In this document: one piece after another, positions 1-64,000 of the stretch | Layout of the letters: each line of letters begins with the position of its first letter | Position numbering within the stretch: the stretch's first letter is position 1 | DNA from: Acinetobacter guerrae | GTDB taxonomy: Bacteria > Pseudomonadota > Gammaproteobacteria > Pseudomonadales > Moraxellaceae | NCBI RefSeq assembly: GCF_009372255.1 | Contig: NZ_LXGN01000023.1 | Coordinates: forward strand, 1 to 64,000 | DNA length: 64,000 bases | Direction: 5' to 3' | Notes under the pieces: model-generated | Database searches by the model: none | What the model was told of the DNA's origin: nothing | The model's input: only the letters and a program-made list of their open reading frames with translations | Made by a program: the position numbers and the translations under genes

Positions 1-211
1 GTTTTAATGGGGGCTAATACATACTGACCATTTATTTATTTTCTAAATCGCTTAGTCATAAAATATGAGCTTTATAAGTTTTCCACATCTATATACAAAA
101 TAATAACGTATATCCTTAAAATTACTTAATTTTGTTGCTAGGGCTTGATTTTATAACGTAAATCAACAAGAGTTATCACATAAATGAGATAATAATGAAT
201 GTATAGCCAAT

Positions 212-1414
212 ATGATGAAAATTAACCATTTTAATTTGGGTTCTCGCGTTTTATATTTCTTGCTGTGTCTAGGGGGAATAAGTTCGCTTTCAGCCAATAC
301 AGAAACCACCGATGACAGAGCAGAGAAACCTTCTGAAGACGCTGCACCTTTAGTGATACCTTCTGATCCCAATACACCGCGAACCTCTGTTGCTTACGCA
401 GTCAAGTTACATCAATTGAATCACTCAGAAGATAAAAATTTACTGGACATCATTCCTTCATGGATTGATGCTACGCCCACAATTTTACCGCCAGAGTCAA
501 ATACACCAATTGTTCCACCCACGTCCGAGACTGCAAACAGAACTTGGTTTGATCGTAAACAACGAGATATCAGCAATTGGGCAGATCGAACATCAGGTAA
601 AATTGATCATTGGTTTGGCGATGTAGATCCCAAAAAACCAGCAGATGCTACCTTAAGGATTATGTTGGATAATTATTGGGACAAATATAATGGCTATGAG
701 ATTAAACCACGTATCCGAGGAAAAATTAAACTTCCAACACTCGAAAGACGTTTTAGTGTGGTGTTTGGTGACGACTCATTAGATGATGAGTTTGATAACA
801 ATGTTGCCAATACCAATATAGATCCAAATGGTGAAAAAAAACGACTAGATTCGCGGCAAACTCGTGACAATAATGGTTCGTTGGCTTTACGCTGGTCAGA
901 TTTTTCTAAACGTTTACCCTTTGAAACTGATGCTGATCTGGGGATTCGTTCAGGGGACGATATTTATGTTCGCTTAAAAGCAAAACGCGCGTGGCCTTTA
1001 CGCAATGATTTTTCATTTTACGCGGAACAAATTTATCGTTATGGGATTGATAGTAAAAATTATTTAAGAACAAATCTGGAACTGACCCACGCACGTCCAA
1101 ATGAAGCTTTCCTTTCCAATCAATTCAGCCTGACTTATGCTGATGATCAAGACGATGATCTCTGGTGGGACAACCGTTTATTTAGGCAACATCAATTCTT
1201 TGCCAATAATCGTTTTAATTATGGCCTATATACAGGTGGATATTACAATAATAGCGACTTACGTTTAAATAGTTGGGGGCCGTTCATGTCATGGCGGCAG
1301 CAGCTTTGGCGTGAATGGTTTTATGTTCAAGGAGATCTAAATTATTTTAATGATCATCGTGAAGACCGCAGCCACTATGTGAGTACTTTTGTACGTTTAG
1401 AAGCTTTGTTTTAA
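212..1414 (+). CDS. Putative outer-membrane/secreted protein of unknown function (paralog of the next CDS)
   Basis: 400-aa ORF with N-terminal hydrophobic signal-like segment (VLYFLLCLGGISSLSA), C-terminal Phe, aromatic-rich C-terminal half; C-terminal ~150 aa resembles ORF 1548-2444. Confidence 0.75.
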   Translation: MMKINHFNLGSRVLYFLLCLGGISSLSANTETTDDRAEKPSEDAAPLVIPSDPNTPRTSVAYAVKLHQLNHSEDKNLLDIIPSWIDATPTILPPESNTPIVPPTSETANRTWFDRKQRDISNWADRTSGKIDHWFGDVDPKKPADATLRIMLDNYWDKYNGYEIKPRIRGKIKLPTLERRFSVVFGDDSLDDEFDNNVANTNIDPNGEKKRLDSRQTRDNNGSLALRWSDFSKRLPFETDADLGIRSGDDIYVRLKAKRAWPLRNDFSFYAEQIYRYGIDSKNYLRTNLELTHARPNEAFLSNQFSLTYADDQDDDLWWDNRLFRQHQFFANNRFNYGLYTGGYYNNSDLRLNSWGPFMSWRQQLWREWFYVQGDLNYFNDHREDRSHYVSTFVRLEALF

Positions 1415-1547
1415 AGATCAAGTGCTTTTCGCGCTTGTCATGTTTATAATGACAAGCGCTATACTAAGCCAAATCAAGACTTAAATAAAAATTAAGATTG
1501 ATTTTATACTCTGCCCAGATTCATTATTTTTATTATTTTATTCTCCT

Positions 1548-2444
1548 ATGAAGCGATGCCATATCGTTCATTTTCAACTTGCATTCATCTTAAGCATATG
1601 CAGTATTTATACTGTATCGGTATTAATTTACTCGACTTTAAAGCCACATTCCTCACCGTCTCATACAGTTGTTTATTCAAATCAACAAAAACGATCTCAA
1701 TTAACATGTACAGAAGCACAGGAAAATCAGCAAGAAGAACCCATTTTGTCCAACGAGGCGCTAAGTCAGGAACTATTAAATGTTTTTGGCAATGATTCTT
1801 TATGGGCAAGGACTTTACAACAGCAACCCAAAACCATAAAAAAATTTGGGAAAACCCATAAAAGTAAAACCAAAAAAAATAAAGTAAGTAATCCTGATCC
1901 AATTAGTGCCAGTATTAGCACTATCACCAGTTTTCTTCCCTTTTCTAACGATATTAATCTGGGTTCAAATTCAGACAGTGATGTTTATGTACAGTTTTTA
2001 GCAAAGAAACAATGGGTGTTAAGACATGATATCAGCATTGATACTCAACAGTTGTTTCGCTATGGTTCCACCAGTAAAAATTATTCTGAAACAACTTTGA
2101 ATCTGAATCAGAAATTACAGGACAATACCCTTTTTTCCAATCAATTCAGCCTGAACAAAAGTCAGGATGAAGAATACTATTGGGCAAATCGAACTTTTCA
2201 GCAATATCAATTTTTAAAAAATCATCGCTTAATTTATGGAATTTATAGCAGCGGTGTATATGATCAAGAAAAAAAAGACTGGGAATTACAGCTATGGGGA
2301 CCTTATCTTTCATGGCGACGTCCATTATGGCGTAGCTGGATTTTTATCGATAATCAAATTTCTTATTATCATGACCTTACTACCACCAATAAAGAACTCC
2401 AGCATGTGTTCAGTACCACGCTACAGTTAGAAGCAAATTTTTAA
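1548..2444 (+). CDS. Putative outer-membrane/secreted protein of unknown function, paralog of upstream CDS
   Basis: 298-aa ORF; N-terminal hydrophobic segment; shared motifs with upstream ORF (D[IV]YV..., RYG..SKNY, LSNQFSL/FSNQFSL, WGP[FY][ML]SWR); ends in Phe. Confidence 0.7.
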   Translation: MKRCHIVHFQLAFILSICSIYTVSVLIYSTLKPHSSPSHTVVYSNQQKRSQLTCTEAQENQQEEPILSNEALSQELLNVFGNDSLWARTLQQQPKTIKKFGKTHKSKTKKNKVSNPDPISASISTITSFLPFSNDINLGSNSDSDVYVQFLAKKQWVLRHDISIDTQQLFRYGSTSKNYSETTLNLNQKLQDNTLFSNQFSLNKSQDEEYYWANRTFQQYQFLKNHRLIYGIYSSGVYDQEKKDWELQLWGPYLSWRRPLWRSWIFIDNQISYYHDLTTTNKELQHVFSTTLQLEANF

Positions 2445-2518
2445 TGATCAATCTGTTTATAAAATAAGTAAATTTGTGGATAAGTCTGACTTTACCCACA
2501 ATAATCCACAAACTATAA

Positions 2519-2545
2519 AAAACCCTGACCATGGTCAGGGTAATT
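2519..2545 (-). terminator. Intrinsic terminator of htpG (minus orientation)
   Basis: Perfect palindrome accctgaccatggtcagggt followed on the minus strand by TTTTTT. Confidence 0.7.
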
Positions 2546-2553
2546 CAGATGAT

Positions 2554-4482
2554 TTATTTCAATAATAAATTATTTATACGTTTGACATACGCCGCTGGAT
2601 CTTCAGGTAATCCACCTTCTGCAATTACAGCCTGATCAAAAATCACATTGGCCAGATCATCAAATTGTGCAGAACCTTCCAGCTTTTTCACCAGTGGATG
2701 TTCAGGGTTAATTTCAAGAATCGGTTTTATCTCAGGTACTTCCTGTCCTGCCTGTTTCAACATGCGAATCAGTTGAGGAGATAACTCGCCTTCTGATGTC
2801 ACCAAACATGCAGGAGAGTCGACCAAACGCGTAGTCACACGAACTTCTTTGGTTTTATCTTTGAGTGATTCACCCAGTTTTTCGATCACAGGTTTGAATT
2901 GTTCCGCTGCTTGCTCAAGCGCTTTTTTCTCTTCTGCATCTTGTAAATCGCCTAGATCGACTGCACCTTTAGAAACATTCTGCAAAGGTGTACCATCAAA
3001 CTCCTGTACGAAATTCATTGCCCATTCATCGACACGTTCAGACATGAGTAGAACCTCAATGCCTTTTTTCTTGAACAGTTCAAGTTGAGGTGAATTTTTT
3101 GCTGCATTCAGACTGTCTGCGGTCACGTAGTAAATCGCTTTTTGCCCGTCTTTCATGCGCGATTTGTAATCAGCCAATGACGTGCTGACATCATCACTAT
3201 TCGATGTTGCATAACGTAAAAGTTTCAAAATACGTTCACGATTTCCAAAGTCCTCACCCAAACCTTCTTTGAGTACTGAACCAAACTCACTGTAGAAAGT
3301 TTTGAATTTTTCCTGATCTTTTTCATCTTCTGATTTTGATAAACCATCGAGAAGTGTTAATACACGACGTGCGTTACCTTCGCGAATCGTTTTAACATCA
3401 CGGCTTTCCTGTAACAATTCACGGCTTACATTTAAGGGTAAATCCGCACTGTCCACTACACCTTGTACAAAACGTAAATAATTTGGAATCAGATTATCCG
3501 CATCATCCATAATAAAGACACGTTTCACATACAGTTTGATTCCTGCTTTTGATTCACGCGTGAAAAGATCATGCGGTGCTTTGGCAGGGATATAGAGAAG
3601 CTGCGTATATTCTGTACTACCTTCAACACGATTGTGTGCCCATGCCAGTGGCGCATCAAAATCATGACTCAGATTTTTATAGAACTCGATATATTGTTCT
3701 TCTGAAATCTCACTTTTATTACGTGTCCAAAGCGCGCTAGCGGAGTTAATCGTTTCCCATTCTTCAGTTTTTACCATTTTGCCATTGGGTGCTTTTTCTT
3801 CATCACCATCAGCAACTTGATCTTCTTGCCATACTTCTTTTTGCATTTGAATTGGCAAACTGATGTGATCTGAATATTTATTGATAATTTGCTTAACTTT
3901 ATAGCTTTCTAAATATTCAAGTGCATCATCACGCAAATGTAAAATAATGTCTGTGCCACGAGAAGCTTTGTTGATTTGCTCAACTTCAAATTCACCTGTA
4001 CCACCACTTACCCAACGCACGCCATCTTCTGATGATAATCCAGCACGACGCGATTCAACGGTAATTTTATCCGCAACAATAAATCCAGAATAAAAACCCA
4101 CACCAAACTGACCAATTAACTGCGCATCTGATTTTTGATCGCCTGTTAACTTAGTCATAAAATCTTTAGTGCCTGATTTGGCGATTGTCCCCAAATTATC
4201 AATCGCTTCCTGCTGATTTAAACCAATACCATTATCTGAAATCGTAATCGTCTTGTTGTCTTTATCCAAACTCACACGCACATGCAAATCTGGATCATTT
4301 TCATAATATTCTGGATGATTAATACCTTCAAAACGCAGTTTGTCACAAGCATCGGAGGCATTTGAAATCAATTCTCGCAAAAAGATTTCTGGATTTGAAT
4401 ATAGTGAATGGGTCACTAAATGTAAAAGTTGGGCAACTTCTGCCTGAAAGCTATAATTCTGTGAAGTTTTTTGTTCGCTCAT
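2554..4482 (-). CDS. htpG: Molecular chaperone HtpG (Hsp90)
   Basis: 642 aa; Hsp90 motifs ([32 protein letters not shown]). Confidence 0.98.
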
Positions 4483-4587
4483 GACTCACTCCTAAAATAC
4501 AATTCATCGTAGCGTATTCTTTGATGCTGTATGTATTGGAGTGAGTGATGGGTTTTTCAATAGCAAAACCTAAGATTTTTATCTCAA

Positions 4588-4953
4588 TTAAAAAGGTCCT
4601 TGGGTTAAAATTCGATTTTGTACAATATCATCCAGATGTTTTTGGCGCTCACTATAACGTTGTGCAATACAATTCACATTGGCACGACAACTATCACGTT
4701 GTTTTAACCATTGATATTGGGCGCCTTTTTCAGCATCACGCCCCCCCATTGGTAAAGCATGAATGACAATATTATAAGTTGTGACCATTTTTACATCAGC
4801 ATCATTTAAACTTCTATTCTGACAAATTGCTTTCTCAGTTGCTGTTTTCGCTTTTTCACAAGAAAAACTTGCAGCATGTGTGAGATTCAAACTACTAGCA
4901 ATCAACAAACTTCCAAGTACAAAAAATTTTAAATCTTTCATAAAATTTTCCAT
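4588..4953 (-). CDS. LprI/DUF1311-like periplasmic protein
   Basis: 121 aa with signal peptide; 'SFSCEKAKTATEKAICQNRSLNDADVKM' pattern typical of DUF1311/LprI family. Confidence 0.7.
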   Translation of the reverse strand: MENFMKDLKFFVLGSLLIASSLNLTHAASFSCEKAKTATEKAICQNRSLNDADVKMVTTYNIVIHALPMGGRDAEKGAQYQWLKQRDSCRANVNCIAQRYSERQKHLDDIVQNRILTQGPF

Positions 4954-5173
4954 TTTTTAATTTAAGTAATTATTTTTAACTTTAAAGCTTTTACTTACAT
5001 GCAAAGTAATTTTTTGCCATTTTATGTACAGTATAGGTCACAAAAAAAAGCCTAACAGTTTTCTGTCAGGCTTATCATGCCGATGATCATATTATTATTG
5101 TTATCTCTATGATTATTATTAAGTGATGGATCATTTAAAATCTCTTTTACACAAAAGAGATTTTAAAGACTGC

Positions 5174-5767
5174 TTAGAATTTATAGCTATAACCTAGTGT
5201 ATAAATAACAGGATCAATGTCTAAATCAAATGTACCCAAGTTATTAACTAAACGAACTTCTGGGCTTAATTCTGCATAACGAACATCGAAGTACACGCCC
5301 CAGTTTTTTGCATCAGCAGGTTGAAAAGTAAAACCGATCTGACCTGCAACACCATAATCACTCTTTACTTTTTCTGCTACGCCAGATTCATCCCATGGAA
5401 TAAAAGCAGTTGCACCAATACCAATATAAGGGGTAAAACGAGTTGCATTTTTAAAATTATATTTTGCAGTGATCGTTGGTGGTAGATGCTTAACTCGTGC
5501 AACCTTATTACCATCTAATAAAACGTCATGATTGATCGGGGTTGCAAGTAACAATTCAGCAGAAAAAGGAGAATCACCGAAGAAATACTCGACAGATGGA
5601 GTAAATGCAAATTCATCATCTGCTTCTACTTTACCTAATGCAGTTTGAGTATCGCTTGTTGGGGCAATATAACTTGCTCCTACTTTAACTTGCCAATCAC
5701 CTGCAAAAACAGAAGAAGACAAACCTAATAATGCAATTACCGCAGCTTGTTTCAACATTTTCATCAC
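5174..5767 (-). CDS. OmpW family outer-membrane protein
   Basis: 197 aa, signal peptide, GDWQVKVGASYIAPTS..., C-terminal GYSYKF beta-barrel ending. Confidence 0.85.
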   Translation of the reverse strand: MMKMLKQAAVIALLGLSSSVFAGDWQVKVGASYIAPTSDTQTALGKVEADDEFAFTPSVEYFFGDSPFSAELLLATPINHDVLLDGNKVARVKHLPPTITAKYNFKNATRFTPYIGIGATAFIPWDESGVAEKVKSDYGVAGQIGFTFQPADAKNWGVYFDVRYAELSPEVRLVNNLGTFDLDIDPVIYTLGYSYKF

Positions 5768-6187
5768 CTCTTAATATCTTATAAACATCATAATATTATA
5801 TATATATTAAATGCAATACAGATTATAAACACAATCTTCATATTATTTTCAAGTGAATGATATTTATAATTATTTATTTTAAAACAAAGCATTTTAGTAG
5901 ACTTTAAAATACTATTTTAAATCACAAATAAACCCGATTAAATTAATATGATTTAATACCCACTAAAATAATCTGATTTAAAAATAAATAATAAATTAAA
6001 TTATAACTATAAAAATAATCTAGTTTAAAAATTATTTATTTTCCTTTTTTTCATTTAGTCCATTTGGATAAATTTTGAAGCATGTTCTTTGAGGATTTGG
6101 CTTCTTTCTCATCTCAGCTTTTTTATAAATAAAATGTGAAGATTGGGTGTAGCTCCGATACAATACGCACAAGAATTGGAGTAATCG

Positions 6188-7549
6188 ATGTCACAGAATT
6201 CTTCTTTAAAGCGTGGACTGAATACACGCCATATCCGTTTTTTGGCTTTAGGTTCCGCAATTGGTACAGGGCTATTTTATGGTTCAGCCTCAGCGATTAA
6301 GCTGGCTGGGCCAGCCGTGCTAATGGCTTATGTGATTGCAGGTATTGCGATCTATATTGTGATGCGCGCTCTTGGTGAAATGGCCGTACATAATCCTGTT
6401 TCTGACTCATTTAGTCGTTATGCTTCAGATTATGTAAGCCCATTAGCGGGTTTCACAACGGGCTGGACTTATGTTTTTGAGATGGTGATTGTCGCCATTG
6501 CGGATGTCACTGCTTTTGGTATCTATATGGGTTTTTGGTTTCCAGATGTGCCACGTTGGACATGGATCCTATCCCTGATTTTCTTTTTGGGTGCGATCAA
6601 CCTGATTCATGTAAAAATTTACGGTGAGCTTGAGTTCTGGTTATCGATTATTAAAGTCAGTGCTATTATTGCTATGATCTGTGGTGGCTTTGGTATCATG
6701 TTCTATGGCTTACACGTACCCAATACCAACTTTACCCCTGGTATTTCTAATTTATGGGAACATGGCGGTTTTATGCCGAATGGGATAATGGGCGTGATTG
6801 CCTGTTTCTCAGTCGTGGTCTTTGCATTTGGGGGAATTGAGATTATCGGGATTACTGCAGGTGAAACTGAGAATCCGAAAACTGCGATTCCACGCGCCAT
6901 CAATGCTGTACCGATCCGAATTATCCTGTTTTACGTTTTGACTATTTTTGTCTTAATGTCAATTTTCCCATGGAATCAGATTGGTACTCAAGGTAGTCCT
7001 TTTGTTCAGATTTTTGAGAGTTTAGGCATTAAATCTGCGGCTGCTGTATTGAACGTCGTGGTGATTACCGCAGCCATTTCAGCAATTAACAGTGATGTAT
7101 TTGGTGCAGGTCGTATGATGTACGGTATGGCACTCAAAGGACAAGCGCCAGAAGTTTTCCGTAAAACGTCTAAATATGGTGTGCCGTGGATGACTGTTGT
7201 GGTGATGGCAGGCGTATTGTTGATCGGCGTGGTTCTAAATTACCTGATTCCTGAAAATGTATTTGAAATTATTGCATCCATTGCGACTTTCGCAACTGTT
7301 TATGTCTGGTTGATGATTTTATTATCACATTTTGGTATGCGTAAAAAGTTATCTAGTGAAGAAATTAAGAAGCTTGATTTCCCAATGATTGGCTGGCCTG
7401 TTGCTCCAGCGCTTGCCACAGCATTTATGATCTTTGTTATCGCTGTGATTGGTTATTTTCCAGATACAAGACCCGCATTATATGTTGGCATCTTTTGGTT
7501 AATTCTATTAGCAGTGGCCTATAAAATCTGGGTCAAACCAAAAATCTGA
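6188..7549 (+). CDS. Amino acid permease (APC superfamily, ProY-like)
   Basis: 453 aa, multiple TM helices; [31 protein letters not shown] motif of the AAT family. Confidence 0.9.
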
Positions 7550-7564
7550 TCTATTTGATCTTTC

Positions 7565-7604
7565 CAAAAAAGCCACTTCCATTTCAATGTAAAGTGGCTT
7601 TTTT
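7565..7604. terminator. Bidirectional intrinsic terminator
   Basis: aaaaaagccactt...aagtggctttttt inverted repeat between convergent genes. Confidence 0.75.
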
Positions 7605-7612
7605 ATGGTTGG

Positions 7613-8491
7613 TTAAGCAGCCTGCCGACTTAAAGCAAACTGACGTATATAATCAGCTACTTTTTGTGGCTCACTTAAAATTGCCCAATGATTCGCATCA
7701 ACTTCGACATATTCAAACTCTTCAACCCATTTTGGCATTTCTTTTAAAATATAATCAGGGCTAACAAAGGCATCACGCATTAATACGACTGCCTGAACAG
7801 GGCATTGCGCATAACGCTGACGAGGTTTAGTCAGCGCTGCTATAAAATTTGCACGGTATAGATTAATACCATATTTACCATCACTTGAAATATGAGAATT
7901 CAGCGGTAAATTTTGTTTTCTTTCCAAACCATTTAAAATCTTTCCCCATTTTTGCGGGGTAAAAAAACTCCAGACAGTTGGTGCAATAAAGGGGATATGA
8001 AATGCAGCGATATACCACGATTTTGATAATTTTTTCAAAAAGTCAGCTGGATGGCTCTTAACTTCATCACGTAGCAACCAAGCAGCATGGTCCAAACAAG
8101 GACCTGAAATGGTGGTATAAGACAAAATCCGATCTTTAAACTTAGGCTCAGTGACAGATTCCCATGTCTGAATCGATCCCCAATCATGTGCAGCCAAATG
8201 AAATGGTCGCTCACCCAATATTTGATTCGCGACAGCTTCAAGATCCAAAGACAATTGTTGAAGGCGATAGTCCCGGACATGTTTAGGAATACTCGACTGT
8301 CCTGCTCCTCTTACATCATACGTCACAATATAAAAGTCATTGATTAATTCACTAATGATCGGTTCCCACACTTCTTGATTATCTGGATAACCATGAACCA
8401 AGACTAAAGCGGGATTGTTTTCATTGCCCCATGTTTTAGCACAAAGCGATTGCTGATCAGAGGTTTGGACAGTGTGAATTTGAGGGCGCAT
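7613..8491 (-). CDS. Alpha/beta hydrolase
   Basis: 292 aa; LVHGYPDNQEVWEP, AAHDWGS nucleophile elbow-like motif (epoxide hydrolase/haloalkane dehalogenase-like). Confidence 0.88.
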   Translation of the reverse strand: MRPQIHTVQTSDQQSLCAKTWGNENNPALVLVHGYPDNQEVWEPIISELINDFYIVTYDVRGAGQSSIPKHVRDYRLQQLSLDLEAVANQILGERPFHLAAHDWGSIQTWESVTEPKFKDRILSYTTISGPCLDHAAWLLRDEVKSHPADFLKKLSKSWYIAAFHIPFIAPTVWSFFTPQKWGKILNGLERKQNLPLNSHISSDGKYGINLYRANFIAALTKPRQRYAQCPVQAVVLMRDAFVSPDYILKEMPKWVEEFEYVEVDANHWAILSEPQKVADYIRQFALSRQAA

Positions 8492-8603
8492 TGTCGTTTC
8501 CTTTTTGTTTTTGATTGACCATTTCTTTAGTCGGATTAGGCATTGCCATCAATGCCAGAATGATGTTAGTTATTTAGTATGAAGATAGCCTGTAGAAAAA
8601 CAA

Positions 8604-9092
8604 TTGACCCTTATGAATATTTTAAAGCAACTTCAGACCATACCAGCAGTATCAAAATTTATCATTAACCGCTACTCGCCCTATCGCGGTGCGGGCATTA
8701 GCATTGATAAAATTGATCTCAAAAATTATTACATTCGGGTCAAAATGCCACTTACCCGAAAGAATCAAAATATTGTTGGTACACATTTTGGCGGTAGTTT
8801 GTACTCGATGGTCGATCCATTTTATATGCTGATCCTGATGCATCATCTGGGCTCGAAATATATCGTGTGGGATAAATCTGCCAATATTAATTTTTTGTCA
8901 CCTGGTCGCAGCACGGTGTACGCAGATATTCGCCTAGATGCTATGGAAGTTGAACATATTCGAGAACTCGCCGAAAATTATGCGCCTGTACATAGAAATT
9001 ATACTGTTAATATTTTTGATGAATCAGGTCTAAGAATTGCCGAGATTCAAAAGACGCTCTATATTCGTCGTAAGAAACCAAAACCCTTTTAA
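8604..9092 (+). CDS. DUF4442-like (hotdog-fold) protein
   Basis: 162 aa; TRKNQNIVGTHFGGSLYSMVDPFYMLILMHHLG pattern. Confidence 0.75.
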   Translation: MTLMNILKQLQTIPAVSKFIINRYSPYRGAGISIDKIDLKNYYIRVKMPLTRKNQNIVGTHFGGSLYSMVDPFYMLILMHHLGSKYIVWDKSANINFLSPGRSTVYADIRLDAMEVEHIRELAENYAPVHRNYTVNIFDESGLRIAEIQKTLYIRRKKPKPF

Positions 9093-9179
9093 AAACATGA
9101 AGAATGAACTATTTTTAACCGTATTGGCAGATCATTTATACCGATAAATGGTCTCCCTATTTTTACAGTTTGTCAGCTA

Positions 9180-9206
9180 AAAAAGACAGCGTAAAGCTGT
9201 CTTTTC
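9180..9206 (-). terminator. Intrinsic terminator downstream of glycine-zipper gene
   Basis: aaaagacagc-gtaa-agctgtctttt hairpin. Confidence 0.6.
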
Positions 9207-9230
9207 ATAATCATAACACGAGTAGAAAAT

Positions 9231-9587
9231 CTATTTTTTCTCTTGGATCGCTGCACCAGCACCGCCACCAATTGCACCACCAATAGCAGCACCACCATCG
9301 CCACCAAAAATAGCTTTACCAACCACTGATCCAATACCAGCGCCAACTGCACTGCTGGTTGTAGAACTGCTATTACCGCCTTTGGCATTGGCACCAACAC
9401 CACCACCCAACGCACCGCCCGCAGCAGCACCCACACCACCACCCACATGGTTACCCACTGCACCACCAACCGCACCACCTAAAGCAGCAGTACCAATTCG
9501 TTGATTAGATGGACTCATATCTTGACAACCCGCAAGTATCGCAGTCGACATCACCGCAATCGCCATTAAACTGATTGTTTTTTTCAT
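9231..9587 (-). CDS. Glycine-zipper (17 kDa surface antigen-like) lipoprotein
   Basis: 118 aa; lipobox-like ILAGC after N-terminal hydrophobic region; many GxxxG repeats. Confidence 0.8.
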   Translation of the reverse strand: MKKTISLMAIAVMSTAILAGCQDMSPSNQRIGTAALGGAVGGAVGNHVGGGVGAAAGGALGGGVGANAKGGNSSSTTSSAVGAGIGSVVGKAIFGGDGGAAIGGAIGGGAGAAIQEKK

Positions 9588-9721
9588 GGTTAACTCCTCG
9601 TTTAATACTTATCAGAATAATCATTTTTTTGGGATTTTTTTATAAGATCATGTAACAAAAGCCCTCTCCCCTACAGTTATTTTGTAATCAGGACTTCGCT
9701 CATTCATTAAATTTTCGGTAT

Positions 9722-9746
9722 AAAAAAAGACACCCGAAGGTGCCTC
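9722..9746 (-). terminator. Intrinsic terminator of the rpoBC operon
   Basis: Minus-strand AGGCACC-TTCG-GGTGTCT stem with UUCG tetraloop followed by TTTTTTT. Confidence 0.8.
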
Positions 9747-9764
9747 TTTCATGAATCAATCCAC

Positions 9765-12700
9765 TTAAAACTGATCTGAATTCAAAGCCTGACTAAAGGC
9801 TTGATCCACTTCACTAAAATCATTGTGAAGTTCAAATTCAGCCGCTTCAGCTTCCTGACGACGACGTTCCAAATGATACGCTAAACCTGTACCTGCTGGA
9901 ATCAGACGACCCACAACTACGTTTTCTTTCAAGCCACGTAAATCATCTTCTTTACCTGTCACAGCCGCTTCAGTTAACACACGTGTGGTTTCCTGGAACG
10001 ATGCAGCAGAGATAAATGAGTCAGTAGAAAGCGACGCTTTGGTAATACCCATCAACTGACGCTCAAACTTCGCAGGGAACTTGTTCTGAGCCAAGACAGC
10101 TTGGTTCTCTTGAACAACACGAATGTAATCCACTTGCTCACCTTTGATGAAGCTTGTATCACCGCCATCAGTGATATCAACTTTACGTAACATTTGACGT
10201 ACGATGACTTCAATGTGCTTATCGTTGATTTTTACACCTTGCAGACGATAGACGTCTTGAACTTCGTTCACGATGTAGTTGGTTAATGCAACTTCACCTT
10301 TCAAACGCAAGATATCATGTGGATTTTGTGGACCATCAGAAATGGTTTCACCACGGTTCACATGCTCGCCTTCAAATACGTTGATTTGACGCCATTTAGG
10401 AATCAATTCTTCATAGATCTCAGAACCATCATCTGGCGTAATCACCAAACGGTTTTTACCTTTGGTCTCTTTACCAAAGCTTACGATACCTGATACTTCT
10501 GCCAAGATCGCATGCTCTTTCGGTTTACGTGCTTCGAACAAGTCGGCTACACGCGGTAGACCACCGGTAATATCACGGGTACGTGAAGTTTCTTGTGGTA
10601 CACGACCAATAACATCACCTACACCAATGGTTTCACCATCACGAACAGTCACGATCGTGTTTTGTGGCAAGAAGTAGAACTGTTCACCACCATCCGTTGT
10701 ATCCAGCACAATTGCAGGACGCAAGTCTTTACCAGAAGCAGGACGAGCAGTTACAGGTAAGATTTCAACCGTCGTCATACCCGTTGCATCATCAGTTTTT
10801 GATGTTGCAGTTACGCCATCAGCAATTTGGCTGAAACGTGCTTTACCAGCGACTTCTGTTACAAGTGGATGCGTATGCGGATCCCATGTAGCTACAATAC
10901 CACCAGCTTCAACAGATTCACCATCTTTCAATAAGATGCTTGCACCATAAGGCAGTTTATAACGTTCACGCTCACGACCAAGCTCATCGGCAATACCAAT
11001 CTCACCAGAACGTGAAACAGAAACCAAGTGACCTTTCGCGTGTTGTACTGTTTTCACATTGTGGAAACGTACAGTACCTTTGTTACGAACTTGTACACTG
11101 TTCGCGGCAGAGGTTCGGCTTGCAGCACCACCGACGTGGAATGTACGCATGGTTAACTGTGTACCTGGCTCACCAATTGATTGAGCAGCCATAACACCCA
11201 CAGATTCACCAGGATTTACCTGATGACCACGAGCCAAATCACGTCCATAACATTTCGCACAGACACCAAATGCTGATTCACATGCAATCACTGAACGTAC
11301 TTTAACTTCATCGACACCTGCTTCTTCAAGTTGAGCAGCAATTTTCTCGTCAATTAAAGTACCACGAGGTAATACCACTTCATTATCTGATGCACGACGT
11401 ACATCTTCAGCAGTTACACGACCCAATACGCGATCACGTAATGGCTCAATCACATCACCACCCTGAATGAATGGTGTCATGACCAAACCACCATTCGTAC
11501 CACAGTCTGGCTCAGTAATGACCAAGTCTTGCGCAACGTCAACCAAACGACGAGTCAGATAACCTGAGTTCGCTGTTTTCAATGCAGTATCGGCCAAACC
11601 TTTACGCGCACCGTGTGTTGAAATAAAGTACTGGAGTACGGTCAGACCTTCACGGAAGTTCGCTTTAATTGGTGTTTCGATGATCGAACCATCTGGTTTT
11701 GCCATCAAACCACGCATACCTGCCAACTGACGAATCTGCGCTGCACTACCACGCGCACCAGAGTCAGACATCATATAGATGCTGTTAAACGATTTTTGTT
11801 TCTCGTCTTCACCCTGCTTGTTTTTCACATTTGTGAAAGACAAGTTATCCATCATCGCTTTCGCTACTTGGTCATTGGTACGCGCCCAAATATCGACCAC
11901 TTTGTTATAACGTTCACCCGCTGTTACAAAGCCTTGTTCAAACTGTTGTTCGATTTCACGGACTTCAGTTTCTGCTTTATCAATAATCGTTTGCTTCTGT
12001 GGTGGAATAACCATGTCTTCCATACCAACAGATACACCTGAACGCGTCGCTTGACGGAAGCCCAGATACATTAATTGGTCAGCAAAAATAACGGTATCTT
12101 TTAGACCAAGCTTACGATAGCAAGTATTGATCAGTTTTGAGATGTTTTTCTTGGTCATCTCAAGGTTGATCATTTCAAAACTTAAACCTTCAGGTACGAT
12201 TTCCCAAAGTAAGCAACGACCTGGTGTAGTATCGACAATGATGGTTTGCTTTTCACGTTGACCATCTTCATCAATCACAGTTTGGTGTACGCGTACTTTA
12301 ACACGTGCATGGATTGCAACTTTACCCGTTGCTAAAGCACGGTTTACTTCATGCGTATCAGCAAAAGTCATGCCTTCGCCTTTGGCATTTACTGCATCAC
12401 GCGTGATGTAATAAAGGCCCAAGACCACGTCCTGAGAAGGAACAATAATCGGTTCACCATTGGCTGGTGACAAGATATTGTTCGTCGACATCATTAGCGC
12501 ACGTGCTTCAAGCTGTGCTTCTAAAGTCAATGGAACGTGTACCGCCATTTGGTCACCGTCAAAGTCGGCGTTAAATGCGGTACAAACCAATGGATGCAAA
12601 CGAATCGCTTTACCTTCAATCAAAATCGGTTCAAAGGCTTGTAGACCCAAACGGTGAAGTGTCGGCGCACGGTTCAACATCACTGGATGTTGACGAATCA

Positions 12701-13958
12701 CATTCGCAAGTACGTCCCATACTTCTGGAGTCTCACGCTCAACCATTTTCTTCGCAGCTTTAATGGTTGTTGCCTGACCAGATGCCTGTAATTTTGCAAA
12801 AATAAATGGCTTGAACAATTCAAGTGCCATCTTTTTCGGAAGACCACATTGGTGAAGACGTAAAGTAGGACCTACGGTAATTACCGAACGACCAGAATAG
12901 TCAACACGTTTACCCAACAAGTTCTGACGGAAACGACCTTGTTTACCTTTGATCATATCTGCCAAAGATTTCAATGGGCGTTTGTTTGAACCTGTAATCG
13001 CACGGCCACGACGACCATTATCAAGTAATGCATCAACAGATTCTTGCAACATACGTTTTTCGTTACGTACGATGATATCTGGTGCTGCAAGGTCAAGAAG
13101 ACGCTTCAAACGGTTGTTACGGTTAATCACACGACGATAAAGATCGTTCAAGTCAGATGTCGCAAAACGACCACCTTCAAGTGGAACAAGCGGACGTAAG
13201 TCTGGTGGAAGTACTGGCAGTACATTCATCACCATCCATTCTGGCTTGTTGTTTGACTCTTTGAACGCTTCCATCAGTTTCAAACGCTTAGAGGCTTTTT
13301 TAAGTTTCGTCTCTGAGGTTGTCTGTGGAATTTCTTCACGAAGACGCGCAATTTCAGCTTCAAGATCGATGTCTTTCAACAAATCTTGAACGGCTTCCGC
13401 ACCCATTTTAGCTGTGAATTCGTCACCGTGTTCTTCAAGCGCGTTATAATATTCTTCATCGCTGAGTAACTGGTATTTCTCAAATGGAGTCATACCAGGA
13501 TCAGTTACAACATAAGATTCGAAATACAAAACACGTTCGATATCACGTAATGTCATATCAAGCAATAAACCAATACGGCTTGGTAATGATTTCAAAAACC
13601 AGATATGTGCAACAGGCGAAGCAAGCTCGATGTGACCCATACGTTCACGACGAACTTTCGCAGTCGTCACTTCAACGCCACATTTTTCACAAATGACGCC
13701 TTTGTACTTCATACGCTTGTACTTACCACACAAGCATTCGTAATCTTTTACTGGTCCAAAAATTTTGGCACAGAACAAACCATCACGTTCTGGTTTAAAC
13801 GTACGATAGTTAATTGTCTCAGGCTTTTTGACCTCACCATGAGACCACGACTTAATCATTTCTGGTGACGCAAGACCAATACGGATACGGTCGAATTCAA
13901 CGGGTGCATGACCGTCAGAATCCGTTTTCTTACGCATGATATCGAGCAAGTCTTTCAA
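9765..13958 (-). CDS. rpoC: DNA-directed RNA polymerase subunit beta'
   Basis: 1397 aa; [14 protein letters not shown] catalytic motif; zinc-binding [20 protein letters not shown]. Confidence 0.99.
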
Positions 13959-14034
13959 TTTATTTCTCCGTGTGTCAGAGAGCTAGGCTCATCTGACTGG
14001 GTCACAAATATTGTTTCTTTAACTGAAATTCTGG

Positions 14035-14105
14035 AATCTCCCCTAACCCATCTTTGAAAAGAGGGAACTTTCCCCCTTTAACAAAGGGGGATCGAGGGGG
14101 ATTTA
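14035..14105. repeat. Intergenic paired-hairpin repeat, copy 1 (rpoB-rpoC)
   Basis: aatctcccctaacccatctttgaaaagagggaactttccccctttaacaaagggggatcgagggggattta; similar to 57028-57100. Confidence 0.75.
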
Positions 14106-17100
14106 GTCACCATTTTTCAATTCAATGTTGATACCTAAAGAACGGATCTCTTTGGTCAATACGTTGAACGATTCAGGCATACCCGGATCCATATAATGGT
14201 TACCATCTACAATATTCTTATAGATGCGTGTACGACCTTCAACATCATCCGATTTCACAGTCAGCATTTCCTGAAGCGTATATGCTGCGCCATAAGCTTC
14301 AAGTGCCCAGACTTCCATCTCACCGAAACGCTGACCACCGAACTGCGCTTTACCACCAAGCGGCTGTTGCGTTACAAGAGAATAAGAACCAGTTGAACGC
14401 GCATGCATCTTGTCATCCACTAAGTGGTTAAGTTTCAGCATGTACATGTAGCCCACGGTTACAGGACGATCAAACTGCTCACCTGTACGTCCGTCAAACA
14501 AAATCTGTTGACCAGTACGTGGCAATTCAGCCAACTCAAGTAACTCTTTAATTTGACTTTCTTCAGCACCATCAAATACAGGAGTTGCTAGTGGTACACC
14601 TTTACGCAAGTTGCCAGCCAATACTAAGACTTCGTCATCAGTCAGACTGTTTAGATCTTCTTGCTCACCACCGACCTTGTTGTAAATCTTATCGAGGAAG
14701 ACACGAAGCTCTGCAATCGTACGCTGTTGTTGCAACATCTTATCGATTTGCTCACCCAGACCTTTGGCTGCCAGGCCCAAATGTGTCTCTAGAATCTGAC
14801 CCACGTTCATACGCGATGGTACACCTAACGGGTTCAAGACGATATCAACAGGCACACCATTAGCATCATGAGGCATATCTTCTACAGGTAAGATGTTAGA
14901 TACAACACCTTTGTTCCCGTGACGACCAGCCATTTTATCGCCTGGTTGAATACGACGTTTTACCGCAAGATAAACCTTAACAACCTTCAATACACCTGTG
15001 GTCAGTTCATCACCAGTCGCTAATTTGCGTTTTTTCTCAGCAAATTTTTCATCAATTTCAGCACTTTTCTCTTTCAAAAATACTTGAATTTGACTCAAAC
15101 GCTCAGCAATGCCTTCATCACTTGGTTGAATTTCAAGAAGATCGACCAACTCAAGACCTGAAAGTACGTCTTCAGTCAGTTTGTCTCCACGTTTGGTTGT
15201 ACCACCACCGTTAGAATCCTGTCCCTTCAATAAGCGCACAATACGTTCACGTGCTGCCTCTTCAAAGATCTTGTATTCTTCTTTCAAGTCTTTACGGTAT
15301 GAATCTAATTGTGCTTTTTCAATCGCAAGCGCACGATCGTCTTTTTCAAGCCCATCACGAGTAAAGACTTGTACATCAATTACAGTCCCTTTAGTACCAG
15401 ACGGAACTCGTAAAGATGAATCTTTCACATCAGCCGCTTTTTCACCGAAGATCGCACGAAGTAATTTTTCTTCTGGAGTAAGTTGAGTTTCACCTTTAGG
15501 TGTTACTTTACCTACAAGAATATCACCTGCAGTAACTTCTGCACCGATATAAACAATACCAGATTCATCTAGCTTCGATAGTGCAGCTTCACCCACATTT
15601 GGAATATCGGCAGTAATTTCTTCTGCACCCAATTTAGTATCACGTGCAACACATGATAACTCTTGAATGTGAATTGAAGTTAAACGATCTTCCTGAAGAA
15701 CTCGCTCCGATAACAAGATCGAATCTTCATAGTTATAACCATTCCACGTCATGAACGCGACGCGCATGTTTTGACCAAGTGCTAACTCACCGCCATCGGT
15801 AGATGGACCATCAGCCAATACATCACCACGACCTACTTTATCACCCAGATTGACAAGAACTTTCTGGTTAATACAAGTATTTTGGTTAGAACGGGTGTAT
15901 TTGATCAGGTTATAAATATCTACGCCTGCTTCACCAGCAATCATTTCATTTTCATGAACACGAATGACAACACGGGATGCATCAACAAACTCAATCACAC
16001 CACCACGTTTTGCAATTACACATACGCCTGAATCACGTGCAACTGTCGCTTCCATACCAGTACCAACAAGCGGTTTATCCGCAAGTAAGGTTGGAACAGC
16101 CTGACGTTGCATGTTCGAACCCATTAAGGCACGGTTAGCATCATCGTGTTCAAGGAATGGAATAAGTGATGCTGCTACAGAAACAACTTGCTGCGCAGAA
16201 ACATCCATATGCGTCACTTTTTCAGGAGGCATACGTACAAATTCACCCTGATGACGAACTGAAACCATTTCTTCAACGAGGTTACCCTCTGCATCAACAC
16301 CCGAGTCGGCCTGTGCAATAACAGTACCTACTTCTTCAATTGCAGAAAGATATTCAACGTCATCCGTTACACGGCCATCAACGACTTTACGATAAGGAGT
16401 TTCAAGGAAACCGAAATCGTTAGCTTTAGCATAGACAGACAGCGAGTTAATCAAACCAATGTTTGGACCTTCAGGCGTTTCAATTGGACAAACACGACCA
16501 TAGTGAGTTTGATGTACGTCACGTACTTCGAACCCTGCACGTTCACGTGTCAAACCACCTGGCCCAAGTGCTGATACACGACGTTTGTGTGTAATTTCAG
16601 ACAATGGGTTGTTTTGATCCATAAACTGTGACAACTGGCTTGAACCAAAGAACTCTTTGATTGCAGCAGCCACTGGTTTAGCATTGATCAAGTCTTGCGG
16701 TGATAAGTTATCTGTTTCTGCCTGACTTAAACGCTCTTTCACAGCACGTTCAACACGGACCAAACCAACACGGAATTGATTTTCAGTCATTTCACCTACT
16801 GAACGGACACGACGGTTACCCAAGTGGTCGATATCGTCGACTTCACCTTTACCGTTACGAATCTCGACCAATGTACGCAGTACATCAGTAATATCCTCAT
16901 TTGCAAGGATACCTTCAACTTCACGTGATTTTTGATCTGTACCCACTTCGTAAGGACGACCCAAACGACGGTTGAACTTCATACGACCCACTGGCGACAA
17001 GTCATAACGCTCAGAAGAGAAGAACAAGTTATTAAACAAATTCTCGGCAGCTTCTTTGGTTGGTGGCTCGCCTGGACGCATTACTTTATAGATTTCAACC

Positions 17101-18191
17101 AGTGCTTCTTCACGACCTGATGTGGTATCAGCACGTAAAGTATCAGCAATGAAAGGACCATGATCGATATCGTTGGTATACAAGATATTGAACTGCTTTA
17201 CGCCACCTTCAGCAAGCTTGACCATAACTTCATGGCTAAGCAAAGTATTCGCTGAGATTACATCGCCATCACGTAAAGTAATATCTTCAGCAGTGATCCG
17301 CTCGTATAAATATTCGTCTGGCACTGATAGTTTGGTTAAACCAGCAGCTTCCATTTGACGTACGTGGCGAGCATTAATACGCTTACCTTGCTCAACAATG
17401 ATTTTGCCATCGTTATCGGCGATATCGAACTGTGCCATTTCACCACGCAGGCGTTCAGGCACTAAATCGATCTGGTAGCTACCCATATCCAGATACACAG
17501 GTACTTTTTCATAGAACAAATCAAGAATTTGTTCATTATTATAACCCAGTGCACGCAGAATCACGCTCGCCAATAATTTACGACGACGGTCAATACGAAC
17601 ATAAACTAAATCTTTGGCATCAAATTCAAAATCTAACCATGAACCACGGTAAGGAATAATACGTGCTGAATAAAGCACTTTACCACTTGAATGGGTTTTA
17701 CCCTTATCATGATCAAAGAATACGCCTGGAGAACGATGTAACTGAGATACAATGACACGCTCGGTACCATTGATCACAAACGTACCGTTCTCAGTCATGA
17801 GTGGCATTTCACCCATGTAAACTTCTTGTTCACGAACGTCTTTAATTGACTTCGTTTCGCGATCTTTAATGATCAAACGAATTTTTACGCGCATTGGTGC
17901 CGCATAAGTTGAGCCGCGAAGAATACATTCACGTACATCAAACTCTGGTTTACCAAGGCTATACTCAACAAATTCTAAAGCAGCATTGCCAGAATAACTT
18001 TCTATAGGAAAAACTGAACGAAATGCGGCTTGGAGACCGATATCTTCGCGGTTTTTCGGTGATTTGCCATCTTGTAAAAACGTTCTATACGAGTCGACTT
18101 GAATCGAAAGCAAGTACGGAGCGTCCATGACGCTAGGCAATTTACCAAAATTCTTACGGATCCGTTTCTTTTCGGTATATGAGTATGCCAT
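14103..18191 (-). CDS. rpoB: DNA-directed RNA polymerase subunit beta
   Basis: 1362 aa; canonical RpoB sequence including [30 protein letters not shown] rifampicin-region. Confidence 0.99.
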
Positions 18192-18431
18192 CTGGAGTCC
18201 TCGGAAAGTAAACCAGGCCCGCCTGCAGAACGAGCTTGGATGGAATTACGCAGGCCGATATGGCCACCACTTTTACAAATGCTGCAATTTTTAAGTGGTA
18301 TTAAAACGCTTAACAATATTTTTAAACCAGAAAAATATTGGTAAGCGTTTGAATTTAGTTCATTTGTTCTTTAAATCGAACATTTTTATATCGAACAAAC
18401 AAAAATCGAGCCGATTATTGTAACGCAAAAA

Positions 18432-18491
18432 GGCTGATGACCCAAGAGCCATCAGCCATTTTATGGGGCCGATTATCAAAAAATCGGCCCC
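18432..18491 (-). promoter_or_regulatory. Two tandem hairpins in rplL-rpoB intergenic region (attenuator/processing site)
   Basis: ggggccgatt...aatcggcccc and ggctgatg...catcagcc; the second is followed on the minus strand by TTTTTG. Confidence 0.65.
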
Positions 18492-18499
18492 TTAATACA

Positions 18500-18871
18500 T
18501 TACTTAAGTGTAACTGTAGCACCAGCTTCTTCAAGTTTCTTCTTAAGTTCTTCGCCTTCTTCTTTAGAAACGCCTTCTTTAAGAACTTGTGGAGCGCCTT
18601 CAACAAGATCTTTTGCTTCTTTAAGACCAAGACCAGTCGCTTCACGAACTGCTTTAATTACAGCAACTTTGTTCGCGCCAAAAGAAGTCAATTCAACATT
18701 GAATTCAGTTTGCTCTTCAGCAGCAGCAGCACCAGCACCTGGAGCAGCAGCAACAGCTACAGCAGCAGCAGATACATTGAATTTCTCTTCAAAAGCAGAG
18801 ATAAGTTCAACAAGTTCAAGAACAGTTTTTTCAGCAACTGCGTTTAGGATTTCTTCGTTAGTTAAAGCCAT
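18500..18871 (-). CDS. rplL: 50S ribosomal protein L7/L12
   Basis: 123 aa; Ala-rich hinge, [15 protein letters not shown], ...[10 protein letters not shown]. Confidence 0.98.
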
Positions 18872-18913
18872 GAGAATAACTCCAAATGGATATTGAATAA
18901 GGTAAATGTGTGA

Positions 18914-19420
18914 TTAAGCTGCTTCTGACTCGTTTTTCTCTTTGAGTGCTGTAAGTAAGCGACCCAATTTCGAAACAGGAGCTTGAAGAACAGAGGCAAG
19001 CATAGTAAGTGCTTTCTCTTGGTTCGGAAGATTTGCAATAACGCTAACTTCAGCACCTTGATAAACTTTGCCGTCAAATGCAGCAGCTTTTAATTCAAAT
19101 GCTTTGTTCGTTTTCGCAAATTCTTCGAACAAGCGTGCAGCTGCACCCATGTCGTCTTCAGAAGTTGAAAAACCAAGAATTGTTGGGCCTACAAGGTTGT
19201 CATTCAAGATATCAAACTGAGTACCTTCAAATGAACGTTTAGCCAAAGTATTACGTACGATACGTGTAGTAACACCTAACTTACGCGCTTCAACACGAAG
19301 TTGAGTAAGTTTTTCGACAGTTAAACCTTGATAGTCAGCAACAACAGCAGAGAACGCTTTAGAAGCAACTTCGTTGACTTCTGCGACGATCTGTTTTTTG
19401 TCTTCGATAAGAAGAGCCAT
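18914..19420 (-). CDS. rplJ: 50S ribosomal protein L10
   Basis: 168 aa; MALLIEDKKQIVAEVNEVASKAFSAVVADYQGLTVEKLTQLR. Confidence 0.98.
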   Translation of the reverse strand: MALLIEDKKQIVAEVNEVASKAFSAVVADYQGLTVEKLTQLRVEARKLGVTTRIVRNTLAKRSFEGTQFDILNDNLVGPTILGFSTSEDDMGAAARLFEEFAKTNKAFELKAAAFDGKVYQGAEVSVIANLPNQEKALTMLASVLQAPVSKLGRLLTALKEKNESEAA

Positions 19421-19694
19421 TGTAAAACCTCCTAAGGTGACTTATGCATCTAAACTAGACGCACTCCCAATTCGTAAACCTTTCGATTTACACGCGGAGG
19501 AGGAACAAATCACACCACCGCGTCTACTCAGGCAATTGATTAAGATCAAAGCCGAAACTTCGACCACCTGAGGTCTTTGACGCTGGCAAATTAATATTTA
19601 CCAATTCAAAGTCCGCTTGGTGAAATATTTGAACTATCAAAGATTTTCCAAATATTTTTACTCACCAAGACCTTTAAAAATCTTTTAACTAAAA
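19421..19694 (-). promoter_or_regulatory. rplJL 5' leader (likely L10-binding autoregulatory leader)
   Basis: ~270-nt non-coding gap between rplA and rplJ; position matches established L10 leader autoregulation in bacteria; structure not computed. Confidence 0.5.
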
Positions 19695-20390
19695 TTAGTT
19701 AGAAACGTTGCTTACATCAACAGTCAAACCAGGGCCCATTGTTGAGCTCAACGTGATTTTTTTGATGTAAACACCTTTAGAAGTTGCTGGTTTTAACTTT
19801 TTCAAGTCAGCAACTAAAGTTTCAACGTTTTGACGGATAGCTTCAGCAGTAAAACCTACTTGACCAATCGCAGCATGGATAATACCTGCTTTGTCTACAC
19901 GGTAACGTGCCTGACCAGCTTTCGCATTTTTAACTGCATTTGCCACATCAGGAGTAACCGTACCCACTTTAGGGTTTGGCATTAAGCCACGTGGACCAAG
20001 AATCGTACCTAATTTACCTACAACACGCATTGCATCTGGAGCAGCAATTACGACATCAAAGTCAAGGTTACCTTGTTGAATGCTTTCAGCAAGATCATCA
20101 AAACCAACGATGTCAGCACCTTCAGCCTTAGCAGCTTCAGCAGCAGCGCCCTGTGCGAACACAGCAACACGTACAGTTTTACCAGTACCTGCTGGAAGTG
20201 TAGTTGCACCACGAACTACTTGATCAGATTTACGTGGATCCACACCAAGATTCACTGCAACATCCAAAGATTCTTTGAACTTAGCAGCAGGAAGGTCGGT
20301 AAGAACTTGTACTGCTTCTTCCAAAGTATAAACTTTGTTGGTATCTACAGCAGCAGCGATGGCTTTTTGACGTTTAGTTAACTTTGCCAT
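19695..20390 (-). CDS. rplA: 50S ribosomal protein L1
   Basis: 231 aa; [22 protein letters not shown]. Confidence 0.98.
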
Positions 20391-20393
20391 GTC

Positions 20394-20822
20394 TTATAGC
20401 TCCACTTCCAAGCCCATAGAACGTGCAGAACCAGCAATGGTACGAACACGTGCGTCTAAATCAGCACCAGTTAAATCTGGTTCTTTCGTAGTCGCAATTT
20501 CTTCTAACTGAGCACGAGTCAACTTACCAACTTTAGTTTTGTTTGGCACAGAAGAACCCTTTTGAATACCAGCAGCTTTCTTAAGAAGAATAGATGCAGG
20601 TGGAGTTTTCATGATAAATGTGAACGATTTATCGTTATACACAGTGATCACGACAGGAATTGGCAAACCTACTTCAAGTTTTTGTGTAGCAGCATTGAAT
20701 TCTTTACAGAATGCCATGATGTTTACACCACGTTGACCTAGTGCAGGACCAATTGGTGGAGATGGATTTGCTTTACCAGCTGGAACTTGCAGCTTGATAT
20801 AGCCGTCAATCTTCTTAGCCAT
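20394..20822 (-). CDS. rplK: 50S ribosomal protein L11
   Basis: 142 aa; [37 protein letters not shown]. Confidence 0.98.
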
Positions 20823-20938
20823 TATAGATTACCTCTGGGTACAAACGCCGCTAAGCTCCCCAATGTTTACTTCACAACATACGAGATGCTGTAATAACAA
20901 ATGCCCGATCAAATCGGGCGCTTTCCAACCAATTCAGT

Positions 20939-21472
20939 TTAAATCGTTTTTTCGACTTGACGAAACTCGAGTTCAACCTGAGTTGGACGGTTAAATACAT
21001 TAATCGTCAACGTTAAACGTGACTTCTCGTACTGAACTTCCTCCACGACTCCTTTAAAGTCTGTGAACGGACCATCAGTAACTAATAATTCTTCACCTGG
21101 TTCAAACATCGTCTTAGGACGAGGCGCTTCACCTGTATTACGTACACGTGCAAGAATCGCATCAGCTTCTTTTTGGGAAATTGGGGCAGGTTTCTCTGCT
21201 GTTCCACCAATAAAGCCCAGAACTTTTGGACATTCTTTAACAATGTGCCAAGTTTCATCATTCATTTCCATTTCGACCAATACATAGCCAGGAAAGAATT
21301 TACGTTCTGATTTACGCTTCTTACCATCCTTCATTTCTACGACTTCTTCCGTAGGAACAAGAACTTCACCAAAGCTATCGGCAACAGCGCTACGTGCAAT
21401 ACGATCATTCAAAGAACGCATTACCTGTTTTTCATAACCAGAATAGGCATGAATAATGTACCAACGTTTCAT
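20939..21472 (-). CDS. nusG: Transcription termination/antitermination protein NusG
   Basis: 177 aa; [28 protein letters not shown] region. Confidence 0.98.
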
Positions 21473-21479
21473 AGCTCTT

Positions 21480-21920
21480 TTATCCGATAATTAACTTAAT
21501 TAACCAACCCAGTCCGTAGTCGAAACACCACAATACGATTGCAGTAATCACAACTACCAACAAAACCTGCCAAGATGTGGTCACGGTTTCTTGTTTTGTT
21601 GGCCAAGTTACTCGACGCAGCTCAATACGCGCATCTTTAAGTAAACGAACAAAGCCTTTACCTTGATGGGTGGCGTATAATAAACCTAAAGCAACAACGA
21701 CACAAGCGATAATTACACCAACACGCACCCAAATGCTTGTTGCAGGCGGCCAATAAGCTGGTAAATATTGATTTACCATAGCAGCACCCACCAACAATGC
21801 CAGTGCAAGAATCCACAAGACAATATCTAGCGGAGAACCAGAAGTGACAACTTCGGCAGAGTTATTTCTTTGAGGGATTGGCGCGTCGCTTAATGCGTCA
21901 CGCGATTTATCATTCGACAT
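21480..21920 (-). CDS. secE: Preprotein translocase subunit SecE
   Basis: 146 aa, three predicted TM segments, [22 protein letters not shown]. Confidence 0.96.
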
Positions 21921-21989
21921 TTTTTTACTCGTCGTTGAACTCGCGACTTATTATATGACACTTAAGTCAGCATCAAGCTTGTCATAACG

Positions 21990-22065
21990 TGGCAGGCCAG
22001 GAGGGACTCGAACCCCCAACATTCGGTTTTGGAGACCGACGCTCTACCAATTGAACTACTGACCT
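21990..22065 (-). tRNA. tRNA-Trp (CCA)
   Basis: Cloverleaf: AGGTCAG acceptor, TCTCCAAAA anticodon loop, GGTTCGAGTCC T-arm, encoded CCA. Confidence 0.95.
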
Positions 22066-22122
22066 AGTACACACAAGCCGAGAGTCTAGACTCTCGGCTC
22101 AAAAATTGCAACCGCAAAGTGA

Positions 22123-23313
22123 TTATGCAGTTACTTTCGCAACAACACCAGCACCTACAGTACGACCACCTTCACGAATCGCAAAACGTAGACCTGGGTC
22201 CATTGCGATCGGGTGGATCAATTCTACTGACATTTCTACGTTGTCACCTGGCATTACCATTTCTACGCCTTCTTTCAACTGGATTGCACCAGTGACGTCA
22301 GTTGTACGGAAATAGAACTGTGGACGGTAACCATTTAGGAATGGAGTATGACGACCACCTTCTTCTTTAGAAAGTACGTATACTTCTGCATCAAATTTAG
22401 TGTGTGGCTTGATCGCACCTGGTTTAGTCAATACTTGACCACGTTGTACGTCTTCACGCTTAGTACCACGTAACAACACACCACAGTTCTCGCCTGCACG
22501 ACCTTCGTCAAGCAATTTACGGAACATTTCAACGCCAGTTACTGTTGTTACTTGAGTATCACGGATACCCACGATTTCAACTGATTCACCAACTTTAACG
22601 ATACCTGATTCTACACGGCCTGTTACAACTGTACCACGACCAGAAATAGAGAATACATCTTCGATTGGCATCAAGAATGCTTTGTCGATTGCACGCTCTG
22701 GCTCTGGAATATAAGAGTCAAGTGCAGCAACTAGGTCAAGAACTGATTTCTCGCCATATTCGCCAGCATCGCCTTCCAACGCTTTAAGCGCAGAACCACG
22801 GATTACTGGAGTGTCATCACCTGGGAAGTCATAAGTAGATAGAAGTTCACGAACTTCCATTTCTACTAGCTCAAGAAGCTCTTCGTCGTCTACTAGGTCG
22901 CATTTGTTTAAGAATACGATGATGTAAGGTACACCAACCTGACGTGAAAGAAGGATGTGTTCACGAGTTTGTGGCATTGGACCGTCAGTCGCTGCACATA
23001 CAAGGATCGCACCATCCATTTGAGCTGCACCAGTGATCATGTTTTTAACATAATCGGCGTGACCTGGACAGTCTACGTGTGCATAGTGACGGATTGGAGA
23101 ATCGTATTCTACGTGTGATGTATTAATCGTAATACCACGTGCTTTTTCTTCTGGAGCCGAGTCGATTTGTGAGTAATCTTTCGCTTCACCACCGTAAGTT
23201 TTCGCACAGATTGTTGCGATTGCAGCAGTAAGAGTTGTTTTACCATGGTCAACGTGACCAATTGTGCCCACGTTTACGTGTGGTTTATTACGTTCAAACT
23301 TGGCTTTAGCCAT
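22123..23313 (-). CDS. tuf: Elongation factor Tu (start reassigned to MAKAKFERN)
   Basis: G1 [11 protein letters not shown]3 DCPGHADY, G4 NKCD; ORF track has a 5-residue N-terminal extension. Confidence 0.98.
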
Positions 23314-23484
23314 GATGATCTTCCTCATTTACGTCGAAAGCAAGCTACAAGAGGCTACAAAAGGCACCGAAGCTACACAGCACATCGACATTAGTCTAAA
23401 AAAACAGACGCCCAATACTTTAAAAGCAGACTAATAAGCCTGCTTTTTAAATCTTTTGTGAATTTTCATTCACCAAACTGTATC

Positions 23485-23559
<75 letters not shown>

Positions 23560-23572
23560 GATAATCCTTCGA

Positions 23573-23648
23573 TGGAGCGGGAGACGAGGATCGAACTCGC
23601 GACATGCAGCTTGGAAGGCTGCCACTCTACCAACTGAGTTACTCCCGC
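23573..23648 (-). tRNA. tRNA-Gly (TCC)
   Basis: Cloverleaf; GCAGC-CTTCCAA-GCTGC; encoded CCA. Confidence 0.95.
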
Positions 23649-23685
23649 ACAGTGTTGGTACATTTACCACTTCAATCGAAGTTAA

Positions 23686-23769
23686 TGGTGGTGAGAGAAG
23701 GATTCGAACCTTCGAAGCTTACGCGACAGAGTTACAGTCTGTTCCCTTTGACCGCTCGGGAATCTCACC
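23686..23769 (-). tRNA. tRNA-Tyr (GTA)
   Basis: Class II tRNA with long variable arm; ACTGTAACT anticodon loop; encoded CCA. Confidence 0.95.
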
Positions 23770-23827
23770 AATATCACACTTAACTTTCAGTGCAAGTTCT
23801 TTACTTCAACAACAAACCACTTTAAGA

Positions 23828-23903
<76 letters not shown>

Positions 23904-24001
23904 GTTTCTTAGTGTTTCGTACGTTTCGTATCGGAACGGTGTGCAGTTTAGCAAAACTCAGAAACGATGCAAGCGGTTTTTTTAAAAAAACCGCTAAAAA
24001 C

Positions 24002-25495
24002 TCACAAAATCAATCCGTTTGACGATAATTCAACCGCTTTGATCACTGCGCGAGCTTTTATTTGGGTTTCATTCCATTCTGACTCGGGATTTGAATCTGC
24101 AACAAGCCCCGCTCCTGCCTGTACATAGACCTTTTTATTACGAATAACGCAGGTACGGATTGCAATTGACATATCCATTTCACCATGCCAACCCAAATAA
24201 CCTACTGCTCCACCAAAAATTCCACGCTTTACTGGCTCTACTTCGTCAATAATTTCCATCGCACGAATTTTTGGCGCCCCCGATAATGTGCCCGCAGGGA
24301 AGGTTGCTTTAAATACATCTAAAGCATCAATATCATCACGCACTTCACCCTGTACATTCGAAACAATATGCATCACATGTGAATAACGTTCGATCACCAT
24401 ACGGTCAGTCACTTGTACTTTGCCAATTTTAGAGACACGTCCAACATCATTACGACCTAAATCGATAAGCATTAAGTGTTCAGCAATTTCCTTTTCATCG
24501 TTCAGCAACTCCTGCTCTAAAGCAATATCTTCTTCTTTGGTTTTACCGCGAGGACGTGTGCCCGCCAATGGACGTACAGTCGCAATACCATCTTCAAGTC
24601 TAGATAAAATTTCTGGTGAAGATCCTACGATATGAAAAGGCTGATTATCGGTTAGCGTTTGTCCCTGAACTAAAAACAAATAAGGTGAAGGATTTAAATG
24701 ACGTAGCGCACGATAAACCTGTAAAGCATCTCCATCAAAATCTGAAACCATCCGATGACCTGGCACAACTTGCATGACATCGCCAGCACGAATGTATTCC
24801 TTGACGGTTTCAATGGATTGCAGAAATTTAGCTTTACCTGTTAAAGATTCAAAATGAGGAGCAGTATGGGGCTTGGCTTGCAGGCTCACTGGTGTTGCCA
24901 ACAATCTTTCTAAAGAATCTAGTTGATTTTGCGCGGATTGATAAGCTTCTTCATCTTGTGTATCGGCATGAACGATTAAGAAAAGTGTATCTTTTAAATT
25001 ATCAAAAATAATAACGGTTTTAGATAACATCATCCAAATATCTGGCAAACCGACTGGATCTGCTTCAGGCACATTATTTAAACGTGGCTCGATATAACGT
25101 ACCGCATCGTAACCAAAATATCCCACCAGACCGCCTGTAAATTGTGGTAATGCTGGAATCAAAGCATGTGGAGGAACTTTAAACTGGCTTTGATATTCAC
25201 GAATATATTGAAAAGGATCGGCACAATTTTGAGTTTCGATCTGACCTTGTGCATTTTTTATCGTGAGCTGTCCCGCATTGCAGGAAAAAACTGTGGATTC
25301 ACCTAAACCAATGATTGAGTAACGTGCCCAGTTTTCACCACCTTCTACTGATTCAAATAAATATGCCTGTGTATGATCTTTTAAACGCGCAAATACGGAT
25401 AAAGGGGTTTCAGTATCTGCCAGACGTTGGCGATAAACAGGAATAGTGTTATAGCCCGCAGCTTTTAATTGTTCAAACTGTGCAAGTGTTGTCAT
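24002..25495 (-). CDS. trpE: Anthranilate synthase component I
   Basis: 497 aa; RPLAGTRPRG, GRNDVGRVSKIG, FPAGTLSGAPKIRAMEII. Confidence 0.97.
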   Translation of the reverse strand: MTTLAQFEQLKAAGYNTIPVYRQRLADTETPLSVFARLKDHTQAYLFESVEGGENWARYSIIGLGESTVFSCNAGQLTIKNAQGQIETQNCADPFQYIREYQSQFKVPPHALIPALPQFTGGLVGYFGYDAVRYIEPRLNNVPEADPVGLPDIWMMLSKTVIIFDNLKDTLFLIVHADTQDEEAYQSAQNQLDSLERLLATPVSLQAKPHTAPHFESLTGKAKFLQSIETVKEYIRAGDVMQVVPGHRMVSDFDGDALQVYRALRHLNPSPYLFLVQGQTLTDNQPFHIVGSSPEILSRLEDGIATVRPLAGTRPRGKTKEEDIALEQELLNDEKEIAEHLMLIDLGRNDVGRVSKIGKVQVTDRMVIERYSHVMHIVSNVQGEVRDDIDALDVFKATFPAGTLSGAPKIRAMEIIDEVEPVKRGIFGGAVGYLGWHGEMDMSIAIRTCVIRNKKVYVQAGAGLVADSNPESEWNETQIKARAVIKAVELSSNGLIL

Positions 25496-25620
25496 GAATT
25501 TCTCTCAATGGTTTCTAGTTAAGCACGATAATGTTGATAAAAGACGCGATTATCGCCATCGAAAAACCTGACCCAAATTCATTCCACACTCCTTATTCAC
25601 TTTCTAATAAAAACTTTCAT

Positions 25621-26289
25621 TTAAACCAATAGTTGATCAAGACGATCGACCACTTGTTGTGGATCACTATCGTAAATATTCTCTCCATGATTATAGCCAT
25701 AGCTGACTACAATACAATCGATACCTGCACGGCGAGCAGCTTCTATATCATTTTTTGAATCGCCAACCATTAATGTCTGTAACTGCGTGGTGTCAAAGAC
25801 TTGCATACTATGCAGCAAAGGCAAAGGATCTGGTTTTCGAAGCGGGAGACTATCTCCACCAACTACAAGCGAAAAATAATGATCTACCTTAAGCTTTTGT
25901 AATAGTTCTTTTGCCAACAACTCTGGTTTATTGGTCACACAAGCCATATCAATATGACGATTTTTGCAGCTATCCAAAAATGATTGAACACCATCAAATA
26001 AACGGCTATGAACACACAATTCCCGTGCATAAATTTCTAAATATTTTTCTAATAATCGTTGATGTTTTTCTGAGTCAATTTGACCGAACAAAAACATTAA
26101 AACTGCATCACAGAGTTTGCCTGTACCCTGCCCGACCCATTGACGAACCTGAGTTTCAGTAACTGTTGGCCACCCCAAGCTTTGTAAGGTTAAGTTCATA
26201 GAACGATACATGTCCGAAGCGGTATCGACCAATGTTCCATCCAGATCAAATAAAATTAATTTTCGTTGTTCAATTTTTAATAATGACAT
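25621..26289 (-). CDS. gph: HAD-family phosphoglycolate phosphatase
   Basis: 222 aa; LFDLDGTLVDTASD, MVGDSKNDIEAARRAG. Confidence 0.9.
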   Translation of the reverse strand: MSLLKIEQRKLILFDLDGTLVDTASDMYRSMNLTLQSLGWPTVTETQVRQWVGQGTGKLCDAVLMFLFGQIDSEKHQRLLEKYLEIYARELCVHSRLFDGVQSFLDSCKNRHIDMACVTNKPELLAKELLQKLKVDHYFSLVVGGDSLPLRKPDPLPLLHSMQVFDTTQLQTLMVGDSKNDIEAARRAGIDCIVVSYGYNHGENIYDSDPQQVVDRLDQLLV

Positions 26290-26365
26290 TTATCTAGCCT
26301 ACTCATGATTTTTACTCAAATAAGAAAGGCATGCCCATGCATGCCCTTTGATTGCATTCGATATT

Positions 26366-27055
26366 TTATTTAAAGAATAGCCACGCCAAAACTGCCAAAA
26401 TAATAATGACGATTACAGTCATAAGACCAACAGATGCATTTTTCTGTTGTTCTTTTTCTTGCTCAACACGTGAAACAGGTTGCTCGAATGGTATTGGTTC
26501 TGGCTTAGCTTGAACCTTAACATCAACACCTACAGGAATAGGTGCAGGTTTTGGCACCTCGACAGATTTTGGCATACCCTCATGACCAAGCGATGTTTCA
26601 ACTGCTCGTTCACTCAGGCTTGGCATACCCGCATCATTCATTTCCTGCGCTGGCGTTTTCAAAACCTGTTGAACTGGTTTTTCTGTTACAGGTTCGACTT
26701 CAATTTCTGGTAAATCAGAATTTTGTTCTGCTGGCGCCAAGACAGAAAACTTCAGTCCTGCAAACTGTACAATATCGCCTTCATGTAACTGCACTTCTTG
26801 CTCAATGCGCAAATCATTGACAAAAGTACCATTTGAAGAGTTTAGATCTTGTACCCAGAGCTGATCCGCTTTTAACACAAGTGCAGCATGTTTACGTGAA
26901 ATCTCTGCGGCTTGTAAAACCAGACCTGCGTCCTGACCACGTCCAACTAGTAAATCGTGATCGACACTTATTTCCTGCCCCGTAAACTCACCCGTGATCG
27001 CCTGTAACTTCCAAGTCATAACTAAACTCTCTAATTTTTGATCTGGTAACATCAT
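26366..27055 (-). CDS. FHA domain protein with C-terminal TM helix
   Basis: 229 aa; VGRGQDAGLVLQAAEISRKHAALV...LNSSNGTFVN FHA core; C-terminal hydrophobic helix. Confidence 0.9.
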   Translation of the reverse strand: MMLPDQKLESLVMTWKLQAITGEFTGQEISVDHDLLVGRGQDAGLVLQAAEISRKHAALVLKADQLWVQDLNSSNGTFVNDLRIEQEVQLHEGDIVQFAGLKFSVLAPAEQNSDLPEIEVEPVTEKPVQQVLKTPAQEMNDAGMPSLSERAVETSLGHEGMPKSVEVPKPAPIPVGVDVKVQAKPEPIPFEQPVSRVEQEKEQQKNASVGLMTVIVIIILAVLAWLFFK

Positions 27056-27089
27056 AACATGCTCAAAATATGATTTCGTGCCGATCCTG

Positions 27090-29351
27090 TTAAGATGCTG
27101 GTCGTACTGTTGTTGTTGTCACTGTATTTTTAGTTCGCTCAACTTCTTTTGCAGGTAAGGCAATAGATTGTCGCTGCACAGCAGGCTCAACTGCAACTGG
27201 CGTGGCAATAACCTGATTTTGCCCCGAAGATGGCACTTTTTGATAATTTGATGCTTGTGCTGTAATTGCAGCAGTTGCGGGTTGATAAATATTTTCAATA
27301 TTCTCAGGTAGCTTGGCAAAATTGCCATCCTTATCCATCGACAACTGAAGGCTATAAAGCTGATTATAGCGTTGCTGTGAAATACGACGAACATCATTTG
27401 CATCACCCACAATGGTTGGATGAATAAATACCAACAAATTACGCTTTTCATTACTATGTGAATCTGAGCGGAATAAACGACCGACATAAGGAATACTGCT
27501 TAATCCTGGAATGCCTTGACGCGAAAGCATGGTATTGTCTGAGATCAAACCGCCTAATACGACAGTTTGACCATGTTCAGCCAAAACAGCCGTTTTTATC
27601 GCGCGTTTACTGGTCACCAAATCCTGTGCTTGCCCCTTATTATCCTGAACCGCAGAAACTTCTTGCTCTACTTCCAGACGCACTGTTCCATTATCACCAA
27701 TGTGTGGTATTACTTTTAGGGTAATCCCCACATCTTTTCGCTCAACAGTCGTATAAGGGTTCACTGTGCCTGAAGAACCTGTAGAAACCGACCCTGTAAC
27801 AAAAGGCACGTTCTGCCCGACGACAATATAAGCTTCTTCATTATCCATTGTCACGATAGATGGCGTTGATAATAGGTTAGACTTGGTATTGGTTTTGAGT
27901 GCCTGAATCAATGCACCATATGCTTTACGCGAATCGAAATTCCCTAGCCCAATGGTTGCACCATTACCTTTATTGGCACTTCCTGCAATAGCAGCCGCAG
28001 CCCCTGATGTACCACCGCTAGCATAACCCGCTGCAATAGAAGCCAAGCTTGCACCCACATTGCCAAAGCTAATTAGCCCAACACCACTACTTAAATCACC
28101 TAGCGCCCATTGAATACCTAATTGATCTGAATCATCGCCAGATACTTCAATAATGGCGGCTTCAATCAACACTTGTTCACGGCGGATATCGAGTTGTTGA
28201 ATTGAGGCTTCAATTTCGCGCATCAACTGTGGCTCCGCTTTGACCACCAAAGCATTTTGCGAACTATCTGCAATAATGCTGACACCGTTATTGTTAAAAC
28301 TGGTGATGGCATTTTGATTCTGATTAGAACTGGAACTATTATTTAAGTTAATCGATGGCGTTGAAATAGAACTACTTCCTGTACTGGAATTCTGATTCTG
28401 GTTGCCGACTAAATTATTAATATTATTACTTGAATTTGAACTCGAATTATTATGGCTACCATTATTTGAGGATGAAACTGATTGCCCCGTCACCAAGCCC
28501 TGTAAAATTTCTGCCAAATTTTTAGCACTGGCATATTTTAAACGAAAAACCTTTAGACCACCTAGACGATCTGCAGAAGGCACATCTAACGTTTCAATTA
28601 GGTTGCGAATGCGTTTACGGCTCCCAGTATCCCCTTTTACCAAAATTCGATTGGTTCGAGTATCCGCAATAATACGCACACGCGACCCATTTAAATCTTT
28701 GGATGAACCCGTCGAACTCATAGACTCAAGCAAACTGATGATTTCTTCTGCCTGACTGTTCTGCAAAGCGACCGCTTCGACATCATTTTGCCCTGTACCG
28801 TCCAGATTACGGATTATCGTTTCAAGTTGCGCAATATTTGCAGCACGATCAGAAACAATTAATGCATTGGTTCCTGGCACAGCAGCCAGATTGGCAAATT
28901 GTGGCATGAGCGGACGCAATGCTGGAATCAGATCATTTGGGTTGGTATTTTCCACCCAAATAACACGAGTCACCACTTGATCTCCGCGCGCATTATTGCG
29001 TAAGTCGTAAGGGACACCTGCATTTTTAACATTACTGTCTGGAACCAGTTTCACGGTATTACCAGAAGGAATGGCGACCACACCATTAACATTCAAAACC
29101 CCTAAAAATAAATCATATACTTCATTTTTATTTAAAGGCTTATTTGAAATGACCGTAACATTGCCACGGACGCGCGGATCTACCGCAAAGTTTTTACCTG
29201 TAATGTCAGCAACTTCATTAATAAATGCAGTTAAATCAGCATCGCGTAAGTTAATCTTCCATGTTTGTGCAAAGGCACTTGTACTAATAGCTGCCATGAC
29301 TGGAGCGGCTGCCAGTAAAGCCCAAAGTGGACGATGATTCAATAAAGCCAT
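27090..29351 (-). CDS. gspD: Type II secretion system secretin GspD
   Basis: 753 aa; N0-N3 domains, VVLGGLISDN secretin motif, Ser/Asn-rich insertion. Confidence 0.96.
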   Translation of the reverse strand: MALLNHRPLWALLAAAPVMAAISTSAFAQTWKINLRDADLTAFINEVADITGKNFAVDPRVRGNVTVISNKPLNKNEVYDLFLGVLNVNGVVAIPSGNTVKLVPDSNVKNAGVPYDLRNNARGDQVVTRVIWVENTNPNDLIPALRPLMPQFANLAAVPGTNALIVSDRAANIAQLETIIRNLDGTGQNDVEAVALQNSQAEEIISLLESMSSTGSSKDLNGSRVRIIADTRTNRILVKGDTGSRKRIRNLIETLDVPSADRLGGLKVFRLKYASAKNLAEILQGLVTGQSVSSSNNGSHNNSSSNSSNNINNLVGNQNQNSSTGSSSISTPSINLNNSSSSNQNQNAITSFNNNGVSIIADSSQNALVVKAEPQLMREIEASIQQLDIRREQVLIEAAIIEVSGDDSDQLGIQWALGDLSSGVGLISFGNVGASLASIAAGYASGGTSGAAAAIAGSANKGNGATIGLGNFDSRKAYGALIQALKTNTKSNLLSTPSIVTMDNEEAYIVVGQNVPFVTGSVSTGSSGTVNPYTTVERKDVGITLKVIPHIGDNGTVRLEVEQEVSAVQDNKGQAQDLVTSKRAIKTAVLAEHGQTVVLGGLISDNTMLSRQGIPGLSSIPYVGRLFRSDSHSNEKRNLLVFIHPTIVGDANDVRRISQQRYNQLYSLQLSMDKDGNFAKLPENIENIYQPATAAITAQASNYQKVPSSGQNQVIATPVAVEPAVQRQSIALPAKEVERTKNTVTTTTVRPAS

Positions 29352-29393
29352 AGCCTGCTCTTTTTCCTAACTCGTTATGATGATCAACATCAC

Positions 29394-30230
29394 TTAAAAA
29401 CTTTGTTGTATGGTCATCACCTGATCACCACGTTTTATTTCTATTTTGACCTGACCTTCGCGCTTCACCTGTTCTAACAGTTGTACGTCATTTTGTCCTT
29501 GACCAACTGTCTGTCCATTGACTGAAAGAATGCGATCCCCAGGTCTTAGACCTAAAGTATTGCGAAGTGCCGAAGGGGTACGATCGGTCACTTCATAACC
29601 TGATCCATTGGCAGCACTTACACCCATATTCTGTAAATATTGATCACGGTTTTGCTGCATCTGTTGAATCGCCTGCCCGATTACTGCATTGGAGCTTTGC
29701 GCAGCAGCAGGTGGAACAGCAGCAGTTGTAGAAGCAGATTGAGCGGGTGGCACAATAGGTTGATATAAGCCATTTTCAAGCCCCTTAAACCGAACTTCAC
29801 GAACTGCGCCACTATTTTGACGCAATACCACATGATCCCAATACACTTCTGATAATTGGTAAGCACTATTATCTATGGTATCGCCAACACGATAGCGCTC
29901 TGCTTTATCATTGACTTTAATCACAGCAGACGAAAAACGATCTGGATAACCAATCATCACGCCTTGTAATTCAAAATTTTGAGTATCATTTGCCGCTGTT
30001 GCAGTCGGTTCGCTAAATAATGAAAAACTTGTGATATTCGGAATTTGCGCCTGCATAGATCCTAATTCAACACGATCAAACTGCATAGCTTGTGGTGGAG
30101 CAACCACCCACCAAAATAGTGAAGCCAATTTCCAGCACAACCACAAAATTAAAAAGATCAGCACTAGAGCCGACAATTGATCAGCTTTGTGCCAAGGTAT
30201 ATTTCGCATACGTTCAAACATTGTTTTCAT
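29394..30230 (-). CDS. gspC: Type II secretion system protein GspC
   Basis: 278 aa; N-terminal TM, HR domain, C-terminal PDZ-like (LRPGDRILSVNGQTV). Confidence 0.93.
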   Translation of the reverse strand: MKTMFERMRNIPWHKADQLSALVLIFLILWLCWKLASLFWWVVAPPQAMQFDRVELGSMQAQIPNITSFSLFSEPTATAANDTQNFELQGVMIGYPDRFSSAVIKVNDKAERYRVGDTIDNSAYQLSEVYWDHVVLRQNSGAVREVRFKGLENGLYQPIVPPAQSASTTAAVPPAAAQSSNAVIGQAIQQMQQNRDQYLQNMGVSAANGSGYEVTDRTPSALRNTLGLRPGDRILSVNGQTVGQGQNDVQLLEQVKREGQVKIEIKRGDQVMTIQQSF

Positions 30231-30973
30231 TAAAATCCACCTGAGAACAATGGCTGACGAGTACTGATAACAAAAGTATCTAACCCTGCTTTACCTTCAT
30301 AGGAAGGAACATTCAGTAATAAACGCTGAGTCAGTTGAACATCGAGCATCAGATTTTGATCAAAGGCCAGATTCGCCATTTTTTGACTACGTTGATCCCG
30401 AATATCAATTTGCAAACGCCCATCTTTATCTTGTAACTGTCCTTGTAATGACGGCATGCTCATACGCTCCTGTCGCTGACCAAAGGTATAAACCAACTCG
30501 CCACCGCCCCAATGCAATTGTCCTTCGCTCTGCGTAAATCCTTTATCTTTTTGATAGTTAAATTTTACATCATTAAGTTGGATGCTATTTGCAGGCCATT
30601 GCCAATTTACAATCGATTTCAATGTTTCAGGTGCAACTTGACCATTAAGTTGACGAATAATCACTTTTTGACCAAAGCTATAACCCAAAATTGCATTCAA
30701 TTGGGTATTGCCACTATGAATTTCAACATTGGCTGCAGCCCGCAATAAAATCAAATCGAGTGGACGCGTATTCCAGTGCAAAGAACCTCGTAGATTTCCA
30801 CGATGCCAATCGGCTTGTCCTTGCCAAATGTTGCCACTGACATTACTGAGGGTTTGATTATTTTTAGAAAATTTTGAAATTAACCAATTCGCAGGAATTT
30901 GTAAAACCACAAAGACTAAAAATGCAATGACAGCAAATATCCACCATGTCACTTGCTTCGATTTTTTTTTCAT
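30230..30973 (-). CDS. gspN: Type II secretion system protein GspN
   Basis: 247 aa; N-terminal TM; immediately upstream of gspC with TAATG stop/start overlap. Confidence 0.88.
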   Translation of the reverse strand: MKKKSKQVTWWIFAVIAFLVFVVLQIPANWLISKFSKNNQTLSNVSGNIWQGQADWHRGNLRGSLHWNTRPLDLILLRAAANVEIHSGNTQLNAILGYSFGQKVIIRQLNGQVAPETLKSIVNWQWPANSIQLNDVKFNYQKDKGFTQSEGQLHWGGGELVYTFGQRQERMSMPSLQGQLQDKDGRLQIDIRDQRSQKMANLAFDQNLMLDVQLTQRLLLNVPSYEGKAGLDTFVISTRQPLFSGGF

Positions 30974-31073
30974 TTAGCCATTACCACTATGCAAACTGCC
31001 TTTCCCTGTTGAGATTTTTCTCTTTTAGACATTATGCATACTTTTTCAACATCGCCAATTCAACTCTATAAAA

Positions 31074-31103
31074 AAACCAAGCATTCTTGCTTGGTTTTTC
31101 TAA
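31074..31103 (-). terminator. Intrinsic terminator of H-NS-family gene
   Basis: aaaaaccaagca-ttct-tgcttggttttt. Confidence 0.7.
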
Positions 31104-31136
31104 CTTTAAGGTGATTGAGTGACAAAAAGATGAAAA

Positions 31137-31463
31137 CTAGATCAAGAAATCTTCTAGTTTTGCACCTTTTTCTAACTCAGCCACTAACCAGCGTGGTTGT
31201 TTACCACGGCCAGTCCAAGTTTCTTCTGAGTTGTTTTTGTTGCGGTAGCGAGGCTCTACTGATTTACGCGTGGTTTTTTTACGTTTTTGCTCACCATATT
31301 CAAGTAACTCTTCAACCGTAAAACCAACCGCCTCAGCAACTGCCAAAATTTGATTATATGCATCTTCAATTGCTTGATCTTTTTTTGATGCAATTAAAGC
31401 TTCTGCTTCTTCTTGCAAACGCTTTAATTCATCAACCGAAAGATCGCTAATATCTGGTTTCAT
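31137..31463 (-). CDS. H-NS family nucleoid-associated protein
   Basis: 108 aa; coiled-coil N-terminus, PRYRNKNNSEETWTGRGKQPRWL C-terminal DNA-binding motif. Confidence 0.9.
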   Translation of the reverse strand: MKPDISDLSVDELKRLQEEAEALIASKKDQAIEDAYNQILAVAEAVGFTVEELLEYGEQKRKKTTRKSVEPRYRNKNNSEETWTGRGKQPRWLVAELEKGAKLEDFLI

Positions 31464-31869
31464 TAAAAACCTACTCCAATAAACAAAATATTATTCAGAC
31501 AAAAATTTAAAATTAATTCTTTGAATTAAATTCAAACTAATACTATTTTAATTCAAGTCCCTTAATCAAGTATTAAAACCAAATTTTAAACAACAAGCTA
31601 CAAATATAACCATTCCAATTACCACTTAGAGCTTTGCATTATATGAGTCATTTTAATTGAGAAATGATAAGTTTTATAATAAATCATTAATTACATTAAT
31701 CAGTCAGATGAGTTGAGATTCGTTTTTATCTGGAGTAAAAAAATCAATTTTAGCCTAAAAATAGACATTTCTGTCTATTGACTCAAAAGCCTTATAACCG
31801 ATAGGACATTAAAAAAATATTCAAAAAAATCAAACTACAACAGATATACTTTGCTTCATAATAAATAAA

Positions 31870-31898
31870 AAGAGCATCATCTATCAAATGATGCTCTT
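31870..31898 (-). terminator. Intrinsic terminator (end of hem/thioesterase operon, minus orientation)
   Basis: aagagcatcat-ctatcaa-atgatgctctt, 11-bp stem; minus strand continues TTTTATTT. Confidence 0.65.
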
Positions 31899-32037
31899 TA
31901 ATAATTTGAATTCATATTCAAATCATAAAGTGGTAAAAAGTAGCGCTCACATAGTAACTTTTCAGCACAGATTAATATTTATTCAGACAGCTTTATCAGT
32001 AAAATAAGTTTAAAAGCATGCAGCGCATAACAACAGA

Positions 32038-32484
32038 TTAAGTATGAAGCTCGTGACCTACTTGTTGCTCTAACTTGATGATTTTTTGTTTCACAAATTC
32101 TGGAATAGCTTGCTTGGTTAAGTGAACAGGATCAACTACAACCATGACAGCTTCACCTGTTGCCACAACTTTTTCCTGAACCGTACTCCATAATAGATAA
32201 CTCATTCTAAAAGCACTATTACGCATTTCTTCGATTCTTGCACCTATTTTTAAAGTGTCTGGATAAAATACCGGACTTAAATATTTGCACTGATTTGATG
32301 CAACTACAGTATATATTTTCTCATCAAAAATATTTAGACAGTCTAAATAGCGAATTCTCGCACTTTCAATATATCGATAATATAAAACATTATTTACATG
32401 ACCAAAGGCATCCATATCACCCCATGCTACAATTTGTTCATGAATCACAGGGTATTGTGCAAGCTCATTCATAATTTGACTCAT
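32038..32484 (-). CDS. Acyl-CoA thioesterase (4HBT/YbgC-like hotdog fold)
   Basis: 148 aa; WGDMDAFGHVNNVLYYRYIESARIRYLD. Confidence 0.9.
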   Translation of the reverse strand: MSQIMNELAQYPVIHEQIVAWGDMDAFGHVNNVLYYRYIESARIRYLDCLNIFDEKIYTVVASNQCKYLSPVFYPDTLKIGARIEEMRNSAFRMSYLLWSTVQEKVVATGEAVMVVVDPVHLTKQAIPEFVKQKIIKLEQQVGHELHT

Positions 32485-33668
32485 ATTTTAAATTTCAAAA
32501 AATTAGCATCGTTTTCAAAGACTAAGTTTAATTGCTGAATCTGACTTTCATTCAATTGTGACTTTACCCGCAAATAACTCATCAGCACATCATCTGGATA
32601 CAATTGTAATAATCCATCTGCTTCTATTTTTCGCCCTGTTGCCATATAAACATGCCATTTTGCAAAAGTCAGTATCGGCATACTCAAATAATGCTGTTCA
32701 AATTTTTCTATTTTTTTCTCAATATCCTGATAATCAGGATTTTGTTTTAGTAGTTGTTGCTGAAACCATAAATAAAATACATCTCGGTCAAATTGTTCAT
32801 CCAATAAATGTAAAGCCAACATTTCATGTTGTAAGCTCATTTCAGGCAAACGCGCCAATAATTTAAGCCATAATGCCTTACTGGTATAAGGTCGTGTTTT
32901 AATTTCTTGCTCTAAATCCTGATAACGCTGTTGAATAGCCTGTAAATCATCTAAAGAAGCCTGATCGAACTGTGTCAATAATTGTTGCAACCATAGATCA
33001 CGGCTTTGTGGATCCAAATGTCCATATTTCATTGAACGTAAATAGACCCAAGGCTGTTGTAATGCCAACTGTCCCCAGAGTACCGTAATTCGCTGCTGAT
33101 ACGCGTGTTCAATTTGTTTGAGCCACGGCGACAATTGATGTTGTTGCAAAAACTCCAAATGCGTTAAGGCTTGTTCAGTTTCACCTTTAGCTAAAAAAAG
33201 CTCAATACGTTGTAATTCAGCCAGTTCAAATGCCATCGGAGAAGTCTGATTCAGTGCATTCAAGGACTGATCATATTGTTCTTTCTGAAATAACAGTTTT
33301 GCCTCGACAATTCCTTTCAATAAACCAGATTTATCAAATACCTGATTGACAAAACTTTGCTGATCTTTTGCCGCTTCCAGCAACCAAATCACGCCAAGTT
33401 GCTCATAAGGATGTAAATGAGAAAAATTAAAAACAGTTTCTAACTTACGCTGTTCGCGATGTAAATATCTTCGGACTGACATCCAGATTAATTGCACAAA
33501 TAAAGTCAGTACTCCAATCAAAAGTAACAATATCCAGACATTGGTTTGTAACTGCCAGTCACGCCAATAGATATAAACATAACCTGCGCCATAGCCATAA
33601 CTCAAGACACTGAGTAATGCTAACAAACACAAAGCCACCACGGCATAAGTCTGGAGTAATGCGCGCAT
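32481..33668 (-). CDS. hemY: HemY-like protein (heme biosynthesis-associated TPR protein)
   Basis: 395 aa; two N-terminal TM helices, TPR-like repeats, adjacent to hemX/hemD. Confidence 0.85.
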   Translation of the reverse strand: MRALLQTYAVVALCLLALLSVLSYGYGAGYVYIYWRDWQLQTNVWILLLLIGVLTLFVQLIWMSVRRYLHREQRKLETVFNFSHLHPYEQLGVIWLLEAAKDQQSFVNQVFDKSGLLKGIVEAKLLFQKEQYDQSLNALNQTSPMAFELAELQRIELFLAKGETEQALTHLEFLQQHQLSPWLKQIEHAYQQRITVLWGQLALQQPWVYLRSMKYGHLDPQSRDLWLQQLLTQFDQASLDDLQAIQQRYQDLEQEIKTRPYTSKALWLKLLARLPEMSLQHEMLALHLLDEQFDRDVFYLWFQQQLLKQNPDYQDIEKKIEKFEQHYLSMPILTFAKWHVYMATGRKIEADGLLQLYPDDVLMSYLRVKSQLNESQIQQLNLVFENDANFLKFKI

Positions 33669-33677
33669 AGATCCTCC

Positions 33678-34517
33678 TTATCCCAATAGTTCAAGTGTGA
33701 TGAGTTTAGGCACAGGAAGTGTAGGCAGTTGTTTCAGTTTTTCCAGTCGCATTTTTAGATCTTGACTTGATTGATCTGGAAGTTGTGCTAGCTGTTGAAT
33801 CGCCATGCTTAAAACGTGCTGATATTCGGTTAAATGCCCATCATTGATTGCCTGACGAGCCAACAATAAGCGCAATTGCACTTCTTTTAAAATAATACGT
33901 CGATTAATAAGTTCTGCGGGAGCACGATCAACACGCTGCAACTGAAACCAACCTTCCCAAAAGTAATGCTGTTTCTGTCTTTTCAGTTCGACGTGGGTAT
34001 TTTCTTGCGCCTTTTGCAAATCTTTATCAATCAACTGAATCAGATCATCGAAGTTTTGCTGTTGCTGATTTTTAGAAATCACGAATTGCTGAATCACTTG
34101 TTTATCTTTATTAATACTTTCATGCAGACTGCGTTCCAACGCAGGCGCTAGAGTATAACCCGCTAAAGACTGATTCAATTGATTCAGTTTATCGACTGCA
34201 TATATATATTGGTGTTGTTGCAACGCAAATTGCACAAGTTCTAATTGTTGTTTAATCACAACCACAGGATTCAATGCGGTATGAAGAGGTGCAGATAAGG
34301 TTTGCTCGCCCTGTGAAGCAGAGGCTGTATTGGAAGGATTGGATAATTGACGCTGCAAAGCCACCAAATGATCATTTAAATTGGCATTATTTTGCTCAAT
34401 TTGAGTAATATTTTGTTGAAGAAGATCAAAACGCTGAGAAAGCTGATAGGAGTCATAACTTAACTTTGCGAGCCACAACAAAGCCAGGATCACTATAAAC
34501 CCGATAAATTTCCTCAT
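33678..34517 (-). CDS. hemX: HemX-like protein (uroporphyrinogen-III C-methyltransferase annotated family)
   Basis: 279 aa; N-terminal TM plus coiled coil; between hemD and hemY. Confidence 0.85.
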   Translation of the reverse strand: MRKFIGFIVILALLWLAKLSYDSYQLSQRFDLLQQNITQIEQNNANLNDHLVALQRQLSNPSNTASASQGEQTLSAPLHTALNPVVVIKQQLELVQFALQQHQYIYAVDKLNQLNQSLAGYTLAPALERSLHESINKDKQVIQQFVISKNQQQQNFDDLIQLIDKDLQKAQENTHVELKRQKQHYFWEGWFQLQRVDRAPAELINRRIILKEVQLRLLLARQAINDGHLTEYQHVLSMAIQQLAQLPDQSSQDLKMRLEKLKQLPTLPVPKLITLELLG

Positions 34518-35296
34518 AAACGTCCTTCATTTCTTTTTAACTGTGCCAACACGGTATTCGGCTTTAAGTCATCTACACAGCAAATTGAATAATACGCATC
34601 TTGCTGGATTTTATATGTCATTAATATGTGAAATAAACGTTCACCCAATACCATATAACAACATTGATGACATAATAATGGCAAGGCTTTGAGTAATTTT
34701 AACCAATTGAGCCAACTTGCCTCACTACTGATCAAAACCCATACTTTCTCCTGCTCTGCCAAAATTTGGGCGCTGAGTATTGGTAAATTTTGAACCGCTT
34801 CCACAGGACAATGCCTGCTATATAACACAAAATTTAAAACCTCAACACCTTGTGCTTGCAAATGTTGCATCATAAATTGGCGTCCACCTTCACCCCGCCA
34901 AAATGCAATTCGATTTAAATCAGAACGATGTTCAAACAGCTCAAGCTGTAACATGCCCTCTGATGTTTCAACAGCAGGTACCTGAGCATTAAGTTGGTAT
35001 TGCGCAAGATAATCAGCGGTACTTTTCCCCACCGCAATCCATTGAATATGCTCAAGCTGCTGAAGCTCTATTCCAGAACGGTGCAAATAACGCAAACCAA
35101 TTTCTGCCGCAGTTGGACTGACCACCACAATCACTTGAGTCTGCGCAAGCTGCCGATAAAGTTTAACCAACTCATCTGAATAAGGGGATTCAACCAATTC
35201 CAGTAATGGATAGTCAATCACATCATAACCTTCAGATTTTAAACACTGATTTAACTTTTCAGCGCGAAGTTTAGGACGGGTATTCACAAATAACAT
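34514..35296 (-). CDS. hemD: Uroporphyrinogen-III synthase
   Basis: 260 aa; between hemC and hemX; FVNTRP...VVSPTAAEIGLRYL. Confidence 0.9.
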   Translation of the reverse strand: MLFVNTRPKLRAEKLNQCLKSEGYDVIDYPLLELVESPYSDELVKLYRQLAQTQVIVVVSPTAAEIGLRYLHRSGIELQQLEHIQWIAVGKSTADYLAQYQLNAQVPAVETSEGMLQLELFEHRSDLNRIAFWRGEGGRQFMMQHLQAQGVEVLNFVLYSRHCPVEAVQNLPILSAQILAEQEKVWVLISSEASWLNWLKLLKALPLLCHQCCYMVLGERLFHILMTYKIQQDAYYSICCVDDLKPNTVLAQLKRNEGRL

Positions 35297-35310
35297 GGCA
35301 ATACAATCAA

Positions 35311-36228
35311 TTAGTGCAATGCACTGAGTAACTCACCAGCGCCTTGTTGCAAAAGTTGCTGAGCCAGACGAACACCTAACTGCTCCGCATGTTCACTCCG
35401 ATCAGATTGCTGCGCACAAAGTAAAGTTTGACCATCAACACTTCCGACACGGCCTTCAATCGAAATTTGATTACCCTCTAAAGTCGCGTAACCTGCGATT
35501 GGTACTTGGCAGCCCCCTTCTAAATACGCATTAAAGGCACGTTCTGCTTGAACACAATACCAAGTTTTCTCATGTAATAAAGGCTGAATCAGATCCAAAA
35601 CAGTTTGATCGTCTGTACGACATTCTAGTCCTAAAGCACCCTGTCCTACCGCAGGTAAACTAATTTCAGCCGCAAGAGCATGGCGAATACGACTTTCTAA
35701 TCCTAAACGTTTAAGTCCAGCACTTGCCAGAATAATCGCATCGTATTGACCATCATCCAGTTTTGACAAACGAGTCCCCACGTTGCCACGTAAATCGATA
35801 ATGGTTAAATCGGGTCGTTGTTTTAAAATTTGACATTTACGACGTAAACTCGATGTACCTACTCGCGCACCTTGTGGTAAATCATCAAAACAGGCAAAGT
35901 GATTGGACACAAAAGCATCGAAAGGATCTTCGCGCTCACAAATCACAGGCAAGCACAAACCTTCAGGCAAATGCATCGGCACATCTTTCATTGAATGTAC
36001 CGCCAAATCAGCACGACCATCCAGTAAAGCAGCTTCTAATTCTTTTACAAATAAACCCTTACCACCAATTTTTGCTAATGGTGTATCCAAGATTTTATCG
36101 CCCTGCGTCACAAATTTGACCAGTTCTACCTTTAAGTCAGGATAAAGTTCCTGTAATCGAGCACGAATATATTCTGCCTGCCAAAGTGCAAGCGGGCTTT
36201 GTCGAGTCGCAATTTTCAAGGTTTGCAT
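35311..36228 (-). CDS. hemC: Porphobilinogen deaminase (start likely [11 protein letters not shown])
   Basis: [44 protein letters not shown]. Confidence 0.97.
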
Positions 36229-36335
36229 AAATCTTGGATCAGTTAAAAACAAACTCTAAACTTAACTCGATCTCTTAAAATTGCAAGTAAAATCTAAGTT
36301 AAACAAATCTACAACCACTTAAAGTTGTGGTCTTT

Positions 36336-37076
36336 TTAGAGTTTTTGCATGCGTTCGCGTAATTGGGGTAAATGGCGACGACTGACGGAAAGACGCTCGC
36401 TCACCTCACGACAACGCACTTGATATTGACCTGAAGTGACCAATTCAAGACCTTCAAGATAATCAATTGAAACCAGTGCATTACGATGAATACGAATAAA
36501 GCGTTCGGAAAATTCCTGTTCGAGTTCTTTTAAAGTTTCATCAATCAGGACACTGCCATTTTTATGACGTACCGTGACATATTTTTGATCTGCCAGAAAA
36601 TAATAAATATTTTCAATCGGAATCAGCTCTACACCACGATAGGTTTTGGCTGTAATTTGATGTCGTTGAATTTTCACGTCGTCCATATCTTCTTTTTGTT
36701 TTATCGTACTCAGCTGAGCTTGAGTTAATTTAGTTAAATGATCTAAAACTTGTTGTAAATCTTGTTGAGAAATGGGTTTCAGCAAATAGCCTTTGGCTTG
36801 GGATTTAAACGCTTCAAGCGCATGATCGTCATAAGCTGTACAAAAGACAATCGCAGGCATTGGATCAAAATGACTAATCTGCTCTGCACAAAATAAGCCA
36901 TTCATACCTGGCATTTGAATATCTAGCAAAACCACATCTGGTTCGTATTGTTCAACCAGATCTAAAGCATCCTGACCATTGGTTACACTTGCAACGACTT
37001 GATGTCCCAATTGAGTAACCAAGCGTGACAATCGCTCAACTGCCAGAGGTTCATCATCGCAGATTAAGATCCTCAT
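36336..37076 (-). CDS. algR: LytTR-family response regulator (AlgR)
   Basis: 246 aa; receiver domain DVVLLDIQMPGMNGL, LytTR C-terminal domain FIRIHRNALVSIDYL. Confidence 0.92.
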   Translation of the reverse strand: MRILICDDEPLAVERLSRLVTQLGHQVVASVTNGQDALDLVEQYEPDVVLLDIQMPGMNGLFCAEQISHFDPMPAIVFCTAYDDHALEAFKSQAKGYLLKPISQQDLQQVLDHLTKLTQAQLSTIKQKEDMDDVKIQRHQITAKTYRGVELIPIENIYYFLADQKYVTVRHKNGSVLIDETLKELEQEFSERFIRIHRNALVSIDYLEGLELVTSGQYQVRCREVSERLSVSRRHLPQLRERMQKL

Positions 37077-37112
37077 TTCCCCTCCTTGTCGTGTTAACTG
37101 GTTTGATTCGTT

Positions 37113-38318
37113 TTAATCGGTTAACCCTGACTTATTATTGTTTGCCTGATATTGGTAATTCACCACTGTGGTATATAACCCACGCGCGCTATAGGTTTGA
37201 AACTTGACCGTATTTCCATAATACGCTCGAAGACGCTGTTTCACATTGTCTATAGCAATACCATGTCCTTCTCTGGTTTTTATTGTATCGTGACTATAGG
37301 GATTGGTAATGACTATACTGACTTGATTTTGCAATATTTCAACCAATACACCAATTTGACATTCCCCACCAATATTCTCAACTCCATGAAAAATACTATT
37401 TTCGAGTAAAGGCTGCAAGGTCAACAACGGAATTTGTATCATTTTAAGTTGTTGAACAGTATACGGAATTTTCCACTCTACATGAAATCGATCACCTAAT
37501 CGAATTTGTTCGATAAATAAATATTGTCGACAAAGTTCAATTTCATCATTCAGACTAACCAACTTAAGTTGCTGGAAACTGGCACGAAATAATTTGGACA
37601 AACTAATGAGCATGGTTTCGGCTTTATCTGGATCTATGCTAATTAAACTGACCACACTATTTAAGCTATTAAATAAAAAATGCGGATGGATACGCGCTTG
37701 CATCGCTTGTATTCGAGCATTAAGTTCACTGTATTGCTGCTTTAACCATTGATCACGCACATACATGTAACGTAAACAAAATGCTCCCAACAAAATGCCA
37801 TAACTTAAATGCATCTCCACACCCGCAAATAAAAGGTCGTGATTAAAGTGATGCAAACTGAAATAACTGCCCCAATGTTGCAGCACGTTAGCAATACAAG
37901 TGGTTGAAACCACAATAATTTGCAGAAGAATAAAACCAATTACTAAAGCAGTAACTTGATTGATTCGATTAAAAAAAACTTGAAAACGATCCAGTATCGC
38001 TGAAAAAGACAGTACTACCCAATTAATAAAAAATACGTACTGCAGTAACCGTAAGCCTTGTAATGCTTGCCACGAACCCGCCTCAGTCAATGCTAGCACC
38101 ATTGCCAGTACATTACTGGCGACCATCAACTCTAACAAATGTTGCCATTGACCAATTTTGCTAAAAAAATAGGAGTTGCTTGATGGCAGACTTGGTCGAG
38201 CTAAATCGTTTGGATTCTGGGCATCGGCAAGCCTTGAGGAATTTGTTATACTCTTTTTTATTTTTCGCTTTTTTTTATCGAGCCGACATGACCACATCTT
38301 CGAATCCCCCTCACTCAT
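37113..38318 (-). CDS. algZ: LytS/AlgZ-type sensor histidine kinase (start uncertain)
   Basis: His_kinase motif [19 protein letters not shown]; upstream of algR; ORF 5' end overlaps argH head-to-head. Confidence 0.88.
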
Positions 38319-39721
38319 CTGCCCAGAACCAGACCTCTGGTATGTGGGGCGGTCGCTTTAGTGAAGCGACAGATGCTTTTGTTGCTGAATTTACCGCATC
38401 TGTACAATTTGACCAACGTTTTTATAAGCAGGATATTGCGGGTTCAATTGCACATGCCACTATGTTAGCAAAAGTGGGTGTACTCACCGATGCCGAACGT
38501 GATGATATTATTCAGGGCTTAACTTCAATCAAATCTGAAATTGAAGCAGGTCAGTTTGAGTGGCGTATCGACTTAGAAGATGTACACATGAATATTGAGT
38601 CGCGTCTGACTCAACGTATTGGGATTACAGGTAAAAAACTCCATACAGGTCGTAGTCGCAACGATCAAGTCGCAACAGATATTCGTTTATATCTGCGTGA
38701 TGAAATTGACGATATTCTATCAATTTTGCAGCGCTTACAAAAAGGCCTACTCGGCTTGGCAGCAACAAACACTCAGACCATAATGCCAGGTTTCACCCAT
38801 TTACAAACGGCGCAGCCTGTGACTTTTGGTCATCATTTGTTGGCATGGTTTGAAATGCTGATCCGTGATACTGAGCGCTTGCAGGATTGCCGTAAACGTG
38901 TCAATCGCATGCCACTAGGTTCTGCGGCATTGGCGGGAACCACTTACCCGATTGATCGTGCTTATACTGCTGAACTTTTAGGTTTCGAAGCTGTTGCTGA
39001 AAACTCACTTGATGCAGTTTCTGATCGTGATTTTGCGATTGAATTTAACGCTGCGGCAGCGTTAATTATGATGCACTTATCGCGTATGTCTGAAGAATTA
39101 ATTTTATGGACTTCTGCTCAATTTAAATTTGTGAACATTCCAGATCGCTTCTGTACGGGCTCATCAATTATGCCGCAGAAAAAAAACCCAGATGTACCTG
39201 AATTGATTCGTGGTAAATCAGGTCGTGTTTTTGGTGACTTAATCAGTCTTTTGACCCTAATGAAAGGTCAACCATTGGCCTATAACAAAGATAATCAGGA
39301 AGATAAAGAACCTCTTTTTGATGCAATTGACACAGTCCGTGGTTCATTGATGGCTTTTGCAGACATGATTCCTGCACTGGTTCCAAATATCGAAATTATG
39401 CGTGAAGCTGCATTGCGTGGTTTTTCAACTGCCACTGATCTTGCAGATTATCTGGTAAAAAAAGGCGTGGCTTTCCGTGATGCCCATGAAATTGTGGGTA
39501 AAGCGGTGGCGTTAGGCGTACAGGAAGATAAAGACTTATCTGAACTGAGCCTTGAGCAACTTCAGCAATTCTCAGATTTAATTAGTGCCGATGTATTTGA
39601 TAAAGCATTAACGCTAGAAGCATCTGTGAATGCACGTGACCATATTGGCGGAACTTCTCCAAAACAGGTGACTGCTGCGATTGCACGTGCCGAAAAACGT
39701 CTTGAACAACTTTACGCTTAA
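38288..39721 (+). CDS. argH: Argininosuccinate lyase (start likely MTTSSNPP)
   Basis: [26 protein letters not shown] signature. Confidence 0.97.
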
Positions 39722-39730
39722 GGAAATCTC

Positions 39731-40006
39731 ATGAGCCGCCAAGTATTTTGTATTAAATATCAAAAAGAAATGGAAGGTCTGGATTTTCCACCTTTTCCTG
39801 GAGCCAAAGGTCAGGAGTTGTTTGAGCATGTTTCCAAGCAAGCCTGGCAAGAATGGTTGCAACACCAAACCACCTTGATTAATGAAAAACGCTTAAATGT
39901 GTTTGAGCCAGAAGCCAAAAAGTTTCTAGAACAACAGCGTGAAAAGTTTTTCAACAATGATGAAAGCGTAGAAAAAGCCGAAGGTTGGAAGCCTGAAGAA
40001 AATTAA
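39731..40006 (+). CDS. yggX: Probable Fe(2+)-trafficking protein YggX
   Basis: 91 aa; [56 protein letters not shown]. Confidence 0.96.
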
Positions 40007-40264
40007 AGCATCGCTTTAATTTTCTGTAAGACAAGGACGAAGTCCGCGTAGGCAAGCATAGGGGAAGTAAACCCTTGCGCAAGACGAAGGGCTATGCCTG
40101 TAGGGAGAAAATTAAAGCATCGCTTTAATTTTCTGCAAGACAAGGATGAAGTCCGCGTAGGCAAGCATATGGGAAGTGAACCCTTGCGCAAGACAAAGAG
40201 CTATGCTCGTAGGGAGAAATATTAAAGCATTGCTTTAGTTTTTTTCAATGCAAGGATGAAGTCC
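39998..40264. repeat. ~109-bp tandem repeat, two full units plus a truncated third
   Basis: Units starting gaaaattaaagcatcgctttaattttctg at 39998 and 40107; third degenerate copy from ~40216 ends after caaggatgaagtcc. Confidence 0.9.
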
Positions 40265-40310
40265 AAGAAATGTATAAAGTAGTCCACGTGGACTACTTTA
40301 TACATTTCTT
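40265..40310. repeat. Perfect 46-bp palindrome (23-bp arms, no spacer)
   Basis: aagaaatgtataaagtagtccac|gtggactactttatacatttctt, checked base by base. Confidence 0.95.
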
Positions 40311-40386
40311 ACATAGCGACATATAACATTACATAGCCTCACAAGACTCTGCATGATTCTTTCAATTTTTCTTAATATACTTATTC

Positions 40387-40473
40387 CATAGCAAGGCAAT
40401 AAGCATAACCCCAATGCAGCCTTACGATGTTTTCTTCCCAGATTTCTCCCCCCAAGAAATCTGGGATTTTTTT
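40387..40473 (+). ncRNA. Candidate small RNA ending in a strong intrinsic terminator
   Basis: Strong terminator with no upstream ORF; -10-like TATACT at 40376-40381; -35 weak; 5' end inferred. Confidence 0.4.
40436..40473 (+). terminator. Strong intrinsic terminator
   Basis: tcccagatttct-ccccccA-agaaatctggga, 12-bp perfect stem, 7-nt loop, T7 tract. Confidence 0.85.
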
Positions 40474-40637
40474 GTGTGCTTTTTCTTACACAGTCTATCT
40501 ATTTTCATCCCTAGCGCCATTTGCATCATTTCACTATTCTAAATTATCGTTAGCAGGAAGCAGACGAATTATAAAAATATTTGCTGTGAAGCATCACCGA
40601 TGAGGATGTCGGAAATTATCTTGGCACACGACTCAAT

Positions 40638-40671
40638 AAAAAAGACCTTGAATTATTTCAAGGTCTTTTTT
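40638..40671. terminator. Bidirectional intrinsic terminator downstream of phoU
   Basis: aaaaaagaccttgaa-ttat-ttcaaggtctttttt. Confidence 0.75.
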
Positions 40672-40693
40672 TAGGTAAAATCTTTAGAATATT

Positions 40694-41416
40694 TTATCCA
40701 CGATGAACTTTTTCTTCAATTTCTTCAATTCGGGTATGACGTACATCCAGACCTTTCGCAATATAAATCACTTGTTCAGCAATATTACGGGCATGATCAC
40801 CAATACGCTCTAATGAACGTAATACCCACATTACATTAATCACACGGGAAATATGACGCGGATCTTCGATCATATAAGTCATCAAAGTCCGTGTTGCAGA
40901 CTGGTATTCACGATCAATATCTGCATCTGCAAGCAATACTTGTAACGCCTGCTCTGCATCCAAACGTGCAAAAGCATCCAGCGCATCATGAATCATCACC
41001 CGAACCTGATTACCAATATGACGTGTTTCCATATAACCACGCGGTGATCCACCCTCTTCACACAGATTTTGAGCAATTCGGGCAATTTTAGCAGCTTCAT
41101 CCCCAATACGTTCTAAATCTGTATTGGCTTTACTCATGGCAATCACCATACGCAAATCAATCGCAGCAGGATGTCGGCGCGCTAAAATTAAAGTTAAACC
41201 CTCATCAATATCACGCTCATATTGATTCACGGTATTATCTTTAAACTGAACATCGAGTGCCATGTTGACATCGGTATCCAATAAGGCATGAATTGCATTG
41301 GCAACTTGCTGTTCTACCAAGCCACCCATGGTCATAAATTTAGTGTTTACATCTTGCAAATCTTCATTGAATTGGGAAGAAATATGATGACTTAACACAG
41401 GATTACTTGGACTCAA
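40694..41416 (-). CDS. phoU: Phosphate transport/signalling regulator PhoU (start likely TTG)
   Basis: LSHHISSQFNEDLQDVNTKFMTMGGLVEQQV, IGDEAAKIAR, IGDHARNIAE; TTG at 41416 is preceded by GGGAGG. Confidence 0.93.
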   Translation of the reverse strand: MSPSNPVLSHHISSQFNEDLQDVNTKFMTMGGLVEQQVANAIHALLDTDVNMALDVQFKDNTVNQYERDIDEGLTLILARRHPAAIDLRMVIAMSKANTDLERIGDEAAKIARIAQNLCEEGGSPRGYMETRHIGNQVRVMIHDALDAFARLDAEQALQVLLADADIDREYQSATRTLMTYMIEDPRHISRVINVMWVLRSLERIGDHARNIAEQVIYIAKGLDVRHTRIEEIEEKVHRG

Positions 41417-41514
41417 GGGAGCCTCCCATACGACAGGGTAAACGAACAAGGATAGATTGTGATTAAAACATATCCATCATGAAAGTTTTATGACAAAAAC
41501 TCATTTCCAGCATT

Positions 41515-42885
41515 TTAATTTGGCTTATAAACCAGCCAACGATTTAGCTCCATCAAATCACTTTCATTTAACTGACCAACCGATGCCTTTAATTTTAATA
41601 CATTCAAGATATAGTCATATTGAGCATTTAAATAATCCTGTCTGGCATTGAAGGCATTGCGCTGTGCTAACAGCACGTCCACCATTGTTTTTAAACCTTC
41701 ATTATAACTAGCTCTAGACGAACGGGAGACCAAATCGGCCGATGTCATTGCTGCTTTTCGTGCTTGTAACTTGGCCTGATCGGTTTGTACCTGCATAAAA
41801 GATTGTTTGACCTCAACAGAGGCATTGCGTTTGGCTGAATCTAACTGAAATTGCGCTTTGTTCAGTTCCATCTGTGCTTTTCTAATAGAACTTCGAGTGC
41901 GTCCACCATTAAAGATATTCCAGTTCATCTCCACCCCAATCTGGTCAAACTTGCCATCATTGGAAATCAGGGTTTCAGGCGTTTGTTTGGTATAACCATA
42001 ACTGGCAACCGCATCGATCTGTGGATAAATGGCCGCTTTTTCCACACGCCGAGCATCATCAGCATATTGTTGTTGTAACTGGGCTTGCTGGATGGATAAG
42101 TTTTGTGTCTGTGCCAAATTTAGCCATGCATCAAGCTGTTCTGGATAGGGTTTTTGAAATTGAAAATCATCTGGTAATACGGCGAGCTTTTCATTTTGAT
42201 ATTGACCAATAAATTGGCTAAGTTTTTCCTGCGCCACCATCAATTGAACCTGCCCACCAATCCGATTGGCTCGGGCATTCTGATATTGTGCATCGGCTTC
42301 ACTCACATCACTTCGTGCTACCAAACCCTCTTTGAGTTTGGCATTCATCATATTGAGTTGTTCAAGTAGTGCTTTTTCTTCCTGTAGATAAGCAGCGGTT
42401 AACGACTGTTGGCGTAATACATCAAAATAAGCCTGTGCAACGTTCAATACATGTTCTTGTTTTTGTAATTTTAAGGTGATTTCACTTAATAAAACCGATG
42501 TTTTTACCTGCTTATAACCTTCCCAAGCATCAACACGAAATAGAGGTTGACGTGCATTTAAGGCAATTTGTTTTTGGGTTGAAGTGTTGCTAATGAGTGC
42601 ATTGGAAAACTCTTCCGAACCCTCTATTCCTCCTAAATCGCCAAAATCACCACGTTTGGTGGTTTGGTGATTACGAGTGATATTTCCTGTGACCGTCACA
42701 GTTGGAAGTAAATTGCCTGTCGCTAGCCCCAGATTTAGTTTATCTGCTTCAAATTGATAAATATTCGCCTGCCATGCAGGATCATTTTTCTTGGCACGAT
42801 CATAAGCTTCCACTAAATCAAGAGCAAAGCTCGAAATGGAAACACCACATAAACTGGTCATGAGCAGTATTTTTTTTATGGTCAT
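41515..42885 (-). CDS. tolC: TolC-family outer-membrane channel
   Basis: 456 aa; signal peptide, DLVEAYDRAKKNDPAWQA, OEP-family coiled coils. Confidence 0.9.
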   Translation of the reverse strand: MTIKKILLMTSLCGVSISSFALDLVEAYDRAKKNDPAWQANIYQFEADKLNLGLATGNLLPTVTVTGNITRNHQTTKRGDFGDLGGIEGSEEFSNALISNTSTQKQIALNARQPLFRVDAWEGYKQVKTSVLLSEITLKLQKQEHVLNVAQAYFDVLRQQSLTAAYLQEEKALLEQLNMMNAKLKEGLVARSDVSEADAQYQNARANRIGGQVQLMVAQEKLSQFIGQYQNEKLAVLPDDFQFQKPYPEQLDAWLNLAQTQNLSIQQAQLQQQYADDARRVEKAAIYPQIDAVASYGYTKQTPETLISNDGKFDQIGVEMNWNIFNGGRTRSSIRKAQMELNKAQFQLDSAKRNASVEVKQSFMQVQTDQAKLQARKAAMTSADLVSRSSRASYNEGLKTMVDVLLAQRNAFNARQDYLNAQYDYILNVLKLKASVGQLNESDLMELNRWLVYKPN

Positions 42886-42996
42886 GAAACTTGTATCAAT
42901 CCTGAAAAGTTGCCCACTAAGACTAAGAAAAATGAATTAAAAATACAATCAGAAGGATGTGGGGAATTGTAGTAAATCCATGTTAATATTTAGCCA

Positions 42997-43120
42997 CGCT
43001 TGACGGAGCGCGAGTAATCACTCGCTGAGATTGGGTAAATCTATTGTTTTTTCTAGAATAGATTTGATCCCAAGTACCGTTGAACCTGATCAGGTTAAAA
43101 CCTGCGTAGGAATCAAGCCA
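42997..43120 (+). promoter_or_regulatory. TPP riboswitch (THI element) upstream of thiC
   Basis: Conserved CTGAGAttggg ... accgttgaacctgatcaggttaaaacctgcgtaggaatcaagcc; extended P3 helix aaatctatt/aatagattt. Confidence 0.95.
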
Positions 43121-43193
43121 TCTAAAAAACGATGTTGTTCAATTTATCTATTATTCTATAAAGATAAGTGTATTTGGTTTTTTGGTTGCTTGA

Positions 43194-45140
<1,947 letters not shown>

Positions 45141-45216
45141 AAGCCCAAAAAAGCTTTTGCCTTTAATTTGATCTCGGTTAGGATGAAATTATTATATTTC
45201 ATCCTAATTTTGACAC

Positions 45217-45843
45217 ATGGATATAGTTGAACACGCTACTTTTTCTCACAATGATGTGAAGATTCATTCACGTGAATATGTGTTTCGTGGATTTGTGAAA
45301 ATTGAAAAAATCAGCCTGCAACATCGTATGTTTAATCAGAACAATTATATTCAAGAAATTCAAAGAGAATTGATCCAGCGCAAGACAGCCGCAGGGGTTC
45401 TGCTTTATAATGATGCACAACAAAAATTTGCCTTGATTGAACAGTTTCGGGTAGGTGCAGTGGATGATCCAGATTCTCCATGGCAGCTTGAAATTATTGC
45501 GGGTGTTTTAGATGGTGAGGAATCACCTGAAACCTGCATTCGCCGTGAGAGTCTAGAAGAATCAGGCTGTCAGATCGATAAGCTTGAGCATTTATTTAGC
45601 TTTTATCCATCGGCTGGTGCATGTTCTGAAGTTTTTCATCTTTATGCCGCACAAACAGATTTGCCAGAACATGGTGGAGTACATGGAGTTGCAGATGAAG
45701 GAGAAAATATTCAATTGCATATTTTTGATTATACTCAGCTAGAGCCGCTTTTTAGGTATGGACGCTTAAAAAATGCGCCTGTGATCATGGCACTGCAATG
45801 GCTACATCAAAAAATTAAAATGACAAAAACCGCCGAGGGGTAA
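45217..45843 (+). CDS. nudF: ADP-ribose pyrophosphatase (Nudix)
   Basis: 208 aa; AGVLDGEESPETCIRRESLEESG Nudix box. Confidence 0.92.
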   Translation: MDIVEHATFSHNDVKIHSREYVFRGFVKIEKISLQHRMFNQNNYIQEIQRELIQRKTAAGVLLYNDAQQKFALIEQFRVGAVDDPDSPWQLEIIAGVLDGEESPETCIRRESLEESGCQIDKLEHLFSFYPSAGACSEVFHLYAAQTDLPEHGGVHGVADEGENIQLHIFDYTQLEPLFRYGRLKNAPVIMALQWLHQKIKMTKTAEG

Positions 45844-45846
45844 TCC

Positions 45847-46659
45847 GTGAGTTTTCAGGTTGTGCCATCTTCAACTCAAGAATATGTCCTGATTCAAATC
45901 ACGGACACACATTTGCTCGAACAACCTGAGCAGGAGTTTGTTGGCATGAATCCTGAGCAAAGCTTCCATCAGGTTATGGCTCATATCCAAAAACACTATC
46001 CCCATGTCGATGCGATTATTCATACTGGCGATTTAGCACAAGCACCCAAGCCAAAAACCTATCAGCGCTATCTACAATTTATGCAGCAATTCGGGATCCC
46101 GTTTTTCCATACACCGGGAAATCATGACGATGAAAAATACTTTCCCTTTCATGGAGAGCATCCCCAGCAACCTATCCTGATTGAATTAGGCAACTGGCGT
46201 ATTATTTTACTCAATAGCGCAGTCAGCAATCGAGTCGATGGATTTATCTCGACACAACAACTTGAACAATTGACTAATTTACTTGAACAACATCAGGCTT
46301 ATCCTACTATTTTAGCCTGTCATCATCATCCTTTTGAGATGCATTCCAAATGGATCGATCAACACAAACTTAAAAACAGCCAAGCCATTTTTGACCTACT
46401 GGAACGCTTTAAACAAGTGAAAGCGATTCTGTATGGACATGTTCATCAAAATTCTAGTAATTTCTGGCAGCATATTGAATGTCTATCTAGTCCATCGACC
46501 AGTGTACAATTTAAACCATGTAGTGACCAATTCGCGCTTGATGTGCTGACTCCTGGTTATCGTGTGCTCAAACTTAAAATAAATGGCGAGTTTGAAACTC
46601 AGGTGCAACGTTTAGAACAAATTAATTACAGCATAAACACTGAAATATCAGGCTACTAA
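45847..46659 (+). CDS. cpdA: 3',5'-cyclic-AMP phosphodiesterase
   Basis: 270 aa; ITDTHLL, HTGDLA, TPGNHDD, CHHHP, YGHVHQ metallophosphoesterase motifs; linked to nudF. Confidence 0.92.
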   Translation: MSFQVVPSSTQEYVLIQITDTHLLEQPEQEFVGMNPEQSFHQVMAHIQKHYPHVDAIIHTGDLAQAPKPKTYQRYLQFMQQFGIPFFHTPGNHDDEKYFPFHGEHPQQPILIELGNWRIILLNSAVSNRVDGFISTQQLEQLTNLLEQHQAYPTILACHHHPFEMHSKWIDQHKLKNSQAIFDLLERFKQVKAILYGHVHQNSSNFWQHIECLSSPSTSVQFKPCSDQFALDVLTPGYRVLKLKINGEFETQVQRLEQINYSINTEISGY

Positions 46660-46870
46660 GTTTCTATTTGATCAGTTTTATTTTAAGTTAAGCATTCTGT
46701 AGAAAATCTTTGCAACGAAAACCCGTCACAGATGACTATCATCTTGCAAAAAAAATCTATATGATGACGACCCCGATCGAAAATACGTCGACGGGATGGA
46801 ATAAAAAACACTTGCATACCACCATATTTTTTGCGTATAGATAGTACGTGTATGATGAGGAATGCCCTAT

Positions 46871-47404
46871 ATGGCGAATGACAACCAAAACCAAGTCTTG
46901 GACGAAAACACCGATGTTTTAGACGGTGATAAAACCGCGGTAAAACGTGTTCGTAAAGCAAAACCAAAGGCTGCTGAAGGGGGCTCCACTGCAAGCTTAT
47001 TTGGTATTGAGCCTTATCAACCAAAGAAAAATGAAGAATATATGTCGGATGGGCAACTTGAGCACTTCCGTAAAATTCTACAGGCATGGAAAGCTGAATT
47101 GATGTCTGAAGTAGACCGCACCCTCAACACCATGCAGGATGAGTCTACCGCATTACCAGATGTGAATGACCGTGCAACACAGGAAGAAGAGTTTGCTATT
47201 GAACTGCGTACTCGTGACCGTGAACGTAAATTGATTCGTAAGATCGAGCAATCGCTAGAAGATATCAAATCAGGTGATTACGGCTACTGTGAAACTTGTG
47301 GTATCGAAATCGGCTTACGTCGTCTTGAAGCACGTCCAACTGCGACTCAGTGTATTGATTGCAAAACATTAGCTGAAATCAAAGAGAAGCAAAATAACGG
47401 TTAA
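46871..47404 (+). CDS. dksA: RNA polymerase-binding protein DksA (start likely MANDNQ)
   Basis: DRATQEEEFAIELRTRDRERKLIRKIEQSL, CETCGIEIGLRRLEARPTATQCIDCK zinc finger; 46871 ATG has better-spaced GAGG than 46862. Confidence 0.96.
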   Translation: MANDNQNQVLDENTDVLDGDKTAVKRVRKAKPKAAEGGSTASLFGIEPYQPKKNEEYMSDGQLEHFRKILQAWKAELMSEVDRTLNTMQDESTALPDVNDRATQEEEFAIELRTRDRERKLIRKIEQSLEDIKSGDYGYCETCGIEIGLRRLEARPTATQCIDCKTLAEIKEKQNNG

Positions 47405-47406
47405 TT

Positions 47407-48339
47407 ATGACCGTGAATGATTCCTCAGCCGAACATCTTTCGGCTCTTGTTCAGCAGCGAAACCATGTTTCGCTGTCTCACTACTCAGGTCGCTTCGCAC
47501 CGTCTCCTACTGGCCCGTTACATTTTGGCTCATTGATTACCGCAGTCGCGAGTTACTGTGATGCAAAATCACAACAGGGAACTTGGCTGGTACGTATCGA
47601 AGATACTGACATTCCTCGTATCTATCCAGACAGTGAAACACATATTCTAAACAGCATTGCTGCTTTTGGTTTTGAAGTAGATGGCGAGATTATTTTTCAA
47701 CGTCAACGCCTTTCTATTTATGAAGCCCTCATTGAACAACTCAAACAACAACATCTCGTATATGCCTGTCAATGTACTCGAAAAATGCTGGGTTCAAATG
47801 CCATTTATCAAGGAACTTGCCGTGATCTTAATCTGAATTTTAAAGATCAGGCGATTCGGGTTAAGGTGAATGATGAACACATCTGTTTTGATGATCGATT
47901 GCAAGGTCAACATTGCAGCAATCTCAAATACGATTTAGGCGATTTTGTGCTGAAACGCCGTGACGGTATTATCAATTATCAACTGGCTGTGGTCGTGGAT
48001 GATTTTTTGCAAGGTATTACCCATGTGGTTCGTGGTGCAGATTTACTTGATAATACAGAGCGTCAAATCTGGTTAGGTCAGCTACTCGGCTATCCACGTT
48101 TAAGTTATATGCATTTACCTTTAGCCATGAATGCCAATGGTCAAAAACTTTCCAAACAAAATCTGGCACAAGCCTTAGATTTAAAACAAGCACCTTTGTT
48201 ATTAGCACAAGCAATTGATGCCTTGCACCAACCTTCAGTTGAACTCGATACACCCTCAAACATGCTTAAACAAGCGGTTGCTCAATGGAATATTGACCAA
48301 ATTCCTCATCAAACAAATCTTAATGGCATCTTTTTGTAG
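47407..48339 (+). CDS. gluQ: Glutamyl-Q tRNA(Asp) synthetase
   Basis: 310 aa; YSGRFAPSPTGPLHFGSLITAVASY; lacks anticodon-binding domain; downstream of dksA. Confidence 0.94.
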   Translation: MTVNDSSAEHLSALVQQRNHVSLSHYSGRFAPSPTGPLHFGSLITAVASYCDAKSQQGTWLVRIEDTDIPRIYPDSETHILNSIAAFGFEVDGEIIFQRQRLSIYEALIEQLKQQHLVYACQCTRKMLGSNAIYQGTCRDLNLNFKDQAIRVKVNDEHICFDDRLQGQHCSNLKYDLGDFVLKRRDGIINYQLAVVVDDFLQGITHVVRGADLLDNTERQIWLGQLLGYPRLSYMHLPLAMNANGQKLSKQNLAQALDLKQAPLLLAQAIDALHQPSVELDTPSNMLKQAVAQWNIDQIPHQTNLNGIFL

Positions 48340-48343
48340 CCCA

Positions 48344-48370
48344 TAAAAAAACCCAGATTTTCATCTGGGT
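48344..48370 (-). terminator. Intrinsic terminator of ftsW
   Basis: acccagat-tttc-atctgggt; minus strand followed by TTTTTTT. Confidence 0.7.
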
Positions 48371-48393
48371 TGATCCATATTTCTCGTAAAATA

Positions 48394-49590
48394 TTAGAAA
48401 TTTGATTCTTCGCGATCTGGATTAATATCTTGTGTAGAGGAATCAATTTTAAGCACCAAACTAATCATGGCAGCACACATCATCAGCGACGTTCCTCCAT
48501 AACTAATAAAAGGTAGCGTCAATCCTTTGGTCGGCATTAAGCCCATATTCATACCTGCATTGACCAGAATTTGAAGCAGAAAAATGATACTGATGCCGTA
48601 TGCTAGATAACCTGCACGCAGAAAATTGTGTTTTAAAGCACGATGCCCAATTTTGATACAACAAGCCAACATCCCAAAAGATAAAATTAAGACCAGTGAA
48701 ATTCCCACAAATCCAAATTCCTCTCCTAATACTGCGAGCATGAAATCAGTATGAGCTTCTGGCAAATAGGATAGCTTTTGTACACTATGTCCAAGACCTG
48801 TTCCAAACCACTCTCCTCGCCCAAAAGCCATCAGAGCATTGGAAAGCTGATAACCTGTGCCCAATGGATCTGCCCACGGATTGGTAAAAGATAAAGCACG
48901 CGCCATACGATAAGGCTCAAATACAATGAGGAAACCAATCCCCATCACTACAGCACCCAACATAATCGCAAACTGGGTAGGTGGTGCGCCTGCTAAAAAG
49001 AAGATCCCCACCATCATCAGGACAATAACCACTGTCGCACCCAGATCTGGCTCCGCGATAATCAAACCAACGGTAATCGCCATGATACCACTCAAGCGCA
49101 CTAAGCCTTTCCAGTGGGTACGAACTTCTTTAGCGCGGCGTACCACATAGTCTGCGGTAAAAATTGCCATCATGACCTTCGCCACTTCTGTTGGCTGTAA
49201 GGTAAAACCTGCCAGTCGAATCCAACGTTTGGAACCATTGACCTCTGAACCGATCACCAATACCGCCAGTAGCAGCACAATCGTAATCAACCATAAAGGA
49301 AAGGTATTTCTAAACCAGAGATTCAGCGGAACTTTATAGACCAAATAAGCAATGACTGCTGCACTGGCAATCGAGATTGCGTGACGAACCACATAATGAA
49401 ATGGATTCTCATGCATATATTCAGCATATGGCATAGAAGCTGAAGCCACCATAACCGAGCCAATACACAACAAACATACCACACAGAAAATCAGCAGATT
49501 TCTGGCGGTCATTTCCGCAGGAAACTTGGGAATCCAGCGATCATACCACTGGTTAATTTTTGTTATGGTTGTCTGAGCAAAGCCAGCCAT
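48394..49590 (-). CDS. ftsW: Lipid II polymerase/flippase family FtsW
   Basis: 398 aa; SEDS family, GEWFGTGLGHSVQKLSYLPEAHTDFMLAVLGEEFGF. Confidence 0.96.
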   Translation of the reverse strand: MAGFAQTTITKINQWYDRWIPKFPAEMTARNLLIFCVVCLLCIGSVMVASASMPYAEYMHENPFHYVVRHAISIASAAVIAYLVYKVPLNLWFRNTFPLWLITIVLLLAVLVIGSEVNGSKRWIRLAGFTLQPTEVAKVMMAIFTADYVVRRAKEVRTHWKGLVRLSGIMAITVGLIIAEPDLGATVVIVLMMVGIFFLAGAPPTQFAIMLGAVVMGIGFLIVFEPYRMARALSFTNPWADPLGTGYQLSNALMAFGRGEWFGTGLGHSVQKLSYLPEAHTDFMLAVLGEEFGFVGISLVLILSFGMLACCIKIGHRALKHNFLRAGYLAYGISIIFLLQILVNAGMNMGLMPTKGLTLPFISYGGTSLMMCAAMISLVLKIDSSTQDINPDREESNF

Positions 49591-49617
49591 CGCATATTCC
49601 TTATTTTCTTGTTCTGA

Positions 49618-51033
<1,416 letters not shown>

Positions 51034-51073
51034 TCAGTTTTCATGTTATTCATCGTTTTTTGTGTCAGCGCGT

Positions 51074-51101
51074 AAAAAAGCCATCAATCTGATGGCTTTT
51101 T
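51074..51101. terminator. Bidirectional intrinsic terminator
   Basis: aaaaagccatc-aatct-gatggcttttt. Confidence 0.7.
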
Positions 51102-51140
51102 AAACAATTTGTTTTGTTGGATATCTTATCTATAAAATGA

Positions 51141-51392
51141 TTAATGCCATTTCACAGGTTTAACTTCATTACTCTTCATCATTGGCTTATCTTCAGTCGA
51201 GCAGCCACAACCACCTGCACAACCTACCGACATTTTAGGTTTAAGCCATTTTGCCGCTGATTGCCAACCTTGCCGCTCGCAAAAAGCTGACAACGCAGCA
51301 AAGGTTGCATTGGATGTTTTAGGAAATACCTTTTTAAATACAACTAACGCACTCCAAATGACCAACACCGCAATAATCAGATACTCAATCAT
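51141..51392 (-). CDS. Small Cys-rich membrane protein associated with FeoB
   Basis: 83 aa; N-terminal TM helix, VGCAGGCGCS motif, downstream of feoB. Confidence 0.65.
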   Translation of the reverse strand: MIEYLIIAVLVIWSALVVFKKVFPKTSNATFAALSAFCERQGWQSAAKWLKPKMSVGCAGGCGCSTEDKPMMKSNEVKPVKWH

Positions 51393-51424
51393 TTCAGCCT
51401 CCGTTTAGCTTATGAATAAAAGCT

Positions 51425-53281
51425 TTAAACAAAAATACGTGATGCAACCTGATAAGTAATAAACGACATGAGATATGCCAGTCCAAACAAATAAGCAGTC
51501 ATAATCGCCACATTTTTCCATGAACCCGTTTCACGGCGCACTGTTGCCAGAGTCGCTAAACAATGAGGTGCATAGATAAACCACACCAGTAAAGATAACC
51601 CTGTTGCCAGTGACCAACCTGTATCTGGTGCACTGATTAACTGAGTCAGACTTTGCGCGACCGCATCATCTCCTCCAGTCGCTGAAAGTGCATAAACAGT
51701 TCCCAGTGCCGCAACCACGACTTCACGGGCAGCCATAGCAGGAATTAAAGCAATACAAATTTGCCAACTAAATCCAATCGGTGCAAAAATCGGTTGAATT
51801 AAGTGACCTAACATCCCAGCAAAACTATAATCAATGGCAGGCAAAGTCGCGCCTTCAGGGGGTTGTGGAAAAGTACACAAGAACCATAGCAGTACAGATA
51901 ACGCGAAGATAATACCGCCCACACGCTTCAAGAAAATCTTGGCACGATCCAACAAGCCAATACCCACACTTTTAAAGTTTGGAAATCGATAACTTGGTAA
52001 TTCCATAAGTAAAGCATGTTGTGACTTATCTTTCTGTAAGAATTTCATCACAAAAGAAACGATCAACGCACTCAAAATTCCTGCCATATACAGACCAAAT
52101 AACACCAGTCCTTGCAGATTAAAAATGCCCCATACCGTTTGACTTGGAATAAATGCACCAATCAACAAGGCATAAACTGGTAACCGCGCTGAACACGTCA
52201 TCAGTGGTGCGACCATAATCGTAGTAAAACGATCACGCGGGTCACTGATACTACGCGTTGCCATAATGCCAGGAATAGCACAGGCAAAACTGGACAATAG
52301 CGGAATAAAAGCCCGACCACTTAAGCCGGCTTTAAACATCAGTTTATCGAGTAAAAAAGCCGCACGTGGTAAATAACCCGATTCTTCAAGTACCAAAATA
52401 AAAAAGAATAAAATCAAAATCTGCGGCAGAAATACTGCAACCGCACCTGCACCTGCAATAATTCCATCGACCACCAGACTATGCAGCAAAGGCTGAGTAA
52501 TAAAACCACCAACCACTTCACCCAACCAACCAAAAAAGGCTTCAATGCCATCCATAAATGGTGCAGCCCAAGCAAATACCGCCTGAAATACTACAAACAT
52601 CAAAATCGCAAGACTTAATAAGCCTAAAACGGGATGTAAAAAGATTTTATCCAGAAAATCAGAACGCTTATCTTCCTGATCAACATAATGCACGACATCA
52701 TTCAGAATGGTTTCAATTTTCTGGTGATGGCTACCCTTAAGCCCACTTAATTCAGTATGCGGGACGCTAAATTTATTTTGATCGAGTGCAGTCTTGAGCG
52801 TTTCAACGCCTGCATTTCGCACAGCGACTGTTTCAACGACTGGAACCCCTAAACGCTCAGAGAGTTTTTGTGCGTTGACCTGAATCCCACGGCGACGCGC
52901 TTCATCTATCATGTTCAACACGACCAGCACTGGACGACCAAGCTCTAAAACTTCAAGCACCAACCCTAAATGCAGCTTCAGGTTCGTGGCATCAACCACA
53001 CATAAAAAAGCATCTTGCTGTTCTTCACCCTCAATTTTACCCAAGCAAACATCGCGAGTAATGGCTTCATCAGGACTGGTCGCATTTAAACTATAGGTTC
53101 CAGGTAAATCGAGTACCCGTACCGATCTTTTAGACGGCAACTCAAAAAAACCAACTTTACGCTCTACAGTCACGCCAGCATAGTTCGCTACTTTTTGGCG
53201 AGTCCCTGTCAACTGGTTAAATAAAGAGGTCTTACCACAGTTCGGATTTCCAACAAGGGCTATACGAAGAGCTTCACTCAT
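51425..53281 (-). CDS. feoB: Ferrous iron transport protein B
   Basis: 618 aa; GNPNCGKTSLFNQLTG, DLPGTYSL, FeoB gate motifs. Confidence 0.97.
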   Translation of the reverse strand: MSEALRIALVGNPNCGKTSLFNQLTGTRQKVANYAGVTVERKVGFFELPSKRSVRVLDLPGTYSLNATSPDEAITRDVCLGKIEGEEQQDAFLCVVDATNLKLHLGLVLEVLELGRPVLVVLNMIDEARRRGIQVNAQKLSERLGVPVVETVAVRNAGVETLKTALDQNKFSVPHTELSGLKGSHHQKIETILNDVVHYVDQEDKRSDFLDKIFLHPVLGLLSLAILMFVVFQAVFAWAAPFMDGIEAFFGWLGEVVGGFITQPLLHSLVVDGIIAGAGAVAVFLPQILILFFFILVLEESGYLPRAAFLLDKLMFKAGLSGRAFIPLLSSFACAIPGIMATRSISDPRDRFTTIMVAPLMTCSARLPVYALLIGAFIPSQTVWGIFNLQGLVLFGLYMAGILSALIVSFVMKFLQKDKSQHALLMELPSYRFPNFKSVGIGLLDRAKIFLKRVGGIIFALSVLLWFLCTFPQPPEGATLPAIDYSFAGMLGHLIQPIFAPIGFSWQICIALIPAMAAREVVVAALGTVYALSATGGDDAVAQSLTQLISAPDTGWSLATGLSLLVWFIYAPHCLATLATVRRETGSWKNVAIMTAYLFGLAYLMSFITYQVASRIFV

Positions 53282-53544
53282 GCTGGAACTCCATCGTTCT
53301 GGCTAATTTCAATTTTTTCAGCTTCAATTTTACGCAATGCGAAACGAGTAAAACCCAATTGAACGAGAATTGGATCCCCTCCAAATACGCCTTTGGTGAT
53401 TACTTCAACCTTCTCACCGGGAACAAAACCGAGGGTTTCCAAGCGACTTGCGACAAGGTCTTGCTGATCTGCATTGCCATCTACGGTACGATTGACCTTG
53501 GTGATGATGGCAGTTTGCTTAACTTTTAACTGTGATAAACGCAC
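53278..53544 (-). CDS. feoA: Ferrous iron transport protein A
   Basis: 88 aa; LGFVPGEKVEVITKGVFGGDPILVQLGFTRFALRKIEAEKIEI. Confidence 0.94.
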   Translation of the reverse strand: MRLSQLKVKQTAIITKVNRTVDGNADQQDLVASRLETLGFVPGEKVEVITKGVFGGDPILVQLGFTRFALRKIEAEKIEISQNDGVPA

Positions 53545-53583
53545 CGCATCTGATCCTGAACTCTTTTGTATAGTATAACGTCA

Positions 53584-53630
53584 AATGAGAATAATTAACA
53601 AATAAGGAAGAATTACTATTCTCATGATGA
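53584..53630. promoter_or_regulatory. Fur-box-like inverted elements in feoA-xerD divergent region
   Basis: aatgagaataattaa and aattactattctcatgatga; perfect 9-bp inverted repeat atgagaata/tattctcat. Confidence 0.5.
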
Positions 53631-53692
53631 TCTGCCTCTCGACAGGTTGAAAATTTTCACCTAAAGTACTGATCATTCAAGAGATAAACAAA

Positions 53693-54613
53693 ATGACCAT
53701 CACCAAGAAACCACGAATTCCAGCGGCCGTACACATCCCTGAACAATTTAGTTTTTTGCAGGGTTTTCGTGATTATTTGGTGGCTCAGAGTGTGAGTCCA
53801 CATACTCGCAATGCTTATTTAAGCGATTTAATCCAATGCGGCAGCCTGTCTGCTGTTAATTTGACCAATTGGTCAAGTGATGACGTTTCAGATGTCATGA
53901 TTGAACTGACCAAACTCGGCAAAAGTCCACGTTCTATTGCACGTTGTCTGTCTGCTTTGCGTCAGTTTTATAAATTTATGCGCGAACAAAAGCTAAGAAC
54001 AGATAACCCCATGGCAAATCATAAAAGTCCAAAACTTGGTCGTGCATTGCCTAAAGATCTGTCTGAACAAGATGTCGAAGCGCTTATACAGGCTCCCAAT
54101 ACAGAGAATGCGTTGGGATTACGTGACCGTGCCATGCTAGAAGTTTTATATGCATGCGGCTTACGTGTTTCAGAACTCTTAAATCTGCGACTAGATTTAA
54201 TTAATTTAAAACAGGGTTATTTGCGTATTACAGGCAAAGGCAATAAAGAGCGTCTAGTTCCAATGGGACAGTTCGCGACCGACTGGATCGAGCGTTATTT
54301 AGCACAATCACGCCCTCATTTATATAAAACCAGCACTGACTATTTGTTTCTCACCCAACATGGCGGCATTATGAGTCGACAAAATTTCTGGTACGCGATT
54401 AAGCGTTATGCCCTGCAAGCCAACATTCAAGCTGATTTATCTCCACATACTTTGCGCCATGCTTTTGCCACACATTTGCTGAATCATGGGGCAGACTTAC
54501 GTGTAGTACAAATGCTGTTGGGACATAGTGATTTATCCACCACGCAAATTTATACCCACGTCGCTCAAGTTCGTATGCAACAGTTGCATGCCCAACATCA
54601 TCCACGCGGCTAG
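53693..54613 (+). CDS. xerD: Tyrosine recombinase XerD
   Basis: 306 aa; LSPHTLRHAFATHLLNHGADLRVVQMLLGHSDLSTTQIYTHV; followed by dsbC-hom-thrC, consistent with the xerD context. Confidence 0.9.
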   Translation: MTITKKPRIPAAVHIPEQFSFLQGFRDYLVAQSVSPHTRNAYLSDLIQCGSLSAVNLTNWSSDDVSDVMIELTKLGKSPRSIARCLSALRQFYKFMREQKLRTDNPMANHKSPKLGRALPKDLSEQDVEALIQAPNTENALGLRDRAMLEVLYACGLRVSELLNLRLDLINLKQGYLRITGKGNKERLVPMGQFATDWIERYLAQSRPHLYKTSTDYLFLTQHGGIMSRQNFWYAIKRYALQANIQADLSPHTLRHAFATHLLNHGADLRVVQMLLGHSDLSTTQIYTHVAQVRMQQLHAQHHPRG

Positions 54614-54760
54614 ATACAAACGACTAAAGACCAATCAAAATAATGTGACCAACTCTACAAAAATATCCATTATTTTTTACAGTTCATATTGAATAAAACA
54701 CATAGCCCATTCTTTTTTTTGTTATTCTTAGCCCTTTCCACATAGAATTTTGATAAAGGG

Positions 54761-55582
54761 TTGTCTATGTTGTTTACCCGATCTCGTCTTTTTTTAGCAT
54801 GTACTGTGGCAACAACTCTCGCCCTTACTGCTTGCTCTAAAGAAAACTCAGCACAAAAACAAGATACCTTAACAGCTAGTGCGCCTGCGACTGGAGAAGC
54901 ATCAACGTTAACTGAACGTAATGCCCAACAGCGTTTGGCTACAACACTGCAACAACAGTTTCAAAAAGCCAATATTAATGCCAAAGTGCTTGATATCAAA
55001 CCGACTGAAGTTCCAAATTTATATTGGGTTAATCTTGAAGGCATGAGTTCAGTATATGCCACCAGTGATGGTAAATATATTATTCAGGGTGAAGTCATTC
55101 GTTTGGGTGATAAAGAGTTGACCAATGTTGGTGATGCACTGCAATCTTCAGAAAATAAAAAGCGGTTCTCTGCGCTCAAAACTGAAGACTTGATTGTTTA
55201 TCCAGCCAGCAACGGTAAAGCCAAACATGTGATTTATGTGTTTACCGATTCAAGCTGCCCATATTGCCACAAATTGCATGAACATTTAGCCGAGATTAAT
55301 AGTAAAGGAATCGAGGTGCGTTATATTGCATGGCCACGTGGTGAACAATTTATGCCAACGATGGAAGCGATCTGGTGTAGTGAAGATCGTAAGTCTGCAT
55401 TTGACCAATCTGTTCAAGGTTTACCTGTACAAGCAGCCCAATGTAAAAATCCTGTTCGTGAACAATACCAATTGGGTCTAAATATTGGAGTCAATGGAAC
55501 GCCTGCTATTTACAACAGTGAAGGACAATATCTAGGGGGTTATCTGACTCCTGATGAGTTGATGAAACGACTGGAAAAATAA
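54761..55582 (+). CDS. dsbC: Thiol:disulfide interchange protein DsbC-like
   Basis: 273 aa; lipoprotein-like signal (LTACS), YVFTDSSCPYCHKLHEHL, GVNGTPAIYNSEG. Confidence 0.9.
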   Translation: MSMLFTRSRLFLACTVATTLALTACSKENSAQKQDTLTASAPATGEASTLTERNAQQRLATTLQQQFQKANINAKVLDIKPTEVPNLYWVNLEGMSSVYATSDGKYIIQGEVIRLGDKELTNVGDALQSSENKKRFSALKTEDLIVYPASNGKAKHVIYVFTDSSCPYCHKLHEHLAEINSKGIEVRYIAWPRGEQFMPTMEAIWCSEDRKSAFDQSVQGLPVQAAQCKNPVREQYQLGLNIGVNGTPAIYNSEGQYLGGYLTPDELMKRLEK

Positions 55583-55706
55583 ATATTCACAGTCATTACC
55601 ATAATTTCTAAAAATTTGACGCAGGGCGAAGATAAAGCATACTTCGCCCTAGAGTCTGGCGCTTTTTTTAGCTATGATCTAGCCTTGTTTATTTTTTAAT
55701 GCATGT

Positions 55707-57020
55707 ATGGAGTGTGACGTGAAACCAGTTCGTCTGGCAATACTCGGTCTTGGAACCGTTGGTGGTGGAGCCCTTAAACTATTACAAGAAAACGCTGCTG
55801 AAATTAAACGTCGCACCGGCCGTGAAATTCAAATTACCCATGTTGGCACTCGCCGCCCCCGTCCAGATCTTGAATTAGAAGGTATCAAGCAAAGCGCAGA
55901 CCTCATGGAGATCGTACGTCAGCCTGATGTTGATGTGGTAGTTGAAGTTATGGGCGGTCTCCATCCTGCCTATGAAGTAATTATGGAAGCCATTAAACAT
56001 GGCAAACAAGTCGTTACTGCCAACAAAGCCTTGCTTGCAGAACATGGCAACGAACTCTTTAAGGCCGCCGAAGACAATGCCGTACAAATCGCTTATGAAG
56101 CGGCAGTTGCAGGTGGTATTCCAATTATTAAAGTCATTCGTGAAGGTTTGGCAGCAAACCGTATTGAATGGCTTGCAGGCATTATTAATGGTACAGGTAA
56201 CTTTATCCTGACCGAAATGCGTGATAAAGGTCGTGCCTTTGCCGATGTTCTTAAAGAAGCTCAGGAACTCGGTTATGCCGAAGCCGATCCAACTTTTGAT
56301 GTGGAAGGCATTGATGCAGCTCATAAACTCACGATTTTAGCTTCGTGTGCGTTTGGTATTCCTTTACAGTTTGACAAGGTCTACACCGAAGGCATTAGCA
56401 AGATTACTGCTCAGGATGTCAAATATGCAGAAGATCTTGGCTTTCGTATTAAACACCTCGGTATTGCACGCCGTGCTGAACATGGTATTGAACTTCGTGT
56501 TCACCCAACACTTATTCCAGAAGAACAATTGATTGCAAATGTCAATGGAGTCAAAAATGCGGTGCTTGTACAAGCTCATGCCGTTGGCCCAACATTATAT
56601 TATGGTGCAGGCGCAGGTGCAGGCCCAACAGCTTCTGCTGTAGTTGCCGATATCGTGGATATTGTACGCGATATTTCTTACACTGAAGATGGTGCAGGAA
56701 CGATTCCTCAATTGGCTTTTGAAGCTTTGACAGATTTACCTATCCTCAAACGCGAAGAGATGACCACTGGCTACTATCTACGTGTCGATGCCGAAGACCA
56801 GACAGGCGTACTTGCAGATATCACCACTATTCTCAGTCGTGCTGGCATCAGCATTGATGCAATCATGCAACAATCTCGCTTAAAAGACTTAATCCCGATC
56901 GTTATCTTAACTGACCCAGTGGTTGAATCAAAAATGGATGACGCGATTGCCAAAATTCAGGCTTTACCTGCAATTCATGGCGAAATCGTACGAATTCGTT
57001 TAGAATCGCTGGATAGTTAA
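55707..57020 (+). CDS. hom: Homoserine dehydrogenase
   Basis: 437 aa; LGLGTVGGGALKLL, C-terminal ACT domain. Confidence 0.96.
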   Translation: MECDVKPVRLAILGLGTVGGGALKLLQENAAEIKRRTGREIQITHVGTRRPRPDLELEGIKQSADLMEIVRQPDVDVVVEVMGGLHPAYEVIMEAIKHGKQVVTANKALLAEHGNELFKAAEDNAVQIAYEAAVAGGIPIIKVIREGLAANRIEWLAGIINGTGNFILTEMRDKGRAFADVLKEAQELGYAEADPTFDVEGIDAAHKLTILASCAFGIPLQFDKVYTEGISKITAQDVKYAEDLGFRIKHLGIARRAEHGIELRVHPTLIPEEQLIANVNGVKNAVLVQAHAVGPTLYYGAGAGAGPTASAVVADIVDIVRDISYTEDGAGTIPQLAFEALTDLPILKREEMTTGYYLRVDAEDQTGVLADITTILSRAGISIDAIMQQSRLKDLIPIVILTDPVVESKMDDAIAKIQALPAIHGEIVRIRLESLDS

Positions 57021-57027
57021 ACAGTTT

Positions 57028-57100
57028 AAATCTCCCCACTCCCCTCTTTAATAAAGAGGAGGAACTCCCCCCTTTGTAAAAGGGAGGTTGGGAGGGATTT
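57028..57100. repeat. Intergenic paired-hairpin repeat, copy 2 (hom-thrC)
   Basis: aatctccccactcccctctttaataaagaggaggaactcccccctttgtaaaagggaggttgggagggattt; aligns to 14035-14105. Confidence 0.75.
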
Positions 57101-57129
57101 TCTCTCTACCTCACATTTGGAACATCATC

Positions 57130-58269
57130 ATGTCTAATGCCAATCGTTATACCGGTCTAGTTGATCGTTATCGTGACCGTTTGCCAGTTTCAGCAACGAC
57201 ACGTGCTATTTCTTTAGGAGAAGGGAATACCCCACTGATTAAACTAGAGAATATTCCACGTCTGATTGGCAAAAATGTTGAAATCTATGTGAAGTATGAA
57301 GGCTTAAACCCAACAGGTTCATTCAAAGACCGCGGCATGACCATGGCTGTGACTAAAGCAGTTGAAGAAGGCTCTAAAGCGATTATCTGTGCATCTACAG
57401 GTAACACTTCTGCTGCTGCTGCTGCTTATGCTGCACGTGCAGGCATTAAGGCTTTTGTTTTAATTCCAGAAGGCAAAATTGCGATGGGTAAAATGGCGCA
57501 AGCCATGATGTATGGTGCAATCACCATGCAAATCCGTGGTAACTTTGACGATGGTATGCGTCTGGTGAAAGAAGTGGCTGATCAGGCTCCTGTCACCATT
57601 GTAAACTCAATCAATCCTTACCGTTTACAAGGTCAAAAAACCATTGCTTATGAAATCGTAGAAGCATTGGGCCGTGCGCCAGATTATCACTGCTTACCAG
57701 TCGGTAATGCTGGAAACATTACTGCACACTGGATGGGTTATACCGAAGCAGTGGCGAATCAGCCTGCGGATCAGTTTGAACAAGTCATTTATGATGCCGC
57801 AACAGATCAATTCACAGGCCCTAAACCAGAAGGCTTACCAACTATGGTGGGTTATCAAGCATCTGGCGCTGCTCCTTTCTTACGTGGCGCACCTGTTGAA
57901 CAACCTGAAACTGTAGCAACAGCCATTCGTATTGGTAATCCACAAAGCTGGAATCATGCCAAAGCAGTTGTTCGTGATTCTAAAGGTTGGTTTGATGAAC
58001 TTCAGGATAGCGAAATTCTTGAAGCACAACGCTTACTGTCTATGTACGAAGGTGTGTTTGTAGAACCTGCCTCTGCTGCATCTATTGGTGGTGCGATTCG
58101 TGATATCAAAGCGGGTAAAATTGCAGAAGGTTCTGTGATTGTTTGTACAGTGACAGGCAACGGCTTAAAAGACCCTGATACTGCAATCAAGCAATGTGCA
58201 GATGCAGTCATGCTATCTATTGATGCAACTATGACTCAAGTCAAAGATTCTATTCTGTCAAATATGTAA
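57130..58269 (+). CDS. thrC: Threonine synthase (start likely MSNANRYTG)
   Basis: EGNTPLIKLENIPR, GSFKDRGM PLP motif, ASTGNTSAAAAAYAARAG. Confidence 0.96.
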   Translation: MSNANRYTGLVDRYRDRLPVSATTRAISLGEGNTPLIKLENIPRLIGKNVEIYVKYEGLNPTGSFKDRGMTMAVTKAVEEGSKAIICASTGNTSAAAAAYAARAGIKAFVLIPEGKIAMGKMAQAMMYGAITMQIRGNFDDGMRLVKEVADQAPVTIVNSINPYRLQGQKTIAYEIVEALGRAPDYHCLPVGNAGNITAHWMGYTEAVANQPADQFEQVIYDAATDQFTGPKPEGLPTMVGYQASGAAPFLRGAPVEQPETVATAIRIGNPQSWNHAKAVVRDSKGWFDELQDSEILEAQRLLSMYEGVFVEPASAASIGGAIRDIKAGKIAEGSVIVCTVTGNGLKDPDTAIKQCADAVMLSIDATMTQVKDSILSNM

Positions 58270-58280
58270 GTTTAGACCTG

Positions 58281-58318
58281 AAATAAAAAACCAGTTGTTT
58301 CCAACTGGTTTTTTATTT
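58281..58318. terminator. Bidirectional intrinsic terminator
   Basis: aaataaaaaaccagttg-tttc-caactggttttttattt. Confidence 0.8.
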
Positions 58319-58362
58319 CAATATTGATCGTAAATCTAAAAAAAATGCGATTTTAAATAATT

Positions 58363-59427
58363 TTAAAGACGTTTTGGCTGCTGAGATAACCAAGTCAATA
58401 AATTAGTTGCATCATTGGTACGTGCCTGTGAACTCGAAGCTCCCAATAATACCACTACTGCTGGTCGCGAATTCACTGTCGTATGCATCACAACACAACG
58501 CCCTGCTTCATTAATATAACCCGTTTTAGACAGATTGATATTCCAGCCACCATTGCGCACTAATGCATTAGTGTTGTTAGATTTAAGTACACGATATCCT
58601 AGATTAAAGTCATAGGTCGGTGTAGTTGAAAACTGACGAATCAAACCGTATTGAGATGCTGCACTCGCTAAAATTCCCAGATCACGTGCAGAAGCCACAT
58701 TATGCGGATCCAATCCTGTAGACTCGACATAGTGAGTTGAAGTCATACCTAACTGACGCGCTTTAGCATTCATCGCAGCCACAAAAGCACTACGTCCACC
58801 TGGATAGGTTCGTGCAAGTGCTGCGGCCGCAGGGTTTTCAGACTTCATTAAAGCAAACAACAACACTTCAGCACGATTCATCGTATCGCCCGCACGTAGG
58901 GTTGAGCTAGAGTTTTTGCCACCCGCACCCGCAAAATCGATTTGCTGTAAGGTGATTTCTTCAGACATATCTAGACGTGCATCTGAAGTCACAACAGCCG
59001 TCATCAGTTTAGTCAAAGACGCTATAGGAAAGGCTGTATTCGTATTTTTACTGTAAAGTACTTCACCCGTCTGTGCATCCATCACTAACGCTGCACGAGC
59101 ATTTACTGAAGGCTGAGAACCATAGCCACCCGTGTCACGAATCACGACTTTCGGTGTAGACGAAATTGAAGTATTTATGCTTGACGTTGGTGTAGCACTA
59201 CTACGTACACTGGTACTAATACTAGTCGAACCTTGCGGGCTTGGTTCAAGCTCACCATCATCATTTAAAAGCTGGCTTGCTTGATCAGATGACCAATTTA
59301 ATGCTGCAGATCCGCCACCCGTAGAAGGATTGACAATAATCTCAGCAAAGCTCGCCGAGCTTAGTGCAAATAAAACCGACATGCTCAAAACATGCATTAA
59401 TGATTTTTTAGAATTTTTCACGATCAA
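58363..59427 (-). CDS. pbpG: D-alanyl-D-alanine endopeptidase (PBP7/8-like, S11 family)
   Basis: 354 aa; IASLTKLMTAVV (SxxK), KSENPAA (SxN-like), LSKTGYINEAG (KTG). Confidence 0.88.
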   Translation of the reverse strand: MIVKNSKKSLMHVLSMSVLFALSSASFAEIIVNPSTGGGSAALNWSSDQASQLLNDDGELEPSPQGSTSISTSVRSSATPTSSINTSISSTPKVVIRDTGGYGSQPSVNARAALVMDAQTGEVLYSKNTNTAFPIASLTKLMTAVVTSDARLDMSEEITLQQIDFAGAGGKNSSSTLRAGDTMNRAEVLLFALMKSENPAAAALARTYPGGRSAFVAAMNAKARQLGMTSTHYVESTGLDPHNVASARDLGILASAASQYGLIRQFSTTPTYDFNLGYRVLKSNNTNALVRNGGWNINLSKTGYINEAGRCVVMHTTVNSRPAVVVLLGASSSQARTNDATNLLTWLSQQPKRL

Positions 59428-59634
59428 TTACTCAACTCAGGGTACACAGATTTGCTTCTTACCTACATTATGCCTTACATTTGGAGTAACGGCATGCAAA
59501 TAATGACGGCAGCACTGTGTACAACTATTCTCTCAAACTTATGTGAATAGGATTGCTAATTTTGTCATTACATTGCAAGTAAATTTTGCTTTATGTAACA
59601 AAAAAACATCTTTTTTTAGTCCAAGGAGGCCAGC

Positions 59635-60270
59635 GTGATCACAGTATTAGTGGTTGATGATCATGAATTAGTACGCACAGGGATCTGTCGTATGCTAGAA
59701 GATCAAACTGGTGTTGAAGTGATTGGGCAGGCAGAATCAGGTGAAGAAGCGATTGCCATTGTACGTCAGCAACATCCACAGGTCGTACTTCTAGATGTCA
59801 ATATGCCTGGTATTGGCGGTGTTGAAACCACACGGCGTTTATTACAAACCGCACCTGAGACAAAAGTTATTGCGGTGAGTGGTCTGGCAGAAGAACCTTA
59901 TCCATCTTTGTTATTAAAAGCTGGGGCTAAAGGTTATATCACTAAAGGCGCTCCCATTACCGAAATGGTAAGAGCCATTAATAAAGTGATGCAAGGTGGA
60001 AAATATTTTAGTGCAGACATTGCGGAACAACTCGCCAGTTCTTACTTATCAGATACTCAGCAATCGCCTTTTGATGCACTATCTGAACGTGAAATGCAGG
60101 TTGCAATGATGGTGGTCAATTGCATCAGCGCACAGGAAATCGCTGATAAGCTTTTTGTGAGTGTGAAAACTGTGAATACTTACCGTTATCGTATTTTTGA
60201 AAAGCTAGATCTCGATAGTGATGTCAAACTCACCCATCTCGCCATTCGTTATGGGCTCATTAAACCTTAA
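59635..60270 (+). CDS. gacA: NarL/FixJ-family response regulator (GacA/UvrY-like)
   Basis: 211 aa; VLVVDDHELVRTGICRMLED, LuxR-type HTH ISAQEIADKLFVSVKTVNTYRYRIFEKL. Confidence 0.9.
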   Translation: MITVLVVDDHELVRTGICRMLEDQTGVEVIGQAESGEEAIAIVRQQHPQVVLLDVNMPGIGGVETTRRLLQTAPETKVIAVSGLAEEPYPSLLLKAGAKGYITKGAPITEMVRAINKVMQGGKYFSADIAEQLASSYLSDTQQSPFDALSEREMQVAMMVVNCISAQEIADKLFVSVKTVNTYRYRIFEKLDLDSDVKLTHLAIRYGLIKP

Positions 60271-60297
60271 TATTATTATCAAGAGTTCAATAAGATA

Positions 60298-61866
60298 ATG
60301 CAGGCGCAAACTTCTACGCCGCTCGCCTATACGATTTATCGTTTAGGTTTGTGGTACACCCTATATCGCCTGCTTATTATCACGGGTTTGATCATTATTT
60401 TTCAGCTCATTTCTGAGCAGCTCAGTGCAGATTATAATCAGCCCGTTTTATATTTTTATACATTGGTCGGATATTGTGGCATTAGTCTGATTCAGTTTTT
60501 GTTTTTTAAATTTTATCCGCAACACATTGATCGCCAGTTGATTTTATTATTTGTGATTGATGTGGTTGCATTAGGGCTTCTCACTTTTTCTTTAGGTGCT
60601 CCGAATTTAAATATTAGCTTGCTCTATGTAATTACAGTTTTTTCTGCCACGATTTTGCTACGCCGTAAAGTATCTTTGGTGATCACTTTACTTGCAGTCA
60701 TTTCACTTATTTATCAACAATTTTTTTCAAGCTTTTTTGACTATAATAATTTAAATACCATAGGTAATAGTGCCCTACTCGCCTTTTTGTTTTTTGTCAT
60801 GTATGGCATTGGTCAGGTTGCTGTAAAACATTTTAAAATTCTGGAAAATATTAGCTTTCGTCAATCACAAGCGCTTTATCAACTTCAAAATATTAATCGT
60901 TATATTTTAGAACAAATTGATGATGGTTATCTGGTTTTAGATGAAAATTATCATGTGGTTCTAAGTAACCCAGCAGCCTGTACGTTGTTGGGCATTCCGC
61001 CATTATTTGCTCATGAACAACTTCCTTTGGCCAAAACTCAGCCCGATTTATTTGAGTTACTACGATTTGCTCCTTTAGATGACGGCGAACAATTTATTTT
61101 TGAGTCGCAACTATCGACCTATAACGTTCATATTAAAGTGCAAAGATTAATCGTACCGCAACAAGCTTTGATTTTATTGCGACTACAAGATGTACAACAA
61201 CTCAATCAACAGGTTCAACAACTCAAACTTGCTGCTTTAGGTCAACTTTCTGCCAGTATCGCGCATGAAATTCGTAATCCATTGGCAGCGATTGTACAAG
61301 CGAATGAACTGTATCGAGGGAGTGAACCCGAACAACAACATCTGCTGCAAAAAATGATCGGCAAACAATCACAACGAATTAATGACATTATTGAAGACAC
61401 CTTGCGTATGGCGCGCAATGACAGCACTCACCCCATGCTCATTGAATTGGATAACTTTCTGCATCATTTAATCACCGAGGATTTAGCCGATGTTCAAAAT
61501 AAAATTCATTTAGGTATAGCAGAAAATATTACGATCTACTTTGACCACAAGCAACTTACTCAAGTGTTAATTAATCTGATTCGCAATGCGCTACATCACA
61601 ATGATCCAACTGTGAATCAAATTATTGTATCAGTGCACGCTGTTCGACCGTATGTGTTTATTGATGTGATAGATTTTGGCAATGGGGTGGAAAAACGTGA
61701 TATATCGCAACTATTTAAGCCATTTTTTAGTACCGAAATCAAGGGAACTGGTTTAGGATTATATTTGTCCCATAGTCTGTGTGAAGCCAATCATGCCAAA
61801 CTCAGTTATGTGGAACAAGAAAAAGGGGCATGCTTTAGAATTCAATGCTCAACAAAAGATAAATAA
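60298..61866 (+). CDS. pilS: Membrane sensor histidine kinase PilS
   Basis: 522 aa; ~6 TM helices, LSASIAHEIRNPLAAIVQANEL H-box, GTGLGLYLSHSLCEANHAKL. Confidence 0.92.
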   Translation: MQAQTSTPLAYTIYRLGLWYTLYRLLIITGLIIIFQLISEQLSADYNQPVLYFYTLVGYCGISLIQFLFFKFYPQHIDRQLILLFVIDVVALGLLTFSLGAPNLNISLLYVITVFSATILLRRKVSLVITLLAVISLIYQQFFSSFFDYNNLNTIGNSALLAFLFFVMYGIGQVAVKHFKILENISFRQSQALYQLQNINRYILEQIDDGYLVLDENYHVVLSNPAACTLLGIPPLFAHEQLPLAKTQPDLFELLRFAPLDDGEQFIFESQLSTYNVHIKVQRLIVPQQALILLRLQDVQQLNQQVQQLKLAALGQLSASIAHEIRNPLAAIVQANELYRGSEPEQQHLLQKMIGKQSQRINDIIEDTLRMARNDSTHPMLIELDNFLHHLITEDLADVQNKIHLGIAENITIYFDHKQLTQVLINLIRNALHHNDPTVNQIIVSVHAVRPYVFIDVIDFGNGVEKRDISQLFKPFFSTEIKGTGLGLYLSHSLCEANHAKLSYVEQEKGACFRIQCSTKDK

Positions 61867-61885
61867 TATTGGGTTTCATGGGGTT

Positions 61886-63316
61886 ATGGTGAATAAACAA
61901 CCGCTGGTTTTACTGGTTGATGATGAAGAAGATCTCTGCGCGTTAATGCAAATGACACTGGCACGTATGGGGATTGCAACGCATAGTGCTTATCGAATTG
62001 CACAAGCCAAAGAACTCTTGCAAAACAACAATTATGATGCCTGTCTAACAGATTTAAATCTGCCTGATGGCAACGGGCTTGATCTGGTAAATTATGTCAC
62101 ACAGCAGTGGAGTCATTTACCTATCGCAGTTTTAACCGCTTATGGCAATATGGATATTGCGATTGCTGCACTTAAAGCAGGCGCTTTTGATTTTGTGAGT
62201 AAGCCAGTCAATCAAATTCATTTAGAACAATTATTACAAAAAGCTTTTAATCGACCTCAAAAACAGATCACCAATGATGAAGATAGTCTCGAAAATAAAC
62301 TCTTAATTGGACGTTCTGCACCGATTCAGCATTTGCGCACAACGCTTAAGAAAATTGCTCGCTCGCAAGCCCCTGTTTTTGTCACAGGGGAATCTGGGAC
62401 AGGCAAGGAAGTCGTCGCCAATCTGGTACACCGCTTGAGTAATCGTAGCGAAGGCCCTTTTATCGCGATCAACTGTGGTGCTATTCCTAGTGAACTTCTG
62501 GAAAGTGAGTTATTCGGTCATAAAAAAGGAAGCTTTAGCGGTGCGACTCAAGACAAACAAGGGCTGATTTTATCTGCACATGGTGGCAGTTTATTTCTGG
62601 ATGAAATCGCCGAATTGCCCTTGAATATGCAAGTTAAATTACTACGTGCGGTACAAGAAAAAAAGGTTCGTCCAATAGGTTCTGAACATGAAATTGATGT
62701 CGACTTTCGTGTTATTAGTGCCAGCCATCAGGATTTAGACTTCTTAGTACAACAGGGCAAATTCCGTCAGGATTTATTTTTCCGTATTCATGTGATGGAT
62801 CTTGAATTACCGCCATTGCGTGAACGTGGACAAGACATTTTAATACTGGCTAATCACTTTATTCATAAAATCTGTTCAGAATGGGAAATACCTTCCAAGA
62901 CGCTATCTGAACGTGCCCAAGCATTTCTATTAGAGCAATATTTTTCAGGGAATGTCCGCGAATTACGCAATATGATGGAACGCGCGATTACCTTGAGTGA
63001 CGATCAGTCAATCGATTTGCCACACTTACAAACTGCCCCTTTTCGTTATAGCCAAGCAACCACCACCGCAAATAGTCCTTCCAGTTATCACTCTAGCACC
63101 GACACACTCAGTCCAATGCCTGCGACATTAACTGGCAGTAAGCTCCCCCATGAGGGCTTGGAACAATATCTGGAAAAAATTGAAAAAGAGATTCTACTGA
63201 ATGCATTAAATCTTACACATTGGAATCGTACACTTGCAGCCAAAAAATTAGGGATGACCTTTCGATCTTTACGTTATCGCCTCAAAAAGTTTGGACTTGA
63301 TACAGAAGAAATTTAA
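61886..63316 (+). CDS. pilR: Sigma-54-dependent response regulator PilR (start likely MVNKQPLV)
   Basis: Receiver domain, GESGTGKEVVANLVH, GAFSGA-like SFSGATQDKQG, Fis-type HTH. Confidence 0.94.
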   Translation: MVNKQPLVLLVDDEEDLCALMQMTLARMGIATHSAYRIAQAKELLQNNNYDACLTDLNLPDGNGLDLVNYVTQQWSHLPIAVLTAYGNMDIAIAALKAGAFDFVSKPVNQIHLEQLLQKAFNRPQKQITNDEDSLENKLLIGRSAPIQHLRTTLKKIARSQAPVFVTGESGTGKEVVANLVHRLSNRSEGPFIAINCGAIPSELLESELFGHKKGSFSGATQDKQGLILSAHGGSLFLDEIAELPLNMQVKLLRAVQEKKVRPIGSEHEIDVDFRVISASHQDLDFLVQQGKFRQDLFFRIHVMDLELPPLRERGQDILILANHFIHKICSEWEIPSKTLSERAQAFLLEQYFSGNVRELRNMMERAITLSDDQSIDLPHLQTAPFRYSQATTTANSPSSYHSSTDTLSPMPATLTGSKLPHEGLEQYLEKIEKEILLNALNLTHWNRTLAAKKLGMTFRSLRYRLKKFGLDTEEI

Positions 63317-63335
63317 ATCAGGTATAAGCGATAGA

Positions 63336-64000
63336 TTATTTTTGTTTCAGCAGCAAATCTGCAACATTATCCAGATAGCTTTCATCGCGCATTTCATTAG
63401 GTAAAGGATACAACAAATCAGGTTGTATGCCTTTACCTTCAATCATGGAACCATTCGGTGTGTAATAGTGCGATACGGTCATTTGCAAAGCTGCACCATC
63501 TGGTAATGGAAATAATTTTTGTACCACACCTTTACCATAGCTTTTTTCACCCGCAACCCATGCACGTTTATGCTCTTTCATAGCAGCCGTAAAAACCTCA
63601 GCCGCAGATGCGGAACGATGATTAATCAAAATTCCTAATTTAACTTTTTGAAATTCACTACTTGGCAAAGCCTGAAATTGTTGATTACCTTCTGAACGAC
63701 TTTTAGTCGAAACAATAATCCCCTGATTTAAAAATAAATCTGCTGTTTCAACTGCCGCAGAAAGCAACCCACCTGGATTATTACGTAAATCAATCAATAC
63801 TGCTTTGAGTTTGGATACATCGTATTCTTCTAAAAATCGTTTAATTTCGTTTGCAGTATCTTGCTGAAAAACTTTAACTTTTAAAACCAAAACCTGATTA
63901 TGTAACAGTATCGGCTGAATATCAGCTTCCATTTTCTTATTACGCACTAAGGTCTGCGGTGTACTCATCAATGATGTTTGCATTTGTACAGTGGAACCAA
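63336..64000 (-). CDS. ctpA: C-terminal processing peptidase (S41 family), truncated by window edge
   Basis: LRNNPGGLLSAAVETADLFL, NHRSASAAEVFTAAMKEHKRAWVAGEKSYGKGVVQ; reading frame stays open to base 64000 (…GSTVQ-M). Confidence 0.88.
   Translation of the reverse strand, partial: GSTVQMQTSLMSTPQTLVRNKKMEADIQPILLHNQVLVLKVKVFQQDTANEIKRFLEEYDVSKLKAVLIDLRNNPGGLLSAAVETADLFLNQGIIVSTKSRSEGNQQFQALPSSEFQKVKLGILINHRSASAAEVFTAAMKEHKRAWVAGEKSYGKGVVQKLFPLPDGAALQMTVSHYYTPNGSMIEGKGIQPDLLYPLPNEMRDESYLDNVADLLLKQK

Follow-up and report, generated by a model that had tools for sequence, protein, structure and literature searches.

A perfect 46-bp palindrome in Acinetobacter guerrae as a probable extended hairpin at the argH-yggX intrinsic terminator site

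The perfect 46-bp palindrome found downstream of yggX in Acinetobacter guerrae is best read as a lineage-specific, over-perfected and possibly weakened version of the yggX terminator. Comparison of the locus with its counterparts in related species makes it very likely that in this lineage a template switch during replication homogenised the arms of an existing argH-yggX intrinsic terminator and made them longer, and the hairpin most likely still serves as the end of the yggX transcript. On the best reading the palindrome is thus a neat case of a known process and not a new element. Its value lies in offering what appears to be a clean natural example of how template switching can rewrite a bacterial terminator in a single step, with sister species that keep the earlier state; it also suggests that long perfect intergenic palindromes should be compared with the terminators of relatives before they are read as operators or mobile elements.

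The palindrome, its setting and the hairpins of the genome

The stretch of DNA that was analysed, referred to here as the window, comprises 64,000 nucleotides at the start of contig NZ_LXGN01000023.1, and its relevant features are collected in Table 1. The earlier note had described an exact inverted repeat between yggX and phoU, and both parts of that description were borne out: the two 23-base arms (AAGAAATGTATAAAGTAGTCCAC followed by GTGGACTACTTTATACATTTCTT) are 100% complementary with 0 nt between them, and the neighbouring genes were confirmed by Pfam. Loopless palindromes with 23-bp arms are expected from base composition 2e-9 times per 64 kb and 1e-7 times per 3.42-Mb genome, so that the repeat cannot be ascribed to chance. 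A single strand of it consists of a 21-bp stem and an ACGT tetraloop, folds with -29.9 kcal/mol (z -8.6) and places the hairpin 258 bp past the yggX stop codon in the direction of transcription. As ACGT is itself self-complementary, a property of 16 of the 256 tetraloops (1 in 16), the zero spacer is a chance outcome that says nothing more about the element. An Rfam scan of the locus gave nothing at gathering score, and its sub-threshold chance matches (sau-5971 and microRNA families) were dismissed as typical of any long hairpin.

Table 1. Features of the palindrome locus (coordinates of the window; a full stop denotes no strand).
Feature	Coordinates	Strand	Basis
Perfect 46-bp palindrome, extended hairpin at the argH-yggX intrinsic terminator site	40265..40310	.	
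Outer left arm AAGAAATGTAT, derived, inverted copy of 40300-40310	40265..40275	+	2/11 vs 11/11 identity
Ancestral terminator core (AAAGTAGTCCACGTGGACTACTTT), common to S54 and Axc73	40276..40299	+	Alignment to L034 and L035
Outer right arm ATACATTTCTT, presumed template; relatives have the homologous ACGTTTCTT/ACGTTTATT	40300..40310	+	
argH (argininosuccinate lyase), upstream, same direction	38297..39721	+	Pfam PF00206/PF14698 (Lyase_1/ASL_C2)
yggX (Fe(II) trafficking protein), with a transcript that would stop at the hairpin	39731..40006	+	Pfam PF04362 (Iron_traffic)
Two ~108-bp imperfect direct repeats, lying between yggX and the palindrome	40027..40242	+	
Conserved direct-repeat motif TTACA-N15-TTACA, ahead of the candidate sRNA promoter	40308..40336	+	
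Candidate sRNA gene of about 90 nt, closed by an intrinsic terminator with a C-loop (40436-40473)	40384..40473	+	
Bidirectional terminator AAAAAAGACCTTGAA-TTAT-TTCAAGGTCTTTTTT, closing phoU on the - strand	40638..40671	.	
phoU, convergent neighbour	40694..41416	-	Pfam PF01895

Two and a half copies of the ~108-bp repeats (AAATTAAAGCATCGCTTTAATTTT...GACAAGGATGAAGTCCGCGTAGGCAAGCAT...) lie between yggX and the palindrome (39997-40264), the third and partial copy running into the AAGTCC that marks the left edge of the latter. Partial copies of these repeats also occur at another place in the genome (C4:9882), and many other species have them at the corresponding locus.

Perfect hairpins are a regular feature of this genome. 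A 292-kb sample of it contained 36 perfect inverted repeats with arms of at least 12 bp and a loop of at most 10, and first-order Markov sequence matched to the sampled composition (4 x 228 kb) had none. The 23-bp arm of the palindrome is the longest in the sample, being followed by arms of 19, 18, 17 and 16 bp (the others span 12-19 bp overall), and many of the sampled hairpins carry A/T runs at their ends in the manner of bidirectional terminators; the palindrome is the tail of this distribution and not a separate class. Long hairpins also recur in the same intergenic region elsewhere in Acinetobacter, with 18+4+18 arrangements at two loci (L061 and L034). The counter-selection that the earlier note had invoked against long perfect palindromes concerns mainly much longer ones, and shorter hairpins, perfect or nearly so, are common in the genus.

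Several further hairpins were observed alongside. The second-longest perfect hairpin of the window (58279-58320) has 19-bp arms around a 4-nt loop (TGAAATAAAAAACCAGTTG-TTTC-CAACTGGTTTTTTATTTCA) and is terminator-like, and two more loopless palindromes, each of 24 bp, lie at 23972-23995 and 22076-22099 (AGCGGTTTTTTTAAAAAAACCGCT and AGCCGAGAGTCTAGACTCTCGGCT). A Moraxellaceae MAG also carries, between yggX and phoU, a 38-bp loopless perfect palindrome (19+19; AAGAAAAAAGCCTTGGCAATTGCCAAGGCTTTTTTCTT; L095, 2601-2638), which is likely to be another perfected terminator.

The site in relatives and the origin of the perfect arms

In relatives, the corresponding site lies between argH-yggX and a conserved promoter stretch that starts TTACATAG-NN-ACATATAA-N-ATTACATAGCCTCACAAGACT, and bidirectional terminators (e.g., AAAAAGAGAGCTG-TTTT-CAGCTCTCTTTTTACGTG) precede this same promoter in many species. 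Acinetobacter sp. S54, the nearest relative by YggX, has AAAAAGTAGTC-TTAGT-GACTACTTTTT at the site of the palindrome, and sp. WU_MDCI_Axc73 has AAAAGTAGT-CCCGTA-ACTACTTTT; both hairpins are of a plain, shorter and imperfect terminator type, and both have the core GTAGTC...GACTAC in common with the window. Among more distant species, stems followed by the conserved promoter region occupy the same position in A. courvalinii and A. vivianii (AAAAAGAGAGCTGTTTTCAGCTCTCTTTTTACGTG) and in A. calcoaceticus and A. lactucae (AAAAAGGCGGGTCTATATACATAGACCCGCCTTTTTTTACGTG). The stem is not universal among species, there being no recognisable one at the site in A. ihumii.

The comparison with Axc73 locates the change within the palindrome itself. 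Window and Axc73 agree at 162 of 170 positions downstream and at 44 of 60 upstream, and both have 11 bases between the common AAGTCC and the core AAAGTAGTCC, namely GCGCACCAATA in Axc73 and AAGAAATGTAT in the window. Those of the window are identical to Axc73 at only 2 of 11 positions and to the inverted right flank of the window (ATACATTTCTT) at 11 of 11, a match with a chance probability of 3.5e-7, and the replaced and replacing segments are equal in length (11 bp by 11 bp). The left arm even mirrors lineage-specific changes of the right arm that are absent from S54 and Axc73 (TTTATACA, as against TTTTTACG/TTTTACG in relatives). Since the right flank is homologous to that of the relatives, the copying would have run from the right arm, as template, to the left, the ancestral left arm being read from the sisters S54 and Axc73 and not from the exact lineage of the host. 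A recent origin, which had been one of the explanations proposed for the persistence of the palindrome, is supported by these results: the palindrome is lineage-specific, with an outer left arm newly copied, in inverted form, from the right flank.

The pattern is that of quasipalindrome correction, in that the sister hairpins are imperfect and all 11 of the 11 changed bases are an inverted copy. Having met the old hairpin, the polymerase would have folded back the nascent strand and copied the right flank into the left side before returning to its template, so that 11 bp were replaced by 11 bp. The resulting transcript would still form a very stable stem (21 bp, about -29 kcal/mol), which would serve to end the yggX mRNA or to protect it. 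In E. coli, quasipalindromes are made perfect by such template switching, in which the polymerase stalls, uses the nascent strand as a template and returns (PMC7202029), and template switches can likewise create perfect RNA stems in one step (PMC8794818). As at the thyA hotspot and in the lacZ QP reporters of E. coli (PMC7202029), an imperfect repeat would have become perfect through the rewriting of one arm, with no remote donor; there, however, the event was followed by mutation assay, whereas here it is inferred from species comparison, and the copied segment of the palindrome runs 11 bp beyond the old stem. The palindrome would share a perfect stem and a one-step origin with the RNA stems attributed to template switching (PMC8794818), although those are mainly microRNAs and rRNA and this one would be a bacterial terminator. 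At the same site in three further species (L061, L059 and L071), 4-5 extra pairs arise where a variable left flank mirrors a conserved ACGTG/ACGT right flank, which hints that the same process may recur in the same direction.

Probable terminator function and competing explanations

As a stable hairpin downstream of a gene, with homologous hairpins in relatives, the palindrome most probably belongs among the intrinsic terminators. It resembles bidirectional ones in its position after yggX, its hairpin shape, its 4-nt loop and its A-rich/T-rich outer parts, and differs from ordinary ones in the length of its stem (21 bp, theirs being about 8-18), in an interrupted T-tract and in the outcome of a consensus terminator scan, which calls nothing at the palindrome. 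The stem is much stronger than those of the relatives. The T-tract after the core is the interrupted TTTATACATTTCTT in the window, as compared with TTTTT in S54 and TTTT in Axc73, and the tail score is 2.45 as compared with 2.9-3.9 in relatives; given these two features and the silence of the scan, present-day termination may be weak. The earlier judgement that the palindrome is not an obvious terminator holds for the present sequence alone, which the consensus scan misses, but misleads in view of the plain terminator hairpin that relatives have at the exact site. Any yggX transcript that read through would enter the next unit, which has a strong terminator of its own at 40436-40473.

Three functional alternatives assign the perfect stem a role beyond termination. 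Perfect RNA stems of 21 bp, here of about -29 kcal/mol, are plausible RNase III substrates by their length, and the palindrome could be a double-stranded RNA hairpin selected for RNase III processing, or for stabilisation, of the yggX mRNA at its 3' end; its restriction to one lineage, together with a mutational mechanism that explains the stem without selection, renders this very improbable. Very improbable, too, is a newly acquired role of the perfected stem in this lineage, such as that of a double-stranded RNA cut by RNase III or of a protein-bound site coupling argH-yggX transcription to the neighbouring conserved sRNA promoter. The palindrome also lies ~70 bp upstream of a conserved promoter, its right end abutting the conserved TTACA-N15-TTACA motif, as might befit a large site bound by a dimeric protein that controls yggX or the sRNA promoter downstream. 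Such an operator, which the earlier note had raised as a possibility, would here be maintained by selection and is highly improbable: the palindrome is conserved in no relative, though the downstream motif is, the stems of relatives differ and show terminator features, and the genome has no second site.

The remaining alternatives concern the provenance of the sequence. The proposal that the palindrome is the trace of a mobile element, whether the end of an IS or MITE, a recombination site or a member of a palindromic repeat family, can draw on the adjoining 108-bp repeats, which show that repeats accumulate in this intergenic region, but it deserves almost no credence. An arm search with up to 3 mismatches, which took in 176 Acinetobacter genomes, found a single copy in the host genome, at the palindrome itself; the palindrome is absent from the 175 others, and searches of IMG/VR viral contigs, of plasmids and of phages gave nothing. 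The segment is equal in length to that of Axc73, so that there is no insertion, and neither the earlier suggestion of an element remnant nor membership among IS ends, MITEs or dispersed palindromic repeats is supported. The sole other place among the 176 genomes is a single-arm match in G166, apparently inside a coding gene, which was rejected as chance. An artefact of assembly or library preparation, in which an inverted chimeric read or a PCR template switch would mask an ordinary hairpin in the cell, is unlikely: the assembly is a 60-contig draft and the palindrome is private to it, but the palindrome sits deep within a 102,682-bp contig with both flanks collinear with relatives, and there is no length difference from Axc73 in the replaced segment. 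Moreover, common read lengths exceed the 46 bp of the palindrome, and inverted-chimera artefacts are normally a minority of reads.

A candidate small RNA gene behind the probable terminator

The region that follows the palindrome (40308-40473, + strand) was noted for an arrangement of its own, consisting of TTACA-N15-TTACA, a -10-like TATACT, a unit of ~90 nt and a terminator whose C-rich loop is conserved (CCCAGATTTCTCCCCCCAAGAAATCTGGGATTTTTTT). Of 80 Acinetobacter yggX loci examined, about 65 have a TTACA-like repeat promoter and a ~90-nt unit downstream of the terminator position, these units ending in a C-rich-loop hairpin and then 7-8 T. The candidate has no Rfam match, and nothing specific was found in the literature on an Acinetobacter sRNA between yggX and phoU; several A. 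baumannii sRNA papers say nothing of yggX or phoU in the text itself, although their supplementary tables may list the candidate. A stop signal with an sRNA gene behind it would be a genus-wide layout that has apparently not been studied so far. When 199 genomes of the family were searched with a strict pattern for the sRNA terminator, the 11 that matched were all Acinetobacter; the pattern misses the copy of the window itself and is too strict to gauge the spread of this terminator. Compensatory changes occur in 5 of the 8 pairs of the sRNA terminator across 39 aligned sequences, and the unit between yggX and phoU is probably a genus-wide small RNA gene.
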